From contig JAUIHT010000003.1 of NCBI GenBank assembly GCA_030432235.1, positions 1 through 64,000 on the forward strand: 64,000 bases of DNA. The letters run 5' to 3'. Below are positions 1-64,000 of this stretch, in pieces; the first letter of the stretch is position 1, and the number at the start of each line of letters is the position of its first letter. A program made the translations under genes and the position numbers. The notes beneath the pieces are model-generated. The model saw nothing but the letters and a program-made list of their open reading frames with translations. It made no database searches and was not told the DNA's origin. Source of the stretch: Verrucomicrobiia bacterium. GTDB lineage: Bacteria; Verrucomicrobiota; Verrucomicrobiia; Opitutales; Cerasicoccaceae.

Positions 1-19
1 CTAGTGTCCTGCGAGTTAA
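1..19 (+). repeat. IS630 left terminal inverted repeat
   Basis: The 19 bases are the exact reverse complement of 1140-1158. Pairing stops at base 20. Confidence 0.95.
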
Positions 20-62
20 ATTAGCTAAATAATTGGCAAGCATCCTGCATCCTGTGTAATTG

Positions 63-1133
63 ATGTCAAAAGGAAGACCAGTAGAAGCGATAAAATTAAC
101 AGAGACTGAACGTGGCAAGCTTGAGCTGATGGCCTCACGTCCGAAGTCGAGCCAGCGTGATGCGCAGCGTGCGAGCATCATCCTTGCTTGCGCAGAAGGG
201 TTGGCCAATCAGACCGTTGCCCTCCGCACGGGCGTGTGTGTGCAGACTGTGGGCAAATGGCGTTCCCGCTTCGCTACTGGGCGCATGGAGGCGCTTGTGG
301 ACGCGCCTCGCCCGGGAGCGCCCCGGACGATATCGGATGAAAAAGTCGAGCAGGTGGTGACTGATACATTGGAGCAAAAGCCCAAAGCCCGCAGCCATTG
401 GAGCAGCCGCCTAATGGCTGAAAAATCAGGCATCTCCGACCATTCCGTGCGGCGCATCTGGAAGGCCTTTGGATTGAAACCGCACCAAGTCCAAAGCTTC
501 AAACTTTCCAAAGACCCGATGTTCGTGGAGAAGGTTCGCGACATTGTGGGCTTGTACCTAAATCCGCCTGAGAAGGCCATGGTCTTATGTGTGGACGAGA
601 AGAGTCAGTGCCAGGCCTTGGAGCGCACCCAGCCGATTTTGCCAATGCGCCCAGGCATTCCCGAGCGTCAAAGCCATGACTACGAGCGTCACGGAACCCT
701 CTCGCTGTTCGCTGCTTATGACGCAGCCACCGGACGAGTCCTGGGCAAGAGCCACGCCCGCCACCGCAGTCAGGAGTTCCTGAAGTTTTTGAAGGAAATC
801 GATACCGCCTGGCCCGACGACGGTAACGAACTGCATATCATCATGGACAACTATGCCACCCACAAAACGGATAAAGTACAGCGCTGGCTGGAGCGCCATC
901 AGCGCTTTCAGATTCACTTCACGCCAACCGGAGCCTCATGGATAAACCTGGTCGAGCGATTCTTTGGTAAAATCACCACAGAAGCCATCCGGCGGGGCTC
1001 ATTTACTTCGGTCAATCAACTCAAGAAGGCCATGGACCAATACATCGACATGCACAACGAAGACCCAAAGCCGTTCAAATGGGCCGCTACCACTGAATCG
1101 ATCTTCGAAAAAATGCACATATCTCTTTCTTAA
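63..1133 (+). CDS. IS630 family transposase
   Basis: DDE transposase that cuts and rejoins the element ends. The N-terminal 110 residues are helix-rich and contain a helix-turn-helix segment (NQTVALRTGVCVQTVGKW) for binding the terminal repeats. The catalytic DDE domain follows: VDEKSQCQ supplies the first Asp, IIMDNYATHK the second, and NLVERFFGKI the Glu. The GASWINLVERFF block is typical of IS630/Tc1-mariner enzymes. The length of 356 residues is normal and the frame is unbroken. A TTG at 60 is in frame, but ATG at 63 is the more likely start. No accessory gene lies within the element. Confidence 0.95.
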   Translation: MSKGRPVEAIKLTETERGKLELMASRPKSSQRDAQRASIILACAEGLANQTVALRTGVCVQTVGKWRSRFATGRMEALVDAPRPGAPRTISDEKVEQVVTDTLEQKPKARSHWSSRLMAEKSGISDHSVRRIWKAFGLKPHQVQSFKLSKDPMFVEKVRDIVGLYLNPPEKAMVLCVDEKSQCQALERTQPILPMRPGIPERQSHDYERHGTLSLFAAYDAATGRVLGKSHARHRSQEFLKFLKEIDTAWPDDGNELHIIMDNYATHKTDKVQRWLERHQRFQIHFTPTGASWINLVERFFGKITTEAIRRGSFTSVNQLKKAMDQYIDMHNEDPKPFKWAATTESIFEKMHISLS

Positions 1134-1139
1134 GCGGTC

Positions 1140-1158
1140 TTAACTCGCAGGACACTAG
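1140..1158 (-). repeat. IS630 right terminal inverted repeat
   Basis: Exact reverse complement of bases 1-19. It lies seven bases after the transposase stop codon. Confidence 0.95.
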
Positions 1159-1168
1159 TCGACCTTTA

Positions 1169-1483
1169 CAGCGCTCCACGGAGTCACTTCGGTGCCCTAT
1201 TTAGCTCTTACGGTGGCCTGAAGAGCCATTACGGTGCCCTTTCCCGCTCTTACGGTGCTCTATCTTACTATTATTTTACTCTATTCCGGGATTACGGTGC
1301 CCTATCTTGCAATTACTCTGACAATAATGACCGTTCAGGGCACAATAATGACAGGTTAGAGCACAGTACTGAGCGTTCTGGGCAGCGGAATAGCAATATA
1401 GGGCACCGAAAGCGCCGTTCAGGGCAGTGTAAAAGCTCGCACGGGCAACGTAAGCACTCGCACGAGCCCCACAAGAACCAGAT
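1169..1483. repeat. Degenerate 21-bp periodic array 1
   Basis: About fifteen units of exactly 21 bp follow one another with no insertion or deletion. The unit starts I traced are 1190, 1211, 1232, 1253, 1274, 1295, 1316, 1337, 1358, 1379, 1400, 1421, 1442 and 1463. Left-hand units share CGGTGCCCTAT and end in ATTA or CTTA. From about 1337 the shared core becomes AGGGCAC, its reverse complement, so the array switches orientation near 1320-1337. Units are otherwise strongly diverged. Because 21 is a multiple of three, some frames stay open (seven-residue periodic peptides on the minus strand), but in-frame stops and the absence of a start argue against a gene. The IS630 copy lies immediately to the left. 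Confidence 0.85.
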
Positions 1484-1519
1484 AGAGGAGGCCGGTGGCT
1501 GACCGGAGTCTGCGCCCTA

Positions 1520-1554
1520 TCCTTCGTGCTCTTCGTGTCCTTCGTGGTTAAACC
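1520..1554. repeat. CTTCGTG word repeat in the gap before ppc
   Basis: Three consecutive copies of CTTCGTG at about 9-bp spacing end in GGTTAAACC. A shorter relative (CCTTCGTGGTTAAATCAC) lies at about 28230 beside miaB. I see no gene in 1484-1653. The remainder is unremarkable sequence leading to the ppc start. Confidence 0.6.
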
Positions 1555-1653
1555 GCGACGCCCTGTGCGGCCAAACACCCTGCGCTACTGCCCGCGATAA
1601 TCTCCCCTAATCCTAGGCTGGACAAGCACGCGTCTTGCTATGGTGTAGGGCTT

Positions 1654-4359
1654 ATGCCGCAAAACGCCCATTTTGCCCAACTCGTCGCCGAGGGCTTCGA
1701 CACTATCGACCGCAAGCTGGCTTTCCTGACGGAGTCCGCCGCCGCGCTCTTCGAACACCTCGGGGAGAAAGGCTGCGCCGCGCTCATCCGCGGGGAGAAA
1801 GCCGGCGCCAAGCTGCCCGCACGCGGGGCCGAGGCTCTGTCGCTCTACTTTCAACTGCTCAACCTCGCCGAGGAGTACGCCGCCAACAATACCCGTCACC
1901 GCCGCGAGCGCGAGCTGGGCGCGGAGGCCGAGCCGGGCCTGTTTGGGAGCTACTTCGCCCTGCTGGAAAAGAAGGGGCTCGATGCAACGGCGGTCAGCGC
2001 GGCCATCGGGGCGGCCTTTGTCGAGCCGGTCTTCACCAAGCACCCCACCGAGGCCAAACGCTGGCCCGTGCTCGGCCTGCATCGCGAGTTGTACCGGCTC
2101 TTGCCACAGCTTGCCGCCTCCTCCACCCCCTTTGAGCAGGAGCGCGCCGCCGAGGAGGTCCGCGCCGTGCTGGAGCGCCTTTGGCGTACGGGCGAGGTCT
2201 TCATGCGCAAGCCCGACGTGGCCGACGAGCTCGAAAACCTGCTCTATTATCTGCAGGAAGTCTTCCCGGCGGCTGTCAAACAGCTCGACGACCGCCTGCG
2301 CTTCGCCTGGCACCAGAGCGGCTTCGGGCAAAAGATGGCCGAGCCGGCCTACCCACAGCTCGCCTTCGGATCCTGGGTCGGCGGCGACCGTGATGGGCAC
2401 CCGCTGGTTACGGCGGACATTACCCTGAAGGCCCTGCGCCGCCTGCATCAGGGGGCGGTCAAGGCCCTCGACGCCGAGCTGGAAAAGCTCGAGCGCGCCG
2501 TGCGCTTTTCCCGCCATGTGCAGGAGACCCCCGCCGCGCTGCGCAAGCGCCTGCTGGGCAAAGCCCGCGGCGGCGACCTGCCCGACGAGCCCTGGCGCGC
2601 CTTTGTCATCGATATGCGGGCCAAGCTCAAGGCCGGCGAGGGCCACGGCTACGCCGCCCCGGAAGACCTTTCCGCCGACCTCGACCTCATGGCCGCGTGC
2701 CTGACGGAGGTTCACGGCGAGGCCCTGGCCCAGCGCCTCATCGCGCCCATCCAGCGACTGGTCGACACCTTCGGCTTCCACCTGGCCGCGCTGGACATCC
2801 GCCAGAACAGCGGCTTCCATGACAAGGCCCTGGCCCAGCTCATGATCGCCGGCGGCGTGCCCAACGCGGCCAAGTGGGCGGACTGGTCCGAGGCCGACCG
2901 CCTCGAATTGCTCAACCACGAGCTGACCACGCCGCGCCCCTTCGCCCAAAAGGGTCGCCTGGCCGGACCCGAGGCCGAGGCCGTGCTCGACTGCTTCACC
3001 GTCGCCACCGCCCATCTCGACCGCCATGGCCGCGCCGGACTCGGCGCGCTGGTTGTCAGTATGACGCGCCAGCTCTCCGACCTGCTGGCGGTCTTCCTCC
3101 TCGGGCGCGAGACCGGCCTGACCCGCCTGGCCGACGACGGCCTCGTCTGCCGCCTGCCGGTGGTGCCGCTCTTCGAAACCCTGGACGACCTCGTGGCCAG
3201 CGACGGCATCCTCGGCGACTTTTTGGACCACCCCGTGACCAAGCGCAGCCTCAAGCTCCTCGCCGAAAAGGACGAACGCTACCGCACCGCCGACGGCAAG
3301 CCCGTGCAGCTCGTCATGCTCGGTTACAGCGATAGCAACAAGGACTGCGGCATCATCGCCAGCCAGTGGGCGCTCTACCAGGCGCAGCTCCGGCTGGTCA
3401 AAATCGCGAAAAAGCGCGGCATCGCCCTGCGGTTCTTCCACGGGCGCGGCGGCACGGTCAGTCGCGGGGCCGGGCCGACGCACCGCTTCCTCGAGGCCCT
3501 GCCCAGCGGCTCCCTGGAGGGCGGCATGCGTCTGACCGAGCAGGGCGAGGTCATCGGCCAGAAGTTCAACAACCTCGAAACCGCCACCTGGAATCTGGAG
3601 CTGCTCGCCGCCGGATCCGTCGGCGCGGCACTGCTGGACGGCAACGCCGTCGCCACCAAGAAGGACGAGGCCTTGGTTGCCGCCCTGGCCGAGTCCAGCC
3701 GCGAGCTTTACCAATCGCTCCTGCGCACGGACGGCTTCATCGAATTCTACCGGGGCGCGACCCCCATCGACGTTTTGGAGCAGAGCCGCATCGGCTCCCG
3801 CCCGTCCCGCCGCACCGGCGCACAGACACTGGACGACCTCCGCGCCATCCCTTGGGTCTTTAGCTGGAACCAGGCGCGGTTTTACCTGCCCGGCTGGTTC
3901 GGCGTCGGCACCGCCCTGGCAAATTTGCAGGCCAGCGACCCGAAGTCCTACGCGCGTTTGCAGAAGCACTGGAAGGCCTGGCCTTTCCTGCGCTACCTGC
4001 TCTACAACGTCGAGACCTCCTTGGCCAGCGCCAGCCCCAAATGGATGGCCGACTATGCCGCGCTCGTGCCCAACGCCACCGTGCGCAAACGCTTCATGGA
4101 AAAAATCCTCGGCGAGTACGAGCTCACCCGCGCCCAGCTTTCCGCCCTGTTCGGCGGGGACACCGCCACACGCCGCCCGCGCTTTGTCAAGACACTTGAG
4201 GCCCGCGACTGGGGCCTCCGCTGTCTGCACGCCGAGCAAATCCGCCTGCTCAAGGCCTGGCGCGCCGCCCCCGGCTCCGGCAAGAAGTCGCAGGAGATTT
4301 TGACCGACCTCTTGCAGTCCGTCAACGCCATCGCCAGCGGCCTGCGCACGACGGGGTAA
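1654..4359 (+). CDS. ppc: Phosphoenolpyruvate carboxylase
   Basis: Carboxylates phosphoenolpyruvate with bicarbonate to oxaloacetate, refilling the TCA cycle; cytosolic. The N-terminal catalytic signature VFTKHPTEAKR places the catalytic His at about residue 130. The second signature (LGYSDSNKDCG) is near residue 557, and the glycine-rich loop FFHGRGGTVSRGAGP near 595. The C-terminus ends in SGLRTTG, close to the usual GLRNTG end needed for activity. The 901-residue length is normal for bacterial PEPC. The ATG at 1654 follows a short leader without a clear Shine-Dalgarno sequence. The gene appears monocistronic, with repeat-rich gaps on both sides. Confidence 0.97.
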   Translation: MPQNAHFAQLVAEGFDTIDRKLAFLTESAAALFEHLGEKGCAALIRGEKAGAKLPARGAEALSLYFQLLNLAEEYAANNTRHRRERELGAEAEPGLFGSYFALLEKKGLDATAVSAAIGAAFVEPVFTKHPTEAKRWPVLGLHRELYRLLPQLAASSTPFEQERAAEEVRAVLERLWRTGEVFMRKPDVADELENLLYYLQEVFPAAVKQLDDRLRFAWHQSGFGQKMAEPAYPQLAFGSWVGGDRDGHPLVTADITLKALRRLHQGAVKALDAELEKLERAVRFSRHVQETPAALRKRLLGKARGGDLPDEPWRAFVIDMRAKLKAGEGHGYAAPEDLSADLDLMAACLTEVHGEALAQRLIAPIQRLVDTFGFHLAALDIRQNSGFHDKALAQLMIAGGVPNAAKWADWSEADRLELLNHELTTPRPFAQKGRLAGPEAEAVLDCFTVATAHLDRHGRAGLGALVVSMTRQLSDLLAVFLLGRETGLTRLADDGLVCRLPVVPLFETLDDLVASDGILGDFLDHPVTKRSLKLLAEKDERYRTADGKPVQLVMLGYSDSNKDCGIIASQWALYQAQLRLVKIAKKRGIALRFFHGRGGTVSRGAGPTHRFLEALPSGSLEGGMRLTEQGEVIGQKFNNLETATWNLELLAAGSVGAALLDGNAVATKKDEALVAALAESSRELYQSLLRTDGFIEFYRGATPIDVLEQSRIGSRPSRRTGAQTLDDLRAIPWVFSWNQARFYLPGWFGVGTALANLQASDPKSYARLQKHWKAWPFLRYLLYNVETSLASASPKWMADYAALVPNATVRKRFMEKILGEYELTRAQLSALFGGDTATRRPRFVKTLEARDWGLRCLHAEQIRLLKAWRAAPGSGKKSQEILTDLLQSVNAIASGLRTTG

Positions 4360-4433
4360 GCAGGCAAAGTCGTGCGGGACAAATCGGATTTCCGCCATGC
4401 CCCTGCGCGATGTTGGTTTGCCCGGTGTTCCGC

Positions 4434-4680
4434 TTGGTTTGCCCCAAAGGGGCTACGTATTTTAGCCCCAAGTTGGGAGCTTGCGACCTACCTGGGGTTA
4501 CTGAACGGCATCCTATAAAACCCCAACGGGGTTTCGGAAACGGCAAGGCCCCCGGTGACGTCTTTTTTCGCAACCCCTTCGGGGTAGGTGTTTTTACCGA
4601 ACGATGACCCCAGGTAGGCCTAGCGGCCAACCTGGGGCTAAACTCCGCAGCCCCGTTGGGGCAAGAGCCCCCATATTCCA
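4434..4680. repeat. Cluster of GC-rich palindromes downstream of ppc
   Basis: The gap 4360-4825 holds a series of short hairpins such as CCCCAAAGGGG, CCCCAACGGGG and ACCCCTTCGGGGT. A longer pair, CCTACCTGGGGT (4487-4498) and ACCCCAGGTAGG (4607-4618), is a perfect 12-bp inverted repeat enclosing several of them. The hairpin at about 4574 is followed by a T-rich run near 4591 and could end ppc transcription. An upstream-extended frame crosses the region, but its sequence is low-complexity and I do not take it as coding. Confidence 0.7.
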
Positions 4681-4825
4681 GATATTAATAAAGACTTGCC
4701 CGTTTACCCAGGCCGTTGCCCTGATCTATTATGGGTCGCACCGTTGGCGCTTTTGTTGGATGCCGATTGGTGCAAACGGCGATATTCCGATTGGCATGCC
4801 GTGTCAGAACCGCATACTCCCGGGT

Positions 4826-5404
4826 ATGCGTTTGATAGCTGCCATCTTGATAACTGCCCTGCTCCATGGTTATGCTGCCGCAGAGGAGCAGCCCACGGAA
4901 ACCGTCACCGTCGACGAGACGCTCATCGTCTTGGAGGAAGCGCCGCCCGAGGACGAGGCCAGTGAGGAGGAGAAGGCCAGCTACTGGGAGCGCGTACGCC
5001 AACAGTACGAGTCCGCCAAGGCCAAGGGCAGCGAGTGGGCCGACAAGACCCAGGAGGCCAGCGGCGAGCTGATGGACAAAGCGCGCGACTCTACCAACGA
5101 GTGGTACGAGCAGGCCCGCGACTGGACGAAGGAGGACATCGGCAAGGCTGGCACCTGGCAGTACCGCGTCATCACCGTCTGGAACAAGGATGTGGCCCGG
5201 GGCCCCGAGCAGGTCGAAGCCATGTTCAACGCATTGGGCAAGGAACGCTACGAGTGCTTCTGGGTCGAACCCATCGACCAAAACCGCATGGCCTTCTTCT
5301 TCAAGAAATCAGGCGTCAGTTTCATCCGCTCGATTCCCGCCAAGGAGTTCTGGCGTTTTCTACCCAGTGGAGGAGACAGCAACGACGGCAGCAGTTCTGA
5401 CTAG
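4826..5404 (+). CDS. Secreted protein with C-terminal DUF4177-like domain
   Basis: A 192-residue exported protein of unknown role. The start chosen at ATG 4826 gives a clean signal peptide (MRLIAAILITALLHGYAAA, cleavage before EEQ). The frame stays open upstream to 4604, but that part covers the palindrome cluster and looks non-coding. An acidic stretch and a charged helical segment (about residues 50-110) follow the signal. The C-terminal 70 residues (from WQYRVITVWNKD, with NALGKERYECFWVEP) resemble DUF4177-type small domains. The gene ends 30 bp before the symporter gene and may be co-transcribed with it. Confidence 0.75.
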   Translation: MRLIAAILITALLHGYAAAEEQPTETVTVDETLIVLEEAPPEDEASEEEKASYWERVRQQYESAKAKGSEWADKTQEASGELMDKARDSTNEWYEQARDWTKEDIGKAGTWQYRVITVWNKDVARGPEQVEAMFNALGKERYECFWVEPIDQNRMAFFFKKSGVSFIRSIPAKEFWRFLPSGGDSNDGSSSD

Positions 5405-5433
5405 GTATCCATCCTGCTTTGTTCTTTGACCCC

Positions 5434-6861
5434 ATGGAGTGGCTGAACGGCATCCTCAAATCCATCAACGGCGTCCTGTGGGGCTATCTGCTGATTTACC
5501 TGCTGCTCGGCACGGGCCTGTACTTCACCGTACGCACGCGCTTCGTGCAGGTGCGGCTCTTCTGGCGTTCGATCAAGGAAATCGTCGGCGGCTTCAGCGG
5601 CGGTGAGGACGGCGGCATCTCGCCCTTCCAGGCCTTCGCCACCGGCTTGGCCAGCCGCGTGGGCACCGGCAACATCGTCGGGGTGGCCATCGCGTTGTCG
5701 CTGGGCGGCCCCGGCGCGATCTTCTGGATGTGGATGACCGCGCTGCTGGGCATGTCTAGCTCCCTCATCGAGTGCTCGCTGGCGCAGCTTTACAAGGTCA
5801 AGCACGGCGGGGACCATTCCTTCCGCGGCGGGCCGGCCTACTACATACAGATGGGACTCCGGCAGCGCTGGGTGGGCGTGCTCTTTGCCCTGGCGCTGCT
5901 GCTGTGCTTCGGGCTGGTCTTCAACGCCGTGCAGGCGAACTCCATCACCGCCGTGATGGAAGAGAACTACAACGCGCCGGACTGGCTGGTGGGGCTCATC
6001 CTCGTGGGGCTCTCCGCTCCGGTCATCTTCGGCGGGCTGCGCAGCGTGGCCGTGCTGGCGGGCGTGCTGGTGCCGATCATGGCAGTGAGCTACCTGGCCA
6101 TGGCAGGCTACTCCGTGCTCAGCCACATCACCGAGCTGCCCGGCGTGCTGTGGCTTATCGTCAAATGCGCCTTCGGGCTGGAGCAGGCTGCGGGCGGCTT
6201 CACCGGGTTCGCCGTCTCGCAGGCGCTCAGCATGGGCATCAAGCGCGGGCTGTTCTCCAACGAGGCCGGGATGGGCTCGGCCCCGAACGCCGCCGCCACC
6301 GCCACCGCCACGCATCCCATCTCACAGGCGCTGCTGCAAATGCTGGGCACCTTCATCGACACCGTCATCGTCTGCACCGCCACCGCCGCGATGATCCTGC
6401 TGTCCGGCGTTTACACACCTGAGGCCGGGGCCATCGGGGCGCGTCTGACCCTGGCCGCACTGGAGAGCGAGATCGGCACCTGGGGCGGACACTTCCTCGC
6501 CGTAGCGCTGTTCTTTTTCGGGTTTTCCTCAGTCATCGGCAACTACGCCTACGCCGAGGGCAACGTGGAGTTCATCAAGAAGACTCCGAAGGTTATGCTG
6601 GTCTTCCGCATCCTCGTGCTGGGGATGGTGTTCTTCGGCGCGGTGGGCGAGGTGCCTGTTATCTGGAACCTGGCGGACTTCTCCCAGGCGCTCATGGCCA
6701 TCATCAACCTCGTGGCCATCCTCCTGCTCGGCGGCGTGGCCTTCCAACTGTTGAAGGACTACGAATGCCAGCTCAAAGACGGTAAGACCACGCCGAAATT
6801 CACCCGCGACCGCCTGCCGAAGGTCCGCGGGGAGCTCGGCGAAGGCGTCTGGGAGGACTGA
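5434..6861 (+). CDS. Sodium/alanine symporter, AGCS family
   Basis: Inner-membrane transporter importing alanine or glycine with sodium. About eleven hydrophobic segments are visible. Family signatures include FATGLASRVGTGNIVGVA (around residue 70), the GGPAYYIQMG block, and SNEAGMGSAPNAAA in the second half. The length of about 475 residues is typical of AlsT/DagA-like proteins. A TTG at 5419 is in frame; ATG 5434 (MEWLNGIL) matches the usual family N-terminus better. Substrate preference (alanine, glycine or glutamine) cannot be read from the sequence. The minus-strand gene that follows is convergent. Confidence 0.93.
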   Translation: MEWLNGILKSINGVLWGYLLIYLLLGTGLYFTVRTRFVQVRLFWRSIKEIVGGFSGGEDGGISPFQAFATGLASRVGTGNIVGVAIALSLGGPGAIFWMWMTALLGMSSSLIECSLAQLYKVKHGGDHSFRGGPAYYIQMGLRQRWVGVLFALALLLCFGLVFNAVQANSITAVMEENYNAPDWLVGLILVGLSAPVIFGGLRSVAVLAGVLVPIMAVSYLAMAGYSVLSHITELPGVLWLIVKCAFGLEQAAGGFTGFAVSQALSMGIKRGLFSNEAGMGSAPNAAATATATHPISQALLQMLGTFIDTVIVCTATAAMILLSGVYTPEAGAIGARLTLAALESEIGTWGGHFLAVALFFFGFSSVIGNYAYAEGNVEFIKKTPKVMLVFRILVLGMVFFGAVGEVPVIWNLADFSQALMAIINLVAILLLGGVAFQLLKDYECQLKDGKTTPKFTRDRLPKVRGELGEGVWED

Positions 6862-6870
6862 CTTTTGCAC

Positions 6871-6901
6871 AAAAAAAGGCCGCCCCGGCAATGGGACGGC
6901 C
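6871..6901 (-). terminator. Rho-independent terminator for the minus-strand gene
   Basis: A 9-bp GC-rich stem (6878-6886 with 6893-6901, one wobble) is followed on the minus strand by seven T (6871-6877). It lies between the convergent stops at 6861 and 6927. Confidence 0.85.
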
Positions 6902-6926
6902 CTGGAAAGGTGAAGTACGCGGCGGC

Positions 6927-8081
6927 TTACTGAATGTCTTCGGGCAGGACCATGTCGAAGGTCAGCGTGTCGCGGTTGAAGATGTACCAGGCCTCGGTCA
7001 GCAGGGAGTAGTAGGCGCCGGGGATGTCGCGGTCGACATAGAGCCAGTCGCCCTGCTCGTCGCAGTAGACCCACAGGATGGTATCGCTGATCGCCACGGT
7101 GTAGAGCGGCCCGAGGCGCGGGGACTGAATCCACTCGGAGTTGGGCAGCAGCCGGATGATGCCGAGGTTGGGGTCGAAGGAGAGCCCGCCGCCGATTTTC
7201 TTGCTCGAAAAATAAGCCGGGGGCGTGCCGCCGCCCACGCCGAGGACGTAGCAGTCGAACTTGAACACGTCGCTGCCCTCGGTGATGACCACGGGGATGA
7301 GGCTGCCGTCGCTGGCCTCGCCACAGACGACCAAGCCGGGCCCGCCGCGGTAGTGGATCATGTACACCTTGTCGTTCTGCTCGTTGGACTGGGAGACGTA
7401 CCAGTTGTTGCGGAAGCTCAAGTCGGTGGCGGTCCTGGCCACCTCGACGAGGCTGCGCATGGTCCCGACGATTTCCAGGTGGAAGGCGCTGTAGATGGTT
7501 TCACCGACGGCCTTGCCCACCGACAGGTAGGTGCGCGCGCTGTTGGTGTCCGAGCCCTGGGCGGTGACGAGGTTGCGAATCTGCATGGTGCGGCCGTCCC
7601 GCAAGTTGATGTCCTTAATGTCGAACTGGATGGCGAGGTTCAGCTCTTCGGGCAGGTAGGAGTACTCGTCCTGGTCGTCGCCCAGGCCCAGGCCGAGAAC
7701 GGGCGGCACGGTGCCGTTGTCGTTCTCGATGTTGTCGAGGAACCAGTCCCCGGTGTCGTCGTCCTTCCGGCGGTCGACTTCCCAGCGCAGGCGAATCTGG
7801 TTGTCGTCGCTTCCCTTGTCGGTGTCGGTTTCGATGTCGTCGCAGGGGTCCTGGGTGGAGTCGTACTCGTCGATGTGGACGTAGGCGCTGCCGGTGTAGA
7901 GGGGCGCGCCGTTCTTGTCGTAAAAGCGGAAATAGACGTCGTTTTCGTCGCAATCGAGGATGGCGCCGAAGGCGGGTGTGGCGGCGGCCAGCCCGAGCAG
8001 GCCGGCGAGAAGGAGCTTACTGGTAGCCCGCGGGGTGAAGGAGCGGGCAGCGGCAGTGATTTGGCGTGTTTTATCTGTCAT
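6927..8081 (-). CDS. Unknown secreted protein, 384 aa
   Basis: No family recognised. The start at 8081 (MTDKTRQIT) gives a signal peptide ending in LLGLAAATPAFG, with cleavage before AILDCDEN at about residue 41. Upstream in-frame codons as far as 8213 would add an unlikely cytoplasmic extension. The mature part is acidic, rich in Asp, Tyr and Gly, and looks beta-rich. Three Cys occur in the first half (such as DCDEND and DPCDD) and others in CGEASD, DCYVLG and VYCDEQ, possibly paired. No C-terminal sorting motif is visible. The gene has its own terminator, and its 258-bp upstream gap is shared with the divergent PAS gene. Confidence 0.7.
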   Translation of the reverse strand: MTDKTRQITAAARSFTPRATSKLLLAGLLGLAAATPAFGAILDCDENDVYFRFYDKNGAPLYTGSAYVHIDEYDSTQDPCDDIETDTDKGSDDNQIRLRWEVDRRKDDDTGDWFLDNIENDNGTVPPVLGLGLGDDQDEYSYLPEELNLAIQFDIKDINLRDGRTMQIRNLVTAQGSDTNSARTYLSVGKAVGETIYSAFHLEIVGTMRSLVEVARTATDLSFRNNWYVSQSNEQNDKVYMIHYRGGPGLVVCGEASDGSLIPVVITEGSDVFKFDCYVLGVGGGTPPAYFSSKKIGGGLSFDPNLGIIRLLPNSEWIQSPRLGPLYTVAISDTILWVYCDEQGDWLYVDRDIPGAYYSLLTEAWYIFNRDTLTFDMVLPEDIQ

Positions 8082-8189
8082 GAGTAGTACTTTGGTTGGT
8101 ATAGAGAGCGAAAAATACCCGTGTCCGGCATTCAGGACTTTAGAGCCATTCGGGGCAACCTTATTCCCGGAAAGTGTCTGTTTATAAAG

Positions 8190-8215
8190 GTTTGCGGATA
8201 GCATCCACCGCAAAC
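8190..8215. other. Strong hairpin in divergent promoter region
   Basis: GTTTGCGG (8190-8197) and CCGCAAAC (8208-8215) form a perfect 8-bp stem with a 10-base loop. It lies between the secreted-protein gene (start 8081, minus) and the PAS gene (start 8340, plus). No poly-T follows, so an operator or leader structure is more likely than a terminator. I tried to match the region to known riboswitch classes and could not. Confidence 0.5.
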
Positions 8216-8339
8216 ACAGCTACCATAAGGCCTGCAAAACCCCGGCGCCCGCTAAAGGCTTTACCCCAAAGAATTGGTAAAGTCGTCCCGAAACTTGCCG
8301 ATAAGCAAGAAGCTGATGGTAAATCAGTTCGGCTAGTAC

Positions 8340-9113
8340 ATGAAAACAAACGACCACTACCTCAAACAGGAATTCGACCAGTTGCTTAAAGAAGGACCCC
8401 ATTTCCTCGACTTCCTCGAGGCGGGCTCGCTGGACGGTACCTGGTACTGGGACCTCGAACAGCCGGAAAACGAGTGGATGAGCGAGCGCTTCTGGAAGCT
8501 CTTCGGCTACGAGCGGCACGAAAAGAAGCACCTGGCCAGCGAATGGCAGGACATGATCCATCCCGAGGACCTCAAGCGCGCCACCGAGAATTTCCAAAAG
8601 CACCTCAAGGACCCCGAGCAGCCCTATGACCAGGTCGTGCGCTACCGCCACCGGGATGGGCACACCATCTGGGTGCGCTGTCGGGGCATCGCCATCCGTG
8701 ATAAGAGCGGACGGCCCGTCCGCATGCTCGGCAGCCATATCGACATCACCGCGCAGATGGAAGCCGAGGCCGCCCTGCGGCGCAAAACCATCGAGCTGGA
8801 GAAAACCAACCGCCAGCTCCAGGAAGCCCTGGATAAAATCCAGACGCTCAAGGGCCTCGTCCCCATTTGCACCCACTGCAAGAGCATCCGGGACGACCAG
8901 GGCTTCTGGCAGGACGTCGAGGAGTACGTCGAGGCTCATTCCACGGCTGAGTTCTCCCACAGCCTCTGCCCGGACTGCCTGGAAGAGCACTATCCGGAGC
9001 TCTCCCGGGATGTCAAAGACCGCATCCTCGAGAAAGAGCGGGAGGACGCCGAGGCGGGTGAAAAAACCAAGATGGGCAAACGCCTCATCAAGGCGCCCGA
9101 CTGGGCCGGCTAG
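8340..9113 (+). CDS. PAS domain protein with C-terminal CxxC/CxxC domain
   Basis: Probable cytosolic signalling protein of 257 residues. A PAS fold with PAC motif covers about residues 28-140 (WYWDLEQPENEWMSERFW, IHPEDLKRA, GSHIDITAQMEAE). A coiled coil follows (about 141-170). The C-terminal module runs from GLVPICTHCKSIRDDQGFW through EAHSTAEFSHSLCPDC, with Cys at 177, 180, 210 and 213. That module often terminates PAS and response-regulator proteins, and the four Cys suggest metal binding. There is no kinase, cyclase or DNA-binding domain, so output must go through a partner. Leader and start (ATG 8340) are clear. Confidence 0.85.
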   Translation: MKTNDHYLKQEFDQLLKEGPHFLDFLEAGSLDGTWYWDLEQPENEWMSERFWKLFGYERHEKKHLASEWQDMIHPEDLKRATENFQKHLKDPEQPYDQVVRYRHRDGHTIWVRCRGIAIRDKSGRPVRMLGSHIDITAQMEAEAALRRKTIELEKTNRQLQEALDKIQTLKGLVPICTHCKSIRDDQGFWQDVEEYVEAHSTAEFSHSLCPDCLEEHYPELSRDVKDRILEKEREDAEAGEKTKMGKRLIKAPDWAG

Positions 9114-9139
9114 TGGATTCCACCACAAGCAAAGCCCCT

Positions 9140-9649
9140 TTAACCGCCTGAATAGTCCATTTAGCGGTTAACCCACTGGATTTAGTCGCCAATCGCGTCG
9201 ATTTAGCCGCTCTCCAAGTCCGTTTAGGAGCAAGAATAGTCGGTTTAGAAGCATATCCACCGAATGTAATAGCTCACTGAGTCGATGTAATAGCTCACTG
9301 AGCTGGTGTAGAAGCTCTCTGAGTCGATGTAGAAGCTCACTGAGTGCGTATAATGCCTCACTGAGCCAATATAATCCCTCGATGAGCGCATATAATCACG
9401 AGGTGAGCGCATGTAATGTCTCACTGAGTAGATATAATGACCTGTAGAGTAACTCATCGAGGTATTTTACGGGCTCGGCAGGCGCTTACAGCGTCTTATC
9501 GCGCTTCTATAGAGGCTGTGCGAGCTTCTGAATTCACTTTGAGAGCTCCCATAATGGCCATGAGAGGCTCTCTATTGACTTGGCAGGCTCCTTCAGCCGC
9601 TCGGCGACCTGCCCCACGCGCTCAGTAGCCTGCTAAACCAACTCATTTT
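9140..9649. repeat. Degenerate 21-bp periodic array 2
   Basis: Roughly 24 units of 21 bp. The TTAG/GTAA/ATAA core recurs at 9161, 9182, 9203, 9224, 9245, 9266, 9287, 9308, 9329, 9350, 9371, 9392, 9413 and 9434 without a single indel. Central units read CTCACTGAGTCGATGTAATA. After about 9445 a different core (GCTTCT, GCTCCC, GGCTCT, GCTCCT) recurs at 9482, 9503, 9524, 9545, 9566, 9587 and 9608. Its GAGCT/GAGAGCT word resembles the reverse complement of the left-hand AGCTC, suggesting an orientation switch as in array 1. Sequence divergence is high while spacing is fixed. No gene is supported in 9114-10061. Confidence 0.85.
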
Positions 9650-10050
9650 CCGGCTCAGGGACAAAGGCCCACCTTATAATAGCCTGGGGCAACGCTCCAG
9701 GTGAACGGACCGCCCCATTATCATGAAGGGCCGAAGGCCCGCGCTAAAGATGCCGCTGCTGCAGCCTCTCTGGCATCCCTCCGGGATGCATTTATGTCAT
9801 TACAGCTCCGGGGGTGTCGCTCGTACCTCGCTCAACCCCCGGCTAATGGCTGATAAGCCTCCGGCTTAATCCAAGGATGAGTACCATGATTCGCCCAGCA
9901 AGCCGCTCGGGGCGCTAGATGTCCCGTTCGGGCAACTTTGCCTCCGGCTCAGGGCCAAAGGCCCGCTCTATAACAGCCTGGGGCAACGCCCCAGGTCAGC
10001 GGATGCCCCCGTCGATATCGAGGGCTGAAGGCCCGTGCTAAATCAAGGGC
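9650..10050. repeat. Composite of palindromic elements, partly duplicated
   Basis: Two related blocks of about 100 bp (9650-9755 and 9950-10045) share the same order of words: GGCTCAGGG..AAAGGCCC, a hairpin CCTGGGGCAACGCYCCAGG (9683-9701 and 9977-9995), then GGGCYGAAGGCCCGYGCTAAA. Between them lie other hairpins (CATCCCTCCGGGATG, and CCGGGGGT paired with ACCCCCGG-like arms). A relative of the CAAC-loop hairpin occurs at 28016-28034. This style resembles palindromic intergenic repeats I know from several environmental phyla; their function is unknown to me. Confidence 0.75.
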
Positions 10051-10061
10051 CGCCCGACGCG

Positions 10062-11768
10062 CTAACGCGACCGTTTGCCGCCGCGTCGATTCTCCTTGGG
10101 ACGGGCTTTGCCGTGTTTGGAGAGCGTATTGACGGCGCGTTTGTCCTTACCGGAGGTGTCCACGGTGTGGTAGGGGTTGTCGGCGGTCTTGCCGACCAGC
10201 TCGAAGCGCATGGGGCAGCCGCGCAGGTCGAAGCTTTGCCGCAGACCGGCATCCAGGTAGCGGCGGTAGCCGTCTTCGAGCTGCTCCGCCCGGTTGCAGA
10301 AGAACTTTATCGTGACGGGGCGGGTTGCCACCTGCGTGGCGTAGTAGATTTTAAAGCGACGCCCCCCGACGACCCGCGCCGGCTGCCGGTCGGTCAGCTT
10401 GCGCAGCGTGTTGTTGAGCACGCCGGTGGGCAGGGGCGTCTCCATGGCGGCGTCGACCTGCCGAGCGGCGCTGAGGAGCGTCTCGACGCGGAAGCCGCTC
10501 TTGGCCGAGACGAACAAAACCGGCGACTCCGGCAGGAAAAACAGCTCGGTCTGGATGGCCTCGATGAAGGCCTTGCGGAACTCGCGCTCGCCGTCGTAGC
10601 CGCGCAGCGAATCCTGCTGGAATTTCTCCAGCGCGAGGTCCCACTTGTTGACGACGATGACAAGGCCTTTGCCCGCCTCCAGGATTTGCCCGGCGAGGGT
10701 CTTGTCGTGCTTGCCCACGCCGGTAAGGGCGTCGAGGACCAGCAGCGCGACGTCTGCACGCTGGATCGCGCCCTCCGTGCGCAGCCCGGAAAAGTAGTCC
10801 AGGGACGAGCCAATCTTGCGCTTCGGCTTCACCCCGGCCGTGTCCATGAGGCGGAAGCGCCAGAGGGGACCGCCTGCGGCGGGTTTATCGGTTTTCGGTT
10901 CCCCGTTTTCGGTTTCCGGTTCGAGCACTTGTGGCTCAAGCGAGTCATCAGGCAGTTCAACAGAGTCCTCCTCCCCCTCCTGGCTTTCAGCTTTCAGCTT
11001 TTGGCTTTCAGTCTCCGCCTCCTGACCCTCGTCGGTTGGCTCTTGACGGGCTACCTCCGCCTGGGCGCGCTCCTTGGCCTGCGGCTTGTAGTCGAGGTCC
11101 AGCTCAATCGCATCGCGCGTCGTCCCGGCGACTTCACTGACGATGAGGCGCGGGGCTTTGAGCAGGGCGTTGCCGAGGGAGGACTTGCCGACGTTGGGTT
11201 TGCCGCAGAGGCAGATGTTGATGCGGCGGTGCTTGGCCTCCTTGTCGTAAAAGGGCGGCTTGTAGGGGCCGAGCTTGTCGAGGATTTCAGCGTGAAGCTC
11301 CTCCGCGCCCTCGCCGTGCTCGGCGGAAACCGCGATGGGGTCGCCGAAGCCCAGCTCGTAGAAGTCGTTGAACTTCTTTTGCGCCGAGGGCTTGTCCATC
11401 TTGTTGACGACCAGCAGGACAGGCTTGCCGGAGCGGCGGAATTGCTCGGCCAGCTCGCGGTCGATGGAGGTGAGTCCCTCAATGCCGTCGACGACGAACA
11501 CCACCAGCCCGGCGGCGGTGACGGCAAAGCCCACCTGCTCCTCCGTCGCGCTGTGGATGAGCTCCGGGGTCATCTCGGGCTTCATGCCAATACCCCCGGT
11601 GTCGAAAAGCGTGTACTGTTTCGCAATCTCCGCCGTGGCCAGGTCCCGCGTGACGCCCGGCTGGTCGTGCACGATGGCGATGCGGCGGCGCGCCAGCCTG
11701 TTGAAAAGGCGGCTCTTGCCGACATTGGGGCGGCCGACCAGGGCCACGCTGCGCTCGGGAGGAATCAT
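10062..11768 (-). CDS. der: Ribosome biogenesis GTPase Der (EngA) with unusual insertion
   Basis: Double-Era GTPase that assists 50S subunit assembly. G domain 1 carries [12 protein letters not shown] and NKMD. G domain 2 carries [18 protein letters not shown] and NKWD, and is followed by the KH-like domain ending in the basic tail RRGGKRSR. The 568-residue length exceeds the usual 430-490. Most of the excess is an acidic, repetitive segment of about 70 residues between G2 (TTRD, about residue 216) and G3 (DTAG, about 307), containing [10 protein letters not shown] and [11 protein letters not shown]. It is encoded by DNA resembling the intergenic AAGCTTTCAG-type repeats. Start chosen at ATG 11768; ATG 11789 adds seven residues. 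Confidence 0.95.
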
Positions 11769-11866
11769 GAACCGGCCACTCACGCACATTCCGCGCCCGC
11801 CGTCGAGCTTTGATATAAACGCTAAGCGCTAAATGCTGAACGCTTAATCCGTAACGTGCCGATATG

Positions 11867-11940
11867 GCCGCAGATGGACGTAAATTAGCGCAGATTGGTA
11901 TCCCTTTGAAATCTGCGTTTCATCTGCGTCCATCTGCGGC
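11867..11940. repeat. ATCTGCG-word inverted repeat between der and ribE
   Basis: The left arm (11867-11896, GCCGCAGATGGACG...GCGCAGATT) is an imperfect reverse complement of the right arm (11910-11940). The right arm contains three copies of ATCTGCG at 10-11 bp spacing. It lies 60 bp upstream of ribE and about 100 bp upstream of der, in the divergent gap. No FMN riboswitch consensus is visible here. Confidence 0.75.
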
Positions 11941-11999
11941 TGATAATATACATGCCCTCCGTGGTTGCACTCGGCGGCGGGGGTGTTGAAACTGGCGGT

Positions 12000-12590
12000 A
12001 TGTTCACGGGACTTGTGGAGGAAACCGGCGCCGTCGTGTCGCTGGAGGAACAAGCGGAGGCCTGGCGCCTGACGCTGGAGGCGGACCTCGTCCTGCCTCT
12101 GGCCATCGGTGACAGCCTGGCCTGCAACGGCTGCTGCCTGACCGTAGTCGCCGCCGAGGGCAAGCGCCTCTCCTTCGACCTTTTGGAGGAATCCCTGCGC
12201 CTGACCAGCTTCCACCAGTACAAACCCGGCGACAAGGTGAACCTCGAGCGCAGCCTGAAGGCCGACGCGCGCCTGGGCGGTCACTTCGTCAGCGGACACG
12301 TCGACTGCACCGGGGAGGTCACCGTCTTCGAGCCGCGCGGGAAAAACCACTACCTGCGCGCGGAGGTCCCGGCGGAGTTTCAAAAATACCTCGTCTACAA
12401 GGGCAGCGTCGCCCTCGACGGCATCTCACTGACCGTGGCCGAGGCCGACGACGCAGGCCTGGCCGTCTGGCTCATCCCGCACACGCTGGAGGTGACCAAC
12501 CTCCACCAGCGCAAGGTCGGCGACGCCATCAACCTTGAGTTCGACCTGCTGGCCAAGTACGTCGAGAAGCTTTTACCCGAAAAGATTTAA
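12000..12590 (+). CDS. ribE: Riboflavin synthase, alpha subunit
   Basis: Dismutates two 6,7-dimethyl-8-ribityllumazine molecules to riboflavin. The start at ATG 12000 gives the canonical N-terminus [10 protein letters not shown]. Two lumazine-binding barrel repeats are visible: the first with [13 protein letters not shown] and the second with [14 protein letters not shown]. The internal [15 protein letters not shown] block is a family hallmark. The length of 196 residues is normal. A further in-frame ATG at 11952 would add a non-conserved extension. No other riboflavin gene is adjacent, so the pathway genes are dispersed. Confidence 0.96.
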
Positions 12591-12626
12591 ACGCCCATCA
12601 ACGAAAACCCTGCCATAGAACACCTC

Positions 12627-13043
12627 ATGATGAAAACCCTCTTCCTTTCCCTCGCCCTTCTCGTCTGTCTGCTGCCCTTGCGCGCCGAAGACACCCCGGC
12701 CGCCACTCCCGCCGCCCCGGCCAAGGGCGCCAGCCCGGTCAAGATAGCCGCAGAAAACGCTCAACGCCTGCTCACCTCCCTGAGCGAAGGCAACCGTGAC
12801 GTCTTTCTGGAAAACGGCAGCCCGAAGTTCCAGGCCGCCATGACCCCGCAGCTCTTCGCCGAGGCCAAGAACAAGCTCGGCCCCATACTGGCACGCCCGT
12901 CACAGCTCGACTACCTCGGCTCGCTCCGCAAGGCCGAGGATACGGTTTACCTCTACCGCCTCCGCCCCGACAAAGGCGGGGATGACTCCCTCGTCACCCT
13001 GGCCATGCGCGGCAGCACCGTCGTCGGCTTCTTCGTCAACTAA
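12627..13043 (+). CDS. Small secreted protein of unknown function
   Basis: 138 residues with a clear signal peptide (MMKTLFLSLALLVCLLPLRA, cleavage near AED), followed by an Ala/Pro-rich linker and a domain of about 90 residues. The domain shows an alpha/beta pattern (DVFLENGSPKFQAAMTPQLF, then KAEDTVYLYRL and MRGSTVVGFFVN) like small DUF3887/NTF2-type periplasmic domains, but I cannot name the family. It begins 36 bp after ribE and may be read through from it. ATG 12627 and ATG 12630 are equally possible starts. Confidence 0.7.
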   Translation: MMKTLFLSLALLVCLLPLRAEDTPAATPAAPAKGASPVKIAAENAQRLLTSLSEGNRDVFLENGSPKFQAAMTPQLFAEAKNKLGPILARPSQLDYLGSLRKAEDTVYLYRLRPDKGGDDSLVTLAMRGSTVVGFFVN

Positions 13044-13095
13044 CAGGGCCTCAGGCCCGCAGAAAACACCTTCGACGAAAATCGTACGATTTCCC

Positions 13096-13131
13096 TTGCA
13101 TTTTAGAAATCCAAACGTATAAATATTATAC
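13096..13131 (+). promoter_or_regulatory. Candidate promoter with operator-like palindrome for the PspA/flotillin operon
   Basis: TTGCAT (13096-13101) and TATAAA (13118-13123) are 16 bp apart, a fair housekeeping promoter. GTATAA-ATA-TTATAC (13117-13131) is a palindrome overlying the -10 region. It sits about 60 bp before the first gene, whose N-terminus resembles a ribbon-helix-helix DNA-binding domain. I found no -24/-12 sigma-54 promoter such as enterobacterial psp operons use. Confidence 0.45.
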
Positions 13132-13192
13132 AATTGAATATTAAAGCACCACTTCTTACCTCAAAACCTTTAAAGCCTACGGGCCTCCCTCC

Positions 13193-13708
13193 ATGTCAGA
13201 CATCACCAAAACCGTGCCCATCAGTGGGCGCATCGCTCAGGAGGATTATGACTTCCTGATGGCCTACGCCTTCGGCGGCAAGGTCACCGCGAGTGAGAAG
13301 TTGCGCCATATGGCCTCCTTCTTCCGTCATTACCATCAAAACCTGGGCGACTTCGCCGAGGGGCTTGAGGAGCTTAACCGGCTCCTTGAGCCCGCTCGCA
13401 AGAATCTCAAGCGGCTCGAGCACGAACAGGGCGCGCACTCCGAGGTGGTTGATCAGGCGGCCAACCTGCTCCCGCAGGCGCTGGCCTTCCTTATCAGCCG
13501 CCAGGAAGCCGTCAGCGCCAAGCGCGCCCTGCCCTACCTGCTGGAGACCGAGGAGCGGCTGCTGCAAATCAGCCTGCGTCTCGTGGAACACCTTTTACGC
13601 CTCGGCCTTACCCGCCAGGCCCCCGCTTATAACCCCCATTTGCTCGAGGGTAAACTCGACGCCCTCGTCGAATTGGTTGGACTGCTTTCACACACACCAC
13701 AAAAATAA
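13193..13708 (+). CDS. Possible ribbon-helix-helix protein, first gene of PspA operon
   Basis: 171 residues, family not recognised. Residues 5-45 (KTVPISGRIAQEDYDFLM, then TASEKLRHMASFF) follow the pattern of a MetJ/Arc-type ribbon-helix-helix: a short strand, a helix, a turn and a second helix beginning SEKLR. The remainder is predicted helical with heptad-like leucines (LEELNRLLEPARKNLKRLE). No membrane segment. It is 23 bp upstream of the TerB-like gene and probably translated from the same mRNA. By analogy it could regulate the operon or act as a small adaptor; this is inference only. Confidence 0.6.
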   Translation: MSDITKTVPISGRIAQEDYDFLMAYAFGGKVTASEKLRHMASFFRHYHQNLGDFAEGLEELNRLLEPARKNLKRLEHEQGAHSEVVDQAANLLPQALAFLISRQEAVSAKRALPYLLETEERLLQISLRLVEHLLRLGLTRQAPAYNPHLLEGKLDALVELVGLLSHTPQK

Positions 13709-13731
13709 ACTCAAACCCGATCCCCTAAGCC

Positions 13732-14139
13732 ATGAGTCTACTGGATAAATTCTTTGACAGCAATCGCACCGATAGCGACGGCTGGAACCAAAATCAGCGC
13801 GAAGCGCTCGTCGACCTGCTCGTTCTGGCTATGTATGTGGACAACGAGCTGAACCTCTCCGAAGACGCCATTCTGCAAGCGCAGATTGACAACTTCCAAT
13901 GGGAGGGCGAGTCGTCCGTCGAATACTATGTCGACAACGCCATCGGGCGCGTCCGCGCCATCCGCGGCTCGGCCTCCTCGGTCGATAGCTTGATCGCCTT
14001 CATCGCAGAGCGGCTGGACACCTACGAAGCCCGTATGACCGCAGCCGGCATCTGCGAGCGCCTGCTTGCCTCCGACGGCAAGGCCGATCCCGAAAAGGCC
14101 TTTCTGGAAAAAGTCCAATCCGCCCTCCAAACCCGTTAA
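13732..14139 (+). CDS. TerB-like (tellurite-resistance B type) protein
   Basis: 135-residue acidic, all-helical cytosolic protein. The layout matches TerB-like domains: helix with QREALVDLLVLAMYVDNELNLSEDA (acidic, possible metal-binding), a middle helical bundle, and a final helix with ICERLLASDGKADPEKAFLEKVQ. TerB domains occur with membrane-stress and chemical-stress systems. It sits between the putative RHH gene (23 bp) and pspA (19 bp). The assignment rests on pattern recognition and is moderately sure. Confidence 0.65.
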   Translation: MSLLDKFFDSNRTDSDGWNQNQREALVDLLVLAMYVDNELNLSEDAILQAQIDNFQWEGESSVEYYVDNAIGRVRAIRGSASSVDSLIAFIAERLDTYEARMTAAGICERLLASDGKADPEKAFLEKVQSALQTR

Positions 14140-14158
14140 CCCACAACCGCCACTTACC

Positions 14159-14839
14159 ATGAATGACAGTATCAGCAATCGCATCCGTCGGATCATCACC
14201 GGCACCGCCAGCTCCATCGTCACCAAGATAGAAGGGCTGGCCCCCGAGGCCGTCCTGGCCGAGGCCATCGCGGAGGTCGACTCCGCCCTGGACGAAGTCA
14301 AGGCCGAGCTCGGCCGCGTGACCGCCCAAAAGTATCACGTGACCAAGGCCATGGCCAAGCTCAACGAAGAGCATGGCCGCATCACCGAGCACATGGACAC
14401 CGCCCAGAAGGACGGGCGCAAGGACCTGCTCGAGGCGGCCATCTCCCGCCAAATCGACATTGAGGACCAGCTTCCGGCTCTGGAAAATCAGCTCGCCGAC
14501 CTGGGCCGCCAGGAAGCCGAGCTCAACCAGGCCATTGCCGGGCTCGTAGCCAAACGCAACGAGATGGACGACGAGCTCTTCGAGTTCAAGCAGGCCCAGC
14601 AGCAGGCCGTAGCTGGCGCCGACACGCCCACCGCCGAGCATGGCGCGCCACGTGCCAACCAGGCCGCGGCCAAGGCTGATCGTGCCGACCGTGCCTTCAC
14701 CCGCGTACTGCAGGACGCCACCGGTGTACGCCGTACCGCCATCAAAGCCAACTCCGACGAGGCCGGCAAGCTCGTCGAGCTCGCCCACCTCAACAAACGC
14801 GCCCGCATCGAAGCCCGCCTCAAGGCGCTGGAAGCCTAA
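14159..14839 (+). CDS. pspA: PspA/IM30 family protein
   Basis: 226-residue coiled-coil protein of the PspA/Vipp1 (ESCRT-III-like) superfamily, which polymerises on the inner membrane and protects it under stress. It is almost wholly helical: residues 25-75 and 85-150 form long charged coiled coils (VDSALDEVKAELGRVTAQKY, ALENQLADLGRQEAELNQ). An Ala-rich linker and a C-terminal helical tail (RARIEARLKALEA) follow. The start at ATG 14159 leaves 19 bp after the TerB-like gene. It is followed by an inverted repeat and a YqiJ-like gene, the recurrent PspA-OB-fold-flotillin arrangement. Confidence 0.85.
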   Translation: MNDSISNRIRRIITGTASSIVTKIEGLAPEAVLAEAIAEVDSALDEVKAELGRVTAQKYHVTKAMAKLNEEHGRITEHMDTAQKDGRKDLLEAAISRQIDIEDQLPALENQLADLGRQEAELNQAIAGLVAKRNEMDDELFEFKQAQQQAVAGADTPTAEHGAPRANQAAAKADRADRAFTRVLQDATGVRRTAIKANSDEAGKLVELAHLNKRARIEARLKALEA

Positions 14840-14954
14840 AAGCAGAAAGACAAAAGTCTAAAGCCTTTAGCCGCCAAGTAGCCTTCACCAAACCACTGAT
14901 ACCAACAAATCACCGATGTTAGCTTTAAGCTTTCGACTTTAGGCTTTCTGTTTT
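14838..14954. repeat. AAGCTTT-word inverted repeat between pspA and the YqiJ-like gene
   Basis: The left arm (14838-14870, with CAGAAAG, AAAGTC and AAAGCC) is an imperfect reverse complement of the right arm (14921-14954, with AGCTTTAAGCTTTCGACTTT). The right arm ends six bases before the next ATG. It belongs to the same word family as the perfect 30-bp repeat at 18313/18431 and could form a hairpin within the operon mRNA. Confidence 0.7.
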
Positions 14955-14959
14955 CCCAC

Positions 14960-15697
14960 ATGTTCGCCCACTTCACAGCTCCGGAAAACCTGCCCTTCGC
15001 GGTGGCGCTGGGGTTGTTTTTCCTCATCGGCATCCTGCAGACCGTCAGCCTGCTTACCGGCATTAGCCTGTTCGGCTGGATTGACGACCTGCTGCCCGAT
15101 TTCGACTTCGACGCAGACGCCGATTTCGATGTCGGCGGGGACTTTGACGTCGATGTGGATGCCGAGGCCGGGCCGGACACGGTGGCAGAAGCCTCGCTGG
15201 TGGCACAGATCTTCGCCTGGATGAACTTCGGCAAGGTGCCGTTCATCATCAGCTTCCTGGCCTTCCTGTTCCTTTTCGCCTGCATCGGCTACAACGCGCA
15301 GCTGGCCCTCTTCGAAAGCGGGCTCGGAATGCTACCGGCCATTATCATCGCGCCTATCGCTTTCCTGGTGACGCTCTTCCCGCTCAAGTGGGCCAACGGC
15401 ATCCTGGGAAGAGTCGTGCCGAAAGACGAGACCAACGCCGTCTCCAGCCACACTTTCATCGGGCGCGTCGCGGCTATCACCATCGGCGAAGCCACGCACG
15501 AGCGCACCGCCGAGGCCAAGCTACGCGGGCCCTTGGGCCGCACGCACTACGTCATGGTCAAAGCCGACCGCGAGGGCGACCACTTCCCGCAGGGCGAGCA
15601 TGTGCTGCTTGTGGGCGAGGAGGAAGGCCACTTCACCGTCATCGCCGTGACCAACGAAAACCTCGACACCGAGGACGAGCACGCGCCACACACCTGA
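14960..15697 (+). CDS. YqiJ-like membrane protein with OB-fold domain
   Basis: 245-residue inner-membrane protein. Hydrophobic segments lie at about residues 13-35, 95-115 and 120-145. Between the first and second is a striking Asp-rich stretch (DFDFDADADFDVGGDFDV). The C-terminal 95 residues form an OB-like domain beginning near FIGRVAAITIGEA and containing LLVGEEEGHFTVIAV. YqiJ proteins pair with the YqiK flotillin, and the flotillin gene follows after 63 bp. The acidic loop may bind cations. Start ATG 14960 lacks a Shine-Dalgarno sequence and follows the repeat arm. Confidence 0.8.
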   Translation: MFAHFTAPENLPFAVALGLFFLIGILQTVSLLTGISLFGWIDDLLPDFDFDADADFDVGGDFDVDVDAEAGPDTVAEASLVAQIFAWMNFGKVPFIISFLAFLFLFACIGYNAQLALFESGLGMLPAIIIAPIAFLVTLFPLKWANGILGRVVPKDETNAVSSHTFIGRVAAITIGEATHERTAEAKLRGPLGRTHYVMVKADREGDHFPQGEHVLLVGEEEGHFTVIAVTNENLDTEDEHAPHT

Positions 15698-15760
15698 ACC
15701 TTTAACGATACCGACCCGTATAAGCCGGGCCGAAAACCCTCAACCTAACCACAAAACGCC

Positions 15761-17476
15761 ATGACCAATATCATCATCTGGGTATCCATCGGATTTGCCG
15801 CGCTGTTCTTCTTCGGCATCGTCCTGGCCCGCCTCTACAAGCGATCTTCCAAGGAAGTCGCCTTCGTCCGCACCGGCTTGGGCGGCGAAAAAGTCATCCT
15901 CGACGGTGGCTGCATCAAGTTGCCCATCTTCCAGGAAATCGTCGCCGTCAACATGCGCACCCTGCGCCTGCAGGTCGACCGCAAGAACGAAGACGGCCTC
16001 ATCACCGCCGACCGCATGCGCGTGGACGTCACGGCGGAGTTCTACGTCCGGGTACGCCCGGAAAAGGAATCCATCGCCAAGGCCGCGCAGACCCTCGGTG
16101 AGCGCACGCTCCAGCCGGAGATGTTGAAAGAGCTGCTGCAAGGCAAGTTCGTCGACTCGCTCCGCGCCGTGGCCGCCGGCCTCAGCATGGAGCAGCTCCA
16201 CGAGCAACGGGCCGAGTTCGTCCAGTCCGTGCAGTCCTCCGTCAGCGAAGACTTGCTCAAGAACGGCCTTGAGCTGGAGTCGGTCTCGCTGACCGCGCTC
16301 GACCAGACCGGCCGCGGCTACTTCAAGGAAGACAACGCCTTCGACGCGCAAGGCCTGGCCAAGCTCACGCTCATCACCGAAGCCAAGCGTGAAGAGCGTA
16401 ACCGCATCGAGCAGGACACCCGCGTCAAGATCGAGACCAAGAACCTCGAAGCCGCCCGCCAGAGCTTTAACATCAAACGTGACGAGGAAATGGCCCGCCT
16501 CGACCAGGAACGCGAAGTCGCCTTCGCCAGCGCCTCGCAGGAATCCCTCGTGGCCACCGAGCGCGCCACCCGCAAGCGCGAGGCCGAGGAGGCCCGCTAC
16601 ATCCAGGAGCAGAAGGAGAAGGAAGCCTCCATCGCCTCCGAGCAGGCCGTGAAAGAGCGCGACATCCTGGCCAAGCGTCAGGTCGAGGAGGCCGACATCT
16701 TCCGCCAGCAGTCCGTCGACATCAAAGGCCAGGAGGCCAAGATCGCCGTGGCGAAGAAGTCCGAGGAGCAATCCCAGGCAGAGGCCGAAGCCTCCAAGGC
16801 CCGCGCGCTCTTCGTCAAGGAGGAGGAAAACGTCGTCACCGTGCGCGAGACATCCGTGGCCAATCGCCAGAAGGAAATCGAGTTGATCAAGGCCCGCGAG
16901 TCCGCCGAAAGGGAAGCCATCGACATCAAGGTGGCCGCCGAGGCCGAGAAGCAGGCCGCGCTCGACAAGGCCGAGGCCGTCGTCACCGAAGCCAAGGCCG
17001 CAGCCGAGAAGATCCGCATCGTGGCCGAGGCCGACGAAAAGCGCTTCGAGGTCGAAGCCTACGGGGAGAAGGCCATCAACGAGGCCAAGAACCTCCTCAG
17101 CGCCGAGATCATCAGCTTCGAGATTCGCAAGATACTCGCCCAGGTGGCCCCGCAAATCATCGAGGCCAGCGTCAAGCCCATCGAGAAGATCGACAGCATC
17201 CGCATCGTCTCCACCAACGGCTTCAACCTGCCGGGAACGAACGGCGCGAGCACCGATGGGACCAGTGTCGGCAGCCCCGCCCCCGCCGGCGGCATGCCCA
17301 ACCAATTGGTCGAGAGCCTGCTCTCCTACCGCATGAACTCGCCGCTCGTCGACAACCTCCTCAAGGAGCTCGGTATCGACCCGACCTCCGCCGCCGGCCT
17401 CACCGCCCCGCTGGAAGAGGCCCTCGAAGGCAACAAGGAGGAAGCCCACAAACCCAAGCGCGAGGCGAAGCCCTAG
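15761..17476 (+). CDS. yqiK: Flotillin family protein (YqiK-like)
   Basis: 571-residue membrane scaffold of the SPFH/flotillin family, thought to organise membrane microdomains. One N-terminal membrane helix (about 4-24) is followed by the SPFH domain (about 30-200, FQEIVAVNMRTLRLQVDRKN). A long Ala/Glu-rich coiled coil (about 220-470) carries many EAR and EAE repeats. The C-terminal tail is Gly/Ser/Thr-rich and ends in basic residues. The length and layout match YqiK. It is the last gene of the operon and is followed by a strong terminator. Partners by context: the YqiJ-like protein and PspA. Confidence 0.93.
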   Translation: MTNIIIWVSIGFAALFFFGIVLARLYKRSSKEVAFVRTGLGGEKVILDGGCIKLPIFQEIVAVNMRTLRLQVDRKNEDGLITADRMRVDVTAEFYVRVRPEKESIAKAAQTLGERTLQPEMLKELLQGKFVDSLRAVAAGLSMEQLHEQRAEFVQSVQSSVSEDLLKNGLELESVSLTALDQTGRGYFKEDNAFDAQGLAKLTLITEAKREERNRIEQDTRVKIETKNLEAARQSFNIKRDEEMARLDQEREVAFASASQESLVATERATRKREAEEARYIQEQKEKEASIASEQAVKERDILAKRQVEEADIFRQQSVDIKGQEAKIAVAKKSEEQSQAEAEASKARALFVKEEENVVTVRETSVANRQKEIELIKARESAEREAIDIKVAAEAEKQAALDKAEAVVTEAKAAAEKIRIVAEADEKRFEVEAYGEKAINEAKNLLSAEIISFEIRKILAQVAPQIIEASVKPIEKIDSIRIVSTNGFNLPGTNGASTDGTSVGSPAPAGGMPNQLVESLLSYRMNSPLVDNLLKELGIDPTSAAGLTAPLEEALEGNKEEAHKPKREAKP

Positions 17477-17501
17477 GAACCTCCGTACTCTTCACCACAC
17501 G

Positions 17502-17530
17502 AGCCGGTCAAGCCACTTGACCGGCTTTTT
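17502..17530 (+). terminator. Rho-independent terminator of the PspA/flotillin operon
   Basis: AGCCGGTCAAG (17502-17512) and CTTGACCGGCT (17516-17526) form a perfect 11-bp stem with a CCA loop followed by five T. It lies between the yqiK stop and the convergent phosphatase gene. Confidence 0.93.
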
Positions 17531-17537
17531 CGTGCCT

Positions 17538-18305
17538 TCAGGACTGAAGCAGCCGCAGCACTTGCTCGTGTAGAACAGGGCTGACGGAAGCCAAAGAACT
17601 GCGGCCCTGGGTCGGATCGGAGCCGTCCCAGCCGGTGATGACGCCGCCGGCGCCACGCACGACCGGGATGAGAGGCAGCAGGTCCCACTTTTCCATGTCC
17701 GGGTCGAACATGATGTCGGCCCGGCCCGTGGCCAGCAGCAGGTAGCCATAGCAATCGCCCCAGGTACGCGTCAGGCGGCAGGCGCGGCGCAACTTTTCCG
17801 CCTCGGGCTTCAAGGAATCCGGCGCGAAGTAGTTCGGGTCGCTGCACAACAGCGTGGCCTCGGCCAGGGAGTTGCACTCGCGCACGCGGACGGGCTTGCC
17901 GTTGAGCGTGGTGGTTTCGTTGTCGCCGATGAGCAATTCCCAAAGGATTGGCTGGTGAATCATGCTGAGCACCGGCTGGCCGTTATGCAGTAGCGCCACC
18001 ATGGTCCCGAAGAGCGGCACATGCGTAATGAAGGACTTCGTGCCGTCGATGGGATCGACCACCCAGACGAACTCCGCGTCGGTATCAGCGTCGGGAAACT
18101 CCTCACCGATGACGCCGTGCCCGGGAAACTTGTCCGCCACTTGCGCGCGGATGTACTGCTCGGCCTCGCGGTCGGCAGCAGTCACGGGGGAGTCGTCGGC
18201 CTTGCGCTCGGTGGCCAGGGCGTCGTCGTCCCAGTGACGCCGGATGATGTCACCCGTGCCGGCTGCGAGTTCGACGAGGAAGTCCTTGTAGGGCTGGAGA
18301 TTCAT
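17538..18305 (-). CDS. Inositol monophosphatase family protein (histidinol-phosphatase-like)
   Basis: Mg-dependent sugar or alcohol phosphatase of 255 residues. Metal-binding motifs are GEEFPD (about residue 68), DPIDGTKSF (about 84-92) and EKWDLLP (about 205). The HVPLFGTMVAL stretch and overall length fit the HisN-type histidinol phosphatases as well as generic IMPases, so the substrate is undecided. The start at ATG 18305 lies seven bases from a perfect 30-bp inverted repeat whose other arm precedes the divergent exonuclease gene. Confidence 0.88.
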   Translation of the reverse strand: MNLQPYKDFLVELAAGTGDIIRRHWDDDALATERKADDSPVTAADREAEQYIRAQVADKFPGHGVIGEEFPDADTDAEFVWVVDPIDGTKSFITHVPLFGTMVALLHNGQPVLSMIHQPILWELLIGDNETTTLNGKPVRVRECNSLAEATLLCSDPNYFAPDSLKPEAEKLRRACRLTRTWGDCYGYLLLATGRADIMFDPDMEKWDLLPLIPVVRGAGGVITGWDGSDPTQGRSSLASVSPVLHEQVLRLLQS

Positions 18306-18312
18306 GGAGGTG

Positions 18313-18460
18313 AGCTAAAAGTGAAAAGCTCAAAGCTAAAAGCTAAAAGAAGGATGACAAGATACGCCATCGAACGGAGAGGCCTCCTCGCATTTCAAGA
18401 CATATTTAAGCACGCTCTTCCGACTTTCTGCTTTTAGCTTTGAGCTTTTCACTTTTAGCT
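18313..18460. repeat. Perfect 30-bp inverted repeat in a divergent promoter
   Basis: 18313-18342 (AGCTAAAAGTGAAAAGCTCA and ten more) is the exact reverse complement of 18431-18460. The arms are 88 bp apart. Seven and nine bases, both rich in pyrimidine on the sense strand, separate each arm from the start codons at 18305 (minus) and 18470 (plus). Thus both divergent genes have almost the same 5' leader. Related imperfect copies occur at 14838-14954, at 35951-35988 and inside der. Confidence 0.9.
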
Positions 18461-18469
18461 TCCCCCTCC

Positions 18470-19123
18470 ATGTCCTGGCAAGCGCAGCCCGTCCACGTCC
18501 TCGATTTCGAAGGCAGCCCCCGCTACGGCGTCATCGAGTACGGCGTGGTGACGCTCCAGAACGGAGAGGTGGCGCGTTGCTACACTGCCCTCTGCGCGGC
18601 AGAGGAGGACATCGACGAGCGCGACGTCTGGCTGCACGGTCTGCGCCGTGCCGATACGGACGGCCACCCTCCCTTCCGCGAGCACTGGGACTTCTTCAAC
18701 GGCCTGCGCCAGACCGGGCCGCTGGCCGCGCACCACGCCCAGGTCGAGCACAGCCTGCTCAAGCGCTCTTGGCCCTACCCCACTGCCGCACCGGACTTCT
18801 CCCGGGCCGATTGCGAGGTGACCGACTGGGGGCCGTGGCTCGACACCCGCGCGCTTTACCAGCGCTTCCATCCAGAGCTGCCCGAGCACAAGCTCGGCGC
18901 GCTCGTCAAACGTTTCGAACTACAAGAGGCGTTGGACCAACTCGCGGCGGAGCACTGTCCGCCCAAGCGTTCCAAGTACCATTGCGCGCTTTACGATACT
19001 CTCGCAGCAGCCTTACTGCTTCTACGTCTGGGCGAAACGCCTGCCTTGGCCGAAGCCTCCCTGCCACAGCTCATAGCCGCCAGCACGGGCATCCAGCCCG
19101 ATACCCAAGGCGAACTCTTTTGA
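18470..19123 (+). CDS. DnaQ-like 3'-5' exonuclease domain protein
   Basis: 217-residue protein of the RNase H-like DEDDh exonuclease superfamily. Exo I is VLDFEGSPRYGVIEYGVV (Asp and Glu). Exo II reads LAAHHAQVEHSLLK, where the usual HNxxFD is replaced by HHAQVE. Exo III is YHCALYDTLAAALLL with the catalytic His and Asp. The Glu-for-Asp change may alter activity. It could serve in proofreading or repair, but no polymerase domain is attached. ATG 18470 is preferred over an upstream TTG because the latter falls inside the inverted repeat. Confidence 0.8.
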   Translation: MSWQAQPVHVLDFEGSPRYGVIEYGVVTLQNGEVARCYTALCAAEEDIDERDVWLHGLRRADTDGHPPFREHWDFFNGLRQTGPLAAHHAQVEHSLLKRSWPYPTAAPDFSRADCEVTDWGPWLDTRALYQRFHPELPEHKLGALVKRFELQEALDQLAAEHCPPKRSKYHCALYDTLAAALLLLRLGETPALAEASLPQLIAASTGIQPDTQGELF

Positions 19124-19126
19124 GCC

Positions 19127-21106
19127 CTATGGGATGAGGATTTTCCGGCGCAGGCTCTGGGCCTGGGGGTCGTCGGGATCCAGTTCCAATGAGCGCTCAA
19201 TGGCAGCGAGAGCTTCCGCGCGACGGCCCGGCTCGCCGTTGAGCCAGTTGGCATAGTAGTACCAGACAACGTCGTTGTTCGGGGCCAGCTCCACCGCCCG
19301 TTCATAGGCCTCGCCGGCCTCCGCCCAGCGCTCTTGCAGAAAAAGTGTCTCGCCCAGCCGTATCTGGAAGTAGGGTGACTCTTCAAACATTTCGACCGCC
19401 TCACGCGCGTGCGTCTCCGCCTCACGCCCCAGCTCCAAACGGCGGGCAGGGTCGATGTAACTCTGGTCGGCCAGGGCCAGAGCCAGGAGTGACTGCGCCT
19501 CGGCATGATCGGGATAAAGCTCCACCGCTCCCTGAAGCACCCGCACACGCTTCTCATGAAATTCCCGGTCCGCACGCAGGGTCCCAAAGTCGCCGGAGAA
19601 TTCGTCCGTCAGGCGATTGCCCTCAAAAGCGTACATCTCCGCCACATAGCTGCGCGTGAAGCCAATAGGCAGGAGGAGCCCAATCACTATCAACGCGACC
19701 GCATACCCCAGCCAGCCAAGCCGGGTCTCCAGCTTCCAAGCGCGCGGCGGCAGCATTTTGATAGCGATAGCGACGAAGACAGCCGCCCAGAACAGCAGGG
19801 CCGGGATATGCAGGTGAAATTCGATGAACAGATGCATCCCGAAGGCCAGCAGCGACAGCATGACCGCAGACAAGAAGAGCTTCTGATGAGGCATCACTCG
19901 CCGTCGTCGCCGGTTGCGCAGTACTTCGTCGAGAGCCACCCGATCGGGCATGGCCAACCACGCACGCCAGGTGAGAATCGCCAGCCAACCAAGGACTCCA
20001 AAGAAGAGGAGTACGCCGACAACCCCGAGGTCGCTGGCCACTTCCAGATAGTCGTTGTGCACATGGTAGGGCTCGGCGGTGAATCCCTCGGGCCGGTACT
20101 GGTCCAGGAAGTAGCGATAGCTGCCCAGACCGCTGCCGAAAACCGGGTGTTCAAGGAATACATCCCAGGCGGCCTGCCACATTTCCGGGCGGGTACGCTC
20201 GCCACCCTCCCCGGCGAAGTTCTCCCAGCGCGCCTGAAAACGCGTCGAGAATACCAGCAGGAGGGCCACCGTCACACCGGCGGCAAGAATCAGCAGGCCC
20301 GTCCAAATCGCGGCATACTTCTTTTTAAATCCGCAAAACCACGGCAGCAGGAGCAAACACAGGGAAAAGGCAAGCAGCCCTCCCCGGCTGATACTGAGTA
20401 CGAGCCCGGACACGAACATCAGCGCCAGGTAGCCGCTGAATACCCGCAGGATGGGCGACAGATTCTTGGTCAGGGCCGCCAGGGCCGCCGGAAAAAAGGC
20501 CAGAATCATAAAGCCCGCCAGGCTGTTGGGCGACCCGAACGGCCCGCTGGCGCGCCCGGCGTACTGGGCATGCGCACTGACCGGATACTTCTTGAGCTCC
20601 AGCGGATTAAAGAGCTTCGGCAGCCATTCCGGATCGCGGAAGTACTGATTGTACGCCATGAGGACGGAGAGAAAACCCAGCGCCCCGAGCACGAGAAACA
20701 GGAACCAAATGTGGTTCCGGGTGCCCAAATTATGCACGGCCACCCAGAAGATGGCAAATCCCTGCAGGACCAGCAATGCCTCCCCACGGGCCGTCCAGCC
20801 CGTGGGGCTCAGCATCAGCCAGGACAGGCAAACATAGGCAACAAAGGGCAGGAAAGCCAAGGCGTACATGCTGACCGCCCGCTTGCGATCCTTCCCCAGG
20901 GAGAGCATCCACAGCGCATGAAAGATCAGCAAGGCGCCGGTCAGCCAGAGAAGGATCATCCGGGTTTCGGCTCGATCGCCACCGAGCTGCATGGTGGCCG
21001 CAGCCAACAAGACGGACAGTAGCAGAGTGACCACCCAATCCAGGGCATTGGACAGAGAGAGGTCTCCAAAGAATTCCAGGCGGCTGAGAGGAGCGCGGCG
21101 ACTCAT
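19127..21106 (-). CDS. O-antigen ligase family membrane protein with C-terminal TPRs
   Basis: 659-residue polytopic inner-membrane protein. About eleven or twelve membrane segments fill residues 20-480. The Wzy_C/O-antigen ligase core is recognisable from GPFGSPNSLAGFMILAFFP, LSISRGGLLAF and the periplasmic loop with FGSGLGSYRYF and YHVHNDYLEVASDLGVVG; its His is typical of the family. After the last membrane helix (about 490) come TPR-like repeats (YPDHAEAQSLLALALAD, ERAVELAPNNDVVWYYYANW). It probably transfers or polymerises glycan on a lipid carrier. The exonuclease gene ends four bases past its 3' end in convergent orientation. Confidence 0.85.
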   Translation of the reverse strand: MSRRAPLSRLEFFGDLSLSNALDWVVTLLLSVLLAAATMQLGGDRAETRMILLWLTGALLIFHALWMLSLGKDRKRAVSMYALAFLPFVAYVCLSWLMLSPTGWTARGEALLVLQGFAIFWVAVHNLGTRNHIWFLFLVLGALGFLSVLMAYNQYFRDPEWLPKLFNPLELKKYPVSAHAQYAGRASGPFGSPNSLAGFMILAFFPAALAALTKNLSPILRVFSGYLALMFVSGLVLSISRGGLLAFSLCLLLLPWFCGFKKKYAAIWTGLLILAAGVTVALLLVFSTRFQARWENFAGEGGERTRPEMWQAAWDVFLEHPVFGSGLGSYRYFLDQYRPEGFTAEPYHVHNDYLEVASDLGVVGVLLFFGVLGWLAILTWRAWLAMPDRVALDEVLRNRRRRRVMPHQKLFLSAVMLSLLAFGMHLFIEFHLHIPALLFWAAVFVAIAIKMLPPRAWKLETRLGWLGYAVALIVIGLLLPIGFTRSYVAEMYAFEGNRLTDEFSGDFGTLRADREFHEKRVRVLQGAVELYPDHAEAQSLLALALADQSYIDPARRLELGREAETHAREAVEMFEESPYFQIRLGETLFLQERWAEAGEAYERAVELAPNNDVVWYYYANWLNGEPGRRAEALAAIERSLELDPDDPQAQSLRRKILIP

Positions 21107-21184
21107 AGGCAGTTAATGCAGAAACAGAAACGCTAGGGATGCGAGCGGACTCAGGCAATCCCTTAACAACCCGGTCCGGCAGGA

Positions 21185-22102
21185 CTATCTGCCCAGCTTG
21201 GCAATCCAGTCGGTGGCGGTGGCGCTTACGCCCTTGGCGAAGGCCTCGTCCGTGTCGGGCTTGGGCAGACCGGCCTTGATCAACCAGTGCTCGACATGCG
21301 TGACGCTATGGCCCGGCTCAAGCGTGGCCAGCGGCGCGAGAGTTTCCATCTCCAGCATGAAGTCGTTGCAGAAGGTCTCGTAGCAGCAGCCGAAGTCCGG
21401 GTAGGTTGCACCCTCCTCAACGAAGGCGTGCTTGATAAACGTGCCACCCTCCTGCCAGTAGGCCGACCACCCCGGATAGTTGGTGATACCGAGCTTCTGC
21501 GGCACGACGTTCTCCAAGGTCTCGATGCGGATGAAATCGCGGTGGAACTTCCAGCACGGCAGGCTGAAGTCGGTATAGGTCCACGGTACAACGGAGTAAT
21601 TCGGCAGGAGATTGGTCTCGTGCGAACCCTTTGGCAGCAGTGGCAGAGCCAGAGCGCCGCCGCGCTCCATCACCGTCAGGCCCCAGGGGGCGCACTGGAC
21701 GGGCCACAGGCCGTCGTTGCGGAGGGTGTGTGTCAGGCGGAAGCTTTCATCACCGAGGGCTTCGACCGTGATGGTCTTGTGCATACCGGCGGGATCGGCT
21801 TTGGGCGCTTCGAGCGTCACCGCCCGCTCGCCTTTGGCCCGGGGGATGACGGGCACGTTGTCGGGGTCGTAAGTGCGCGGATGGGCCTCGGGAGAGTGCC
21901 AGAGGCGATGCCCGCCACGCAGATGCCAGTCCGGCTCACCCTTGCCACCGAGCTCCTCCTGAACGTTGTGAAAGAGGTTCGGGCCGCCTTCCAGAGAGCA
22001 AGCCACCACACGCGGGCCGATTTCGAGCGGCATGACCACGCTGGCCGCGCCGGAGGTGAGCTTGAGGGATTTCCACCCGTGATAATCGATTTCAGTAAGC
22101 AT
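21185..22102 (-). CDS. Galactose mutarotase-like (aldose 1-epimerase superfamily) protein
   Basis: 305-residue beta-sandwich protein. It opens with a short strand pair around YHGWKSLKLTSGAASVVMPL and has RLWHSPEAHPRTYDPDN, TLRNDGLWPVQCAPWGLTVM and a C-terminal HVEHWL block, the pattern of mutarotase-fold proteins such as the DUF4380 group. These bind hexoses and may epimerise them. The usual catalytic His/Glu pair cannot be assigned with confidence. The gene lies 63 bp downstream of mpl on the same strand and could be co-transcribed. Confidence 0.7.
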   Translation of the reverse strand: MLTEIDYHGWKSLKLTSGAASVVMPLEIGPRVVACSLEGGPNLFHNVQEELGGKGEPDWHLRGGHRLWHSPEAHPRTYDPDNVPVIPRAKGERAVTLEAPKADPAGMHKTITVEALGDESFRLTHTLRNDGLWPVQCAPWGLTVMERGGALALPLLPKGSHETNLLPNYSVVPWTYTDFSLPCWKFHRDFIRIETLENVVPQKLGITNYPGWSAYWQEGGTFIKHAFVEEGATYPDFGCCYETFCNDFMLEMETLAPLATLEPGHSVTHVEHWLIKAGLPKPDTDEAFAKGVSATATDWIAKLGR

Positions 22103-22165
22103 GGGGGTTCAAAAAAGGAGGCACCATTCAAACAAGCTTTCGCCGAAAGGCACGGAAAAACGTCC

Positions 22166-23593
<1,428 letters not shown>

Positions 23594-23641
23594 GTGCCAA
23601 GACGTTGGCGGCACCGTGCCCACCGCGCAAGGAGGAAGCTA

Positions 23642-24145
23642 TCATTGTCCCTCCAAGGATGCCCCTTTGCTTTCGTTGAAGGCGGTCACCCAATGCTTCC
23701 ATTTTTGTGGAAGTTCAAATTGAGGGATAAGCAAAGTAGACCCTTCGCTGGCCTCCAATTGTTGAAGCGAGATATGTCCGACGCGTTTACCATCGAGGAA
23801 GATAGTTGCGCCACCCGGTAATGCCTTGTCGATTCCTTGTTCAGCTTGCTCGGCCAAAGCCATGCGAAGCCTCTCGAAACCTTCAGGCGTGAGTGTAACG
23901 CCAAGGTAATACTTCGGTTCGACTTTCAATTCGGCATAGCGATCATCCGCAACAACGGACAGTTTTTCGACAGATTCGTCCGTTATGATGGGGTCGGCTT
24001 CGTAATGGGCAATGAAGTGATTCCCGAGCGCTTCGGAATGCTTTCGCTCAGTTGTATAGAGCTTAATTTCGACCAGAGACGCTTTGTCTCCAGGCTCAGG
24101 AGGCTCCGCGCATAAAACACAGGCAACAAGCAGTCCGGCCAACAT
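23642..24145 (-). CDS. Exported protein resembling a SecD periplasmic head domain
   Basis: 167 residues, beginning with a short hydrophobic signal (MLAGLLVACVLCAEPPE) that ends in Cys and could be a lipoprotein or ordinary signal. The mature part reads EADPIITDESVEKLSVV, then LGVTLTPEGFERLRMAL, then GGATIFLDGKRVGHISLQQL. This order (P-lTdesv, gvtLTpeG, fLDGk) resembles the P1 head domain of SecD, but without its membrane part. The coding DNA is visibly poorer in GC than the flanking genes, suggesting different ancestry. Function unknown. A second protein of this type is at 56665. Confidence 0.6.
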   Translation of the reverse strand: MLAGLLVACVLCAEPPEPGDKASLVEIKLYTTERKHSEALGNHFIAHYEADPIITDESVEKLSVVADDRYAELKVEPKYYLGVTLTPEGFERLRMALAEQAEQGIDKALPGGATIFLDGKRVGHISLQQLEASEGSTLLIPQFELPQKWKHWVTAFNESKGASLEGQ

Positions 24146-24193
24146 GACGATTCGGACACCGTGCGGGCGCGTCGGGTTCCACTCGAAAGCCGA

Positions 24194-25837
24194 TTAGAAC
24201 CGCTCGGCTTCGAGGATGAGCTTCCGGCGGAGCGGGCGCACGTGCAGGATTTTGAGCAGCGCCACGAAGATGATGCCGAAGAGCGTCGAGGCGTAGGCGG
24301 CGACGAGGCTGGCCTGCACCACGCCCATGGCCAGCATGAGCAGCGAGATGACCGTGCCGGAAAGGCCCACATAAAGGCCGGTGTCGAAGAGGTTGTCCTC
24401 GTTCTCCAGCAGCTTGAGCCGCACCTCGGCCGAGGCCGGGGCGCGCTTGACCTGCCCGATCTTCACCAGGCAACCCGTGTAGATGACCAGCTGCACCACG
24501 AAAAAGATGAGCAGCACCAGCAGTGTGATTTGGTCGAGTCCCGAAATATCCATGGATGTATCCCCCACACTGGCGCTTTGCGGCCCGAGTTCAAACTCCA
24601 AAAACAGTTTACCCGGCTCGGTCACGGTCTGACTGAGCAGGCCGGGTTCCGTTGCCACAATGAGCCCGAGCAAGAGGCACCCGGCCAGGATGACATCCTG
24701 CGAACCCTCGATAAGTGGCCGCTCGTGCACCCGGGCCTGCCCCCACAGCAGCGCTTTCAAGCAGATCGCTAAGAGTAAACCCGCGACCAGCCACAGCCCG
24801 ACCACCGCCCCGCGCGCCCACACCGGACGCCGGAAGGCAAACTGGGCCAGCTCCGGAGGCGCCTCCGGCAGCCACTGCAACCAGACCGGGCGCTCGAATA
24901 TCGGCCGCGGTCCGTCTAAAAGAAAGGCCAGCCCCATCGAGCCACCCGCGACGCCCGCAGCGAGGTCCGCCTCGCCCTCATCGGGAAACGCTTCCAGAAA
25001 GGCCGCCACGTGCCCGGCCTGCTGCGACAGAATCACCGCCGAGTAGAGCATGGCGGGCTGTTCCGACTTGCGTAGCCAGGGCGTGATGCGCGCGAGCCCG
25101 TTCAGCCCCGGGGAGGACTCCACCCAGGCCTCCAGCGTGAGCCAGTTGAAGCGCCCCGCCGCCGCCAGCACGCTCAGGTAGGCACGCTCCAGAACAAGCA
25201 GCGCCTGCGGGTCGCCCTCCAGCGCGGCCCGGGCGGCGTTATCCAGGTCGAGGAGGACGCTCTCGTTGAAAGCCTCGGTCTGCGCCAGCAACGCGGTGGA
25301 GAGCGCGGCGATGTCCAGCGCGGCGCCTCCGGGGGCGTCCACCGGGAAAAGCTGCCGCCAGCCTGCCAGCGTACGTGTCTTCAGCAATGCGGCCACGGTG
25401 GGGTCCTTCGATTTCGACAGGAAGCCGGCCAGCCGCGCGCGGTTGTCCGAGGAAGCCAGCAGCGCCGCCAGCGGAACGTTTTTACCGTCGCCCTCCGGCA
25501 CCCGGGGCAGCGTTTGAATAAACGCGTCGAAGAACGGGCTCGGTCCACCGGAGATACGGTAGCCCGGGTGTTCGGACAGGAGTTCGTCCAAGCGCACAGG
25601 CAAGCCCTCGGTGTCCAAATCGAGCTCCTGTGCCGCAGTTAAAAGTTCACCCGCCGGACCGGTTTGCCCACGCCGCAGGAAAAGCGCAGCGCGCTCCGTC
25701 ACCCCCTGCCCCGCCTGCCGGGCCTGCTGCAGGACCTCCGGCGCCACGGCCCGAAAGCGCGCCGGCAGCCACAGTCCCGCCGCCACCATCGCGAGCGCAA
25801 CGGCGATTCCAAACAGGGCGGCAATTCGGCGAAGCAT
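24194..25837 (-). CDS. Multi-pass membrane protein of unknown function
   Basis: 547 residues. One N-terminal membrane helix (about 5-25) precedes a helical, Ala/Leu-rich domain of some 300 residues, probably periplasmic. Membrane helices follow at about residues 340-365, 380-400, 440-465 and two near the C-terminus (LFDTGLYVGLSGTVISLLML and SLVAAYASTLFGIIFVALL). The final pair recalls the GT-rich helices of MotA/TolQ/ExbB-type channels, but I see no firm family match. It lies 48 bp upstream of the SecD-head-like gene on the same strand, so the two may form an operon. Confidence 0.7.
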   Translation of the reverse strand: MLRRIAALFGIAVALAMVAAGLWLPARFRAVAPEVLQQARQAGQGVTERAALFLRRGQTGPAGELLTAAQELDLDTEGLPVRLDELLSEHPGYRISGGPSPFFDAFIQTLPRVPEGDGKNVPLAALLASSDNRARLAGFLSKSKDPTVAALLKTRTLAGWRQLFPVDAPGGAALDIAALSTALLAQTEAFNESVLLDLDNAARAALEGDPQALLVLERAYLSVLAAAGRFNWLTLEAWVESSPGLNGLARITPWLRKSEQPAMLYSAVILSQQAGHVAAFLEAFPDEGEADLAAGVAGGSMGLAFLLDGPRPIFERPVWLQWLPEAPPELAQFAFRRPVWARGAVVGLWLVAGLLLAICLKALLWGQARVHERPLIEGSQDVILAGCLLLGLIVATEPGLLSQTVTEPGKLFLEFELGPQSASVGDTSMDISGLDQITLLVLLIFFVVQLVIYTGCLVKIGQVKRAPASAEVRLKLLENEDNLFDTGLYVGLSGTVISLLMLAMGVVQASLVAAYASTLFGIIFVALLKILHVRPLRRKLILEAERF

Positions 25838-26006
25838 GAGGGATAATGTTGGCCAGCAATCTCCCTCTGTCGAGAGCGCAACCGGGTCACCTGTGGCCCC
25901 GCCCAGAGATTGATTCTCAACAATAGAGAAATTTGAACGAATGTTTTAATGGCCGGTCAAAACGAATGTAAATAACCACAAACAGAATCCTTAATTACTG
26001 ACTGAA

Positions 26007-26747
26007 ATGGCTTTAAAAGAGCACTTTGAGGGCTCCGGGAACTGGTTGTTCCGATGGAGGAGCTTCCTGCCGCTGGGCGTTATCGCGATCTTCTTTCTCA
26101 GCCTGAGAGATTTCCACTTTATCGCCAACAGCCACCACCTGGACCATCTCTGGGAGATATTCTGCCTGGCTGTCAGTTTCTTCGGCCTCGGCATCCGCGT
26201 CCTCACGATAGGTTACACGCCCAAGGGCACATCCGGACGGAACACCAAGCAACAAATCGCCGACACGCTGAACACCACGGGCATTTATGCGACCACCCGC
26301 AACCCGCTTTACCTGGGCAACTATTTCATGGGGCTCGGCATCGCCCTCTTCGTCCACACCTGGTGGCTGGCCCTCATCTATAGCCTGATCTTCTGGCTCT
26401 ACTACGAGCGCATCATCTTCGCCGAAGAAACCTACCTGCGCAAAAAATTCGGCCAAACGTATATGAACTGGGCCGACCGCACCCCGGCATTCCTCCCCAA
26501 GCCCTGGCAGTACACCAAGCCCAGCTTACCCTTTTCCCTGAAAAATGTGCTGCGGCGCGAGTACAGCGGGTTCTTCGCCGTGGTCGTCTGCATGTTCCTG
26601 ATGGAAACCATCGGCGACACCCTCATCTTCCACAAGCTGTACTTCGAAACTGAGTGGCTCTACGCCCTCGGCATCAGTTTCGTGATTTGGTTCAGCCTAC
26701 GCGCCCTTAAGAAAAAAACGCACCTGCTCGACGTCGAAGGCCGGTAG
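26007..26747 (+). CDS. Isoprenylcysteine methyltransferase-like membrane protein
   Basis: 246-residue integral membrane methyltransferase of the ICMT/PEMT superfamily. About five hydrophobic segments are present. The SAM-binding signature is visible as GIYATTRNPLYLGNYFMGLG (residues about 90-110) with the downstream YERIIFAEETYLRKKFGQTY block, whose acidic residues are conserved in the family. Bacterial members methylate lipids or lipid A phosphates; the substrate here is unknown. Transcribed divergently from the membrane-protein gene at 25837, with a 169-bp AT-rich gap. Confidence 0.85.
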   Translation: MALKEHFEGSGNWLFRWRSFLPLGVIAIFFLSLRDFHFIANSHHLDHLWEIFCLAVSFFGLGIRVLTIGYTPKGTSGRNTKQQIADTLNTTGIYATTRNPLYLGNYFMGLGIALFVHTWWLALIYSLIFWLYYERIIFAEETYLRKKFGQTYMNWADRTPAFLPKPWQYTKPSLPFSLKNVLRREYSGFFAVVVCMFLMETIGDTLIFHKLYFETEWLYALGISFVIWFSLRALKKKTHLLDVEGR

Positions 26748-26797
26748 CGGCCCCCACAGCTCCGCGAACATCCGTTCGCATTCGAATTGCGCCCATA

Positions 26798-26814
26798 GCG
26801 TCCAAAGTGGACGC
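26798..26814. other. Short perfect hairpin after the methyltransferase gene
   Basis: GCGTCCA (26798-26804) and TGGACGC (26808-26814) pair perfectly around AAG. No poly-T follows. It may be an operator or a weak terminator in the 210-bp gap before the hydrolase gene. Confidence 0.4.
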
Positions 26815-26957
26815 GTGGCGCCAGATTGGCTGCTTGTCGCTATGACAAAAGTGAAGTCGCGTTTCGGCAAGAATTCCCGTATGACAAATTTACGTATTTT
26901 ATACTTTTCAAAGATGTTAAAAACCGTAAACTGTAATGGAAACAACTACCGCACATC

Positions 26958-27935
26958 ATGCTATTCATCACCAACCGCTTTCCCAAACAAAGCATCCAGA
27001 CACGCGTCGGGCGTAAGTTCGATTTTGATTTACGCAACAATGCCGCCAGCAACTCGGTCTACTTCTGCCAACGCCATGGAGCAGATCAATACACGGAAAT
27101 TGGCAGCACCAACTTCCTCTCCATACTGAAAGAAGCCCGATACCGCCAGATACTCATCTATATTCACGGCTTTTCCAATCTGCCCGAGAGCGTGTTCGAG
27201 GCCACCGACGAGCTGCAAAAGCTGTGTGAAAATGCCAAAGAGCGCGAGGTGCTGGTCGTTCCCATGGTCTGGCCCTGCGATGACGATTTTGGCATCGTCC
27301 AGGATTATTGGGATGACCAAAAAGCTGCGGACGCCAGCGCCTACTCCTTCGCGCGCGTCCTGGAGAAATTCATCAAGTGGAGGAATTCCAACAAGTACAA
27401 CCCCGAGCAGGACCCTTGCCTGAAGCGCATCAATGTACTGGCCCACTCCATGGGTAACCGCGTCCTTCGCGAGACGCTGGCCGCCTGGAACAAGTACGAT
27501 TTGGCGGACGGTGTACCCCTGCTTTTTCGGAATACCTTCCTGGTCGCATCAGACATCGTAAACGAATCCCTGGAAGAAGGCATGCGCGGAGAGTACATCT
27601 GCCACGCATCCCGCAATGTCATCTCGTATTTTGCCTCGGACGACCTCGCCCTGCGCGCCAGCAAGGCATCCAACTTGAAAAACCGCATCGCATCCCGCCG
27701 ACTCGGGCACACCGGCCCGGAAAACATGGAGCTGACGCCGCCCAACGTCTACGCGGTCGATTGCGACGACGTAAACACCGCCTACGATTACCCCAAGGGC
27801 CACTCCTACTTCCGCTCCGGGCGGGTCAGGGGCGAACCCGGCCTAGTCTTCAAACACATATTTTCCGCCTTGGTCACCGGTCGCGTCTTCCCCGACGACG
27901 AGTACCGCCGCACCAGCATCATCCGGGAAAGCTAG
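26958..27935 (+). CDS. Alpha/beta hydrolase, DUF900 type
   Basis: 325-residue serine hydrolase-like protein without signal peptide. The oxyanion region is ILIYIHGFSN (about residue 66), and the nucleophile elbow is LAHSMGN with Ser at about 164. The acidic residue is probably in YFASDDLALRAS (about 228) and the catalytic His in GHSYF near residue 288. DUF900 proteins share this layout; substrates are unknown. The upstream 200 bp is AT-rich, with a TTTACGTATTTTATAC promoter-like segment. Codon use is less GC-extreme than in the neighbours. Confidence 0.85.
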   Translation: MLFITNRFPKQSIQTRVGRKFDFDLRNNAASNSVYFCQRHGADQYTEIGSTNFLSILKEARYRQILIYIHGFSNLPESVFEATDELQKLCENAKEREVLVVPMVWPCDDDFGIVQDYWDDQKAADASAYSFARVLEKFIKWRNSNKYNPEQDPCLKRINVLAHSMGNRVLRETLAAWNKYDLADGVPLLFRNTFLVASDIVNESLEEGMRGEYICHASRNVISYFASDDLALRASKASNLKNRIASRRLGHTGPENMELTPPNVYAVDCDDVNTAYDYPKGHSYFRSGRVRGEPGLVFKHIFSALVTGRVFPDDEYRRTSIIRES

Positions 27936-27989
27936 AGCTGTTTACATAAAGTCGTAGCCGTTATCTGGTTGGTTCAGCATACCGTCATC

Positions 27990-28190
27990 AAGGCTGAAAG
28001 CCTTATCCACCGTAGCCAGGGGCAACGCCCCTGGTAGGCTGATAAACAATTATCGCAGGCTCCAGGCCTGCTCCAACTATGCGCTACGCTTGTAGCAGGC
28101 CTTCAGCCTGCGAGTCTGTTACCTTCTCAATCCTAGGGCGTCGCCCTAGGCTTCGTTGGATCAGGCCGTTGGCCTGCAAAATAACAGCTA
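27990..28190. repeat. Palindrome cluster before miaB
   Basis: The gap 27936-28254 contains consecutive hairpins: CCAGGGGCAACGCCCCTGG (28016-28034), AGGCTCCAGGCCT-type, GCAGGCCTTCAGCCTGC, CCTAGGGCGTCGCCCTAGG and CAGGCCGTTGGCCTG. Stem sequences differ while the stem-loop layout is the same. The CAAC loop is shared with the hairpins at 9683 and 9977. No gene is supported. A CCTTCGTGGTTAAATCAC word borders the miaB stop. Confidence 0.75.
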
Positions 28191-28254
28191 CAACTTTTAT
28201 TAAAGCGCGCTAGCGCATACTCCTGGAATGCGTCCTTCGTGGTTAAATCACTCT

Positions 28255-29619
28255 TCACCGCACCCCGGCCAGCACCAGTTCACCGATGCAGTGGGAGACG
28301 TGGGCCTCGGTGATTTCGACCTGGACCAATTCCCCGATGAGGCGTTCGTCGCCGGGGAAGATGATTTTGCGATGGCCGCGGTTGCGCCCGAGGAACATCC
28401 CTTCGCCGCGCTTGGCGGGGGCTTCCACCAGCACTTCCTGCGTGGTGCCGAGCAGCGATTGGTTGCGCCGTAGCGACGTTTTTTCCAGGACGGCAAGCAG
28501 CTCCTGGTTACGGGCGCTTTTGACCTCGTCGCTGATCGAGTCGCCAAGAGGCTCGGCGGCGGTGCCGGGACGCACGCTGTACTTGAAGACGAAAGCCATG
28601 TCGAAGCCGACGTCCTCGAAGACCTGCCTGGTCCTCTCAAAATCCTCCTCGGTCTCACCGGGGAAGCCCACGATAACGTCCGTGGAGACCGTCACCTCGG
28701 GCGCGTTGGCGCGAACGGCATCGATGATACGCTTGAAGCGCTCCACGGTGTAGGGTCGCCGCATGGCCTTGAGTATACGGTCAGAGCCGCTTTGCAGAGG
28801 GAAATGGAAATTCTCGCAGAGCTTGTCGAGACGCCCGTAGCAATCGATCAGATCCTGCCGGAAGCCGACCGGGTGCGGGCTGGTGAAGCGGATGCGCTCC
28901 AGGCCCTCGACGGCGTTTACCTTTTCCAGGAGCTGCACAAAGGGGCTCTTGCCGTCGACGTAGGGGAACTCGCGCACGCCGTACTGGTTGACGATTTGCC
29001 CCAGCAGCGTGACCTCCTTCGTTCCGTTGGCCACCAGTTCCGCGACCTCGGCGACGATGTCGTCCATAGGCCGCGCGCGCTCGGGGCCACGGGTTTTCGG
29101 GACGATGCAGAAGCTGCACTTCATGTTGCAGCCCTGCATGATGCTGACGAAGGCGCTGATCTGCCGCCCCTCCTCCACGTGGGCCCGAATGGTGTTCTGG
29201 CTGCCGGCCTCGGTCTCGATGTCGACGATGCTCTCGGGGCGCGGTCCCTGCCCGCGCATCGTGGCCAGTAATGCGTCCAAATGCTCCGGGACGCGGTGAA
29301 ATTTCTGCGTGCCAACGAGCAGGTCCAGATCCGGCAGGCTGTCCAGGATGTCCGCGCCGCGGTTCTGCACCATGCAGCCCATCAGGCCGATAATGCGCTC
29401 GCGGCCTTTGCGCTGGTCCTGCTTGAGCAGCCGCCCGGCCTTGCCAATGGCTTTTTGCTCGGCCAGCTCACGCACGCTGCAGGTATTGAGCAGCACCACG
29501 TCCGCCTCGTCCTCGGCCTGGACGATGCTGTAGCCCCGTCCCCGGAGCATGGCTGCCACTGCTTCCGAGTCGCGCTCGTTCATCTGGCAGCCGTATGTCT
29601 TGATATAGACGCGGTTCAT
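28255..29619 (-). CDS. miaB: tRNA-2-methylthio-N6-dimethylallyladenosine synthase MiaB
   Basis: Radical-SAM methylthiotransferase that modifies A37 of tRNAs reading UNN codons. The start at ATG 29619 gives MNRVYIKTYGCQMNERDSE. The N-terminal UPF0004 domain supplies Cys 11, 47 (NTCSVRE) and 82 (MGCM) for the auxiliary cluster. The radical-SAM cluster is GCNMKCSFC with Cys 164, 168 and 171. A TRAM domain closes the protein (from about residue 385). Length 454 is normal. The extra upstream codons to 29661 are not conserved. Confidence 0.96.
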   Translation of the reverse strand: MNRVYIKTYGCQMNERDSEAVAAMLRGRGYSIVQAEDEADVVLLNTCSVRELAEQKAIGKAGRLLKQDQRKGRERIIGLMGCMVQNRGADILDSLPDLDLLVGTQKFHRVPEHLDALLATMRGQGPRPESIVDIETEAGSQNTIRAHVEEGRQISAFVSIMQGCNMKCSFCIVPKTRGPERARPMDDIVAEVAELVANGTKEVTLLGQIVNQYGVREFPYVDGKSPFVQLLEKVNAVEGLERIRFTSPHPVGFRQDLIDCYGRLDKLCENFHFPLQSGSDRILKAMRRPYTVERFKRIIDAVRANAPEVTVSTDVIVGFPGETEEDFERTRQVFEDVGFDMAFVFKYSVRPGTAAEPLGDSISDEVKSARNQELLAVLEKTSLRRNQSLLGTTQEVLVEAPAKRGEGMFLGRNRGHRKIIFPGDERLIGELVQVEITEAHVSHCIGELVLAGVR

Positions 29620-29726
29620 CTGCGAATCGCGCAACAAACCGCAAAGCCGCGCCGTGGTCAAGATCGGAGGAAGTTGTCAAGCTGGCCCGCAACTTGCATT
29701 CAGGTGAGAACCAGCTACCAAAAACT

Positions 29727-30176
29727 ATGGACGAGGAACAGCCTATCCGCGTGTTTGTCTACGGCACGCTCAAGCCCGGCGGCCACTATTGGGACCGCTT
29801 TTGCGAGGGCAAGGTGGTCGCGTCGGAGCCCGCCAAGGCAAAGGGCCGCCTCTATCACCTCCCCCTCGGCTACCCGGGCATGGTCATCGACGAATCCTCC
29901 TGGGCCATGGGCTATATTCTGACATTGAAGGACGAGATCGCGCTGGTCGGCTTTGACTATCTGGAAGGCTACGACGAAGAGCGCCCACCGGAGGAAAATG
30001 ATTATGATCGGCCCATGATCGAGGTGTTTTCACCCGAGGGCGACTCCCTCGGTATGGCCTGGACCTACACCATGACCCCCGAGCGCATCACCGAACATCG
30101 CGGCAAACTCGTCGAAAGCGGGGACTGGGTGGCGCCATTCAAAGGCGCTAGTGCGCAACCATGGCCATCAGCCTGA
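29727..30176 (+). CDS. Gamma-glutamylcyclotransferase-like protein
   Basis: 149-residue GGCT/AIG2-fold protein that may cyclise gamma-glutamyl amino acids or peptides. The substrate-binding VYGTLKPGGHYW motif is near the N-terminus and the catalytic Glu is likely in GFDYLEGYDEER. ATG 29727 is chosen over a TTG at 29694. Short intergenic distance to the divergent miaB. Downstream, the pilin gene is convergent with only seven bases between stops. Confidence 0.85.
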   Translation: MDEEQPIRVFVYGTLKPGGHYWDRFCEGKVVASEPAKAKGRLYHLPLGYPGMVIDESSWAMGYILTLKDEIALVGFDYLEGYDEERPPEENDYDRPMIEVFSPEGDSLGMAWTYTMTPERITEHRGKLVESGDWVAPFKGASAQPWPSA

Positions 30177-30183
30177 CGTTGTA

Positions 30184-30654
30184 CTACTCCTCGACAATCC
30201 AGTAGGGCCGACCGCCATCGACTGGTAACCAGAGGAAACTTCCGCTCGAAAGATCGCCGTCGTCGACTCTTTTATCGATTTGCAGGATCACGTCCATGTT
30301 GGGCTCGTTCAGGTTTCCCACACCGACTGCCGCCGTCACCCCTGCCGCAGCGTCGATATCGATATCCCACAATCCGCCTATCGGGGTTTGTGTTTCCATA
30401 AAGTTGGGCGGCAGATACTCCAAAAAGTCAGCCGGCGCCGTACCCGGCCCGGTATCGGCGGGGTAATCGCCATTGTCCAAGGCGTAAACCTCCATGGCGC
30501 TTTTAAAGACCCGCAAATCATTGGCGAAGGTCGCGACCACGGAATTCTGCCTCACTTTTCCAAAGAGAGCCACGGCCATGGTCGCCAGCATCCCGATGAT
30601 GACCACGACGATCATGATTTCGACCAGCGTAAAGCCTGCACTACCCCGCCTCAC
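30184..30654 (-). CDS. Type IV pilin / type II pseudopilin-like protein
   Basis: 156-residue prepilin with a class III signal: a short basic leader (MRRGSAG) is cut before FTLVEIMIVVVIIGMLATMA, with Glu at mature position 5 and a single membrane helix. The C-terminal globular part contains FANDLRVFKSAMEVYALDNG, as in GspG-type pseudopilins, and ends PYWIVEE. The start is a GTG at 30654; no upstream ATG is in frame and none downstream would keep the leader. No secretion or pilus genes adjoin it, so it is an orphan pilin gene, as often seen in this kind of genome. Confidence 0.88.
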   Translation of the reverse strand: MRRGSAGFTLVEIMIVVVIIGMLATMAVALFGKVRQNSVVATFANDLRVFKSAMEVYALDNGDYPADTGPGTAPADFLEYLPPNFMETQTPIGGLWDIDIDAAAGVTAAVGVGNLNEPNMDVILQIDKRVDDGDLSSGSFLWLPVDGGRPYWIVEE

Positions 30655-30765
30655 GGTGTAATATTCTGGAGAAATCAGGTCAAAACTTCAAGCGCTCGTA
30701 TTTTTTTCACATTCTGCTTACTTCGCTATTCCGCATGCGCCCCACGGGCTATTATTGCCACCGTC

Positions 30766-31584
30766 TCAGTGCGCAATAAGCGCCATGGCGGCGAAGCCCA
30801 GCACAACCAGAACGAATTTGACCCAGCGCCCGGCCGACCGGTGAAAGACCTCCACGAGGATGTCCATGCTGGCAATGTAAAGGAAGGTACCGGCGGCCAG
30901 GGCGTTGAAGACCGCCTCGGCCCACTCGACATGCCCCCCGTGCAGGCCGTGCATGGCTAGCATCCCGGCGACAATCCCCGCCGGCGTGACCAACGAGAAC
31001 ACGACGATGAGCTGGTTCACCCGTCGGCGCGTATACGAACTGCCCACCAGCGTCACGCCGAGCGCAAAGCTCTCCATCAGTTTGTGGGCCAGGATGGCCA
31101 CGAGCACCGCCAGGATCTGTGCTCCCTCCTCTATGGCCCCCAGGGCCAGCCCGGCGAAAAAAGCGTGCATGGACAGCGCCACCAGCAGCACCGCGGGATA
31201 GGTTGAGTTCCCCACCGCATGGTGGTGATGGCCAAGCGCCTCGTCCACCATACGCGGCTCATCGAAGTCCTGGCGCGGCGGAGCCACCTTCTCAATAAAG
31301 AGAATGAGCAGAAAACCCGCCGCCGCCAACAGCATGGCCCAGGGAAAAACATGGACGTGCTCCCCGGCGTGGACCTCGGCCAAGTGATTAAAAGCCTCAT
31401 GCGCATGCGGCAGCAGGTGCAGCAGGCCCGCCCCGAGGAAAATCCCGCCCGCGAAGGCGTTGCCCAGGCTCAGCCAATGCGCCGCCCCCGCCTGCCCGCG
31501 CAATCGCGTGGGCAGGAAGCCACCGGCCAGCGCCAGCAGTAACACCGCCAGCGCCCCAATTGCCTTGAGCCAATCCGGATCCAT
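30766..31584 (-). CDS. ZIP family metal transporter
   Basis: 272-residue inner-membrane zinc/iron importer. Eight hydrophobic segments are visible. His-rich loops include GLLHLLPHAHEAFNHL, GEHVHVFPW and the stretch GHHHHAVG (about residues 118-125). The metal site helices are represented by ALSMHAFFAGLALG and ILAHKLMESFALG. The gene is divergent from dnaK; the shared gap carries CRP/FNR-like sites. The metal specificity cannot be read directly. Confidence 0.9.
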   Translation of the reverse strand: MDPDWLKAIGALAVLLLALAGGFLPTRLRGQAGAAHWLSLGNAFAGGIFLGAGLLHLLPHAHEAFNHLAEVHAGEHVHVFPWAMLLAAAGFLLILFIEKVAPPRQDFDEPRMVDEALGHHHHAVGNSTYPAVLLVALSMHAFFAGLALGAIEEGAQILAVLVAILAHKLMESFALGVTLVGSSYTRRRVNQLIVVFSLVTPAGIVAGMLAMHGLHGGHVEWAEAVFNALAAGTFLYIASMDILVEVFHRSAGRWVKFVLVVLGFAAMALIAH

Positions 31585-31651
31585 TCGGCGGATTCAGGAG
31601 AGCCCCGGACTATAACGCAAGCATTTTGCAATAACAAGGTTTTCACGCAAG

Positions 31652-31667
31652 TGTGACAGATTTCACA
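31652..31667. promoter_or_regulatory. Perfect CRP/FNR-family palindrome between the ZIP gene and dnaK
   Basis: TGTGA-CAGATT-TCACA matches the TGTGA-N6-TCACA consensus bound by CRP-type regulators on both half-sites. It is 68 bp upstream of the ZIP start (31584, minus) and 153 bp upstream of dnaK. Confidence 0.65.
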
Positions 31668-31681
31668 TGACGCAGGATCAC

Positions 31682-31697
31682 TGTGACAGGTGTGACA
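31682..31697. promoter_or_regulatory. Tandem TGTGACA half-sites
   Basis: TGTGACA occurs at 31682 and again at 31691, 9 bp apart, with a third copy in the palindrome at 31652. They look like additional half-sites for the same regulator. Confidence 0.45.
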
Positions 31698-31753
31698 AAG
31701 TGCGCCATTCCCAGACGCTCCAAGGCGTCACCAAACGAGGCCAATAATTTTTA

Positions 31754-31774
31754 AGTCATTATAAAACAATGACT
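31754..31774 (+). promoter_or_regulatory. Inverted repeat over a candidate dnaK -10 region
   Basis: AGTCATT (31754-31760) and AATGACT (31768-31774) flank ATAAAAC, and a further AATGACT follows at once. A TATAAA lies across the first arm and spacer. The CIRCE operator (TTAGCACTC-N9-GAGTGCTAA) is absent, so control is not by a standard HrcA site. Confidence 0.4.
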
Positions 31775-31820
31775 AATGACTAAAAATGCACCGTGGCGCG
31801 GCACCTGCATAGGGATGGGC

Positions 31821-33794
<1,974 letters not shown>

Positions 33795-33807
33795 TTTAAA
33801 CGGTTAA

Positions 33808-33884
33808 TTGCACAGAAGGTCGCAAAGAACGCTAAGCCCAAAACACAACAGCAACCTTTGCGCTCTTTGCGGCCTTCTGTGCAA
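33808..33884. repeat. Long CTTTGCG-word inverted repeat between dnaK and groES
   Basis: The left arm 33808-33836 (TTGCACAGAAGGTCGCAAAG...) matches the reverse complement of 33856-33884 at 26 of 29 positions, and two of the three mismatches become G-U pairs in RNA. The loop is 19 bases. There is no T-run, so it is a strong hairpin rather than a typical terminator. Such a structure could partly terminate dnaK transcripts or protect their 3' ends. Confidence 0.85.
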
Positions 33885-33931
33885 ATCCCCTTTCAAACCA
33901 ATCAACCCTAACAACCAACACACACATAACT

Positions 33932-34237
33932 ATGGCAACCGCAGTTGCACCGAAGATCAAACCCCTCGGCGATCGCGTACTCGTGAAGCAGATCGAAGAG
34001 GATGAGCAAATCAAGGGCGGGATCATCATCCCCGACTCCGCCAAGGAAAAGCCACAGGAGGCCAAGGTCATCGCCCTGGGCACCGGCGCCAAGAACGAGT
34101 CCGGTGAAGTCCAGCCCTTCAACGTGAAGGTCGGCGACATCGTCATCACCTCCAAATACGGCGGCACCGAGGTCAAGTTCGGCGGCGAGACCTACCAGCT
34201 CGTGCGTGAGGACGACATCCTCGGTATCATCGGCTAA
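33932..34237 (+). CDS. groS: Co-chaperonin GroES
   Basis: 101-residue lid of the GroEL cage. The mobile loop is [20 protein letters not shown], and [20 protein letters not shown] forms the core strands, all as in GroES. The start at 33932 is unambiguous, but the leader is A/C-rich (CCTAACAACCAACACACAC) with no Shine-Dalgarno sequence. groEL follows after 62 bp with a similar leader. No CIRCE element was seen upstream. Confidence 0.97.
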
Positions 34238-34272
34238 TCGCCGCAGTCTCGACTGAACCCGGAACACATTAA

Positions 34273-35949
<1,677 letters not shown>

Positions 35950-35950
35950 G

Positions 35951-35988
35951 GTAGTCGAAAGCCGAAAGCGAAAAGCTTAAAGCACGAC
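35951..35988. repeat. AAAGC-word single arm after groEL
   Basis: GTCGAAAGCCGAAAGCGAAA and the following AAGCTTAAAGCACGAC belong to the word family of the inverted repeats at 14838 and 18313, but no second arm is present here. Confidence 0.6.
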
Positions 35989-36018
35989 AGCCAACATCAG
36001 CACTCAAGCAACTTTCAA

Positions 36019-36053
36019 GCGCCTCCGGTTTACTCCGGGGGCGTTTTTGTTTT
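36019..36053 (+). terminator. Rho-independent terminator of groES-groEL
   Basis: CGCCTCCGG (36020-36028) and CCGGGGGCG (36035-36043) form a 9-bp stem with one wobble and a 6-base loop, followed by TTTTTGTTTTG. Confidence 0.9.
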
Positions 36054-36089
36054 GTAGAGTGCCAAGCGGGTGTGCAGGCTGATCGCGCC

Positions 36090-36923
36090 ATGCTATCTCT
36101 TGACCAATTCGACAAAGCCCGCGCCTTTATTTACCGGCACGGGGACCTGCTCACCTACCGGCGCTTCGCCTGGCATTTCGAAGGCGGCAGCAAAGACGCC
36201 TACCTAGACGCCTTGGCCGGTTACCAGAACGCCGACGGCGGCTTCGGCAGCGGCCTCGAAAAGGACATCCTCGCGCCGGACAGCACGGGCATCGCCGCGG
36301 AGATGGCCCTGGGCTATCTGGACGAGATGGGCGTCAACGACGGGCCGGTCTTTGAACACGTCCATGAGTGGATTGTCCGCAATGTGACCGAGAGCGACAA
36401 GCTGCCCCACCTGGTCGAAGCCATCAAGCGCTACCCGCATGGCCCCTGGTGGCTCGGTGAGGACAAGACACGCCTCCTTGGCGTGTCCGGCTATTTGGGA
36501 AAACTGGGCAAGGCACATCCGGCGGTCAGTGAGGCCGCGGCGACGGTGTTTGAGAAGAACTGCCTGCCGCTCCCGGACAAGTTCACCCTCTACGAGTATC
36601 CTGCCTTTCTGTTCCTGGAGCACGATCCGGCGGCGGAACGTTTTCCCGATTGCCGCGCCGAGCGCATCCCTAAGCTACTGGCCATGCTCGAGGGCGACAA
36701 CACGCACTACCCGCTCTACTTCTGCTATAACCGCTGGGAGTCCGGCGAAATCGAGCCCGCCGTCTGGAAATCGGAAGCGGCCAAAGCCGTAACCACGCTT
36801 CAGGAGGACGGCGGCATTGAGCTGACCAAGTACAAGCAGATCGATTCCTACGCGGCCTGGCGTCCTATTTGGACCCTGGATTTGCTGGTCATCCTCAAGC
36901 GAAAGAACCTGTTACACGTTTAG
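36090..36923 (+). CDS. Unknown protein with terpenoid-cyclase-like toroid motif
   Basis: 277 residues, soluble, helix-rich. The segment GYQNADGGFGSGLEKDIL (about residues 45-62) resembles the QxxDGGFG motif of alpha/alpha-toroid proteins (prenyltransferase/squalene-cyclase fold), and similar helical hairpins follow. Aromatic residues are abundant (HGPWWLGE, FCYNRWESGE, AAWRPIWTLDLL). I cannot assign a reaction. ATG 36090 (MLSLDQFDKAR) is preferred over the GTG at 36072. The next gene is convergent with eight bases between stops. Confidence 0.65.
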   Translation: MLSLDQFDKARAFIYRHGDLLTYRRFAWHFEGGSKDAYLDALAGYQNADGGFGSGLEKDILAPDSTGIAAEMALGYLDEMGVNDGPVFEHVHEWIVRNVTESDKLPHLVEAIKRYPHGPWWLGEDKTRLLGVSGYLGKLGKAHPAVSEAAATVFEKNCLPLPDKFTLYEYPAFLFLEHDPAAERFPDCRAERIPKLLAMLEGDNTHYPLYFCYNRWESGEIEPAVWKSEAAKAVTTLQEDGGIELTKYKQIDSYAAWRPIWTLDLLVILKRKNLLHV

Positions 36924-36930
36924 GTCGCTC

Positions 36931-37710
36931 TCAGCCAAACGTGAACTCCACCAGAACCGGGCGGTGGTCGGAGGCGTAGGTGCGCAGGACCTCCGTGTGC
37001 GTCTTTTTATAGGGGGCGGGCAGCAGGACGAAGTCGATGGTCTTGCTGGGCATGTGCGAGGGAAAGGTACGCGCGCCCTGCGGATAGAGGTGGTAGTCGC
37101 CGTGGCCTTTAACGAAGTGGAAGAGATGCGTGACGGCGTCGTCCACCCGCTCGGAGCCGCTGTTGAAGTCACCGCAGATAATCGGCGCCAGGCGCTGGCC
37201 GTTGCCGCCGGGGTGCGGCCGATCCGTGATGAAGGCGATGATCTTCTCGACCTGCTCGATGCGGCGTTTGCGCGAACGGAAGTCGAGGTGAAGGTTGATC
37301 AAAGGCAGGTGGTGGTTGCCGACGTCGATCTCGGCATACAAAAAGCCCTTTTCACCCAGCGTAGCCTGACCGAAGGGATTATTGGCCCACTCATGCACCG
37401 GGTAGCGCGAGAGCACACCGTTGCCGTAGCTTAGTTGCTTCTTACCCGTGCGGGTGGTGTTGATGCCATAGAGCTGGTGCATATGGCCGCTGTGCCCCTG
37501 GATGATCTCGAGCAGGTCCAAATGCTTGTTCCAGTGGGAATCCTGGTCGACCTCCTGCAGCGCCACGATATCCGCCCGGCTGGTTTTGACGACCTGCGCA
37601 ATCTTCTCCAGGTTCTTGCGCAGCTTCTTCTCGCCATGGAAGCCCTGGTAGAAGGACAGACCGCGCCCGTGCGCGATGTTGAAGGTCAGTAAACGAAGGG
37701 TGGTCGGCAT
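36931..37710 (-). CDS. Endonuclease/exonuclease/phosphatase family hydrolase
   Basis: 259-residue EEP-superfamily (DNase I-like) metal-dependent hydrolase. Conserved residues are in LTFNIAHGRG (Asn), IVALQEVDQD (Glu), LINLHLDF (His), ICGDFNS (Asp/Asn) and YASDHRPVLVEF (Asp/His). No signal peptide, so it acts in the cytosol. Substrate may be a phosphodiester in lipid or nucleic acid; adjacency to cardiolipin synthase allows a lipid role but does not prove it. Confidence 0.88.
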   Translation of the reverse strand: MPTTLRLLTFNIAHGRGLSFYQGFHGEKKLRKNLEKIAQVVKTSRADIVALQEVDQDSHWNKHLDLLEIIQGHSGHMHQLYGINTTRTGKKQLSYGNGVLSRYPVHEWANNPFGQATLGEKGFLYAEIDVGNHHLPLINLHLDFRSRKRRIEQVEKIIAFITDRPHPGGNGQRLAPIICGDFNSGSERVDDAVTHLFHFVKGHGDYHLYPQGARTFPSHMPSKTIDFVLLPAPYKKTHTEVLRTYASDHRPVLVEFTFG

Positions 37711-37936
37711 GAAGCAGCATGAAGTTTGTAGACCTGCCCCTAACTTTTCAAGCTCTCCATCGCTTTGATTAGAGAATCAAAAGTCATATTACCTGTCGTG
37801 CTGATAGCGGAACGATAAAAATTTCGAGCCCGCCATCGGTTTAATACGAGTCACACGGCAAAAACCTATCTCGTTGACTCTTGAGCGATTAAAACTTCCC
37901 AAAGCGGCCAACCATCGCTTAGGTAGGGCCGGAAAC

Positions 37937-39379
37937 ATGATTGGCGATTTCATCATCATGCTCCTCGAGGGGGGCAAAGCCTTCTGGCTTTTTGTCACCA
38001 CACACATGGTGACGCTGATGGGCTTCATCATCGGGCTGCTGGTCATGGGGCAGCTCATTCGCCAGCGCCGGCAAACCAGTAACATCTTTGCCTGGTTCCT
38101 CCTTATCATCCTGATGCCCTTCATCGGGGTCATCCTGTACTTCCTCTTCGGCGGGACCAAGAGCCGCACCGTCCTGCGCAACAAACAGCGGGTGCGCAAG
38201 TTCACCTCCGAGCTGGCCTGCAAGGCCCACCCGGACATCGCGCCGGACCCCGATCACCCCTACGAGTTCGCCACGCTGGAGGGCAACAGCTTCGAGTTCC
38301 TGCCCGACGCCAAGACGTGCTTCGACGCGCTCTGCCGCGAAATCGAAAACGCCACCGAGAGCATCCATATCATGACCTACATCCTCGGCGACGATGAGGC
38401 CGGGCGGCCCGTGGTCGACCTGCTGGCCAAACGCGCCCGGGAAGGCGTGGAGGTCAAGCTCCTCATCGACGCGCTCGGCAGCCTGGGGCGCGGGGGCAAG
38501 TTCACCGACCCAATCCGCAAGGCCGGCGGGCGCGTGGCGCGCTTCATGCCCGTGCTGCCGCTGCAGACGCGCACCTCGGCCAACCTCCGCAACCACCGCA
38601 AGGTCGCCATCTTCGACCATAAGCGCTGCCTCACCGGCGGACAAAACATCGACACCCGCTTCATGGGGCCCAACCCCACCCCGGAAACCTTCCTCGATTT
38701 TTCCGCGGTCATCGAAGGGCCCATCGTCTCACAGTTCAACCGCCACTTCGTCAGCGACTGGTGCTTCGCCACCCGCGACGATGTGCAGGAATTTCACGAC
38801 GAGCTCATGTACAAACCCGAGCCCGCCGGGGACAACACCATGCGCCTCGTGCCGGGCGGGCCGGACTTCGAGCGGGACACCCTCTGGGAGCAGCTCATCA
38901 TCTACATGCAGGAGTGCCAGGAGGAAATCCTCATTGTCACGCCCTACTTCCTGCCCGACGACGTCATCTTCGCCTCGCTGGCGGTTAAAGCGCACCGCGG
39001 CAAGAAGATCACGCTCATCATCCCCGAGCACTCCAACCAGAAGATGGTCGACCGCGCCCGGTACTTTTTCCTGCGCGAGCTCCACGACGACGGCGTCGAT
39101 ATCCAGTTCTACCAGCCCGGCATGGTCCACGCGAAACTCTTCATCGTCGACCGCAAGATCGCCATGATCGGCTCAGCCAACATGGACCGCCGCAGCTTCT
39201 TCGTAAACTTCGAGATGGGCCTCTTTATCAAGTCACCCGAGACCATCAAGCAGCTCCAGGCCTGGGCCGACGCCCTCCTGCCCGACTGCGAGCCCTTCCA
39301 CCGCTCCGAGAAGGCCAAGGCCACCGCCGGCCGCGTCTTCCTCGAAGATATCGCTCACCTGATGATGCCGCTATTATAG
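37937..39379 (+). CDS. cls: Cardiolipin synthase (phospholipase D family)
   Basis: 480-residue membrane enzyme making cardiolipin. Two N-terminal membrane helices (about 12-35 and 45-70) precede two PLD domains. The first HKD motif is NHRKVAIFDHKRCLTGG near residue 219. The second is VHAKLFIVDRKIAMIGSANMDRRS near residue 397. Length and layout match bacterial Cls. ATG 37937 is chosen; a TTG at 37874 would add a non-hydrophobic extension. The 226-bp upstream gap contains only a 7-bp hairpin (37764-37781). Confidence 0.93.
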   Translation: MIGDFIIMLLEGGKAFWLFVTTHMVTLMGFIIGLLVMGQLIRQRRQTSNIFAWFLLIILMPFIGVILYFLFGGTKSRTVLRNKQRVRKFTSELACKAHPDIAPDPDHPYEFATLEGNSFEFLPDAKTCFDALCREIENATESIHIMTYILGDDEAGRPVVDLLAKRAREGVEVKLLIDALGSLGRGGKFTDPIRKAGGRVARFMPVLPLQTRTSANLRNHRKVAIFDHKRCLTGGQNIDTRFMGPNPTPETFLDFSAVIEGPIVSQFNRHFVSDWCFATRDDVQEFHDELMYKPEPAGDNTMRLVPGGPDFERDTLWEQLIIYMQECQEEILIVTPYFLPDDVIFASLAVKAHRGKKITLIIPEHSNQKMVDRARYFFLRELHDDGVDIQFYQPGMVHAKLFIVDRKIAMIGSANMDRRSFFVNFEMGLFIKSPETIKQLQAWADALLPDCEPFHRSEKAKATAGRVFLEDIAHLMMPLL

Positions 39380-39444
39380 CAGCGATAATATCTGGCTGCT
39401 CGGACAGTTTTGCTTTGTTTTCAAGCAGCGGCGATGCTAGCAAC

Positions 39445-40077
39445 ATGGACATGTCCGATGATCGCGATGCAGTCTACAAGAAGATAAGCCAAGCGCTCGC
39501 CCCGCTCAAGAGCGCCGGAAAGCAAAGCCCCTATCCCGACTGGGACGACGCCATCACCGTCTGCCATGCCCATCCCGAGTACGACTCGCTGTGGGAGCTT
39601 TTTACGGAGAAGATGAAGGCCGTCAACGGCACCCCGCTCAAAGGCCTGGAAGCCCTCGGCGCCTGGCTGACCGAGGCCAAGCAGACCATAGGCTATTGTG
39701 ACCCCGCCCTGGCGGATACCTTGAAAGCCGTGCCCAGCTTTGCCGGCATTACACTGGAAACCACCTTCGACCGTGAGCGCTTGGACGACTATGCCTTCGG
39801 CATTACCCGTGCTTCCGGCGCCATCGCCGAGAGCGGCACGCTCATGCTCAAGGACGCCGTAACCTCCTCGCGCCTCGGCGCCCTCGCCCCCTGGACGCAT
39901 ATCGCGTTGCTTGAGCCCGGCGCACTGTACCCGGATATCCCCACCGCCTTGGCAAACCTCGGTGACGACCCCGCCATCGTCTGGGCCACGGGGCCTTCCA
40001 AGACCGCCGACATCGAAGGCATCCTCATCGAGGGTGTCCACGGCCCCGGTACGCAGATCTGCTGCCTGCTTGATTAA
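39445..40077 (+). CDS. LUD-domain protein (LutC-like)
   Basis: 210-residue protein with the lactate-utilisation (LUD) fold. Recognisable stretches are YAFGITRASGAIAESGTLML (about 118-137) and VWATGPSKTADIEGILIEGVHGPG (about 178-201), both diagnostic for LutC-like proteins. LutA and LutB partners are not adjacent, so a role in lactate oxidation is unproven here. Start at ATG 39445; a second ATG at 39451 is possible. It lies 24 bp upstream of hprK on the same strand. Confidence 0.88.
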   Translation: MDMSDDRDAVYKKISQALAPLKSAGKQSPYPDWDDAITVCHAHPEYDSLWELFTEKMKAVNGTPLKGLEALGAWLTEAKQTIGYCDPALADTLKAVPSFAGITLETTFDRERLDDYAFGITRASGAIAESGTLMLKDAVTSSRLGALAPWTHIALLEPGALYPDIPTALANLGDDPAIVWATGPSKTADIEGILIEGVHGPGTQICCLLD

Positions 40078-40101
40078 TACACGCCCACTTTACCCTGCGC
40101 C

Positions 40102-41052
40102 ATGGCCCAAGCGAAACTCATCGAGAGCATATCCGTCCGGGAATTCTACGAGTCTTTTAAAGAACACCTGCAACTCGACCTGGTGGCGGGAGAACGCGGT
40201 CTGAACAAGGTCATCCGCGAAAAAAGCCTGAACCGCCCCGCCCTGGCGCTGACCGGCTACTATAAATATTTTGCCAACAAACGCATCCAGCTCTTCGGCG
40301 CCGGGGAAATGGGCTACCTGCGCGACTCCCCGGAGAACAAGCAGAAGAGCATCCTCGAGGGCATTGTGGATAAACACATCCCTTGCTTGATTATTTCCCG
40401 CAACCTCGTACCGCCCCCGGTCATGCTTGAGGTGGCCGAGGAGTACCGTGTGCCCACGTTTCGCACGCCTCAAAAATCGAAGGACTTTACCGCCGAAGCC
40501 ACCGTGCTGCTGGAGCACAAGTTCGCCCCGCGCACAACCCTGCACGGCACCCTCCTCGACATCAAAGGCATCGGCACGCTCCTGCGCGGCAAGAGCGGTG
40601 TCGGCAAAAGCGAATGCGCCCTGGCCCTCATCGAGCGCGGCCACAGCCTCGTGGCCGACGACCTCACCTACGTCAAACGTGTGGCCGAGACGGAGATCGT
40701 CGGCTCCTCCGCCGAGCTCAACCGCGGCTACATGGAATGCCGCGGCATCGGCATCATCAACATCGCGGAAATGTTCGGCATCCGATCCGTGCGGCTGGAC
40801 AAGCGCATCGACCTGGTTGTCAGCTTTCACGAATGGGTTCCCGGCACCCCGGAAGAGAGGACCGGCCTGGAAGAGAATTTCTACAACATCCTCGATGTGG
40901 ATGTCCCGCATGTCGAAATCCCCGTGCGGCCCGGACGCGACCTGGCCCGCCTGACCGAAGTGGCCGCGCTGGTCCAAGCCCTCAAGCGCATGGGTCACGA
41001 CTCGGCCAAGGAATTCAATGAGCGCCTGATCGAGGCCATGGCCAAGAAGTGA
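40102..41052 (+). CDS. hprK: HPr kinase/phosphorylase
   Basis: 316-residue bifunctional enzyme that phosphorylates and dephosphorylates Ser46 of HPr-like proteins, linking carbon state to regulation. The P-loop is GKSGVGKS (about 163-170); catalytic His lies in [11 protein letters not shown] (about 148). The family signature [20 protein letters not shown] is near residue 212, and the C-terminal VPVRPGR-type element appears as [10 protein letters not shown]. Length matches the Gram-positive enzymes. No HPr or EI gene is near. It may be co-transcribed with the LUD gene. Confidence 0.95.
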
Positions 41053-41699
41053 CGCGACGCGCGCAAAACTGCGGTTAATAGCCCGCACTCACCTGCTGAT
41101 CGCCACGCAGCCCCGTGAATAACTCGAAAAAACGCGGGTCGATTGAAAAGTTACAGGCCGGTAACGACGCGCTCAAAAGTACCGGAAAAAGCAACTAAAA
41201 TTTTTTTTTCGACGCGTATACCACGCCAAGTATTCAGTCAGACATCATGCCAGAAGATCCACACCATGCGCAACCTGCTCAGAATACGCACTTTTCTAAA
41301 TCAAAATCTTCCAGTGATACAGAAGCATTCACCGAAAAAAATTACCCACGACCCATTGTGAACAACATGTTCAAAATATCCGCTTGCGAACGGAGATTTT
41401 GAACCCTTAACTCGGACCACTACAGACGAGTGGGGAAACGGTCAGATTTTAGCTTTGCCCCTAAAAAAGCTTTGAACACTTTTGACCAGTTCCTCTTTGT
41501 CGAAAAATTCTTAATTTATTTATATTCATACCGTTATGCACTTTGCTAATCACTTCTCTCATTTTCGGCCAGCTTTATGCTGAAATGATCGTTTCTACCT
41601 TTTCCAGGACGACAAATTCGTCCTTTTCAAGGCCTCTGGGCCAAGATCCCCGTATTCAAGTATTTGTGAATAAACACTTAAAATTTTCCATTTCTGTAA
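41053..41699 (+). other. AT-rich region upstream of dnaA, candidate oriC
   Basis: A 647-bp gap without convincing genes, clearly more AT-rich than its surroundings. Candidate DnaA boxes: TGTGAATAA at 41665-41673 (reverse of TTATTCACA, a perfect TTATNCACA match, 26 bp before dnaA); TGTGAACAA at 41357-41365 (one mismatch); CGTGAATAA at 41114-41122 (one mismatch); AGATCCACA at 41255-41263 (two mismatches). An AT-only-like stretch (TTCTTAATTTATTTATATTC, about 41508-41527) could be an unwinding element. The perfect box may alternatively serve only dnaA autoregulation. Confidence 0.5.
41665..41673 (-). promoter_or_regulatory. Perfect DnaA box before dnaA
   Basis: TGTGAATAA is the reverse complement of TTATTCACA, matching the TTATNCACA consensus. 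It is 26 bp upstream of the dnaA start. Confidence 0.6.
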
Positions 41700-43109
41700 A
41701 TGTCCCAAAATACCCATTCCGCCAATCTATGGGATGCCGTTAAATCCGATTTTCGCTCACTCTTTCCAGACGACGTATATCAAACTTGGTTCGAGCCGAT
41801 GAGCTGCGTCGGCGAGGCCGACGGTGACTTAACGCTTTCCGTGCCCAATGACTTTGCCGCCATTTGGGTGCAGGATAACTATCAAGATCTCATCACCCGC
41901 CGTCTGGAGCAAGCCACGGGCCGTAGCATGCGCCTGCGCTTCGAAGTCGACGGCGGCGACTCGTCTGAAACCGAAGAGGAAAGCGCCGCTCGCAACGGCC
42001 AATCGGATGAAACCGCAACCCGCGTCCCCGCCAAACCACGGGTGACCCCCGCACGTGAGCGCAACCTCGGGTTCGTTCTTAATCCCAAGAACACCTTTGA
42101 AAATTTCGTGGTAGGCTCGGGCAACCAGCTTGCGCACGCCGCCTGCATCGCCGTCAGTAACGAACCCGCCAAGGCCTACAACCCGCTCTTTCTCTACGGG
42201 GAAACCGGGCTGGGCAAAACGCACCTGATGCAAGCCGTCGCGCAGCACACTCTGAGCACCCACAGCGATGCCCGCATCGCCTACATCTCCACGGAAACCT
42301 TCACCAACGAGTTCATCAGCGCCATTCAGGAGAATACCGTTACACGCTTTCGCCAGCGCTACCGTCAGGTCGACGTGCTCCTGATTGACGACATTCACTT
42401 TCTTTCGGGCAAGGAGCGCATCCAGGAGGAGTTTTTCCATACCTTCAACGAGCTCTTCGAATCGCAAAAGCAAATCTTCCTCTCCAGTGACCGTCCCGCC
42501 AGCGAGATCGCCAAGCTGGAAAACCGCCTCGTCTCCCGCTTCCAGTGGGGTCTGGTGACCGACATCCAGCCGCCGGACTTCGAGACACGCCTGGCCATCC
42601 TGACCAAGAAGGCCCGCAGCATGCAGCTCGATGTGCCGGAGGATATCCTGCACTTCCTGGCCGAGCGCGTGGCGCGCAACGTCCGCCGCATGGAAGGCGC
42701 CCTCACCCGTGTGGCCGGCTACACCGCCCTCATGCAGGGCAAGCTGGACATCCCGGTGGTCGAAAAACTCCTCGGAGACATTCTTCAGGAAGAAGCGGAA
42801 AACCAGGTCACCATCGAAAAGATTCAGGAAAAGGTCGCCGACTACTACAAGCTGCGCCTTTCCGATATGGTGAGCAAACGCCGCCCGTCCAACATCGCCT
42901 TCCCCCGCCAGATCGCCATGTACCTGAGCCGTATGCTGACCACCCACTCTCTGCAGGAGATCGGGCAGTCCTTCGGCGGGCGTGATCACGGCACGGTTAT
43001 CCACGCCTGCAAGACCGTGGAAAACATGATGGACCAGGAAGACGCCGTGGCCCGGGCCGTGGAATACCTGCGCAAGCAACTGGGCAACAACGGCCCCATC
43101 CGCAAGTAG
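41700..43109 (+). CDS. dnaA: Chromosomal replication initiator DnaA
   Basis: 469-residue AAA+ initiator that binds DnaA boxes and opens the origin. Domain I covers about residues 8-85; an acidic linker (domain II, SSETEEESAARNG) follows. Domain III begins at NPKNTFENFVVGSGNQLAHA and has Walker A GETGLGKT (167-174) and Walker B VLLIDDIHFLSG. Domain IV carries the DNA-binding signature FGGRDHGTVIHACKTVE near the C-terminus. ATG 41700 has no Shine-Dalgarno sequence. dnaN and other usual origin genes are not next to it; hprK lies upstream. Confidence 0.97.
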   Translation: MSQNTHSANLWDAVKSDFRSLFPDDVYQTWFEPMSCVGEADGDLTLSVPNDFAAIWVQDNYQDLITRRLEQATGRSMRLRFEVDGGDSSETEEESAARNGQSDETATRVPAKPRVTPARERNLGFVLNPKNTFENFVVGSGNQLAHAACIAVSNEPAKAYNPLFLYGETGLGKTHLMQAVAQHTLSTHSDARIAYISTETFTNEFISAIQENTVTRFRQRYRQVDVLLIDDIHFLSGKERIQEEFFHTFNELFESQKQIFLSSDRPASEIAKLENRLVSRFQWGLVTDIQPPDFETRLAILTKKARSMQLDVPEDILHFLAERVARNVRRMEGALTRVAGYTALMQGKLDIPVVEKLLGDILQEEAENQVTIEKIQEKVADYYKLRLSDMVSKRRPSNIAFPRQIAMYLSRMLTTHSLQEIGQSFGGRDHGTVIHACKTVENMMDQEDAVARAVEYLRKQLGNNGPIRK

Positions 43110-43250
43110 TACCGCTTCTCAGTGCGCTTGAGAAAATCGATGCGGAGCATCGTGGCTTCTCATAAACGTGCCTTTGGGGCAAGAACTTGATCGTACCCAG
43201 ACGCGAGCCATGTAGCCCCAAGGCGAGCCTATCAACGCGGATGAATGGTA

Positions 43251-45107
43251 TTAATCCAGATACGGCTTGTACTCGGGCACGTAGCGCTGGATGAGCTGCT
43301 TGAGCTGATTGCGGTCCAGAGACTCGCACTGCTCCTGAAGCTCCTTGAAATACGACTCGACCTGCTCCAGCGGCGTGGGCTTCGCGGTGTAACGCCTGAC
43401 ACGCGGGTGGGACGTGCTGACGTACTCCTCTTCTTTGGTGTAGTGCAGCTCTTCGTATAATTTTTCACCCGGTCGCAGGCCGACGAACTTGATCTCGATA
43501 TCGAGGTCCGGCTCGAAGCCGCTCAACTCAATCAATTGGCGCGCCAAGTCCACAATCTTGATAGGCTTGCCCATATCCAGAATGAAAATCTCACCCCCGC
43601 TACCCTGGGAGGCACACTGCAGAACCAGGCCTACCGCCTCCGGTATGGACATAAAGTAGCGCGTTACCTCCGGATGGGTCACCGTAACCGGACCACCCTC
43701 GCGGATCTGATTCTTGAAGATAGGAACCACGCTGCCGGATGACCCCAGGACGTTGCCAAAGCGCACCGCCATGAACTCGGTCTTGTTACCCTCCTGCTGC
43801 GTCAGCGATTGCAGGTAAATCTCGGAAAGGCGCTTGGAGGCACCCATGGCGTTGGTGGGGTTGATGGCTTTGTCGGAGGATATGAAAACAAAGCGCTTCA
43901 CGCCGAACTCAATCGCCATGCGCCCGAACTGGGCCGTGGCCAGGGTATTGTTTTTCAGCGCCTCGCCCGGCTGTTGCTCAATCAGAGGCACATGCTTGTA
44001 GGCCGCCGAATGGAAAATAACCTGAGGGCGGTAACGATCCATGATGTAGCGCATGCGCTTCTCATCCGAAACATCAGCCAACAACGGCAGGATCAGTGCG
44101 TTGAAGCCCTCCGAGTGCAACTGCTGCTCAATGGCAAAGAGGGCCACCTCGGAATGGTCCACCAGCAGGAGGCGGTGGGGGTTCTTCGCCGCTATTTGCC
44201 GGCATAGCTCACTACCGATGCTGCCACCGGCCCCGGTGACCATGACGACCTTCTGGGCAATAAGCGCATGCGCCTCGATGCTGTCGGTATCCAGGGACTG
44301 ACGTCCGAGAAAATCCTCCAGCTCGACGGGACGCAACTGATCGGCACGAATCTGACCGTTTAGCAACTCCTGAGGCGAAGGTACGATGAGCAAATCGAGC
44401 TTTTCACGGCGCGCCAGCAGTAGAATCTCCCGAATGCGCGCAGCAGAAATCGCAGGCTCGGCGATGATCAGACGGTCCAGATCGAATTTCGCCGTCGCAT
44501 GCACGATGGAGTTGATGCCGCCAACCACGCGAACCCCGCAGTAGGTGCAGCCGATCTTCGCAGGGTCGTCATCAATGAAGGCGACCGGGGTCATGCCAAA
44601 ACCGCGCTTGGTCAACAGCTCGAGCGCCAGGCCATTACCGACGAAGCCCGCCCCAATGATGGCCACACGATGACTCAGGACGCCGCCCCGGCCCTTGATG
44701 CCATAGGCATCGCCCCGGATAAATTGCAGCAAGGCTCGCAGACCGCCCAGGAAGAGCAGCGCCAGCATGAAATCGATGAGGATAATCGAGCGTCCGGGGC
44801 AGTCCTTCCCGCCAAAAACATACCAGAGGTAAAGCTCGAAGGCTGCAGTCAGCCCCAGGGCCATGGCCAACTGGATGAAATCGTAACTGCGCATGCGCGC
44901 GGACATGATCTCGAACTGGCCGAAGGCGTACAGGACCACCATTTGCAGCGGTATCAGCCATAGCATGACGGAAACACGTTGCTCCTGAAACACCTCCGGA
45001 GTCTGGAATTCCCAGCGAATCTCGTAGGCAAAATACAAGGAAGCCGCGCAAAGCAGGCCTATCAGACCTATGTATGCCAAGTTTTCTTTGGGTAGCGGTT
45101 TGGCCAT
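43251..45107 (-). CDS. Membrane-bound nucleoside-diphosphate-sugar epimerase/dehydratase (CapD/FlaA1-like)
   Basis: 618-residue enzyme of surface polysaccharide synthesis. Four membrane helices occupy residues 10-130. A first Rossmann-like domain begins with HRVAIIGAGFVGNGLA (about 165), and the catalytic short-chain dehydratase domain with VMVTGAGGSIGSELCRQ (about 298). FISSDKAINPTNAMGASKR holds the catalytic region, where the usual Tyr of YxxxK is replaced by Met, as is typical of long CapD/PglF-type 4,6-dehydratases. It probably makes UDP-4-keto-6-deoxy-HexNAc. ATG 45107 is used; upstream codons to 45161 are non-conserved. Divergent from the reductase gene. Confidence 0.9.
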   Translation of the reverse strand: MAKPLPKENLAYIGLIGLLCAASLYFAYEIRWEFQTPEVFQEQRVSVMLWLIPLQMVVLYAFGQFEIMSARMRSYDFIQLAMALGLTAAFELYLWYVFGGKDCPGRSIILIDFMLALLFLGGLRALLQFIRGDAYGIKGRGGVLSHRVAIIGAGFVGNGLALELLTKRGFGMTPVAFIDDDPAKIGCTYCGVRVVGGINSIVHATAKFDLDRLIIAEPAISAARIREILLLARREKLDLLIVPSPQELLNGQIRADQLRPVELEDFLGRQSLDTDSIEAHALIAQKVVMVTGAGGSIGSELCRQIAAKNPHRLLLVDHSEVALFAIEQQLHSEGFNALILPLLADVSDEKRMRYIMDRYRPQVIFHSAAYKHVPLIEQQPGEALKNNTLATAQFGRMAIEFGVKRFVFISSDKAINPTNAMGASKRLSEIYLQSLTQQEGNKTEFMAVRFGNVLGSSGSVVPIFKNQIREGGPVTVTHPEVTRYFMSIPEAVGLVLQCASQGSGGEIFILDMGKPIKIVDLARQLIELSGFEPDLDIEIKFVGLRPGEKLYEELHYTKEEEYVSTSHPRVRRYTAKPTPLEQVESYFKELQEQCESLDRNQLKQLIQRYVPEYKPYLD

Positions 45108-45204
45108 AAGAAAAAGAGTTATATCTAAGAATCCTGGCATTTTGAACAAGACTATTCCCACCCGCCCTCTTGACGCCGTCCGGGCGGGCTTTCACTATGG
45201 CGGC

Positions 45205-46194
45205 ATGGAATACCGCAATCTCGGAAACACGGGCCTGCGTGTCAGCGCCCTTTCTTTTGGCGCCTGGGTCACCTTTGGGGCACAAATTGAGGACGATACC
45301 GCGGCGGACTTGATGCGCACCGCCTATGAGGCGGGCGTGAATTTCTTCGACAACGCCGAGGCCTACGCCGGTGGCCGGGCTGAGCTCGTCATGGGTAAGA
45401 TCCTCAAGGACTTCGGCTGGCCGCGCAGCTCCTGGTGCGTTTCAAGCAAGGTCTTCTGGGGCGGGCAACAACCGACCCAGCACGGCCTCTCCCGCAAGCA
45501 CATTCACGACGCCTGCCACGACGCCTTGAAGCGCCTCCAGGTCGACTACCTGGACCTGTTTTTCTGCCACCGGCCGGATCACCAAACTCCCATCGAAGAA
45601 ACCGTCGCGGCCATGACGGACCTCATCCGGCAGGGCAAAGTGCTCTATTGGGGCACCAGCGAATGGACCGCGCGCGACATCGCCCTGGCCCACGAGGCCG
45701 CCGCCCGTAACGGCCACTACGCACCCGCCATGGAGCAGCCGCAGTACCATTTGTTCCACCGTCAGCGGGTCGAGGTGGACTACGCGCCACTATACCGCAA
45801 TCCCGGGCTCGGCACCACCGTCTGGTCTCCTCTGGCTTCCGGGCTGCTCACCGGCAAGTATCTGGAAGGCGACCCCGGCGACACACGTATCTCCCTGGAA
45901 GGCTACGACTGGCTCAAGAAGCGTTTCGAGGGCGAAGATTTCGAGCAGAAAATCGCCGTCATTGCCAAGCTGGCCAAACTGGCCGACGAGCTTGGCATCA
46001 CCATGCCTCGCCTGGCCCTTGGCTGGGTTCTGAAAAACCCGCACGTGAGCACCGCGATTCTCGGCGCCTCCAAAGTTTTCCAACTCACGGAGAATCTCAA
46101 AACAATCGACGATATGCCCAAAATCACCGCCGACGTCATGGCGCGCATCGAGGAAATCGCGGGTTCGAAACCCGAGCCGGAGCAGCAATTTTAA
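45205..46194 (+). CDS. Aldo/keto reductase, potassium-channel beta-subunit-like
   Basis: 329-residue NADPH-dependent oxidoreductase with a TIM barrel. MEYRNLGNTGLRVSALSFG is the classic opening. The catalytic tetrad is Asp and Tyr in FFDNAEAYAGG, Lys in SSKVFWGG and His in LFFCHRPD. The second half has TVWSPLASGLLTGKY and the cofactor-binding STAILGASKVFQL. The overall sequence is closest to the Kv-beta/YghZ group. ATG 45205 excludes a non-conserved extension reaching 45070 that overlaps the divergent gene. Substrate unknown. Confidence 0.93.
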   Translation: MEYRNLGNTGLRVSALSFGAWVTFGAQIEDDTAADLMRTAYEAGVNFFDNAEAYAGGRAELVMGKILKDFGWPRSSWCVSSKVFWGGQQPTQHGLSRKHIHDACHDALKRLQVDYLDLFFCHRPDHQTPIEETVAAMTDLIRQGKVLYWGTSEWTARDIALAHEAAARNGHYAPAMEQPQYHLFHRQRVEVDYAPLYRNPGLGTTVWSPLASGLLTGKYLEGDPGDTRISLEGYDWLKKRFEGEDFEQKIAVIAKLAKLADELGITMPRLALGWVLKNPHVSTAILGASKVFQLTENLKTIDDMPKITADVMARIEEIAGSKPEPEQQF

Positions 46195-46376
46195 GATAAA
46201 TCGTTCTTCCCCGTCGGAAATAAGGCAAGAATACCTCGGCAAAAAACGGGGGAAATCACCCAGGGCGCTTTGTTTGTGGTTGCCATGCTATTGTATCGTT
46301 GACTAACGTCTGCGCTGTTGTCGCACGGCCCTCCCGTCGTGCTTCGCCTTGAACTACTGAACCCGAATCACCTCAT

Positions 46377-47069
46377 ATGGACGAAGCTGCTTCTCCTTCA
46401 CCCAGCGTCGAAAGCTTACTCGCAGACTATAATGCCGCCCAAAAACAGCGCCGAACCGCGCGCTATTTGATGACTCTGCTCATCGCCACCATTGTCTTCA
46501 TCTTCATCCTGCTCGGCGTCGGCGCCGTGCAGCATTTCCAGAAAAACGAGATCGATGCCTTCGGCTTGGCCCTGACCGCCGAAGCCGCGGTCATCACCCC
46601 CATGGTTATGGAGGAAGTCGGTCAGGCCGCCAATCGTGCCGCTCCTCAAATCCAGGATATCTTCGCCCGGACCTTTACCGAGAACGAAGAGCGCTACGTC
46701 GAAGTCCTCTCGGATAACTACATCGCGCTGCAATCGTACGCCCAGGCACGCTGGCCGCAAGTCGAGGACGCCATCGCCGAGCTCGTCATCGAGCAGGAGG
46801 ACACGGCCCGAAGTACCCTGCTCCAGTACATCCCCGAGGATAAGCTGGCCCAGTTGAGCTTGTCCTACGACCAAGCCTTGCGCGCTTATATGGAGGGCTT
46901 CTTCTCCGAACACTTTGCCGGTGATATGGTCACCGCCCAGGACATGGTGGATAAACTGCAAACCCTGGCAGAAACCGAGACGGACATGCCTCCGCCGGAC
47001 AGCCAGTACATCATCGGGATGTTCCTCGAGCTACTCGGGCTCCAGATGCAGGATAACGCCTCGGAATAA
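46377..47069 (+). CDS. Single-pass membrane protein of unknown function, first of a pair
   Basis: 230 residues. A short cytosolic N-terminus (about 30 residues) precedes one membrane helix (LMTLLIATIVFIFILLGVGA, about 31-50). A mostly helical, acidic extracytoplasmic domain with few glycines follows. No family recognised. The next gene, 33 bp downstream, encodes a protein of the same size and topology, so the two probably arose by duplication and may form a complex. Confidence 0.7.
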   Translation: MDEAASPSPSVESLLADYNAAQKQRRTARYLMTLLIATIVFIFILLGVGAVQHFQKNEIDAFGLALTAEAAVITPMVMEEVGQAANRAAPQIQDIFARTFTENEERYVEVLSDNYIALQSYAQARWPQVEDAIAELVIEQEDTARSTLLQYIPEDKLAQLSLSYDQALRAYMEGFFSEHFAGDMVTAQDMVDKLQTLAETETDMPPPDSQYIIGMFLELLGLQMQDNASE

Positions 47070-47102
47070 CGGTATCACCCAAAATACGGAAAGGATTTCA
47101 AC

Positions 47103-47816
47103 ATGTCTGAAAAAGAAACCGAACAACTGACCGCCTTTATCGCCGAGGAAGCCCGCAAGGCCCGCAAGGCAACTACCTCGACTTACATCTTCGGCCTCAT
47201 CGCCGCCTGCATCATCGGCGCGTACATGGGCTTCATCCTGCATATGGAAAAGACCTTCCTGCAGCCGGACAACCTTGCCTACCTGATGCGCCTGGAGGCC
47301 GAAGCGGCTCTGCCGGGAATCATCCGTGACACGGAAAACGCCATCGTCGAAAGCGCGGCCAATGGCACCCAGCGCCTCAGCGACGAGTTCATCTCCCTGG
47401 TCCCGCGCATGACGGCAGCCGGCATGGAGCAGATTGACCTCACCTACACCGAGCAAATTCCGTTCATCAGCACGGAGTTGTCCGCCATCGTCGAGGAGTA
47501 CATCCATCTGCACGGACCCGAGCTCGCCTCCTTCGCCAACGAACACACCAGCCAGGAATTTGCGACCTACTTCACCGAGGAGATGATGGCCGAGTTCCAC
47601 CGTCAGCTCGATCAGCAGTTGAAGGACTCCTACGAAGGGCGCGACTTGGCCTACTTCAAGGAAAACCTGACCGACTCCATCATCGCGATGAACCAGACCG
47701 TGGACGAGCTGGTGGCACAACACCCGGACACCATGGATCGCCGCACACGCCTGCAACGGCGCCTGCTGGCCCGCTTGGTTGCCATGGCCACGGCAACGCC
47801 CGAAACCGACCAGTAA
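47103..47816 (+). CDS. Single-pass membrane protein of unknown function, second of a pair
   Basis: 237 residues with the same plan as its upstream neighbour: a charged cytosolic N-terminus (EEARKARKATTSTY), a membrane helix at about 27-46 (IFGLIAACIIGAYMGFIL) and a helical acidic exterior domain. Residues around EAEAALPGIIRDTENAIVES align loosely with EAAVITPMVMEEVGQAANRA of the first protein. The C-terminus is basic (RRTRLQRRLLARL). Function unknown. Confidence 0.7.
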   Translation: MSEKETEQLTAFIAEEARKARKATTSTYIFGLIAACIIGAYMGFILHMEKTFLQPDNLAYLMRLEAEAALPGIIRDTENAIVESAANGTQRLSDEFISLVPRMTAAGMEQIDLTYTEQIPFISTELSAIVEEYIHLHGPELASFANEHTSQEFATYFTEEMMAEFHRQLDQQLKDSYEGRDLAYFKENLTDSIIAMNQTVDELVAQHPDTMDRRTRLQRRLLARLVAMATATPETDQ

Positions 47817-47923
47817 ATCCACCGCAACCTATTGCCGAGGGCAAGCCGCGGCCGACATTCAGTTATTTTGTAGGGTTTACAATCACGTAAAACGTGTCAG
47901 GCTGGGCCACCGTGTCCACCCAG

Positions 47924-49096
47924 ATGCAGATTGCCGAAATCCAGGGCCTCTACGGCCCGGTCACGCTGTCAGAGCGGCTGATTCAAAGGATATGGCTCCG
48001 CCGGGACTTCCGGCAGGACCACTTGCGCACTGCTTCCGGCAAGGCCCTGCGGGTTTTCCATCCTGGCCGCTGGAACCTGCAGGAGGGGCCCGATTTCCTC
48101 GGGGCGGATCTGGAGCTGGACGGCCAGCGACGGCGCGGCGACGTGGAAATCCACTTCTACGAGCAGGACTGGCGCGGCCACGGCCACCATGCGCAAAAAC
48201 GCTTCGACGAGGTCATCCTGCACGTCGTGGTGTTTCCGCCCAAGCCGGATACCGTGACAACGACCCCTTCGGGCAAACACCCCGAGACCTTGTGTTTGCT
48301 CCCGCACCTGCAAGAAGACCTCGAAGCCTACGCCGCCGAGGAGGCCATGCGCGGCTGGGAAGGCGACACTGCATCACTGCTCGAGGGCTTCCTTTGCCAA
48401 GCACCGCAGGTACGGGCGGAGCAATTGGTGGAAAACGCCCGAAAGCGCTTCCTGCAGAAAGTGGGCTTTGCCCGGCATCGCCTGGAAGCGGACTCGTGGC
48501 AGCAAACGCTCCATGCCATGACGCTGGAAGTGCTGGGCTACCGGCGCAACCGCGCCCCGATGTCCGCCATCGCGCAGGCCCACCCACCGCAAGCCCTGCC
48601 CAGGCACGATGCGGACGATCTCTTCCAGTCGCAAGCCGGCCATTGGAAACTCGCCGGACTGCGTCCCGCCAACCACCCACGCCAGCGCCTCGACCAATAC
48701 CTGCAACTGCTGCAAAAGGCACCCAACTGGCAGGCGCGCTTAACGGCCTGGGGCAAATCCCAGCGTGTGCGTGAAGGCACCTTTTCCACCGATACACGCC
48801 TGTACCGCAAGGTGCGGCGGCTCACCGCCCAGCGCCGGGAAATCGCTGAAGACATCCTCGCCGCCTCCATCGGCGGCACCCGGCTGGACACCTGGATGGC
48901 CGACGCCGCCCTGCCCCTGCTGGCCGTGCGGGAGCCCGCCGCCTGGTTCCCGCTGTGGTTTCACTGGTTTCCCGGTGATATGCCCGAGGCCGTCACGACC
49001 ATCCTCAGCCAGGCGGAGTTGCCACCGGTCAAACAACCACGCGGCAATGGCTGGGCCCAGGGAGCCTGGCAGCTATTCCTCGAAAGCGGCTTGTAA
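47924..49096 (+). CDS. DUF2851 family protein
   Basis: 390-residue cytosolic protein of a conserved family of unknown function. The diagnostic block is GDVEIHFYEQDWRGHGHH followed by DEVILHVVVFPP (about residues 67-105), which carries conserved Asp, Glu and His residues and resembles nuclease-like active sites. The remainder is helical, with many Arg and Trp. ATG 47924 is preferred over GTG 47894. It lies 32 bp upstream of the AsmA-like gene and probably shares its transcript. Confidence 0.88.
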   Translation: MQIAEIQGLYGPVTLSERLIQRIWLRRDFRQDHLRTASGKALRVFHPGRWNLQEGPDFLGADLELDGQRRRGDVEIHFYEQDWRGHGHHAQKRFDEVILHVVVFPPKPDTVTTTPSGKHPETLCLLPHLQEDLEAYAAEEAMRGWEGDTASLLEGFLCQAPQVRAEQLVENARKRFLQKVGFARHRLEADSWQQTLHAMTLEVLGYRRNRAPMSAIAQAHPPQALPRHDADDLFQSQAGHWKLAGLRPANHPRQRLDQYLQLLQKAPNWQARLTAWGKSQRVREGTFSTDTRLYRKVRRLTAQRREIAEDILAASIGGTRLDTWMADAALPLLAVREPAAWFPLWFHWFPGDMPEAVTTILSQAELPPVKQPRGNGWAQGAWQLFLESGL

Positions 49097-49128
49097 TTGC
49101 CAGCATTTCGGCAAATGCTCTTACTGCC

Positions 49129-52100
49129 ATGAAAGCACTCAAGTGGATCGCCATCATCTTGCTCGTAGTCGTACTCCTGCTCGTCGGCGGGGTACTTATT
49201 TTCGTTAGCAGCGCAGGCCTGCAGAAGTCCATCGTCATGGGACAACTGGAGGGCAAGGTCCAGCACATCGAGCTGGACTACTTCAAGGCCGGCTTTTCCT
49301 CGGTAACCGTCCGCGGGCTGGTCCTCGATCAGGACGGCACCCTCATCGAGCTGCCCTCCGCGGAGGTCGACTACTCACTGATGAGCGCCCTCTTCAGCAA
49401 GAAGCTGGTAATCAGCAAACTGGCCGTGGACGATCTGGCCGTGACCCTGCCTGCGGCACGCCCCAGGCTCCCCATGGGTCCCGGGCCGGTCATCCTGCCG
49501 GACCAGCAAAAGCCCGCCGCCAAGCCCAAGCCGGAGGAAACCAAACCTGCCGAGCCGAAACCCGAAAAGAAAGAGGAACCGCGAGAGCCGCCTCCGCCCT
49601 TCGAGGGCATCTTCGGCAAGGCCCAGAGCCCGGTGCAGCTCTACATTGACGGCGTGGACATAAACGCCACGGTCGCCATGACGCCCGAGCGTAAGTTGAA
49701 GGTCAAGGTCACCGGCGGCGGCATCGCTCCCGGCGCCACCGGCAGCATCAAAACCCAGGGGGTTCTTACAGACAGCTCCGAAGGGGCCGCCGCCGCCAAA
49801 GTCGAAGTCGACAGCACCCTGCAAATCGCCCAGACCGACGACAAGCGCCTGAATTCCATTATTCTCGATGCCAAAACGGACGCCTCCGGCGGAAGCCTGA
49901 CCGAGCCGGCTTCACTCGTGGCGAAGCTGGACCTGCATCAGGAAGACTCCGGCAAGGAAGTTTACACCTTTACACTCAACGACGGCTCAAAAATCGACCT
50001 TATCGATTATCAGGCCTATTTCGACCCGGCGAAAAAGCAACTTGCCGGCAAAGCCAACGTCAAGGTCACCCACCGGGCTCTGACACCCATCACCGGCGGC
50101 AATAACCTGCCATTTTACAATCTTCAGGGCCAGGCCTCCTTCGATCTGAACAGCGATACCTACGCTGGCAGCACGGATATCACTGCCCAAGGCCTTCTCG
50201 TTGCCCTCCGGCGCGTCAACTCGAAGCTCAAAGCCGTCCCCGACCTTGAGTTCTCCCTCGAATACAACGGGACCATCACCTCGACTACCCTGACCGCCAA
50301 AAAGGCTATCTTCGACCTAAAGGAACGTGACGGCGCGGACATTCTTGCGGTGAATCTTTTGCAGCCCATTACCGTGGGCGAACATTTCGACCCCTCGACG
50401 CTCTCCGGAAAAATTGCCGAAGTGGACCTCCAGCGTTTCTCTCTGAGCTGGATTGCCCCCATGGTGGATGGCTTGGAGCTTTCCTCCGGCAACCTGCGCG
50501 GAAAATTGGTGGCACGGGCGGACAAGGGCACGGCCACCCTGACCACCAACAAACCCATCGTGCTGGACACGCTGACCGTCAGCCAATCGGGCAAACCCCT
50601 CCTGGAAAACGTATCGGTAACCACAGTTTTCTACGCCAGTCTGGATAAGGACTCTTTTACCAGCGAGCTTAAGAAGCTGGATGTTCGGAACGCCAAAGGC
50701 CATCCGCTCATCAGCGCCACCGCGGAATCACAGGGCAAAATCAAGGACGGCAAGGCATCGGACACCTCGGTCAAAGCAGAAGGCAACGTTTACTTCAGAA
50801 CCCTCCTCCTGCAGCCGTTCGCCGCCCAGCCCCTGGCAGGCCCGGTGAACCTGAAGCTGAACCTCTCGGCCAAGCAACCCAACCCCGAAAAGCTATTGGT
50901 AGAAACCCTCGCCATCGTCCTCTCCGGGAAGGACAACGCCGAGCTCGCCTCCGCCAAGCTGCTCAAGCCCCTCGACCTCAATCTGGCCGACCCGAAAAAG
51001 AACACCCCGGAATCCATGATTCAGGGCGATGTGCTCCAAATCCTCCTCACGGAGCTGCCCCGGGACGTCATCAACGCCTTCCTCGGTGACACGAAGATCA
51101 CCTCGGGCAACGTCACCGCGGATCTACTCGTCAGTGGCGACGGCAAGAACGTAACCGTCTCCGGCAAGAAGCCCATCCTCGCCACCAACCTCAGCGTATC
51201 CAAGGCAGGCCAGCCGCTGCTCAAGGATATCAACGCAGTCATCGAGCCCAACATCTCCCACAACAGCAAGAAGACCACCATAGATATTCCCACCATCAAG
51301 CTCAAGAGCGGCCCGGTGGAGCTGGCTTCCGGCAAGGCTGAAATCGTGGCCACGCCTGGCGGAGCCTCACCTCTGGAGCTCGCCAGCTTCGATCTGAAAG
51401 CCGACCTTGCCCAGATACTGGAGCAACCCGTCCTGGCCAAGATGAACAACCTCGCCGCCGGCACCGCGACGATGAGCGGCAAGGTGACTTCGTTGGTTGA
51501 CGGCACCTACGACATCAAAGTCGACGGCAAAGGCCTGCGTGTCGTTCAACCCGCCGGCACGATCAAAGGCTTCAGCCTCACCGCCGAGGGCAAGCTAGGC
51601 GATACCATGACGATCAAAGCGCCCCTCGAAATTAACGGTCCCCGCGGACAGACGGCAGCCCAGCTCGCCGGATGGGTCAAGCCGGGCAGCAAGCCCATGG
51701 CGTTCAAGATGGATGCTTCCGGGAAGACCATTTACACCGAGGACCTGCAGCTGCTCGCCGCCGCCTTCAAAAAGCCTGAGCCCGCCGCCCAGCCCGGAGC
51801 GCCCGCACCCACTCCCGCTCCCACAACCCAGACCAAACCCGCAGCCACCCCCAAGCAAACGCCGGTCGCAACGAGCAAGCCCTCCCCCACCGCGCCACCG
51901 CCCTGGGCCGATTACAACGGCACCGCTACACTCAAAGTGGCAAAGGTGGTCCACGGCGATTATCAGGTCACCGATATTGATGCCGCCTTGAAGGTAGATC
52001 CCACCGCCGTCGTGCTCAAGCCTGCCCAAGCCGTACTTCTGGGCGCACCGCTCAAGGCCAACATGACCGTCGACCATCAGCCCGGCCAGCGCCCCAAGGC

Positions 52101-52893
52101 CCCCTACGGCCTCGACGCCAACTTGAACCTGACAAAGTTCGACATCGGCAAATTCCTCATCATGACTCAGCCGGGCAAGACGCCTCCCCTGACCGGGCAG
52201 TTTAATGTCTTCGGCGGCGTCCAGGGCACCTCCGCCGCACTGGAAACCATCGCCGAACGCGCCCAGGGCAAGTTCACCATCAAAGGAGGTCCCGGCCAGC
52301 TTCGCGCTTTGGCAGGCGTCAAGGGAGGCGAAACCACTGGCAAGATAGCCAGCGGGATAGCCGGAGCCGCCAGCCTGTTTCTCGGGGATCGCGTGCGTGA
52401 ACTTCCCGCCCTGCAGCAACTCATTTCGCTCTTACAGCAAATCGACTACGACACCTTGCGGATCGAGGCCGAGCGCGCCGCCGACCTTAACATCAATCTA
52501 AATACCTTCCTGGTTCAGGGCCCTCAGGTGCGGCTACAGGGACAGGGACAAGTCAAGCATGTGGCGGGGACTCCTATCCCGGAACAACCGCTCAACGTAG
52601 CCGTGTCCCTCGACGCCAAAGACCGCACAGCCAACCTGATGAAAGAGCTACGCATGATTACCGGCAAACAAGACAAGCAGGGCTACTTCTCGGGGCCTAC
52701 GTTCAACATCACAGGCACCCCGTCCGCGCCCGACTTCTCTGAGTTGAACACCCTCATCAGTAAATCCGCTACTGAAATCCTCAGCGGCGGGTTCGGCGGT
52801 AAAGTCGACAAGAGCGAAGCCACCACCGAAAAGGAAAAATCGGATTCCGAACAAGCCGTCAAAAGCCTCCTCAACGGCCTCATGGGTAACTAA
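49129..52893 (+). CDS. Large AsmA-like envelope protein
   Basis: 1254 residues. One N-terminal membrane anchor (ALKWIAIILLVVVLLLVGGV) is followed by an N-terminal AsmA/DUF748-like segment with a short amphipathic strand series (FSSVTVRGLVLDQDGTL). A Pro/Lys/Glu linker (about 125-155) and long beta-strand repeats follow, then a second Pro/Thr/Ala linker (about 890-925). The C-terminal part (GKIASGIAGAASLFLGDR, LRIEAERAADLNINLNTFLV) is like the AsmA C-terminal domain. AsmA-type proteins bridge the periplasm and help move phospholipids. This role is inferred by fold only. Confidence 0.8.
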   Translation: MKALKWIAIILLVVVLLLVGGVLIFVSSAGLQKSIVMGQLEGKVQHIELDYFKAGFSSVTVRGLVLDQDGTLIELPSAEVDYSLMSALFSKKLVISKLAVDDLAVTLPAARPRLPMGPGPVILPDQQKPAAKPKPEETKPAEPKPEKKEEPREPPPPFEGIFGKAQSPVQLYIDGVDINATVAMTPERKLKVKVTGGGIAPGATGSIKTQGVLTDSSEGAAAAKVEVDSTLQIAQTDDKRLNSIILDAKTDASGGSLTEPASLVAKLDLHQEDSGKEVYTFTLNDGSKIDLIDYQAYFDPAKKQLAGKANVKVTHRALTPITGGNNLPFYNLQGQASFDLNSDTYAGSTDITAQGLLVALRRVNSKLKAVPDLEFSLEYNGTITSTTLTAKKAIFDLKERDGADILAVNLLQPITVGEHFDPSTLSGKIAEVDLQRFSLSWIAPMVDGLELSSGNLRGKLVARADKGTATLTTNKPIVLDTLTVSQSGKPLLENVSVTTVFYASLDKDSFTSELKKLDVRNAKGHPLISATAESQGKIKDGKASDTSVKAEGNVYFRTLLLQPFAAQPLAGPVNLKLNLSAKQPNPEKLLVETLAIVLSGKDNAELASAKLLKPLDLNLADPKKNTPESMIQGDVLQILLTELPRDVINAFLGDTKITSGNVTADLLVSGDGKNVTVSGKKPILATNLSVSKAGQPLLKDINAVIEPNISHNSKKTTIDIPTIKLKSGPVELASGKAEIVATPGGASPLELASFDLKADLAQILEQPVLAKMNNLAAGTATMSGKVTSLVDGTYDIKVDGKGLRVVQPAGTIKGFSLTAEGKLGDTMTIKAPLEINGPRGQTAAQLAGWVKPGSKPMAFKMDASGKTIYTEDLQLLAAAFKKPEPAAQPGAPAPTPAPTTQTKPAATPKQTPVATSKPSPTAPPPWADYNGTATLKVAKVVHGDYQVTDIDAALKVDPTAVVLKPAQAVLLGAPLKANMTVDHQPGQRPKAPYGLDANLNLTKFDIGKFLIMTQPGKTPPLTGQFNVFGGVQGTSAALETIAERAQGKFTIKGGPGQLRALAGVKGGETTGKIASGIAGAASLFLGDRVRELPALQQLISLLQQIDYDTLRIEAERAADLNINLNTFLVQGPQVRLQGQGQVKHVAGTPIPEQPLNVAVSLDAKDRTANLMKELRMITGKQDKQGYFSGPTFNITGTPSAPDFSELNTLISKSATEILSGGFGGKVDKSEATTEKEKSDSEQAVKSLLNGLMGN

Positions 52894-52898
52894 CAAAA

Positions 52899-52923
52899 AA
52901 GGCGGCCCATAACAGGCCGCCTT
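52899..52923 (-). terminator. Terminator between the AsmA-like gene and tkt
   Basis: AAGGCGGCC (52899-52907) and GGCCGCCTT (52915-52923) pair perfectly with a 7-base loop. On the minus strand the stem is followed by a T-run (AAAAAA at 52895-52900 on the plus strand), so it chiefly ends tkt. It may also work for the convergent plus-strand gene. Confidence 0.88.
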
Positions 52924-52947
52924 CTATCTAAAAAACTGTCCGCCGAA

Positions 52948-54954
52948 TTAAAGTGACTTTACGGCGGCGACGACGGCCTCAGTTGTGATGCCCAGCTCCT
53001 TGAAGACCAGTGGAGCAGGTGCGCTGATGCCGAAGCGGTCCGTGCCGATGCACTTGCCGGCCATACCGGTGTAGCGCGGCCAGGCCAGGGTAACCCCTGC
53101 CTCGATCGAAACGCGCTTGGCGCAGCTTGGCGGAAGCACTTCGTCCTGATAGGCCTGCGACTGACGGTCAAAGCGCTCCCAGCAGGGCATGGAGACGACG
53201 CGCACGCCGCTACCGAGCTCCTTGGCGGCTTCGACGGCCAAGTGCAGCTCGCTGCCGGTCGCCAGAATGATGGCCTCCAGCTCGGACGTTTCCTTAATCA
53301 GGACATAGCCGCCCTTGAGGGTGCCGGCGCGACGGTCCGCCACCGGGACTTCCTTGAGATTCGGAATGTTCTGACGGGTGAGGATGAGAGCAGTCGGGCC
53401 TTCCCCGCGCTCGATGGCGGCGGCGTAGGCAGCGGCGCATTCCTCTGGATCGCCCGGGCGGTAGACGTCGAGATTCGGGATGCAACGTAGCGCCGAAACG
53501 GTTTCGACCGGCTGGTGCGTGGGGCCGTCCTCGCCGACGCCGATGGAATCGTGCGTCCAGATGTAGAAGACGGGCAGCTTCGCCAGCGCAGCCAAGCGTA
53601 CGGCGGGGCGCATGTAGTCGGAGAAGGTCAGGAAGGTCGCGCCGGAGGACTTGAAGAGGCCGTAGTAGGCCATGCCGTTCATGATGGCGCCCATGGCGTG
53701 CTCACGGATGCCGAAGTGCATGTTGCGACCGGCCCAGTTGTCCTTGTCGAAGTCACCGCCGTCCTTGATGTAGTTCTTGGTCGAGCCATGCAGGTCAGCC
53801 GAGCCGGAAATGACCAGCGGGCACTCCTTGGCGATGACGTTAAGGATTTCAGAACCGGCAGCACGAGTGGCCACGGCTTTCTCCGGGTCGAACTCAGGAA
53901 TGGTCTTGAGCAACTCCTCCTCGGTGGCGTGCTTGTGAGCGAAGCCATCCTCCAGCTCCTGGGCCATGGCGGGATTGGCTTCCTTCCAGGCTGCGTAGGT
54001 GGCCTGCCACTGGTTGTAGTCTTCGATGAGGGCGGCCTTGTGCTCGGCGAAGTACGCGCGCGTCTCTTCGCTGACGTAGAATTTCTCCTCGGGCAAACCG
54101 AGCTTGAGGCGGTCGGCGTCGATGAATTTCACACCGGCTTCCCCGTGGGCCTTGTTGGTACCGGCCACTTCCGGGATGCCACGGCCGATCTCGGTATGGC
54201 AGATGATGAGCTTGGGCTTGCCGTTATCGTCCTCCTTGGCCTTCTCGTAGGCTTCGAGGATAGCTTTGAAATCGTGCCCGTCGGGCAGCGTGATGACTTC
54301 CCAACCGTAGGCTTCGTAACGTAGGCCGGTGTCCTCGCACTGGGTCTTGTCCGCCATGGCGTCGAGAGTGACGGCGTTGCTGTCGTAGAAGAGGATGAGG
54401 TTATCCAGGCCGAAGCGCCCGGCGAAAGCGCCTGCCTCGGCGGAAATGCCTTCCTGCAGACAGCCGTCACCGGCCAGTGCCACAATGTGGTGATCAAAAA
54501 TGGTGTGCTCGGACGTATTGTAGCGAGCAGCCGCCATCTTGGCGGAAACGGCCATGCCGACGATATTACCCGTGCCCTGCCCCAGAGGGCCGGTGGTGGC
54601 CTCGACGCCGTCGGTCTCGCCAAACTCGGGGTGACCGGGAGTCTTGGAATGAAGCTGACGGAAGTTCTTCAGTTCTTCCAGAGACAGGTCGTAGCCGCTC
54701 AGGTGCAGCCAGGTGTAAAGGAACATACTGCCGTGCCCGGCGGAGAGGACGAAACGGTCGCGGTTGTACCAATGCGGGTCCTCGGGGTTAAAGCTGAGGG
54801 CACTGCCGAACAGCACGGCGCCGATTTCCGTGGAGCCCAGAGGCAGGCCCAGGTGACCGGAGTTGGCGGCCGCGACGGCGTCCATGGCGAGGCCGCGGGC
54901 TTCGGTGCAGGCTTGTGTGAGAGCGTCTGTATTCAGTGGCTTGGTATCTGGCAT
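52948..54954 (-). CDS. tkt: Transketolase
   Basis: 668-residue thiamine-diphosphate enzyme moving two-carbon units between sugar phosphates in the pentose phosphate pathway. The TPP-binding domain shows [38 protein letters not shown] and [18 protein letters not shown]. The pyrimidine-binding domain has [16 protein letters not shown] and [18 protein letters not shown], and the C-terminal domain ends conventionally. ATG 54954 is chosen over an extension to 54996. Length is normal. It stands alone and has its own terminator. Confidence 0.97.
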
Positions 54955-55110
54955 AGTCCATCCGAGGCTAGCGGCAACAGGCCCGATGGAAAGCAAAACT
55001 TTTCACTGCCAGCAGCACGCGAAAAAAAGTCGCATAAATGACACACAGCACGCCGTAAAAAAGCCTTTGCAACCAGTAGATGTGCTTGTATGTTATATTC
55101 AGAAGTTAAG

Positions 55111-55635
55111 ATGAACGCTCTCGACTGCACTCGCTTACGTAAGCTCCTGGCTTTGTCCTGTCTCTTTTTGCCCCTGGTTGGCTTTGCTCAGGATGACACT
55201 AAAACCATCGATCGCCCGGGCTTTACGATGCAATACCCGGCGGACTGGGTGCTGGCCGACAAGCAGTCGGACTTCGATGCGGATCGCTTTTTCACCATTG
55301 ATACGGACGGACGCTCCAGCATCACCATCGAGATTTTCCCGGCGGTCGAAGGTCAGGATCCGGATGACCTGCTCTTTAACGCCATCTACGTTTTGGACGG
55401 TCCGCTGGTTGACACCTACTCGCGCTCGAACTTCAGCAAGTGGGGCCGCCTACAAGGCGAAGGCACCCACCTGAAGGGCAAGGTGATGAGCCTGTTCCCC
55501 GGTGGTGCGCGCATCTTCTTCGCCCAGGAAGGCGGCAAGGGCATCATGATTACCGAGATTTATTACGCCGAAGACGTGGAAAACGGCGTGGCCGAGGGCT
55601 TCGAATTTATCGGCAACAACTTCTACTTCAAGTAA
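55111..55635 (+). CDS. Small secreted protein, PsbP/DUF1795-like fold possible
   Basis: 174 residues with a signal peptide ending around LFLPLVGFAQ (cleavage before DDT). The mature domain begins RPGFTMQYPADWVLADKQSD and continues with SSITIEIFPAVEGQDPDDLL and IMITEIYYAEDVENGVAEGF, the pattern of PsbP/DUF1795-like domains. Its role is unknown. ATG 55111 is better than an upstream frame from 55090. Convergent with the M23 peptidase gene. Confidence 0.7.
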   Translation: MNALDCTRLRKLLALSCLFLPLVGFAQDDTKTIDRPGFTMQYPADWVLADKQSDFDADRFFTIDTDGRSSITIEIFPAVEGQDPDDLLFNAIYVLDGPLVDTYSRSNFSKWGRLQGEGTHLKGKVMSLFPGGARIFFAQEGGKGIMITEIYYAEDVENGVAEGFEFIGNNFYFK

Positions 55636-55659
55636 GCGGCCGGCAGCCCGCTCAGGGCC

Positions 55660-56658
55660 CTAAAAGTCGAACATCAGCCTGAGGTCGCTCTTGAGCGAGT
55701 TTCCCAGCGTCGGCTCCTCGCCATTGCCGAAGATCAGCGTGCCACGGCATTGCCCCTCGAAGGCATCCTCATCCCAGGATACCAGCGTAACGTCCCCCTC
55801 GCGACGCGTACGTGTGTCCTCGGCGGTCAGCGGAGTCCAGCGCTTGGGCAGACCGTACCAGGTATAGTCGATGTCCCAGCCGGTAACGCCCTCCTTGGGG
55901 ATGGGGCGGGTCAGGAGCCGGGGATAGCGCAAAATGAAGTCCGGCATGGTGCGCGTTGAAACGCGCAAGGTGAACGCCGTCGGCAGGGAATCGAAGTACT
56001 CGGCAAAATTGGTGAAACGGCCTGCACGCACGGCCTCGAAGTACTCCAGCGGATTGGCTCCAATGAGATTGAGGCCGTTGTAATCGCCATGTTTGTTGGG
56101 GCTGCCGTACTTCTGCTTGCGGTACCAGTCCTCAAAGCGATTGGTTTTCACGACGCCCAACTCGTAGTGCAGGTGAGCCCGGCTGCGCGGGATACTGTAG
56201 CCGGCCGCCGAACGCCCCATCGTGCCGAGGCGTTGCCCGGCCTCTACCTTCACACCGGGCCGGATGCCCGGCTCGATAGCCGCCAGGTGAGCATAAAGCA
56301 TGTACACCGGCACGTCGGCGGCGGTTTCCACCACAATGTAGCGCCCGTAGCTGCTATTACCGGCGATACTGCTGACATGCGCCACCTTCCCGGCCATTAC
56401 CGAAAAGATCGGGTCCGCCGCCTCGCCGTCGCGCGTGCGCATGACCGGTTTCAGGTCCAGCCCCTCGTGAAAACGCGCGCCGCCATTACGCACGCAGCCG
56501 AATAGCCCGGACTCAAGATTACCCGAGGCGGTCGGCTGGACCAGCTCCAGGATGTCCGCGCCCTCGAAGTAGGCGGCGTTGGGTGTGGGCCAGAAAACCT
56601 CCGCTGCCGGCAAGGCAACGGCTCCCAGCATCAGGCAGACCCAGGAGCACAAGCGCAT
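55660..56658 (-). CDS. M23 family metallopeptidase (LytM-like)
   Basis: 332-residue exported zinc endopeptidase that probably trims peptidoglycan cross-links. A signal peptide (MRLCSWVCLMLGAVALPAA) leads to the LytM domain. Zinc ligands are His64 and Asp68 in RFHEGLDLK and the final His of AHLHYELG (about 164); His124 in LYAHL and His162 complete the site. The C-terminal 130 residues form a beta-rich extra domain of unknown type. Third gene in a minus-strand run with the lipoprotein (6 bp) and the conserved protein at 57188. Confidence 0.9.
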   Translation of the reverse strand: MRLCSWVCLMLGAVALPAAEVFWPTPNAAYFEGADILELVQPTASGNLESGLFGCVRNGGARFHEGLDLKPVMRTRDGEAADPIFSVMAGKVAHVSSIAGNSSYGRYIVVETAADVPVYMLYAHLAAIEPGIRPGVKVEAGQRLGTMGRSAAGYSIPRSRAHLHYELGVVKTNRFEDWYRKQKYGSPNKHGDYNGLNLIGANPLEYFEAVRAGRFTNFAEYFDSLPTAFTLRVSTRTMPDFILRYPRLLTRPIPKEGVTGWDIDYTWYGLPKRWTPLTAEDTRTRREGDVTLVSWDEDAFEGQCRGTLIFGNGEEPTLGNSLKSDLRLMFDF

Positions 56659-56664
56659 GCAAGC

Positions 56665-57165
56665 TTAGTAACCGTGGTGGCGTTTGAGTTCCTGCACCGA
56701 CTCGGTGTTTTTGACCAGGTCCTCGTAAAGCTTTTCCATCTCCTCCGGAGGCAGCTCTGTAAATGTATAGAGGCGACCGTCGGCGATGGCTCCGTCGAGC
56801 TGTCGCGCACCGATGGCCTCACCATTGACATTCAGGATGAGCATCCGCCCCATGTCCGACACCGATGCACGGTAAAGCGCGCGCGTACCGGGCTCGTCCA
56901 GGTGGAAAAGGAAGGCGAGCTGCCCGGACTGCACCTTGACCAACTGAATGTTGGTGATGTTGGCCTCGGTGATAAGCGGGTCCGGCTTGACGTAATAGGT
57001 CAGGTTACTGTCCATCAATGTCATGGGCTGGGCCCAGACACCGGTGCGCCCGGCGGAGGGCGCTTCGATGTAGAAGCGCACCGTATGGGTTGGGTCGTTC
57101 TTGTTGCAGCCACCCAGAAAGAGCAGGGCAAGAACCGGGATAAAAAGCGTGGCGAGTTTTTTCAT
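56665..57165 (-). CDS. Lipoprotein with SecD P1-head-like domain
   Basis: 166 residues. A lipobox (LLFLGGC, Cys at about 20) marks an outer- or inner-membrane lipoprotein. The mature part reads YYVKPDPLITEANITNIQLV, then FLFHLDEPGTRALYRASV, then LILNVNGEAIGARQLDGAI and LYTFTELPPEEMEKLYEDL. This order matches the periplasmic P1 head domain of SecD, with no membrane channel. Perhaps a soluble-domain relative that aids export or simply binds peptides; unknown. Operon with the M23 peptidase (6-bp gap) and the gene at 57188 (22-bp gap). Confidence 0.75.
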   Translation of the reverse strand: MKKLATLFIPVLALLFLGGCNKNDPTHTVRFYIEAPSAGRTGVWAQPMTLMDSNLTYYVKPDPLITEANITNIQLVKVQSGQLAFLFHLDEPGTRALYRASVSDMGRMLILNVNGEAIGARQLDGAIADGRLYTFTELPPEEMEKLYEDLVKNTESVQELKRHHGY

Positions 57166-57187
57166 GTAAGGAGTGTTTATCACTTTA

Positions 57188-57688
57188 TCAGATAACAATG
57201 GCGGAAAGCTTTTCCTCGAGGCCAAGCAATTGCTGTGGCTCAAGCTCGTGCATGGGGACGGAAACCTCGCGCTTGGAGCGCACATGCAGGTAGGCCTGCA
57301 TGCCGTCCTCCACGCGCCCCTGGGAACGCAGGATGCGCTTGCGCTCGAGCATGAGAGCCAGCACCTGTTTGAGCGCCTCACGCTCGGACACCGTGTCGGC
57401 GTCGCCGTCCTCCTGTTCGAATAGGGAGAAAAAAATGTCCTCGGCCGTAGCCAGACTCTGCTCGCGGGCCTCGCGTTCCTCCTCGCCGCGGTCCTTGACC
57501 ACCCGCTGCCAGCGCCCCAGGACGGACTCCGGGCGCGGGAAGCGCTCAGTCTCGCTGGCGCGAATGTCGGCGCGGGTCAGCCCGTTTTCCTCAGTCAGGA
57601 AGATGAAGCACTCGACGCGTTCGCCGACGGCGAGGGGTTCCCCGCTGAGAGCGGAGGTGTGGGCCAGGGGCTTAATTTGCCAATCCAT
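57188..57688 (-). CDS. Unknown cytosolic protein upstream of the lipoprotein/M23 genes
   Basis: 166 residues starting at ATG 57688 (MDWQIKPLAHTSALSGEPLA). An N-terminal beta-rich part of about 60 residues includes FIFLTEENGLTRADIRASE; the C-terminal half is a charged helical region (EEEREAREQSLATAEDIFFSLFE). No family name recognised. It seems to be the first gene of the three-gene minus-strand operon and may couple to the envelope peptidase. Confidence 0.7.
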   Translation of the reverse strand: MDWQIKPLAHTSALSGEPLAVGERVECFIFLTEENGLTRADIRASETERFPRPESVLGRWQRVVKDRGEEEREAREQSLATAEDIFFSLFEQEDGDADTVSEREALKQVLALMLERKRILRSQGRVEDGMQAYLHVRSKREVSVPMHELEPQQLLGLEEKLSAIVI

Positions 57689-57801
57689 GGGAGCAATCTG
57701 TGAATAAAATTTTGCCGCGTGCGAGAGATTTTCGTTTATGCAGGAGTGGATTGTCCCAAAGTGGAGACTGACCTCAAGGGGAAACTGCAAAACCAGGCAA
57801 T

Positions 57802-58491
57802 ATGCCGAGACCAGGAAAAATCTTTGCCATTGGCGATGTCCACGGCTGCCGCGCCGAGCTGGAGCACCTGCTGGAAAAGCTCTCGCCCGGGCCGACCGAT
57901 ACCATCGTCTTCCTCGGCGATCTCGTCAACCGCGGGCCGGAATCCGCCGGCGTGCTGCGGCTGGCGCGTGGGCTGACCAACGTCCGCTGCCTGCTGGGCA
58001 ACCACGAGCTGCGCCTGCTCAAGTACCGGCGCGACTCCGACCCAACGCTGCTCAAGCCCTACGACTGGGACACCATCCACCAGCTCAACGACGACGACTG
58101 GAACTTCATGGCCACCTTTGAGGAGACCATTCACTTTCCACAGATGGACACCGTGCTGGTCCACGGCGGATTCATCCCGTGGGAGCCGTGGCAGGAGCAG
58201 CCGGTGGACTCGCTGGTCAACATCCAGGTGGTCAACCCGCAGACACGCGAGTCCGGCAAGCGCTCACACATCACCCGCGGGCGCAGTTGGCAGGATCTGT
58301 GGGAGGGGCCGCCCTTCGTCATCTGCGGGCACACGCCCCGCCGGGACATCTACCGCGCCAAGGCCTCGCTCTGCCTCGATACCGGCTGCGTCTACGGCGG
58401 ACGCCTGACCGCCTGCGACGTGCTCACGCAGCAGATTTTCCAAGTCGCCGCCTTCGAGGACTACGTAGTCAAGGCGCTGCCGCACCAATAG
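57802..58491 (+). CDS. Metallophosphoesterase (PPP-type serine/threonine phosphatase-like)
   Basis: 229-residue calcineurin-like phosphoesterase. Metal-binding motifs appear in order: GDVHGC (12-17), GDLVNRG (39-45), GNHELRLL (about 70-77), VLVHGGFIPW and FVICGHTPRR with the last His. This is the layout of bacterial diadenosine-tetraphosphatase or protein-serine phosphatases such as PrpA/ApaH; the precise substrate is open. ATG 57802. The neighbouring minus-strand operon is divergent. Confidence 0.92.
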   Translation: MPRPGKIFAIGDVHGCRAELEHLLEKLSPGPTDTIVFLGDLVNRGPESAGVLRLARGLTNVRCLLGNHELRLLKYRRDSDPTLLKPYDWDTIHQLNDDDWNFMATFEETIHFPQMDTVLVHGGFIPWEPWQEQPVDSLVNIQVVNPQTRESGKRSHITRGRSWQDLWEGPPFVICGHTPRRDIYRAKASLCLDTGCVYGGRLTACDVLTQQIFQVAAFEDYVVKALPHQ

Positions 58492-58605
58492 GAGAATACC
58501 GCGAGGAGCCTTTGCGGCTTAACTCCCTCAATTTCCGCTCGATTCCAATAGCGCCTCGTCGTCATAGTTTCATTCGTCATTCTCTTATTCTGAATCCCTC
58601 CCGTC

Positions 58606-59982
58606 ATGTCCGACGCCACTGACACTCTCGCCCAGCCGCCCAATACCGGATACGGCCTGGACGACCTGCGCGCCTTTTCCGAGGAGAACCGACTCGGCGA
58701 CATTGACCGTGAACGCCTGCTGGCCACCTCGCCCTACATCATCGGGCAGTTCCTGAGCCGCCGCGACGTCGACGAAATCCGCACCGTCCTGCGTCCCATG
58801 CCGGAGGACTTCGTCGGGCATGTCCTCTCCGAGATGGACGCCGAGGACGCCGCCGAGGTCCTTGAGGCCATGCGCGAGAAGCGCGCCGCCACCGTTCTCG
58901 AAGGCCTCGACCTGGACGACTCCGCCGACATCGTGGCCGAGCTGGACGAGGCTGACCAGAAGCGCCTGCTCGACCGCCTCGACCCGGAGACCGCCGCCAC
59001 CGTCCGAGAGCTGATCGAGTACCCGACGGACAGCGCGGGCGGCATCATGACGCCGGAGGTCGCCACGGTCACGCCCGAGATGACCGTCATCCAGGCGGTG
59101 CGCCACATCCAGAAGCTCCACGACGAGCTTGAGCACATTTACTACATTTACGTCACCGACGAGGAGAAGCACCTGCTCGGCATCGTCTCCATGCGTGACC
59201 TCGTCATGGCCCAGCCGGAGAATAAAATCGGCGACATCATGACGACCGAGCTGCACGGCGTCGTGCCCGTGACGATGGACCAGGAGGACGTGGCCAACGA
59301 AATGGCGCAGCACAATTACCACGCCCTGCCCGTGGTCGACGAGGACAACCACCTGCTCGGCATCGTGACGGACGACGACATCATCGACGTCATCCAGGAA
59401 GAGGCCACGGAAGACTTTCAGAAGTTCATGGGCGCCGGCGGCGACGAAACCGTCAACGACCCCATCGGCAAGACCGTGGTGCGACGCAGCCCCTGGCTGA
59501 TGCTCAACCTCGTCTCGGCCTTCTTTGCCGGGGGCGTCATCGCCATGTTCGAGCACCAGATCCAGGAGCTGACCATCCTCGCCGTCTGCATGCCCATCGT
59601 GGCCAGCCTGGGCGGCAACACCGGCGGCCAAAGCCTCGCGGTGGTCATCCGCAGCCTCGCCCTGGGCGACATCCACACCGGGGAGGACCGCGCCGTCTGC
59701 CTGCGCGAGGGCATCAAGGGCATGCTCAACGGCATCTTCATCGGCCTCATTGCCGCGCTCGTCATCCTGGCCTTCACGCATCGCCTGGACATCGCCGGGG
59801 TCGTCTTCGTCGCCATGCTGCTCTCCATGAGCTATGCCGGCACAGTGGGCGCGTTCATCCCCATTATCCTGAAAAAGTTCGGCCTCGACCCCGCCCAAAG
59901 CTCCCAGATGTTCCTCACCGCCAGCACCGACATCATCGGCTTTGCCATCTTCCTCGGCCTCGGCACCTGGCTGCTACTTTGA
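58606..59982 (+). CDS. mgtE: Magnesium transporter MgtE
   Basis: 458-residue Mg2+ channel. The N-terminal helical domain spans about 20-135 (repeats like LLATSPYIIGQFLSRRDVDE). Two CBS domains follow, with the signature SAGGIMTPEVATVTPEMTV (about 142-160) and ALPVVDEDNHLLGIVTDDDI. Five membrane helices close the protein; the selectivity motif is GGNTGGQS (about 343-350). Length is normal. Mg-sensing by the CBS/N domain is known for the family. Start ATG 58606. Confidence 0.96.
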   Translation: MSDATDTLAQPPNTGYGLDDLRAFSEENRLGDIDRERLLATSPYIIGQFLSRRDVDEIRTVLRPMPEDFVGHVLSEMDAEDAAEVLEAMREKRAATVLEGLDLDDSADIVAELDEADQKRLLDRLDPETAATVRELIEYPTDSAGGIMTPEVATVTPEMTVIQAVRHIQKLHDELEHIYYIYVTDEEKHLLGIVSMRDLVMAQPENKIGDIMTTELHGVVPVTMDQEDVANEMAQHNYHALPVVDEDNHLLGIVTDDDIIDVIQEEATEDFQKFMGAGGDETVNDPIGKTVVRRSPWLMLNLVSAFFAGGVIAMFEHQIQELTILAVCMPIVASLGGNTGGQSLAVVIRSLALGDIHTGEDRAVCLREGIKGMLNGIFIGLIAALVILAFTHRLDIAGVVFVAMLLSMSYAGTVGAFIPIILKKFGLDPAQSSQMFLTASTDIIGFAIFLGLGTWLLL

Positions 59983-60007
59983 GCAAGATGCTCCTCTCGC
60001 CCCATTA

Positions 60008-61744
60008 CTAAGTTCTTGGGGGCGAGGAGCCCCGGAAAAAAGCCAGTGCAGCCATCCCGGCGGCGAAGACGGCACAGAGGGCAACGAACCAATCCCCGTG
60101 GCGCACGTAGAAGCTCTGGCCAGGGGGCAGCTCGGTGGCGCGGGTGACGTTCAGCGGACCGACGCCCTGATAATAGATGCTGCCATCGGCGTCGGTCAGG
60201 ACCTCGCGTACTCGGCCGAACTCGTCAATCCAGCCGGACCAGCCGTGGTTGCCGCAACGCACCACCGGCAGACGCGTCTCCACCGCACGCAGGACGGAGT
60301 GCGCGGCGTGCTGGTAAGCTCCGGCCTCGACGCCGTACCAGGCATCGTTGGTCACGACCAGTAGCCACTTTGCGCCATTGCGGGCCATGTCGCGGGCGAG
60401 CCCGGGGTAAATGTCCTCGTTGCAGATAAGCACGCCGACGGGCAAGCGCTTGCCGCCCAATTCAGTCGGAATGACTGTGGCCTCGTCCCCGGCGATGATA
60501 TCGTTTTCCAGCGGCACGACCTTGCCGATGAAGGGCAAAGCGTCACGCAAGGGGGCGTATTCCCCAAAGGGCACGGGGTGCCGCTTAAGGTAAAAGATGT
60601 CGTGGAGACCACCGCCGGGGGTTATCCAGAAGACACCGTTAAAAAGCTGGTCGCCTATCATGGAAAGGCTCCCCGCCAGCAGCGGCGCATCGACCTCGTC
60701 GACCAGCTCTTCGGTCCAGCGCAGCATGCGCGCGTCGCGGTCATCGAGGATGGGGAACGGCGTGGAGGCCTCCGGCCAGAGAATGACGTCCGGCTCAAGC
60801 ACCCCCGCGATATCGGTCAGGCGTTTGAGGGTGTCGATGTTGCCCTTGGCCTCGGCTGGGTCCCACTTTAAGGTAGCTGGCACCCACGGCTGCACGGCAG
60901 CCGCGCGGAACATCTCCTCGCGCTGGCGCTGCTGGGTAAGGCTCAACAGGTACGTAAAGAAGCAAAGCAGGAGCACGGCCAGGGCCAGGTAGAACTCCGG
61001 ACAGAAAGCGAAGCGGATGCCGCTGCCGAAGAGCCCGCCCTTGGCCGCTTGATCGCCGAACTCGAACCGCTGCCGGGCACTCTGCACAGGCTCGGGCTCC
61101 AGCGGGGCTTTTTGCAGGCGACCGCCGATTTGCTGGGCGAGGTTGCGCCCGTAAAAAAGAAGCCCGAAGTTGAAAAACACCAGAACGAAGCTGACACCCC
61201 AATGGCCCGTCCAGGCCGCGATTTGCAGCATGGCAGCACGCTGCCACTGGCTCTCGGAGAGTGTCAGCCAGGGAAAGCCGGTCAGGAAGCACGTCCGCAC
61301 CCACTCCAGCACGACCCACAGCCCCGCCAGCCCCAGCATGATAGCCAGCCGCCCGGGGAAGCCTTTTTCCGCCAGCCTTGGCAGAGCCCAGCGCGCGACC
61401 AGCAACCAGCAAAGGGGAAACAACGCGACCAGGAAGGACAGCAGCCCGAGCGCGACCCAGCCCATCGGCGGGTAAATGTGACGCAACCAGATCAGGATGA
61501 CGAACCACGCCGCCCAGCAGCTCGCCAGCGCCGACAATGCGTAGACCCACCGCCCGGGCCGGAACAACGCCCAGATCAAAAACGGCAGCACCACCACGTA
61601 GGCAGCCTCGGCCACATCGAAGGGCGGGAAGCAGGCGACCGTCAGCAAAACGGAGACAACCCCCACCAGCACCCCGAAGGCCAGCGCCCGCCCGCGCGGT
61701 TCACGGGACGTTGATTTGATGGCTGGCTGCGACATGGACTCCAT
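60008..61744 (-). CDS. lnt: Apolipoprotein N-acyltransferase
   Basis: 578-residue inner-membrane enzyme adding the third acyl chain to lipoproteins. The N-terminal part has about six membrane helices (residues 20-260). The periplasmic nitrilase-like domain carries the triad Glu (VILWPEASTPF, about 323), Lys (IFYLKRHPVPFGEYAPLR, about 386) and Cys (VLICNEDIYP, about 440). A further helix ends the protein. ATG 61744 is preferred; ATG 61735 and a TTG at 61780 are other options. A Gram-negative envelope is implied. The gene is convergent with mgtE. Confidence 0.95.
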   Translation of the reverse strand: MESMSQPAIKSTSREPRGRALAFGVLVGVVSVLLTVACFPPFDVAEAAYVVVLPFLIWALFRPGRWVYALSALASCWAAWFVILIWLRHIYPPMGWVALGLLSFLVALFPLCWLLVARWALPRLAEKGFPGRLAIMLGLAGLWVVLEWVRTCFLTGFPWLTLSESQWQRAAMLQIAAWTGHWGVSFVLVFFNFGLLFYGRNLAQQIGGRLQKAPLEPEPVQSARQRFEFGDQAAKGGLFGSGIRFAFCPEFYLALAVLLLCFFTYLLSLTQQRQREEMFRAAAVQPWVPATLKWDPAEAKGNIDTLKRLTDIAGVLEPDVILWPEASTPFPILDDRDARMLRWTEELVDEVDAPLLAGSLSMIGDQLFNGVFWITPGGGLHDIFYLKRHPVPFGEYAPLRDALPFIGKVVPLENDIIAGDEATVIPTELGGKRLPVGVLICNEDIYPGLARDMARNGAKWLLVVTNDAWYGVEAGAYQHAAHSVLRAVETRLPVVRCGNHGWSGWIDEFGRVREVLTDADGSIYYQGVGPLNVTRATELPPGQSFYVRHGDWFVALCAVFAAGMAALAFFRGSSPPRT

Positions 61745-61963
61745 GCGCACCGATGCTGCCAGCCCCGGCAGTGTTTTCAAACCTCGAAACGAGGAGTCGC
61801 AGTGAATTTTTCAGCCTGAAATTTGGCTTTCGAAGCGAATTGAATCCCGATTCCAAGAGCTGAGGAAACGAATTTCAGGCGAACAAAGTCACAAGAATCC
61901 GCAGTTTGGGAGGTTTGCAAGCACTGCCCTCGTCAGGCGGAAAGGAAAAACGTCAGAAAGCGC

Positions 61964-62509
61964 TTACTCAGTCGTCGAGGCTTCCAGCTTGGCCTGCTGC
62001 GTGGGGAAGCTCTCCAGAGCCCAGGCTGCCGCGTTTTCGATGTCCGCCTCGGTCGCAAAGCGCACACTGAAGGGCCAGGGGGAGGAGTTACGCCACAACC
62101 GGCTGCCATTTTCCCCACTGATCACATACACATCCAGACTGGCCACCTGTTGGGTCACCGGGATGTTGTCGTCCGTGTAAACCGAGCCGGGATTACGCAA
62201 GATTTCGGGATTGTTCTGTGTGGAAATCATCCACTGCGTATTGACGATGAAATCCGGGGATTCCGTGGCTGCCACCCGCCGATAGCCTTTATCCGTAAGC
62301 TGCTCGCTGACAGCATTTACCGTAAGCTGCTTCATGTCCTCCGGAGCCAGGGCAATCAGGTTGTACGCGCCGTTGGGAGGGGTCACGGAAAAGGTCTGCA
62401 ACGGCGAGATATTCGCGTCGGACATCGGCGTACCTCCGACCTGCAGGGTTTTACATCCGCTCAAGGCCAGGACACAGAGAAGGGAATAAAGGAGATTTCT
62501 AACGTTCAT
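61964..62509 (-). CDS. DUF4136-like lipoprotein
   Basis: 181 residues with a lipobox (LCVLALSGC, Cys at about 19). The mature protein shows the DUF4136 pattern: an N-terminal strand ending in FSVTPPNGAY, helix with VSEQLTDKGYRRVAATESPD, then FIVNTQWMIST and a C-terminal NAAAWALESFP helix. Members are envelope lipoproteins of unknown function. Divergent from the DUF1800 gene. Confidence 0.8.
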   Translation of the reverse strand: MNVRNLLYSLLCVLALSGCKTLQVGGTPMSDANISPLQTFSVTPPNGAYNLIALAPEDMKQLTVNAVSEQLTDKGYRRVAATESPDFIVNTQWMISTQNNPEILRNPGSVYTDDNIPVTQQVASLDVYVISGENGSRLWRNSSPWPFSVRFATEADIENAAAWALESFPTQQAKLEASTTE

Positions 62510-62554
62510 GGGGACAAGACTGATTGAATAAAGTTGAATAGTTACATAGATTTG

Positions 62555-62566
62555 AATAACGTTATT
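62555..62566. promoter_or_regulatory. Perfect 12-bp palindrome in divergent gap
   Basis: AATAACGTTATT lies between the DUF4136 gene and the DUF1800 gene in an AT-rich stretch with three TTGAATA copies. It could be an operator. No matching regulator is identified. Confidence 0.4.
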
Positions 62567-62643
62567 GTTCAGGATTGCAACCTTATCCGCCTAGAGCGGT
62601 TTCACTTCCAGACGTGTCTTTGACTTCCGACAACCTGACCCCG

Positions 62644-64000
62644 ATGCAAGCCTGGGCGCCACTGAGCCCACGGCAGTGGAATGAAGCGCATGCACGCCAT
62701 CTACTGCGGCGCATCGGCTTCAGCGCTACTCCGGGAGCGGTGGATGATGCCATGCAACGGGGCCTGCACGGCACTATTGAGTATTATTTCGGCAAAACAC
62801 GACCCTTCCCCATCCCGCACCGGGTCCAACGCGAAGTCACGGAGTTGCCCAAGCTCCGACAGGAAATCCGCACAGCCAAGGACGAGGAGAAAAGGCGTAT
62901 GCTGCGACGGGACGAGCGTACGCTCAGCAGCAGCAGCTATCAGGACTTCGCCATTTCCTGGCTGAGCTTCGCCCGCGAGCAGGAAAATTCACCGCAGGAA
63001 AAGTACGTCATGTTCCTGCAGGACATCTTCGTCGTCAGCCGGGAGAAAATCAAGCCCGCCGCCTATCTTTACCAGCATCAGAATCTTCTGCGCCGCGAGG
63101 GCTTCGGGGCCTACCCCGATCTGACCAAGTCCGTCAGCCGGTCCCCGGCCATGATTAACTACCTGGACCTGCACCGCAGCAGCAAGAAATCCCCCAACGA
63201 GAATTTCGCCCGCGAGCTCTTCGAGCTCTTCACTCTCGGCGAGGGCAACTACACCGAGCAGGACATCAAGCAGGCCGCCCGCGCCTTTACCGGTTACCGA
63301 GCCCGCGGAAGCCGATTCATCTTCGACAAAAACGCCTTCGACGGCACCCCCAAGACCGTCTTCGGGCGCACCGGCAACTGGAACGGCGACCAGGTCATCG
63401 ACATCGTCTACGACCAGCCTGCGGCCGCGACCTTCGTCCCGCGCGAGTTCCTCAAGTTCTACCTGGCCGAGGAGCCCCTGCCCGAGCCCTATCTGGAGCA
63501 GTTGGGTCGGCTTTGGGCCTCCAAGGGCTACGACATGCACTTCCTCATCGAGACGGTCTTTACCAGCCGCATGTTTTACCAGCCGGAGTATCAGGGCAAC
63601 TTGATCAAGAGCCCCATCCACTATTACATCGGCCTCTGCCAGGACCTGCGGCTCGACGTCATCCCCTTCCCCACCCGTGTCCTCGGCTCGCTCCGCGGCA
63701 TGGGCCAGGTTTTCCAGACCCCGCCCAACGTGCGCGGCTGGGTCGGCGGCAAGCACTGGATCAACACCACCACGCTGGCCGCGCGCAGGCAATTGGCCCA
63801 GACACTGTTCAACCCCATCGACGAGGAAAAACTCAACGCCGACGACTTCGTCGAGTTGCAGGCCGCCCGGGCCGAGGACCGCGCGGACTTCGTCGTCACC
63901 GAAGAGCGACTCAGCGGCCTTCAGGATAAATCGCCGGAATACATCTCCGAGCACTTCTGCCGCTATTTCCTGCCCGCCTCGCCCCCCGACGCCTTCCGCG
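62644..64000 (+). CDS. DUF1800 domain-containing protein, 3' end cut by the window
   Basis: Open to the window edge (452 codons visible). The N-terminus MQAWAPLSPRQWNEAHARHL followed by LRRIGFSATPGAVDDAM is the usual DUF1800 opening. NENFARELFELFTLGEGNYT and DIKQAARAFTGYRARG are diagnostic, and the protein continues with TPPNVRGWVGGKHW. In planctomycetes and Verrucomicrobia such proteins are often paired with a DUF1501 gene, which would be expected just past the window. ATG 62644 is chosen; GTG 62614 is also in frame. No signal peptide is evident. Confidence 0.9.
   Translation, partial: MQAWAPLSPRQWNEAHARHLLRRIGFSATPGAVDDAMQRGLHGTIEYYFGKTRPFPIPHRVQREVTELPKLRQEIRTAKDEEKRRMLRRDERTLSSSSYQDFAISWLSFAREQENSPQEKYVMFLQDIFVVSREKIKPAAYLYQHQNLLRREGFGAYPDLTKSVSRSPAMINYLDLHRSSKKSPNENFARELFELFTLGEGNYTEQDIKQAARAFTGYRARGSRFIFDKNAFDGTPKTVFGRTGNWNGDQVIDIVYDQPAAATFVPREFLKFYLAEEPLPEPYLEQLGRLWASKGYDMHFLIETVFTSRMFYQPEYQGNLIKSPIHYYIGLCQDLRLDVIPFPTRVLGSLRGMGQVFQTPPNVRGWVGGKHWINTTTLAARRQLAQTLFNPIDEEKLNADDFVELQAARAEDRADFVVTEERLSGLQDKSPEYISEHFCRYFLPASPPDAFR

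Follow-up and report, generated by a model that had tools for sequence, protein, structure and literature searches.

Array 1 is built of degenerate units set on an exact 21-bp lattice and lies within the 64,000-nucleotide stretch of DNA analysed here (the window). What is demonstrated is the lattice, the presence of two inward-facing arms at four host loci carrying this unit (type A), a consensus common to these unlinked loci and, in most arms, the conservation of particular columns. The reading that we favour, with the balance tipped modestly towards it, is that array 1, like several other arrays in the host, is a row of degenerate putative binding sites spaced by exactly two helical turns, of a kind seen so far in this lineage only, and that it would be read by an oligomerising trans-acting protein.

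Array 1 keeps an exact 21-bp lattice across an orientation switch

The autocorrelation at lag 21 is a real signal: identity within 1159–1500 is 0.536 at lag 21, 0.527 at lag 42 and 0.434 at lag 63, against a mean of 0.249 (SD 0.024) and a maximum of 0.340 in 2000 dinucleotide-preserving shuffles. The run of equal-length units described in the sequence-only reading is borne out, extending from 1166 to ~1474 with no length change, and array 1 thereby shows the tandem direct repeats of ~17–22 bp at constant spacing that characterise iteron-type arrays. Tandem Repeats Finder reported it merely as three short pieces because its units are only ~55% alike. With a matrix derived from the three other type-A loci, seven forward matches (1166 to 1292) and six reverse matches (1328 to 1433) were found in 1159–1700 above the cut-off, the 99.9% level of random units; the seventh reverse unit (1454–1474) is weak. 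Comparison of the two sides of the cut between the arms, on the lattice, gives an identity of 0.539 in inverted orientation versus 0.303 in direct orientation. Coordinates are collected in Table 1.

Table 1. Features of the window and host loci with type-A units
Feature	Position	Strand	Description
IS630-like insertion sequence	1..1158	+	transposase ~60-1133 with DDE_3 and HTH domains; adjoins array 1, at contig end
Left arm, array 1	1166..1312	+	seven forward 21-bp units, consensus TTACGGTGCCCTATnnnGCnA
Orientation switch, array 1	1313..1327	.	lattice preserved; switch near 1320
Right arm, array 1	1328..1474	-	seven reverse-complement units, of which six exceed the random 99.9% level
Phosphoenolpyruvate carboxylase gene (ppc)	1654..4359	+	downstream of array 1; context
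Second 21-bp array (W2)	9131..9660	.	unit ATGTAATAGCTCACTGAGTCG; left arm ~9194-9445, right arm ~9457-9645, inverted
Type-A locus matched by R1	C42:1166-1451		
Type-A locus matched by R1	C42:82307-82591		
Type-A locus matched by R1	C4:55043-55282		
Type-A locus matched by R1	C37:1010816-1011186		

Type-A units at four host loci share the lattice and the inward orientation

BLAST searches with array 1 identified two further host loci, on contigs C4 and C37, and no match in 53 relatives; the plasmid and phage collections likewise gave no match to array 1. A 63-bp sequence model built from three-unit windows of four type-A loci (R1) returned 23 host matches (E ≤ 0.01). None lies outside these four loci, as expected since R1 was built from them, and the same origin of the model qualifies the observation that 23/23 of its matches lie on the shared lattice. 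With strict filters on, R1 found no fifth type-A locus in the host. Outside the host, R1 gave one marginal match each in G005 and G036 among the 53 relatives, non-periodic and coding-looking by eye, and a single match (E 7.8e-5) in one of 383 other genomes of the class.

The lattice was examined with leave-one-locus-out matrices, with match position taken as the centre of the core GGTGCCC and the random 99.9% level as cut-off. In both orientations together, 53 of the 62 matches fall in one residue class modulo 21 (13/13 in array 1, 12/13 at C4, 16/19 at C37 and 12/17 at L100). The three off-lattice matches of C37 all lie outside the array, and three of the five at L100 are shifted by 10 bp, half a unit. 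The earlier statement that the GGTGCCC and AGGGCAC cores face the same side of the helix is correct, and it is true of most matches at the four type-A loci.

All four type-A arrays, of about 13–18 units each, consist of two inward-facing arms with the forward units on the left, so that TGCCCTA is directed at the centre. These loci may share ancestry and are therefore not four independent draws.

Period 21 recurs in the host genome with several unit types

Host samples of 864 kb and 800 kb were scored for periodicity by comparing lags 21, 42 and 63 with other lags; the sample was partly picked for known arrays (the window, C4 and C37:900–1140 kb). Arrays taken as non-coding were found in the first sample at window positions 1148 and 9264 and at L100, L104, L109, L124, L125 and L135 (0.29–0.46), and in the second at L198 (0.34), L193 (0.32) and, more weakly, L189 (0.23, counted). 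For the other periods from 15 to 30 the maximum in the host was 0.22 in the first sample and 0.26 in the second, and period 21 was the only one of this range with more than one score of at least 0.18 in either sample. Scores below 0.18 for period 21 were dropped from the census, as were L133 (0.192, 0.128; read as coding), L125:5741 (0.205; a GGC-rich short repeat overlapping ORFs) and L212:19739 (0.183). Also left out was L182:8833–9240, which has a strong 21-bp period (0.234, 0.155) and by eye resembles an adhesin-like coding repeat of seven residues.

The 1.2 Mb not selected for arrays contain six, three in C42:64–464 kb and three in C37:20–420 kb, and C37:1.14–1.5 Mb together with C38 has no period-21 array above 0.2. 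Extrapolation gives ~29 arrays in the 5.7 Mb host genome.

The arrays differ in both unit and architecture. L193 and L198 share TGTAAATGGCCATCGGAGC-like units (matrix correlation 0.87), the L109 unit is CACCGAATGACTCACATAGCG, and further array types differ again. Of the 78 matrix pairs, 25 are similar at p<0.05, nine of these inside one type or array. Two clear arms are seen in array 1, W2, L100, C37 and C4; L193 and L198 have a single orientation, and the switch is not clear in L109, L104 and L124. The L124 array (units with TTTCAGAA) is surrounded, within L124:19360–19990, by several CCTGAGCTCGTCGAAGG-like intergenic palindromes. A tandem repeat of another length, the 7-bp AGCTAAA in 5.3 copies, is present at 18313–18349 of the window.

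Gene contexts are varied and sampled relatives likely lack the arrays

Genes flanking the arrays are convergent at L100, tandem at W2 and divergent at C37 and C4, and array 1 lies upstream of ppc. Eleven proteins flanking six arrays (array 1 on one side) were scanned against Pfam, which gave names for seven (AIRS, aldehyde dehydrogenase, PAS, pyridine nucleotide oxidoreductase, FtsK, Mrr and PEP carboxylase) and no match for four. No replication initiator is among the seven named proteins; the four others, being without a Pfam match, may conceivably include one of an undescribed kind. The AIRS and aldehyde-dehydrogenase family proteins flank L100, where the genes read as ThiL and ProA. A common function of the named neighbours is not evident.

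The nearest relative, the genome of L015, was chosen by ppc (86% identical protein). It has ~95 bp and no array between ppc and the preceding gene, which reads as guaB, and its ppc locus has a period-21 score of 0.096. The decaying open reading frame that the sequence-only reading had named as a contrary outcome in related strains is thus not seen there, with the proviso that gene order may differ from the host. The proA-like locus of the same genome scores 0.058, and around the ThiL-like genes of nine family members the highest score is 0.098, with no array. These loci are not clean empty sites, because the thiL-like neighbour is absent at the proA-like locus and the gene upstream of ppc may differ.

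In wider samples, the period-21 maximum is 0.189 in the nearest relative (382 kb), 0.153 in the family member G001 (400 kb) and 0.14 in 80 loci from PVC-group and other genomes (972 kb). It is likely that arrays are absent from the samples of the nearest relative and G001, since about two would be expected in each at the unbiased density of the host.

Two RNA families were matched outside the arrays. Acido-Lenti-1 RNA (RF01687) was found on the minus strand at 9951–9995 of the window, between W2 and the gene at 10035, with 41.4 bits versus a gathering score of 37. On the minus strand of L109:16048–16216, RF02819 ('Vibrio RNA AS7') scored 108 bits, in what is a Verrucomicrobia-like genome, just upstream of a multi-domain oxidoreductase/sulfurtransferase gene.

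Conservation of unit columns and the case for a decaying minisatellite

The arrays might be the remains of an old, non-functional minisatellite: a 21-bp satellite, multiplied and scattered in the distant past, would now be decaying, its period being the memory of the ancestral unit. We consider this rather unlikely. Several types with one period could have a common ancestor, and there is some matrix similarity between types. However, neutral decay to ~55% identity is expected to leave indels, and the arms stay in phase although their units are ~55% identical. The lattice is also maintained over the orientation switch at four loci, and none of the period-21 arrays printed in the census is near-perfect.

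In a decaying minisatellite, units from one locus should also resemble each other more than they resemble units from other loci, and this is not what is observed: unit identity is 0.551 within and 0.554 between loci (permutation p 0.60; 40 units from array 1, C4 and C37). Star-like similarity of this kind is also compatible with an ancient burst. Left arms of the four type-A loci show no colinear order in 6/6 pairs. Similarity drops with unit distance in the right arm of array 1 (0.58 to 0.43) and the left arm of W2 (0.64 to 0.54), and not in other arms.

The spread of identity among unit columns is wider than uniform star decay would give in nine of the 14 arms (p<0.05), some columns being invariant and others random, which argues against uniform decay of a satellite; the excess is not reached by the left arms of array 1 and L100 or by L104, L124 and L193. 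Rows of binding sites would be expected to keep one consensus at unlinked loci, some columns conserved and others free, and the type-A loci share such a consensus. The earlier proposal that the spacing is constrained is supported by the single lattice for both orientations, the equal likeness of units within and between loci and the column-specific conservation.

Some internal structure is seen in the units. Among shifts 1–10, the strongest self-similarity of the type-A matrices is at shift 10 in 7/7 arms; the other eight arms have no half-repeat at 10 and peak at shift 9 (W2 and L109 left arm) or elsewhere. Adjacent columns 13–14, 16–17 and 4–5 covary in type-A units. GG in columns 5–6 and CG in columns 16–17 are near-exclusive (both in 1 of 40 units, one only in 17 and 11, neither in 11; Fisher p 0.004); this pair was picked post hoc from 210 column pairs and is suggestive at most.

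Structured RNA, mobile elements, coding relics and curvature

A second alternative, in which the transcribed arms would pair into a long, imperfect hairpin, appears improbable. Four of the five arrays folded do so better than dinucleotide shuffles (z -4.49, -4.66, -6.44 and -4.72), but the fifth does not (z -0.85), unit-for-unit pairing of the arms is absent in 6/6 arrays (p at least 0.059), and mismatches show no wobble bias (101 G.T versus 120 A.C; eight arrays, ungapped register). The low z-scores follow from the inverted motif itself, because the arms are unpaired in register and the mismatches balanced. No Rfam match overlaps an array in window 1–12000, L009, L010, L100, L104 or L109.

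Equally, we attach a low probability to a foldback-type mobile or miniature element with ends made of tandem 21-bp repeats. This would be consistent with the inverted arms at four unlinked loci and with their confinement to this genome among those searched, but not with left arms that are not colinear copies of one another, nor with several unit types sharing one period.

Descent from a protein gene encoding 7-residue repeats is very improbable: 21 bp equal seven codons, one unit-strand frame is open in 5/7 type-A arms and a 100-codon minus-strand ORF spans the right arm of array 1, but in the left arms of C4 and C37 that frame is interrupted by three stops apiece, third-codon-position variability is absent and the nearest relative has only the short gap before ppc.

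Of the bent-DNA or protein-array site suggested earlier from the 21-bp phasing, the static bend was rejected. Curvature predicted by a wedge model is within that of shuffles for 10/10 arrays (z -1.45 to +1.47); the phased A-tract control gives 0.56–0.69. The protein array stands as the best reading.

A model of protein-binding rows

With curvature, RNA folding and coding unsupported, what is left are sites whose letters and spacing are kept in trans, for which a cooperative protein binding along one face would be the simplest candidate. In this model, a trans-acting DNA-binding protein would read the units through a core around TGCCCTA together with flanking words. Because the sites return to one face of the helix, binding would probably be cooperative, with an oligomer extending along that side of the DNA and the two arms oriented towards one another. 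The resulting local nucleoprotein body may serve chromosome organisation, looping or insulation, or the control of nearby genes; an architectural role is favoured over a gene-specific one because the gene contexts are varied (convergent, tandem and divergent). Other array types may be recognised by this protein, its specificity then being loose, or by proteins related to it.

Two candidate binders found no support. Genes for HU/IHF are not raised in number (two in the host versus 2–5 in nine relatives), and no histone fold was found with PF00808.

Several observations count against rows of protein-binding sites. The array types have quite different consensus sequences; the loss of similarity with distance in some arms is what local duplication would give; five of the 14 arms, the left arm of array 1 included, are not above uniform decay; and there are arrays with a single orientation or without a clear switch, as well as the five off-lattice matches at L100.

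More tentatively, and as a possibility to which we give rather less than even weight, the arrays may constitute a lineage-specific system of chromosome architecture, in which a few dozen intergenic rows act as nucleation sites and an oligomerising protein assembles along one face from both ends to the central switch, with several site dialects and a fixed lattice constant. Several repeat sequences with the same helical spacing and drifting letters would make the constraint on spacing separable from that on sequence. The arrays would also offer a natural test of phased, directional nucleoprotein platforms in bacterial chromosomes outside promoters, origins and partition sites. Should the arrays be restricted to one lineage, as the searches indicate, a gene that co-occurs with them would lead directly to the binding protein.

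Relation to known repeat systems

Phased arrays of sites are already known as iterons and tandem operators. Iteron arrays of plasmid origins, such as the 22-bp iterons of R6K, are few near-identical copies at one origin beside a Rep gene. The present arrays resemble them in having direct repeats of about two helical turns, the feature by which iterons are bound on one face, but differ in being spread over several chromosomal loci, in their inverted arms and the degeneracy of their units, and in the lack of a Rep-like Pfam match to the flanking proteins scanned. Tandem operators (adjacent ARG boxes, pho boxes) have a centre-to-centre spacing of ~21–22 bp that similarly allows one-face binding; they comprise few sites at one promoter, whereas the type-A arrays have many more units beside unrelated genes. 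REP/BIME and other intergenic repeats are short palindromes in small clusters and, like the present arrays, are intergenic, repeated and oriented; type-A units are non-palindromic and lie on the exact 21-bp lattice.

Abundant intergenic heptamer repeats are also known: TAACTGA direct repeats are described in Beggiatoaceae, Cyanobacteria and Bacteroidetes (PMC4679880). Similar to the present arrays, they form many intergenic direct-repeat sets over one genome with a patchy taxonomy. They are seven bases long and in one species lie mostly just upstream of start codons, unlike the degenerate 21-mers described here, which occur in convergent, tandem and divergent contexts with some orientation symmetry. 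Intergenic tandem repeats of Planctomycetota are treated in PMC9426551. The open-licence literature searched (titles and abstract starts) yielded no report of two-armed rows of degenerate units that recur at many loci in several sequence dialects while holding to a single 21-bp period.

An IS630-like element probably interrupts array 1

The insertion sequence at the edge of array 1 has the inverted ends CTAGTGTCCTGCGAGTTAA / TTAACTCGCAGGACACTAG; its IS630 family name and TA duplication are presumptive. The IS end sequence is also present at the starts of contigs C37 (left end) and C38 (right end). When the C37 flank and the window flank are joined with a single TA, the 21-bp phase is preserved. 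With the matrix from three other loci, the nine best forward matches in the joined sequence share a phase, and two of these nine either span the insertion point or lie to its left; the six best reverse matches likewise share a phase. The best off-lattice scores are 1.6 (forward) and 3.0 (reverse), compared with a level of 4.1 that marks the upper 0.1% of random units. Because phase is kept across the joined flanks, it is most likely that the element inserted into an already existing array 1 and that contigs C37 and C42 are neighbours via the interrupted array. If C37 is indeed the neighbour, two more in-phase forward units of array 1 probably lie on it, past the insertion sequence.
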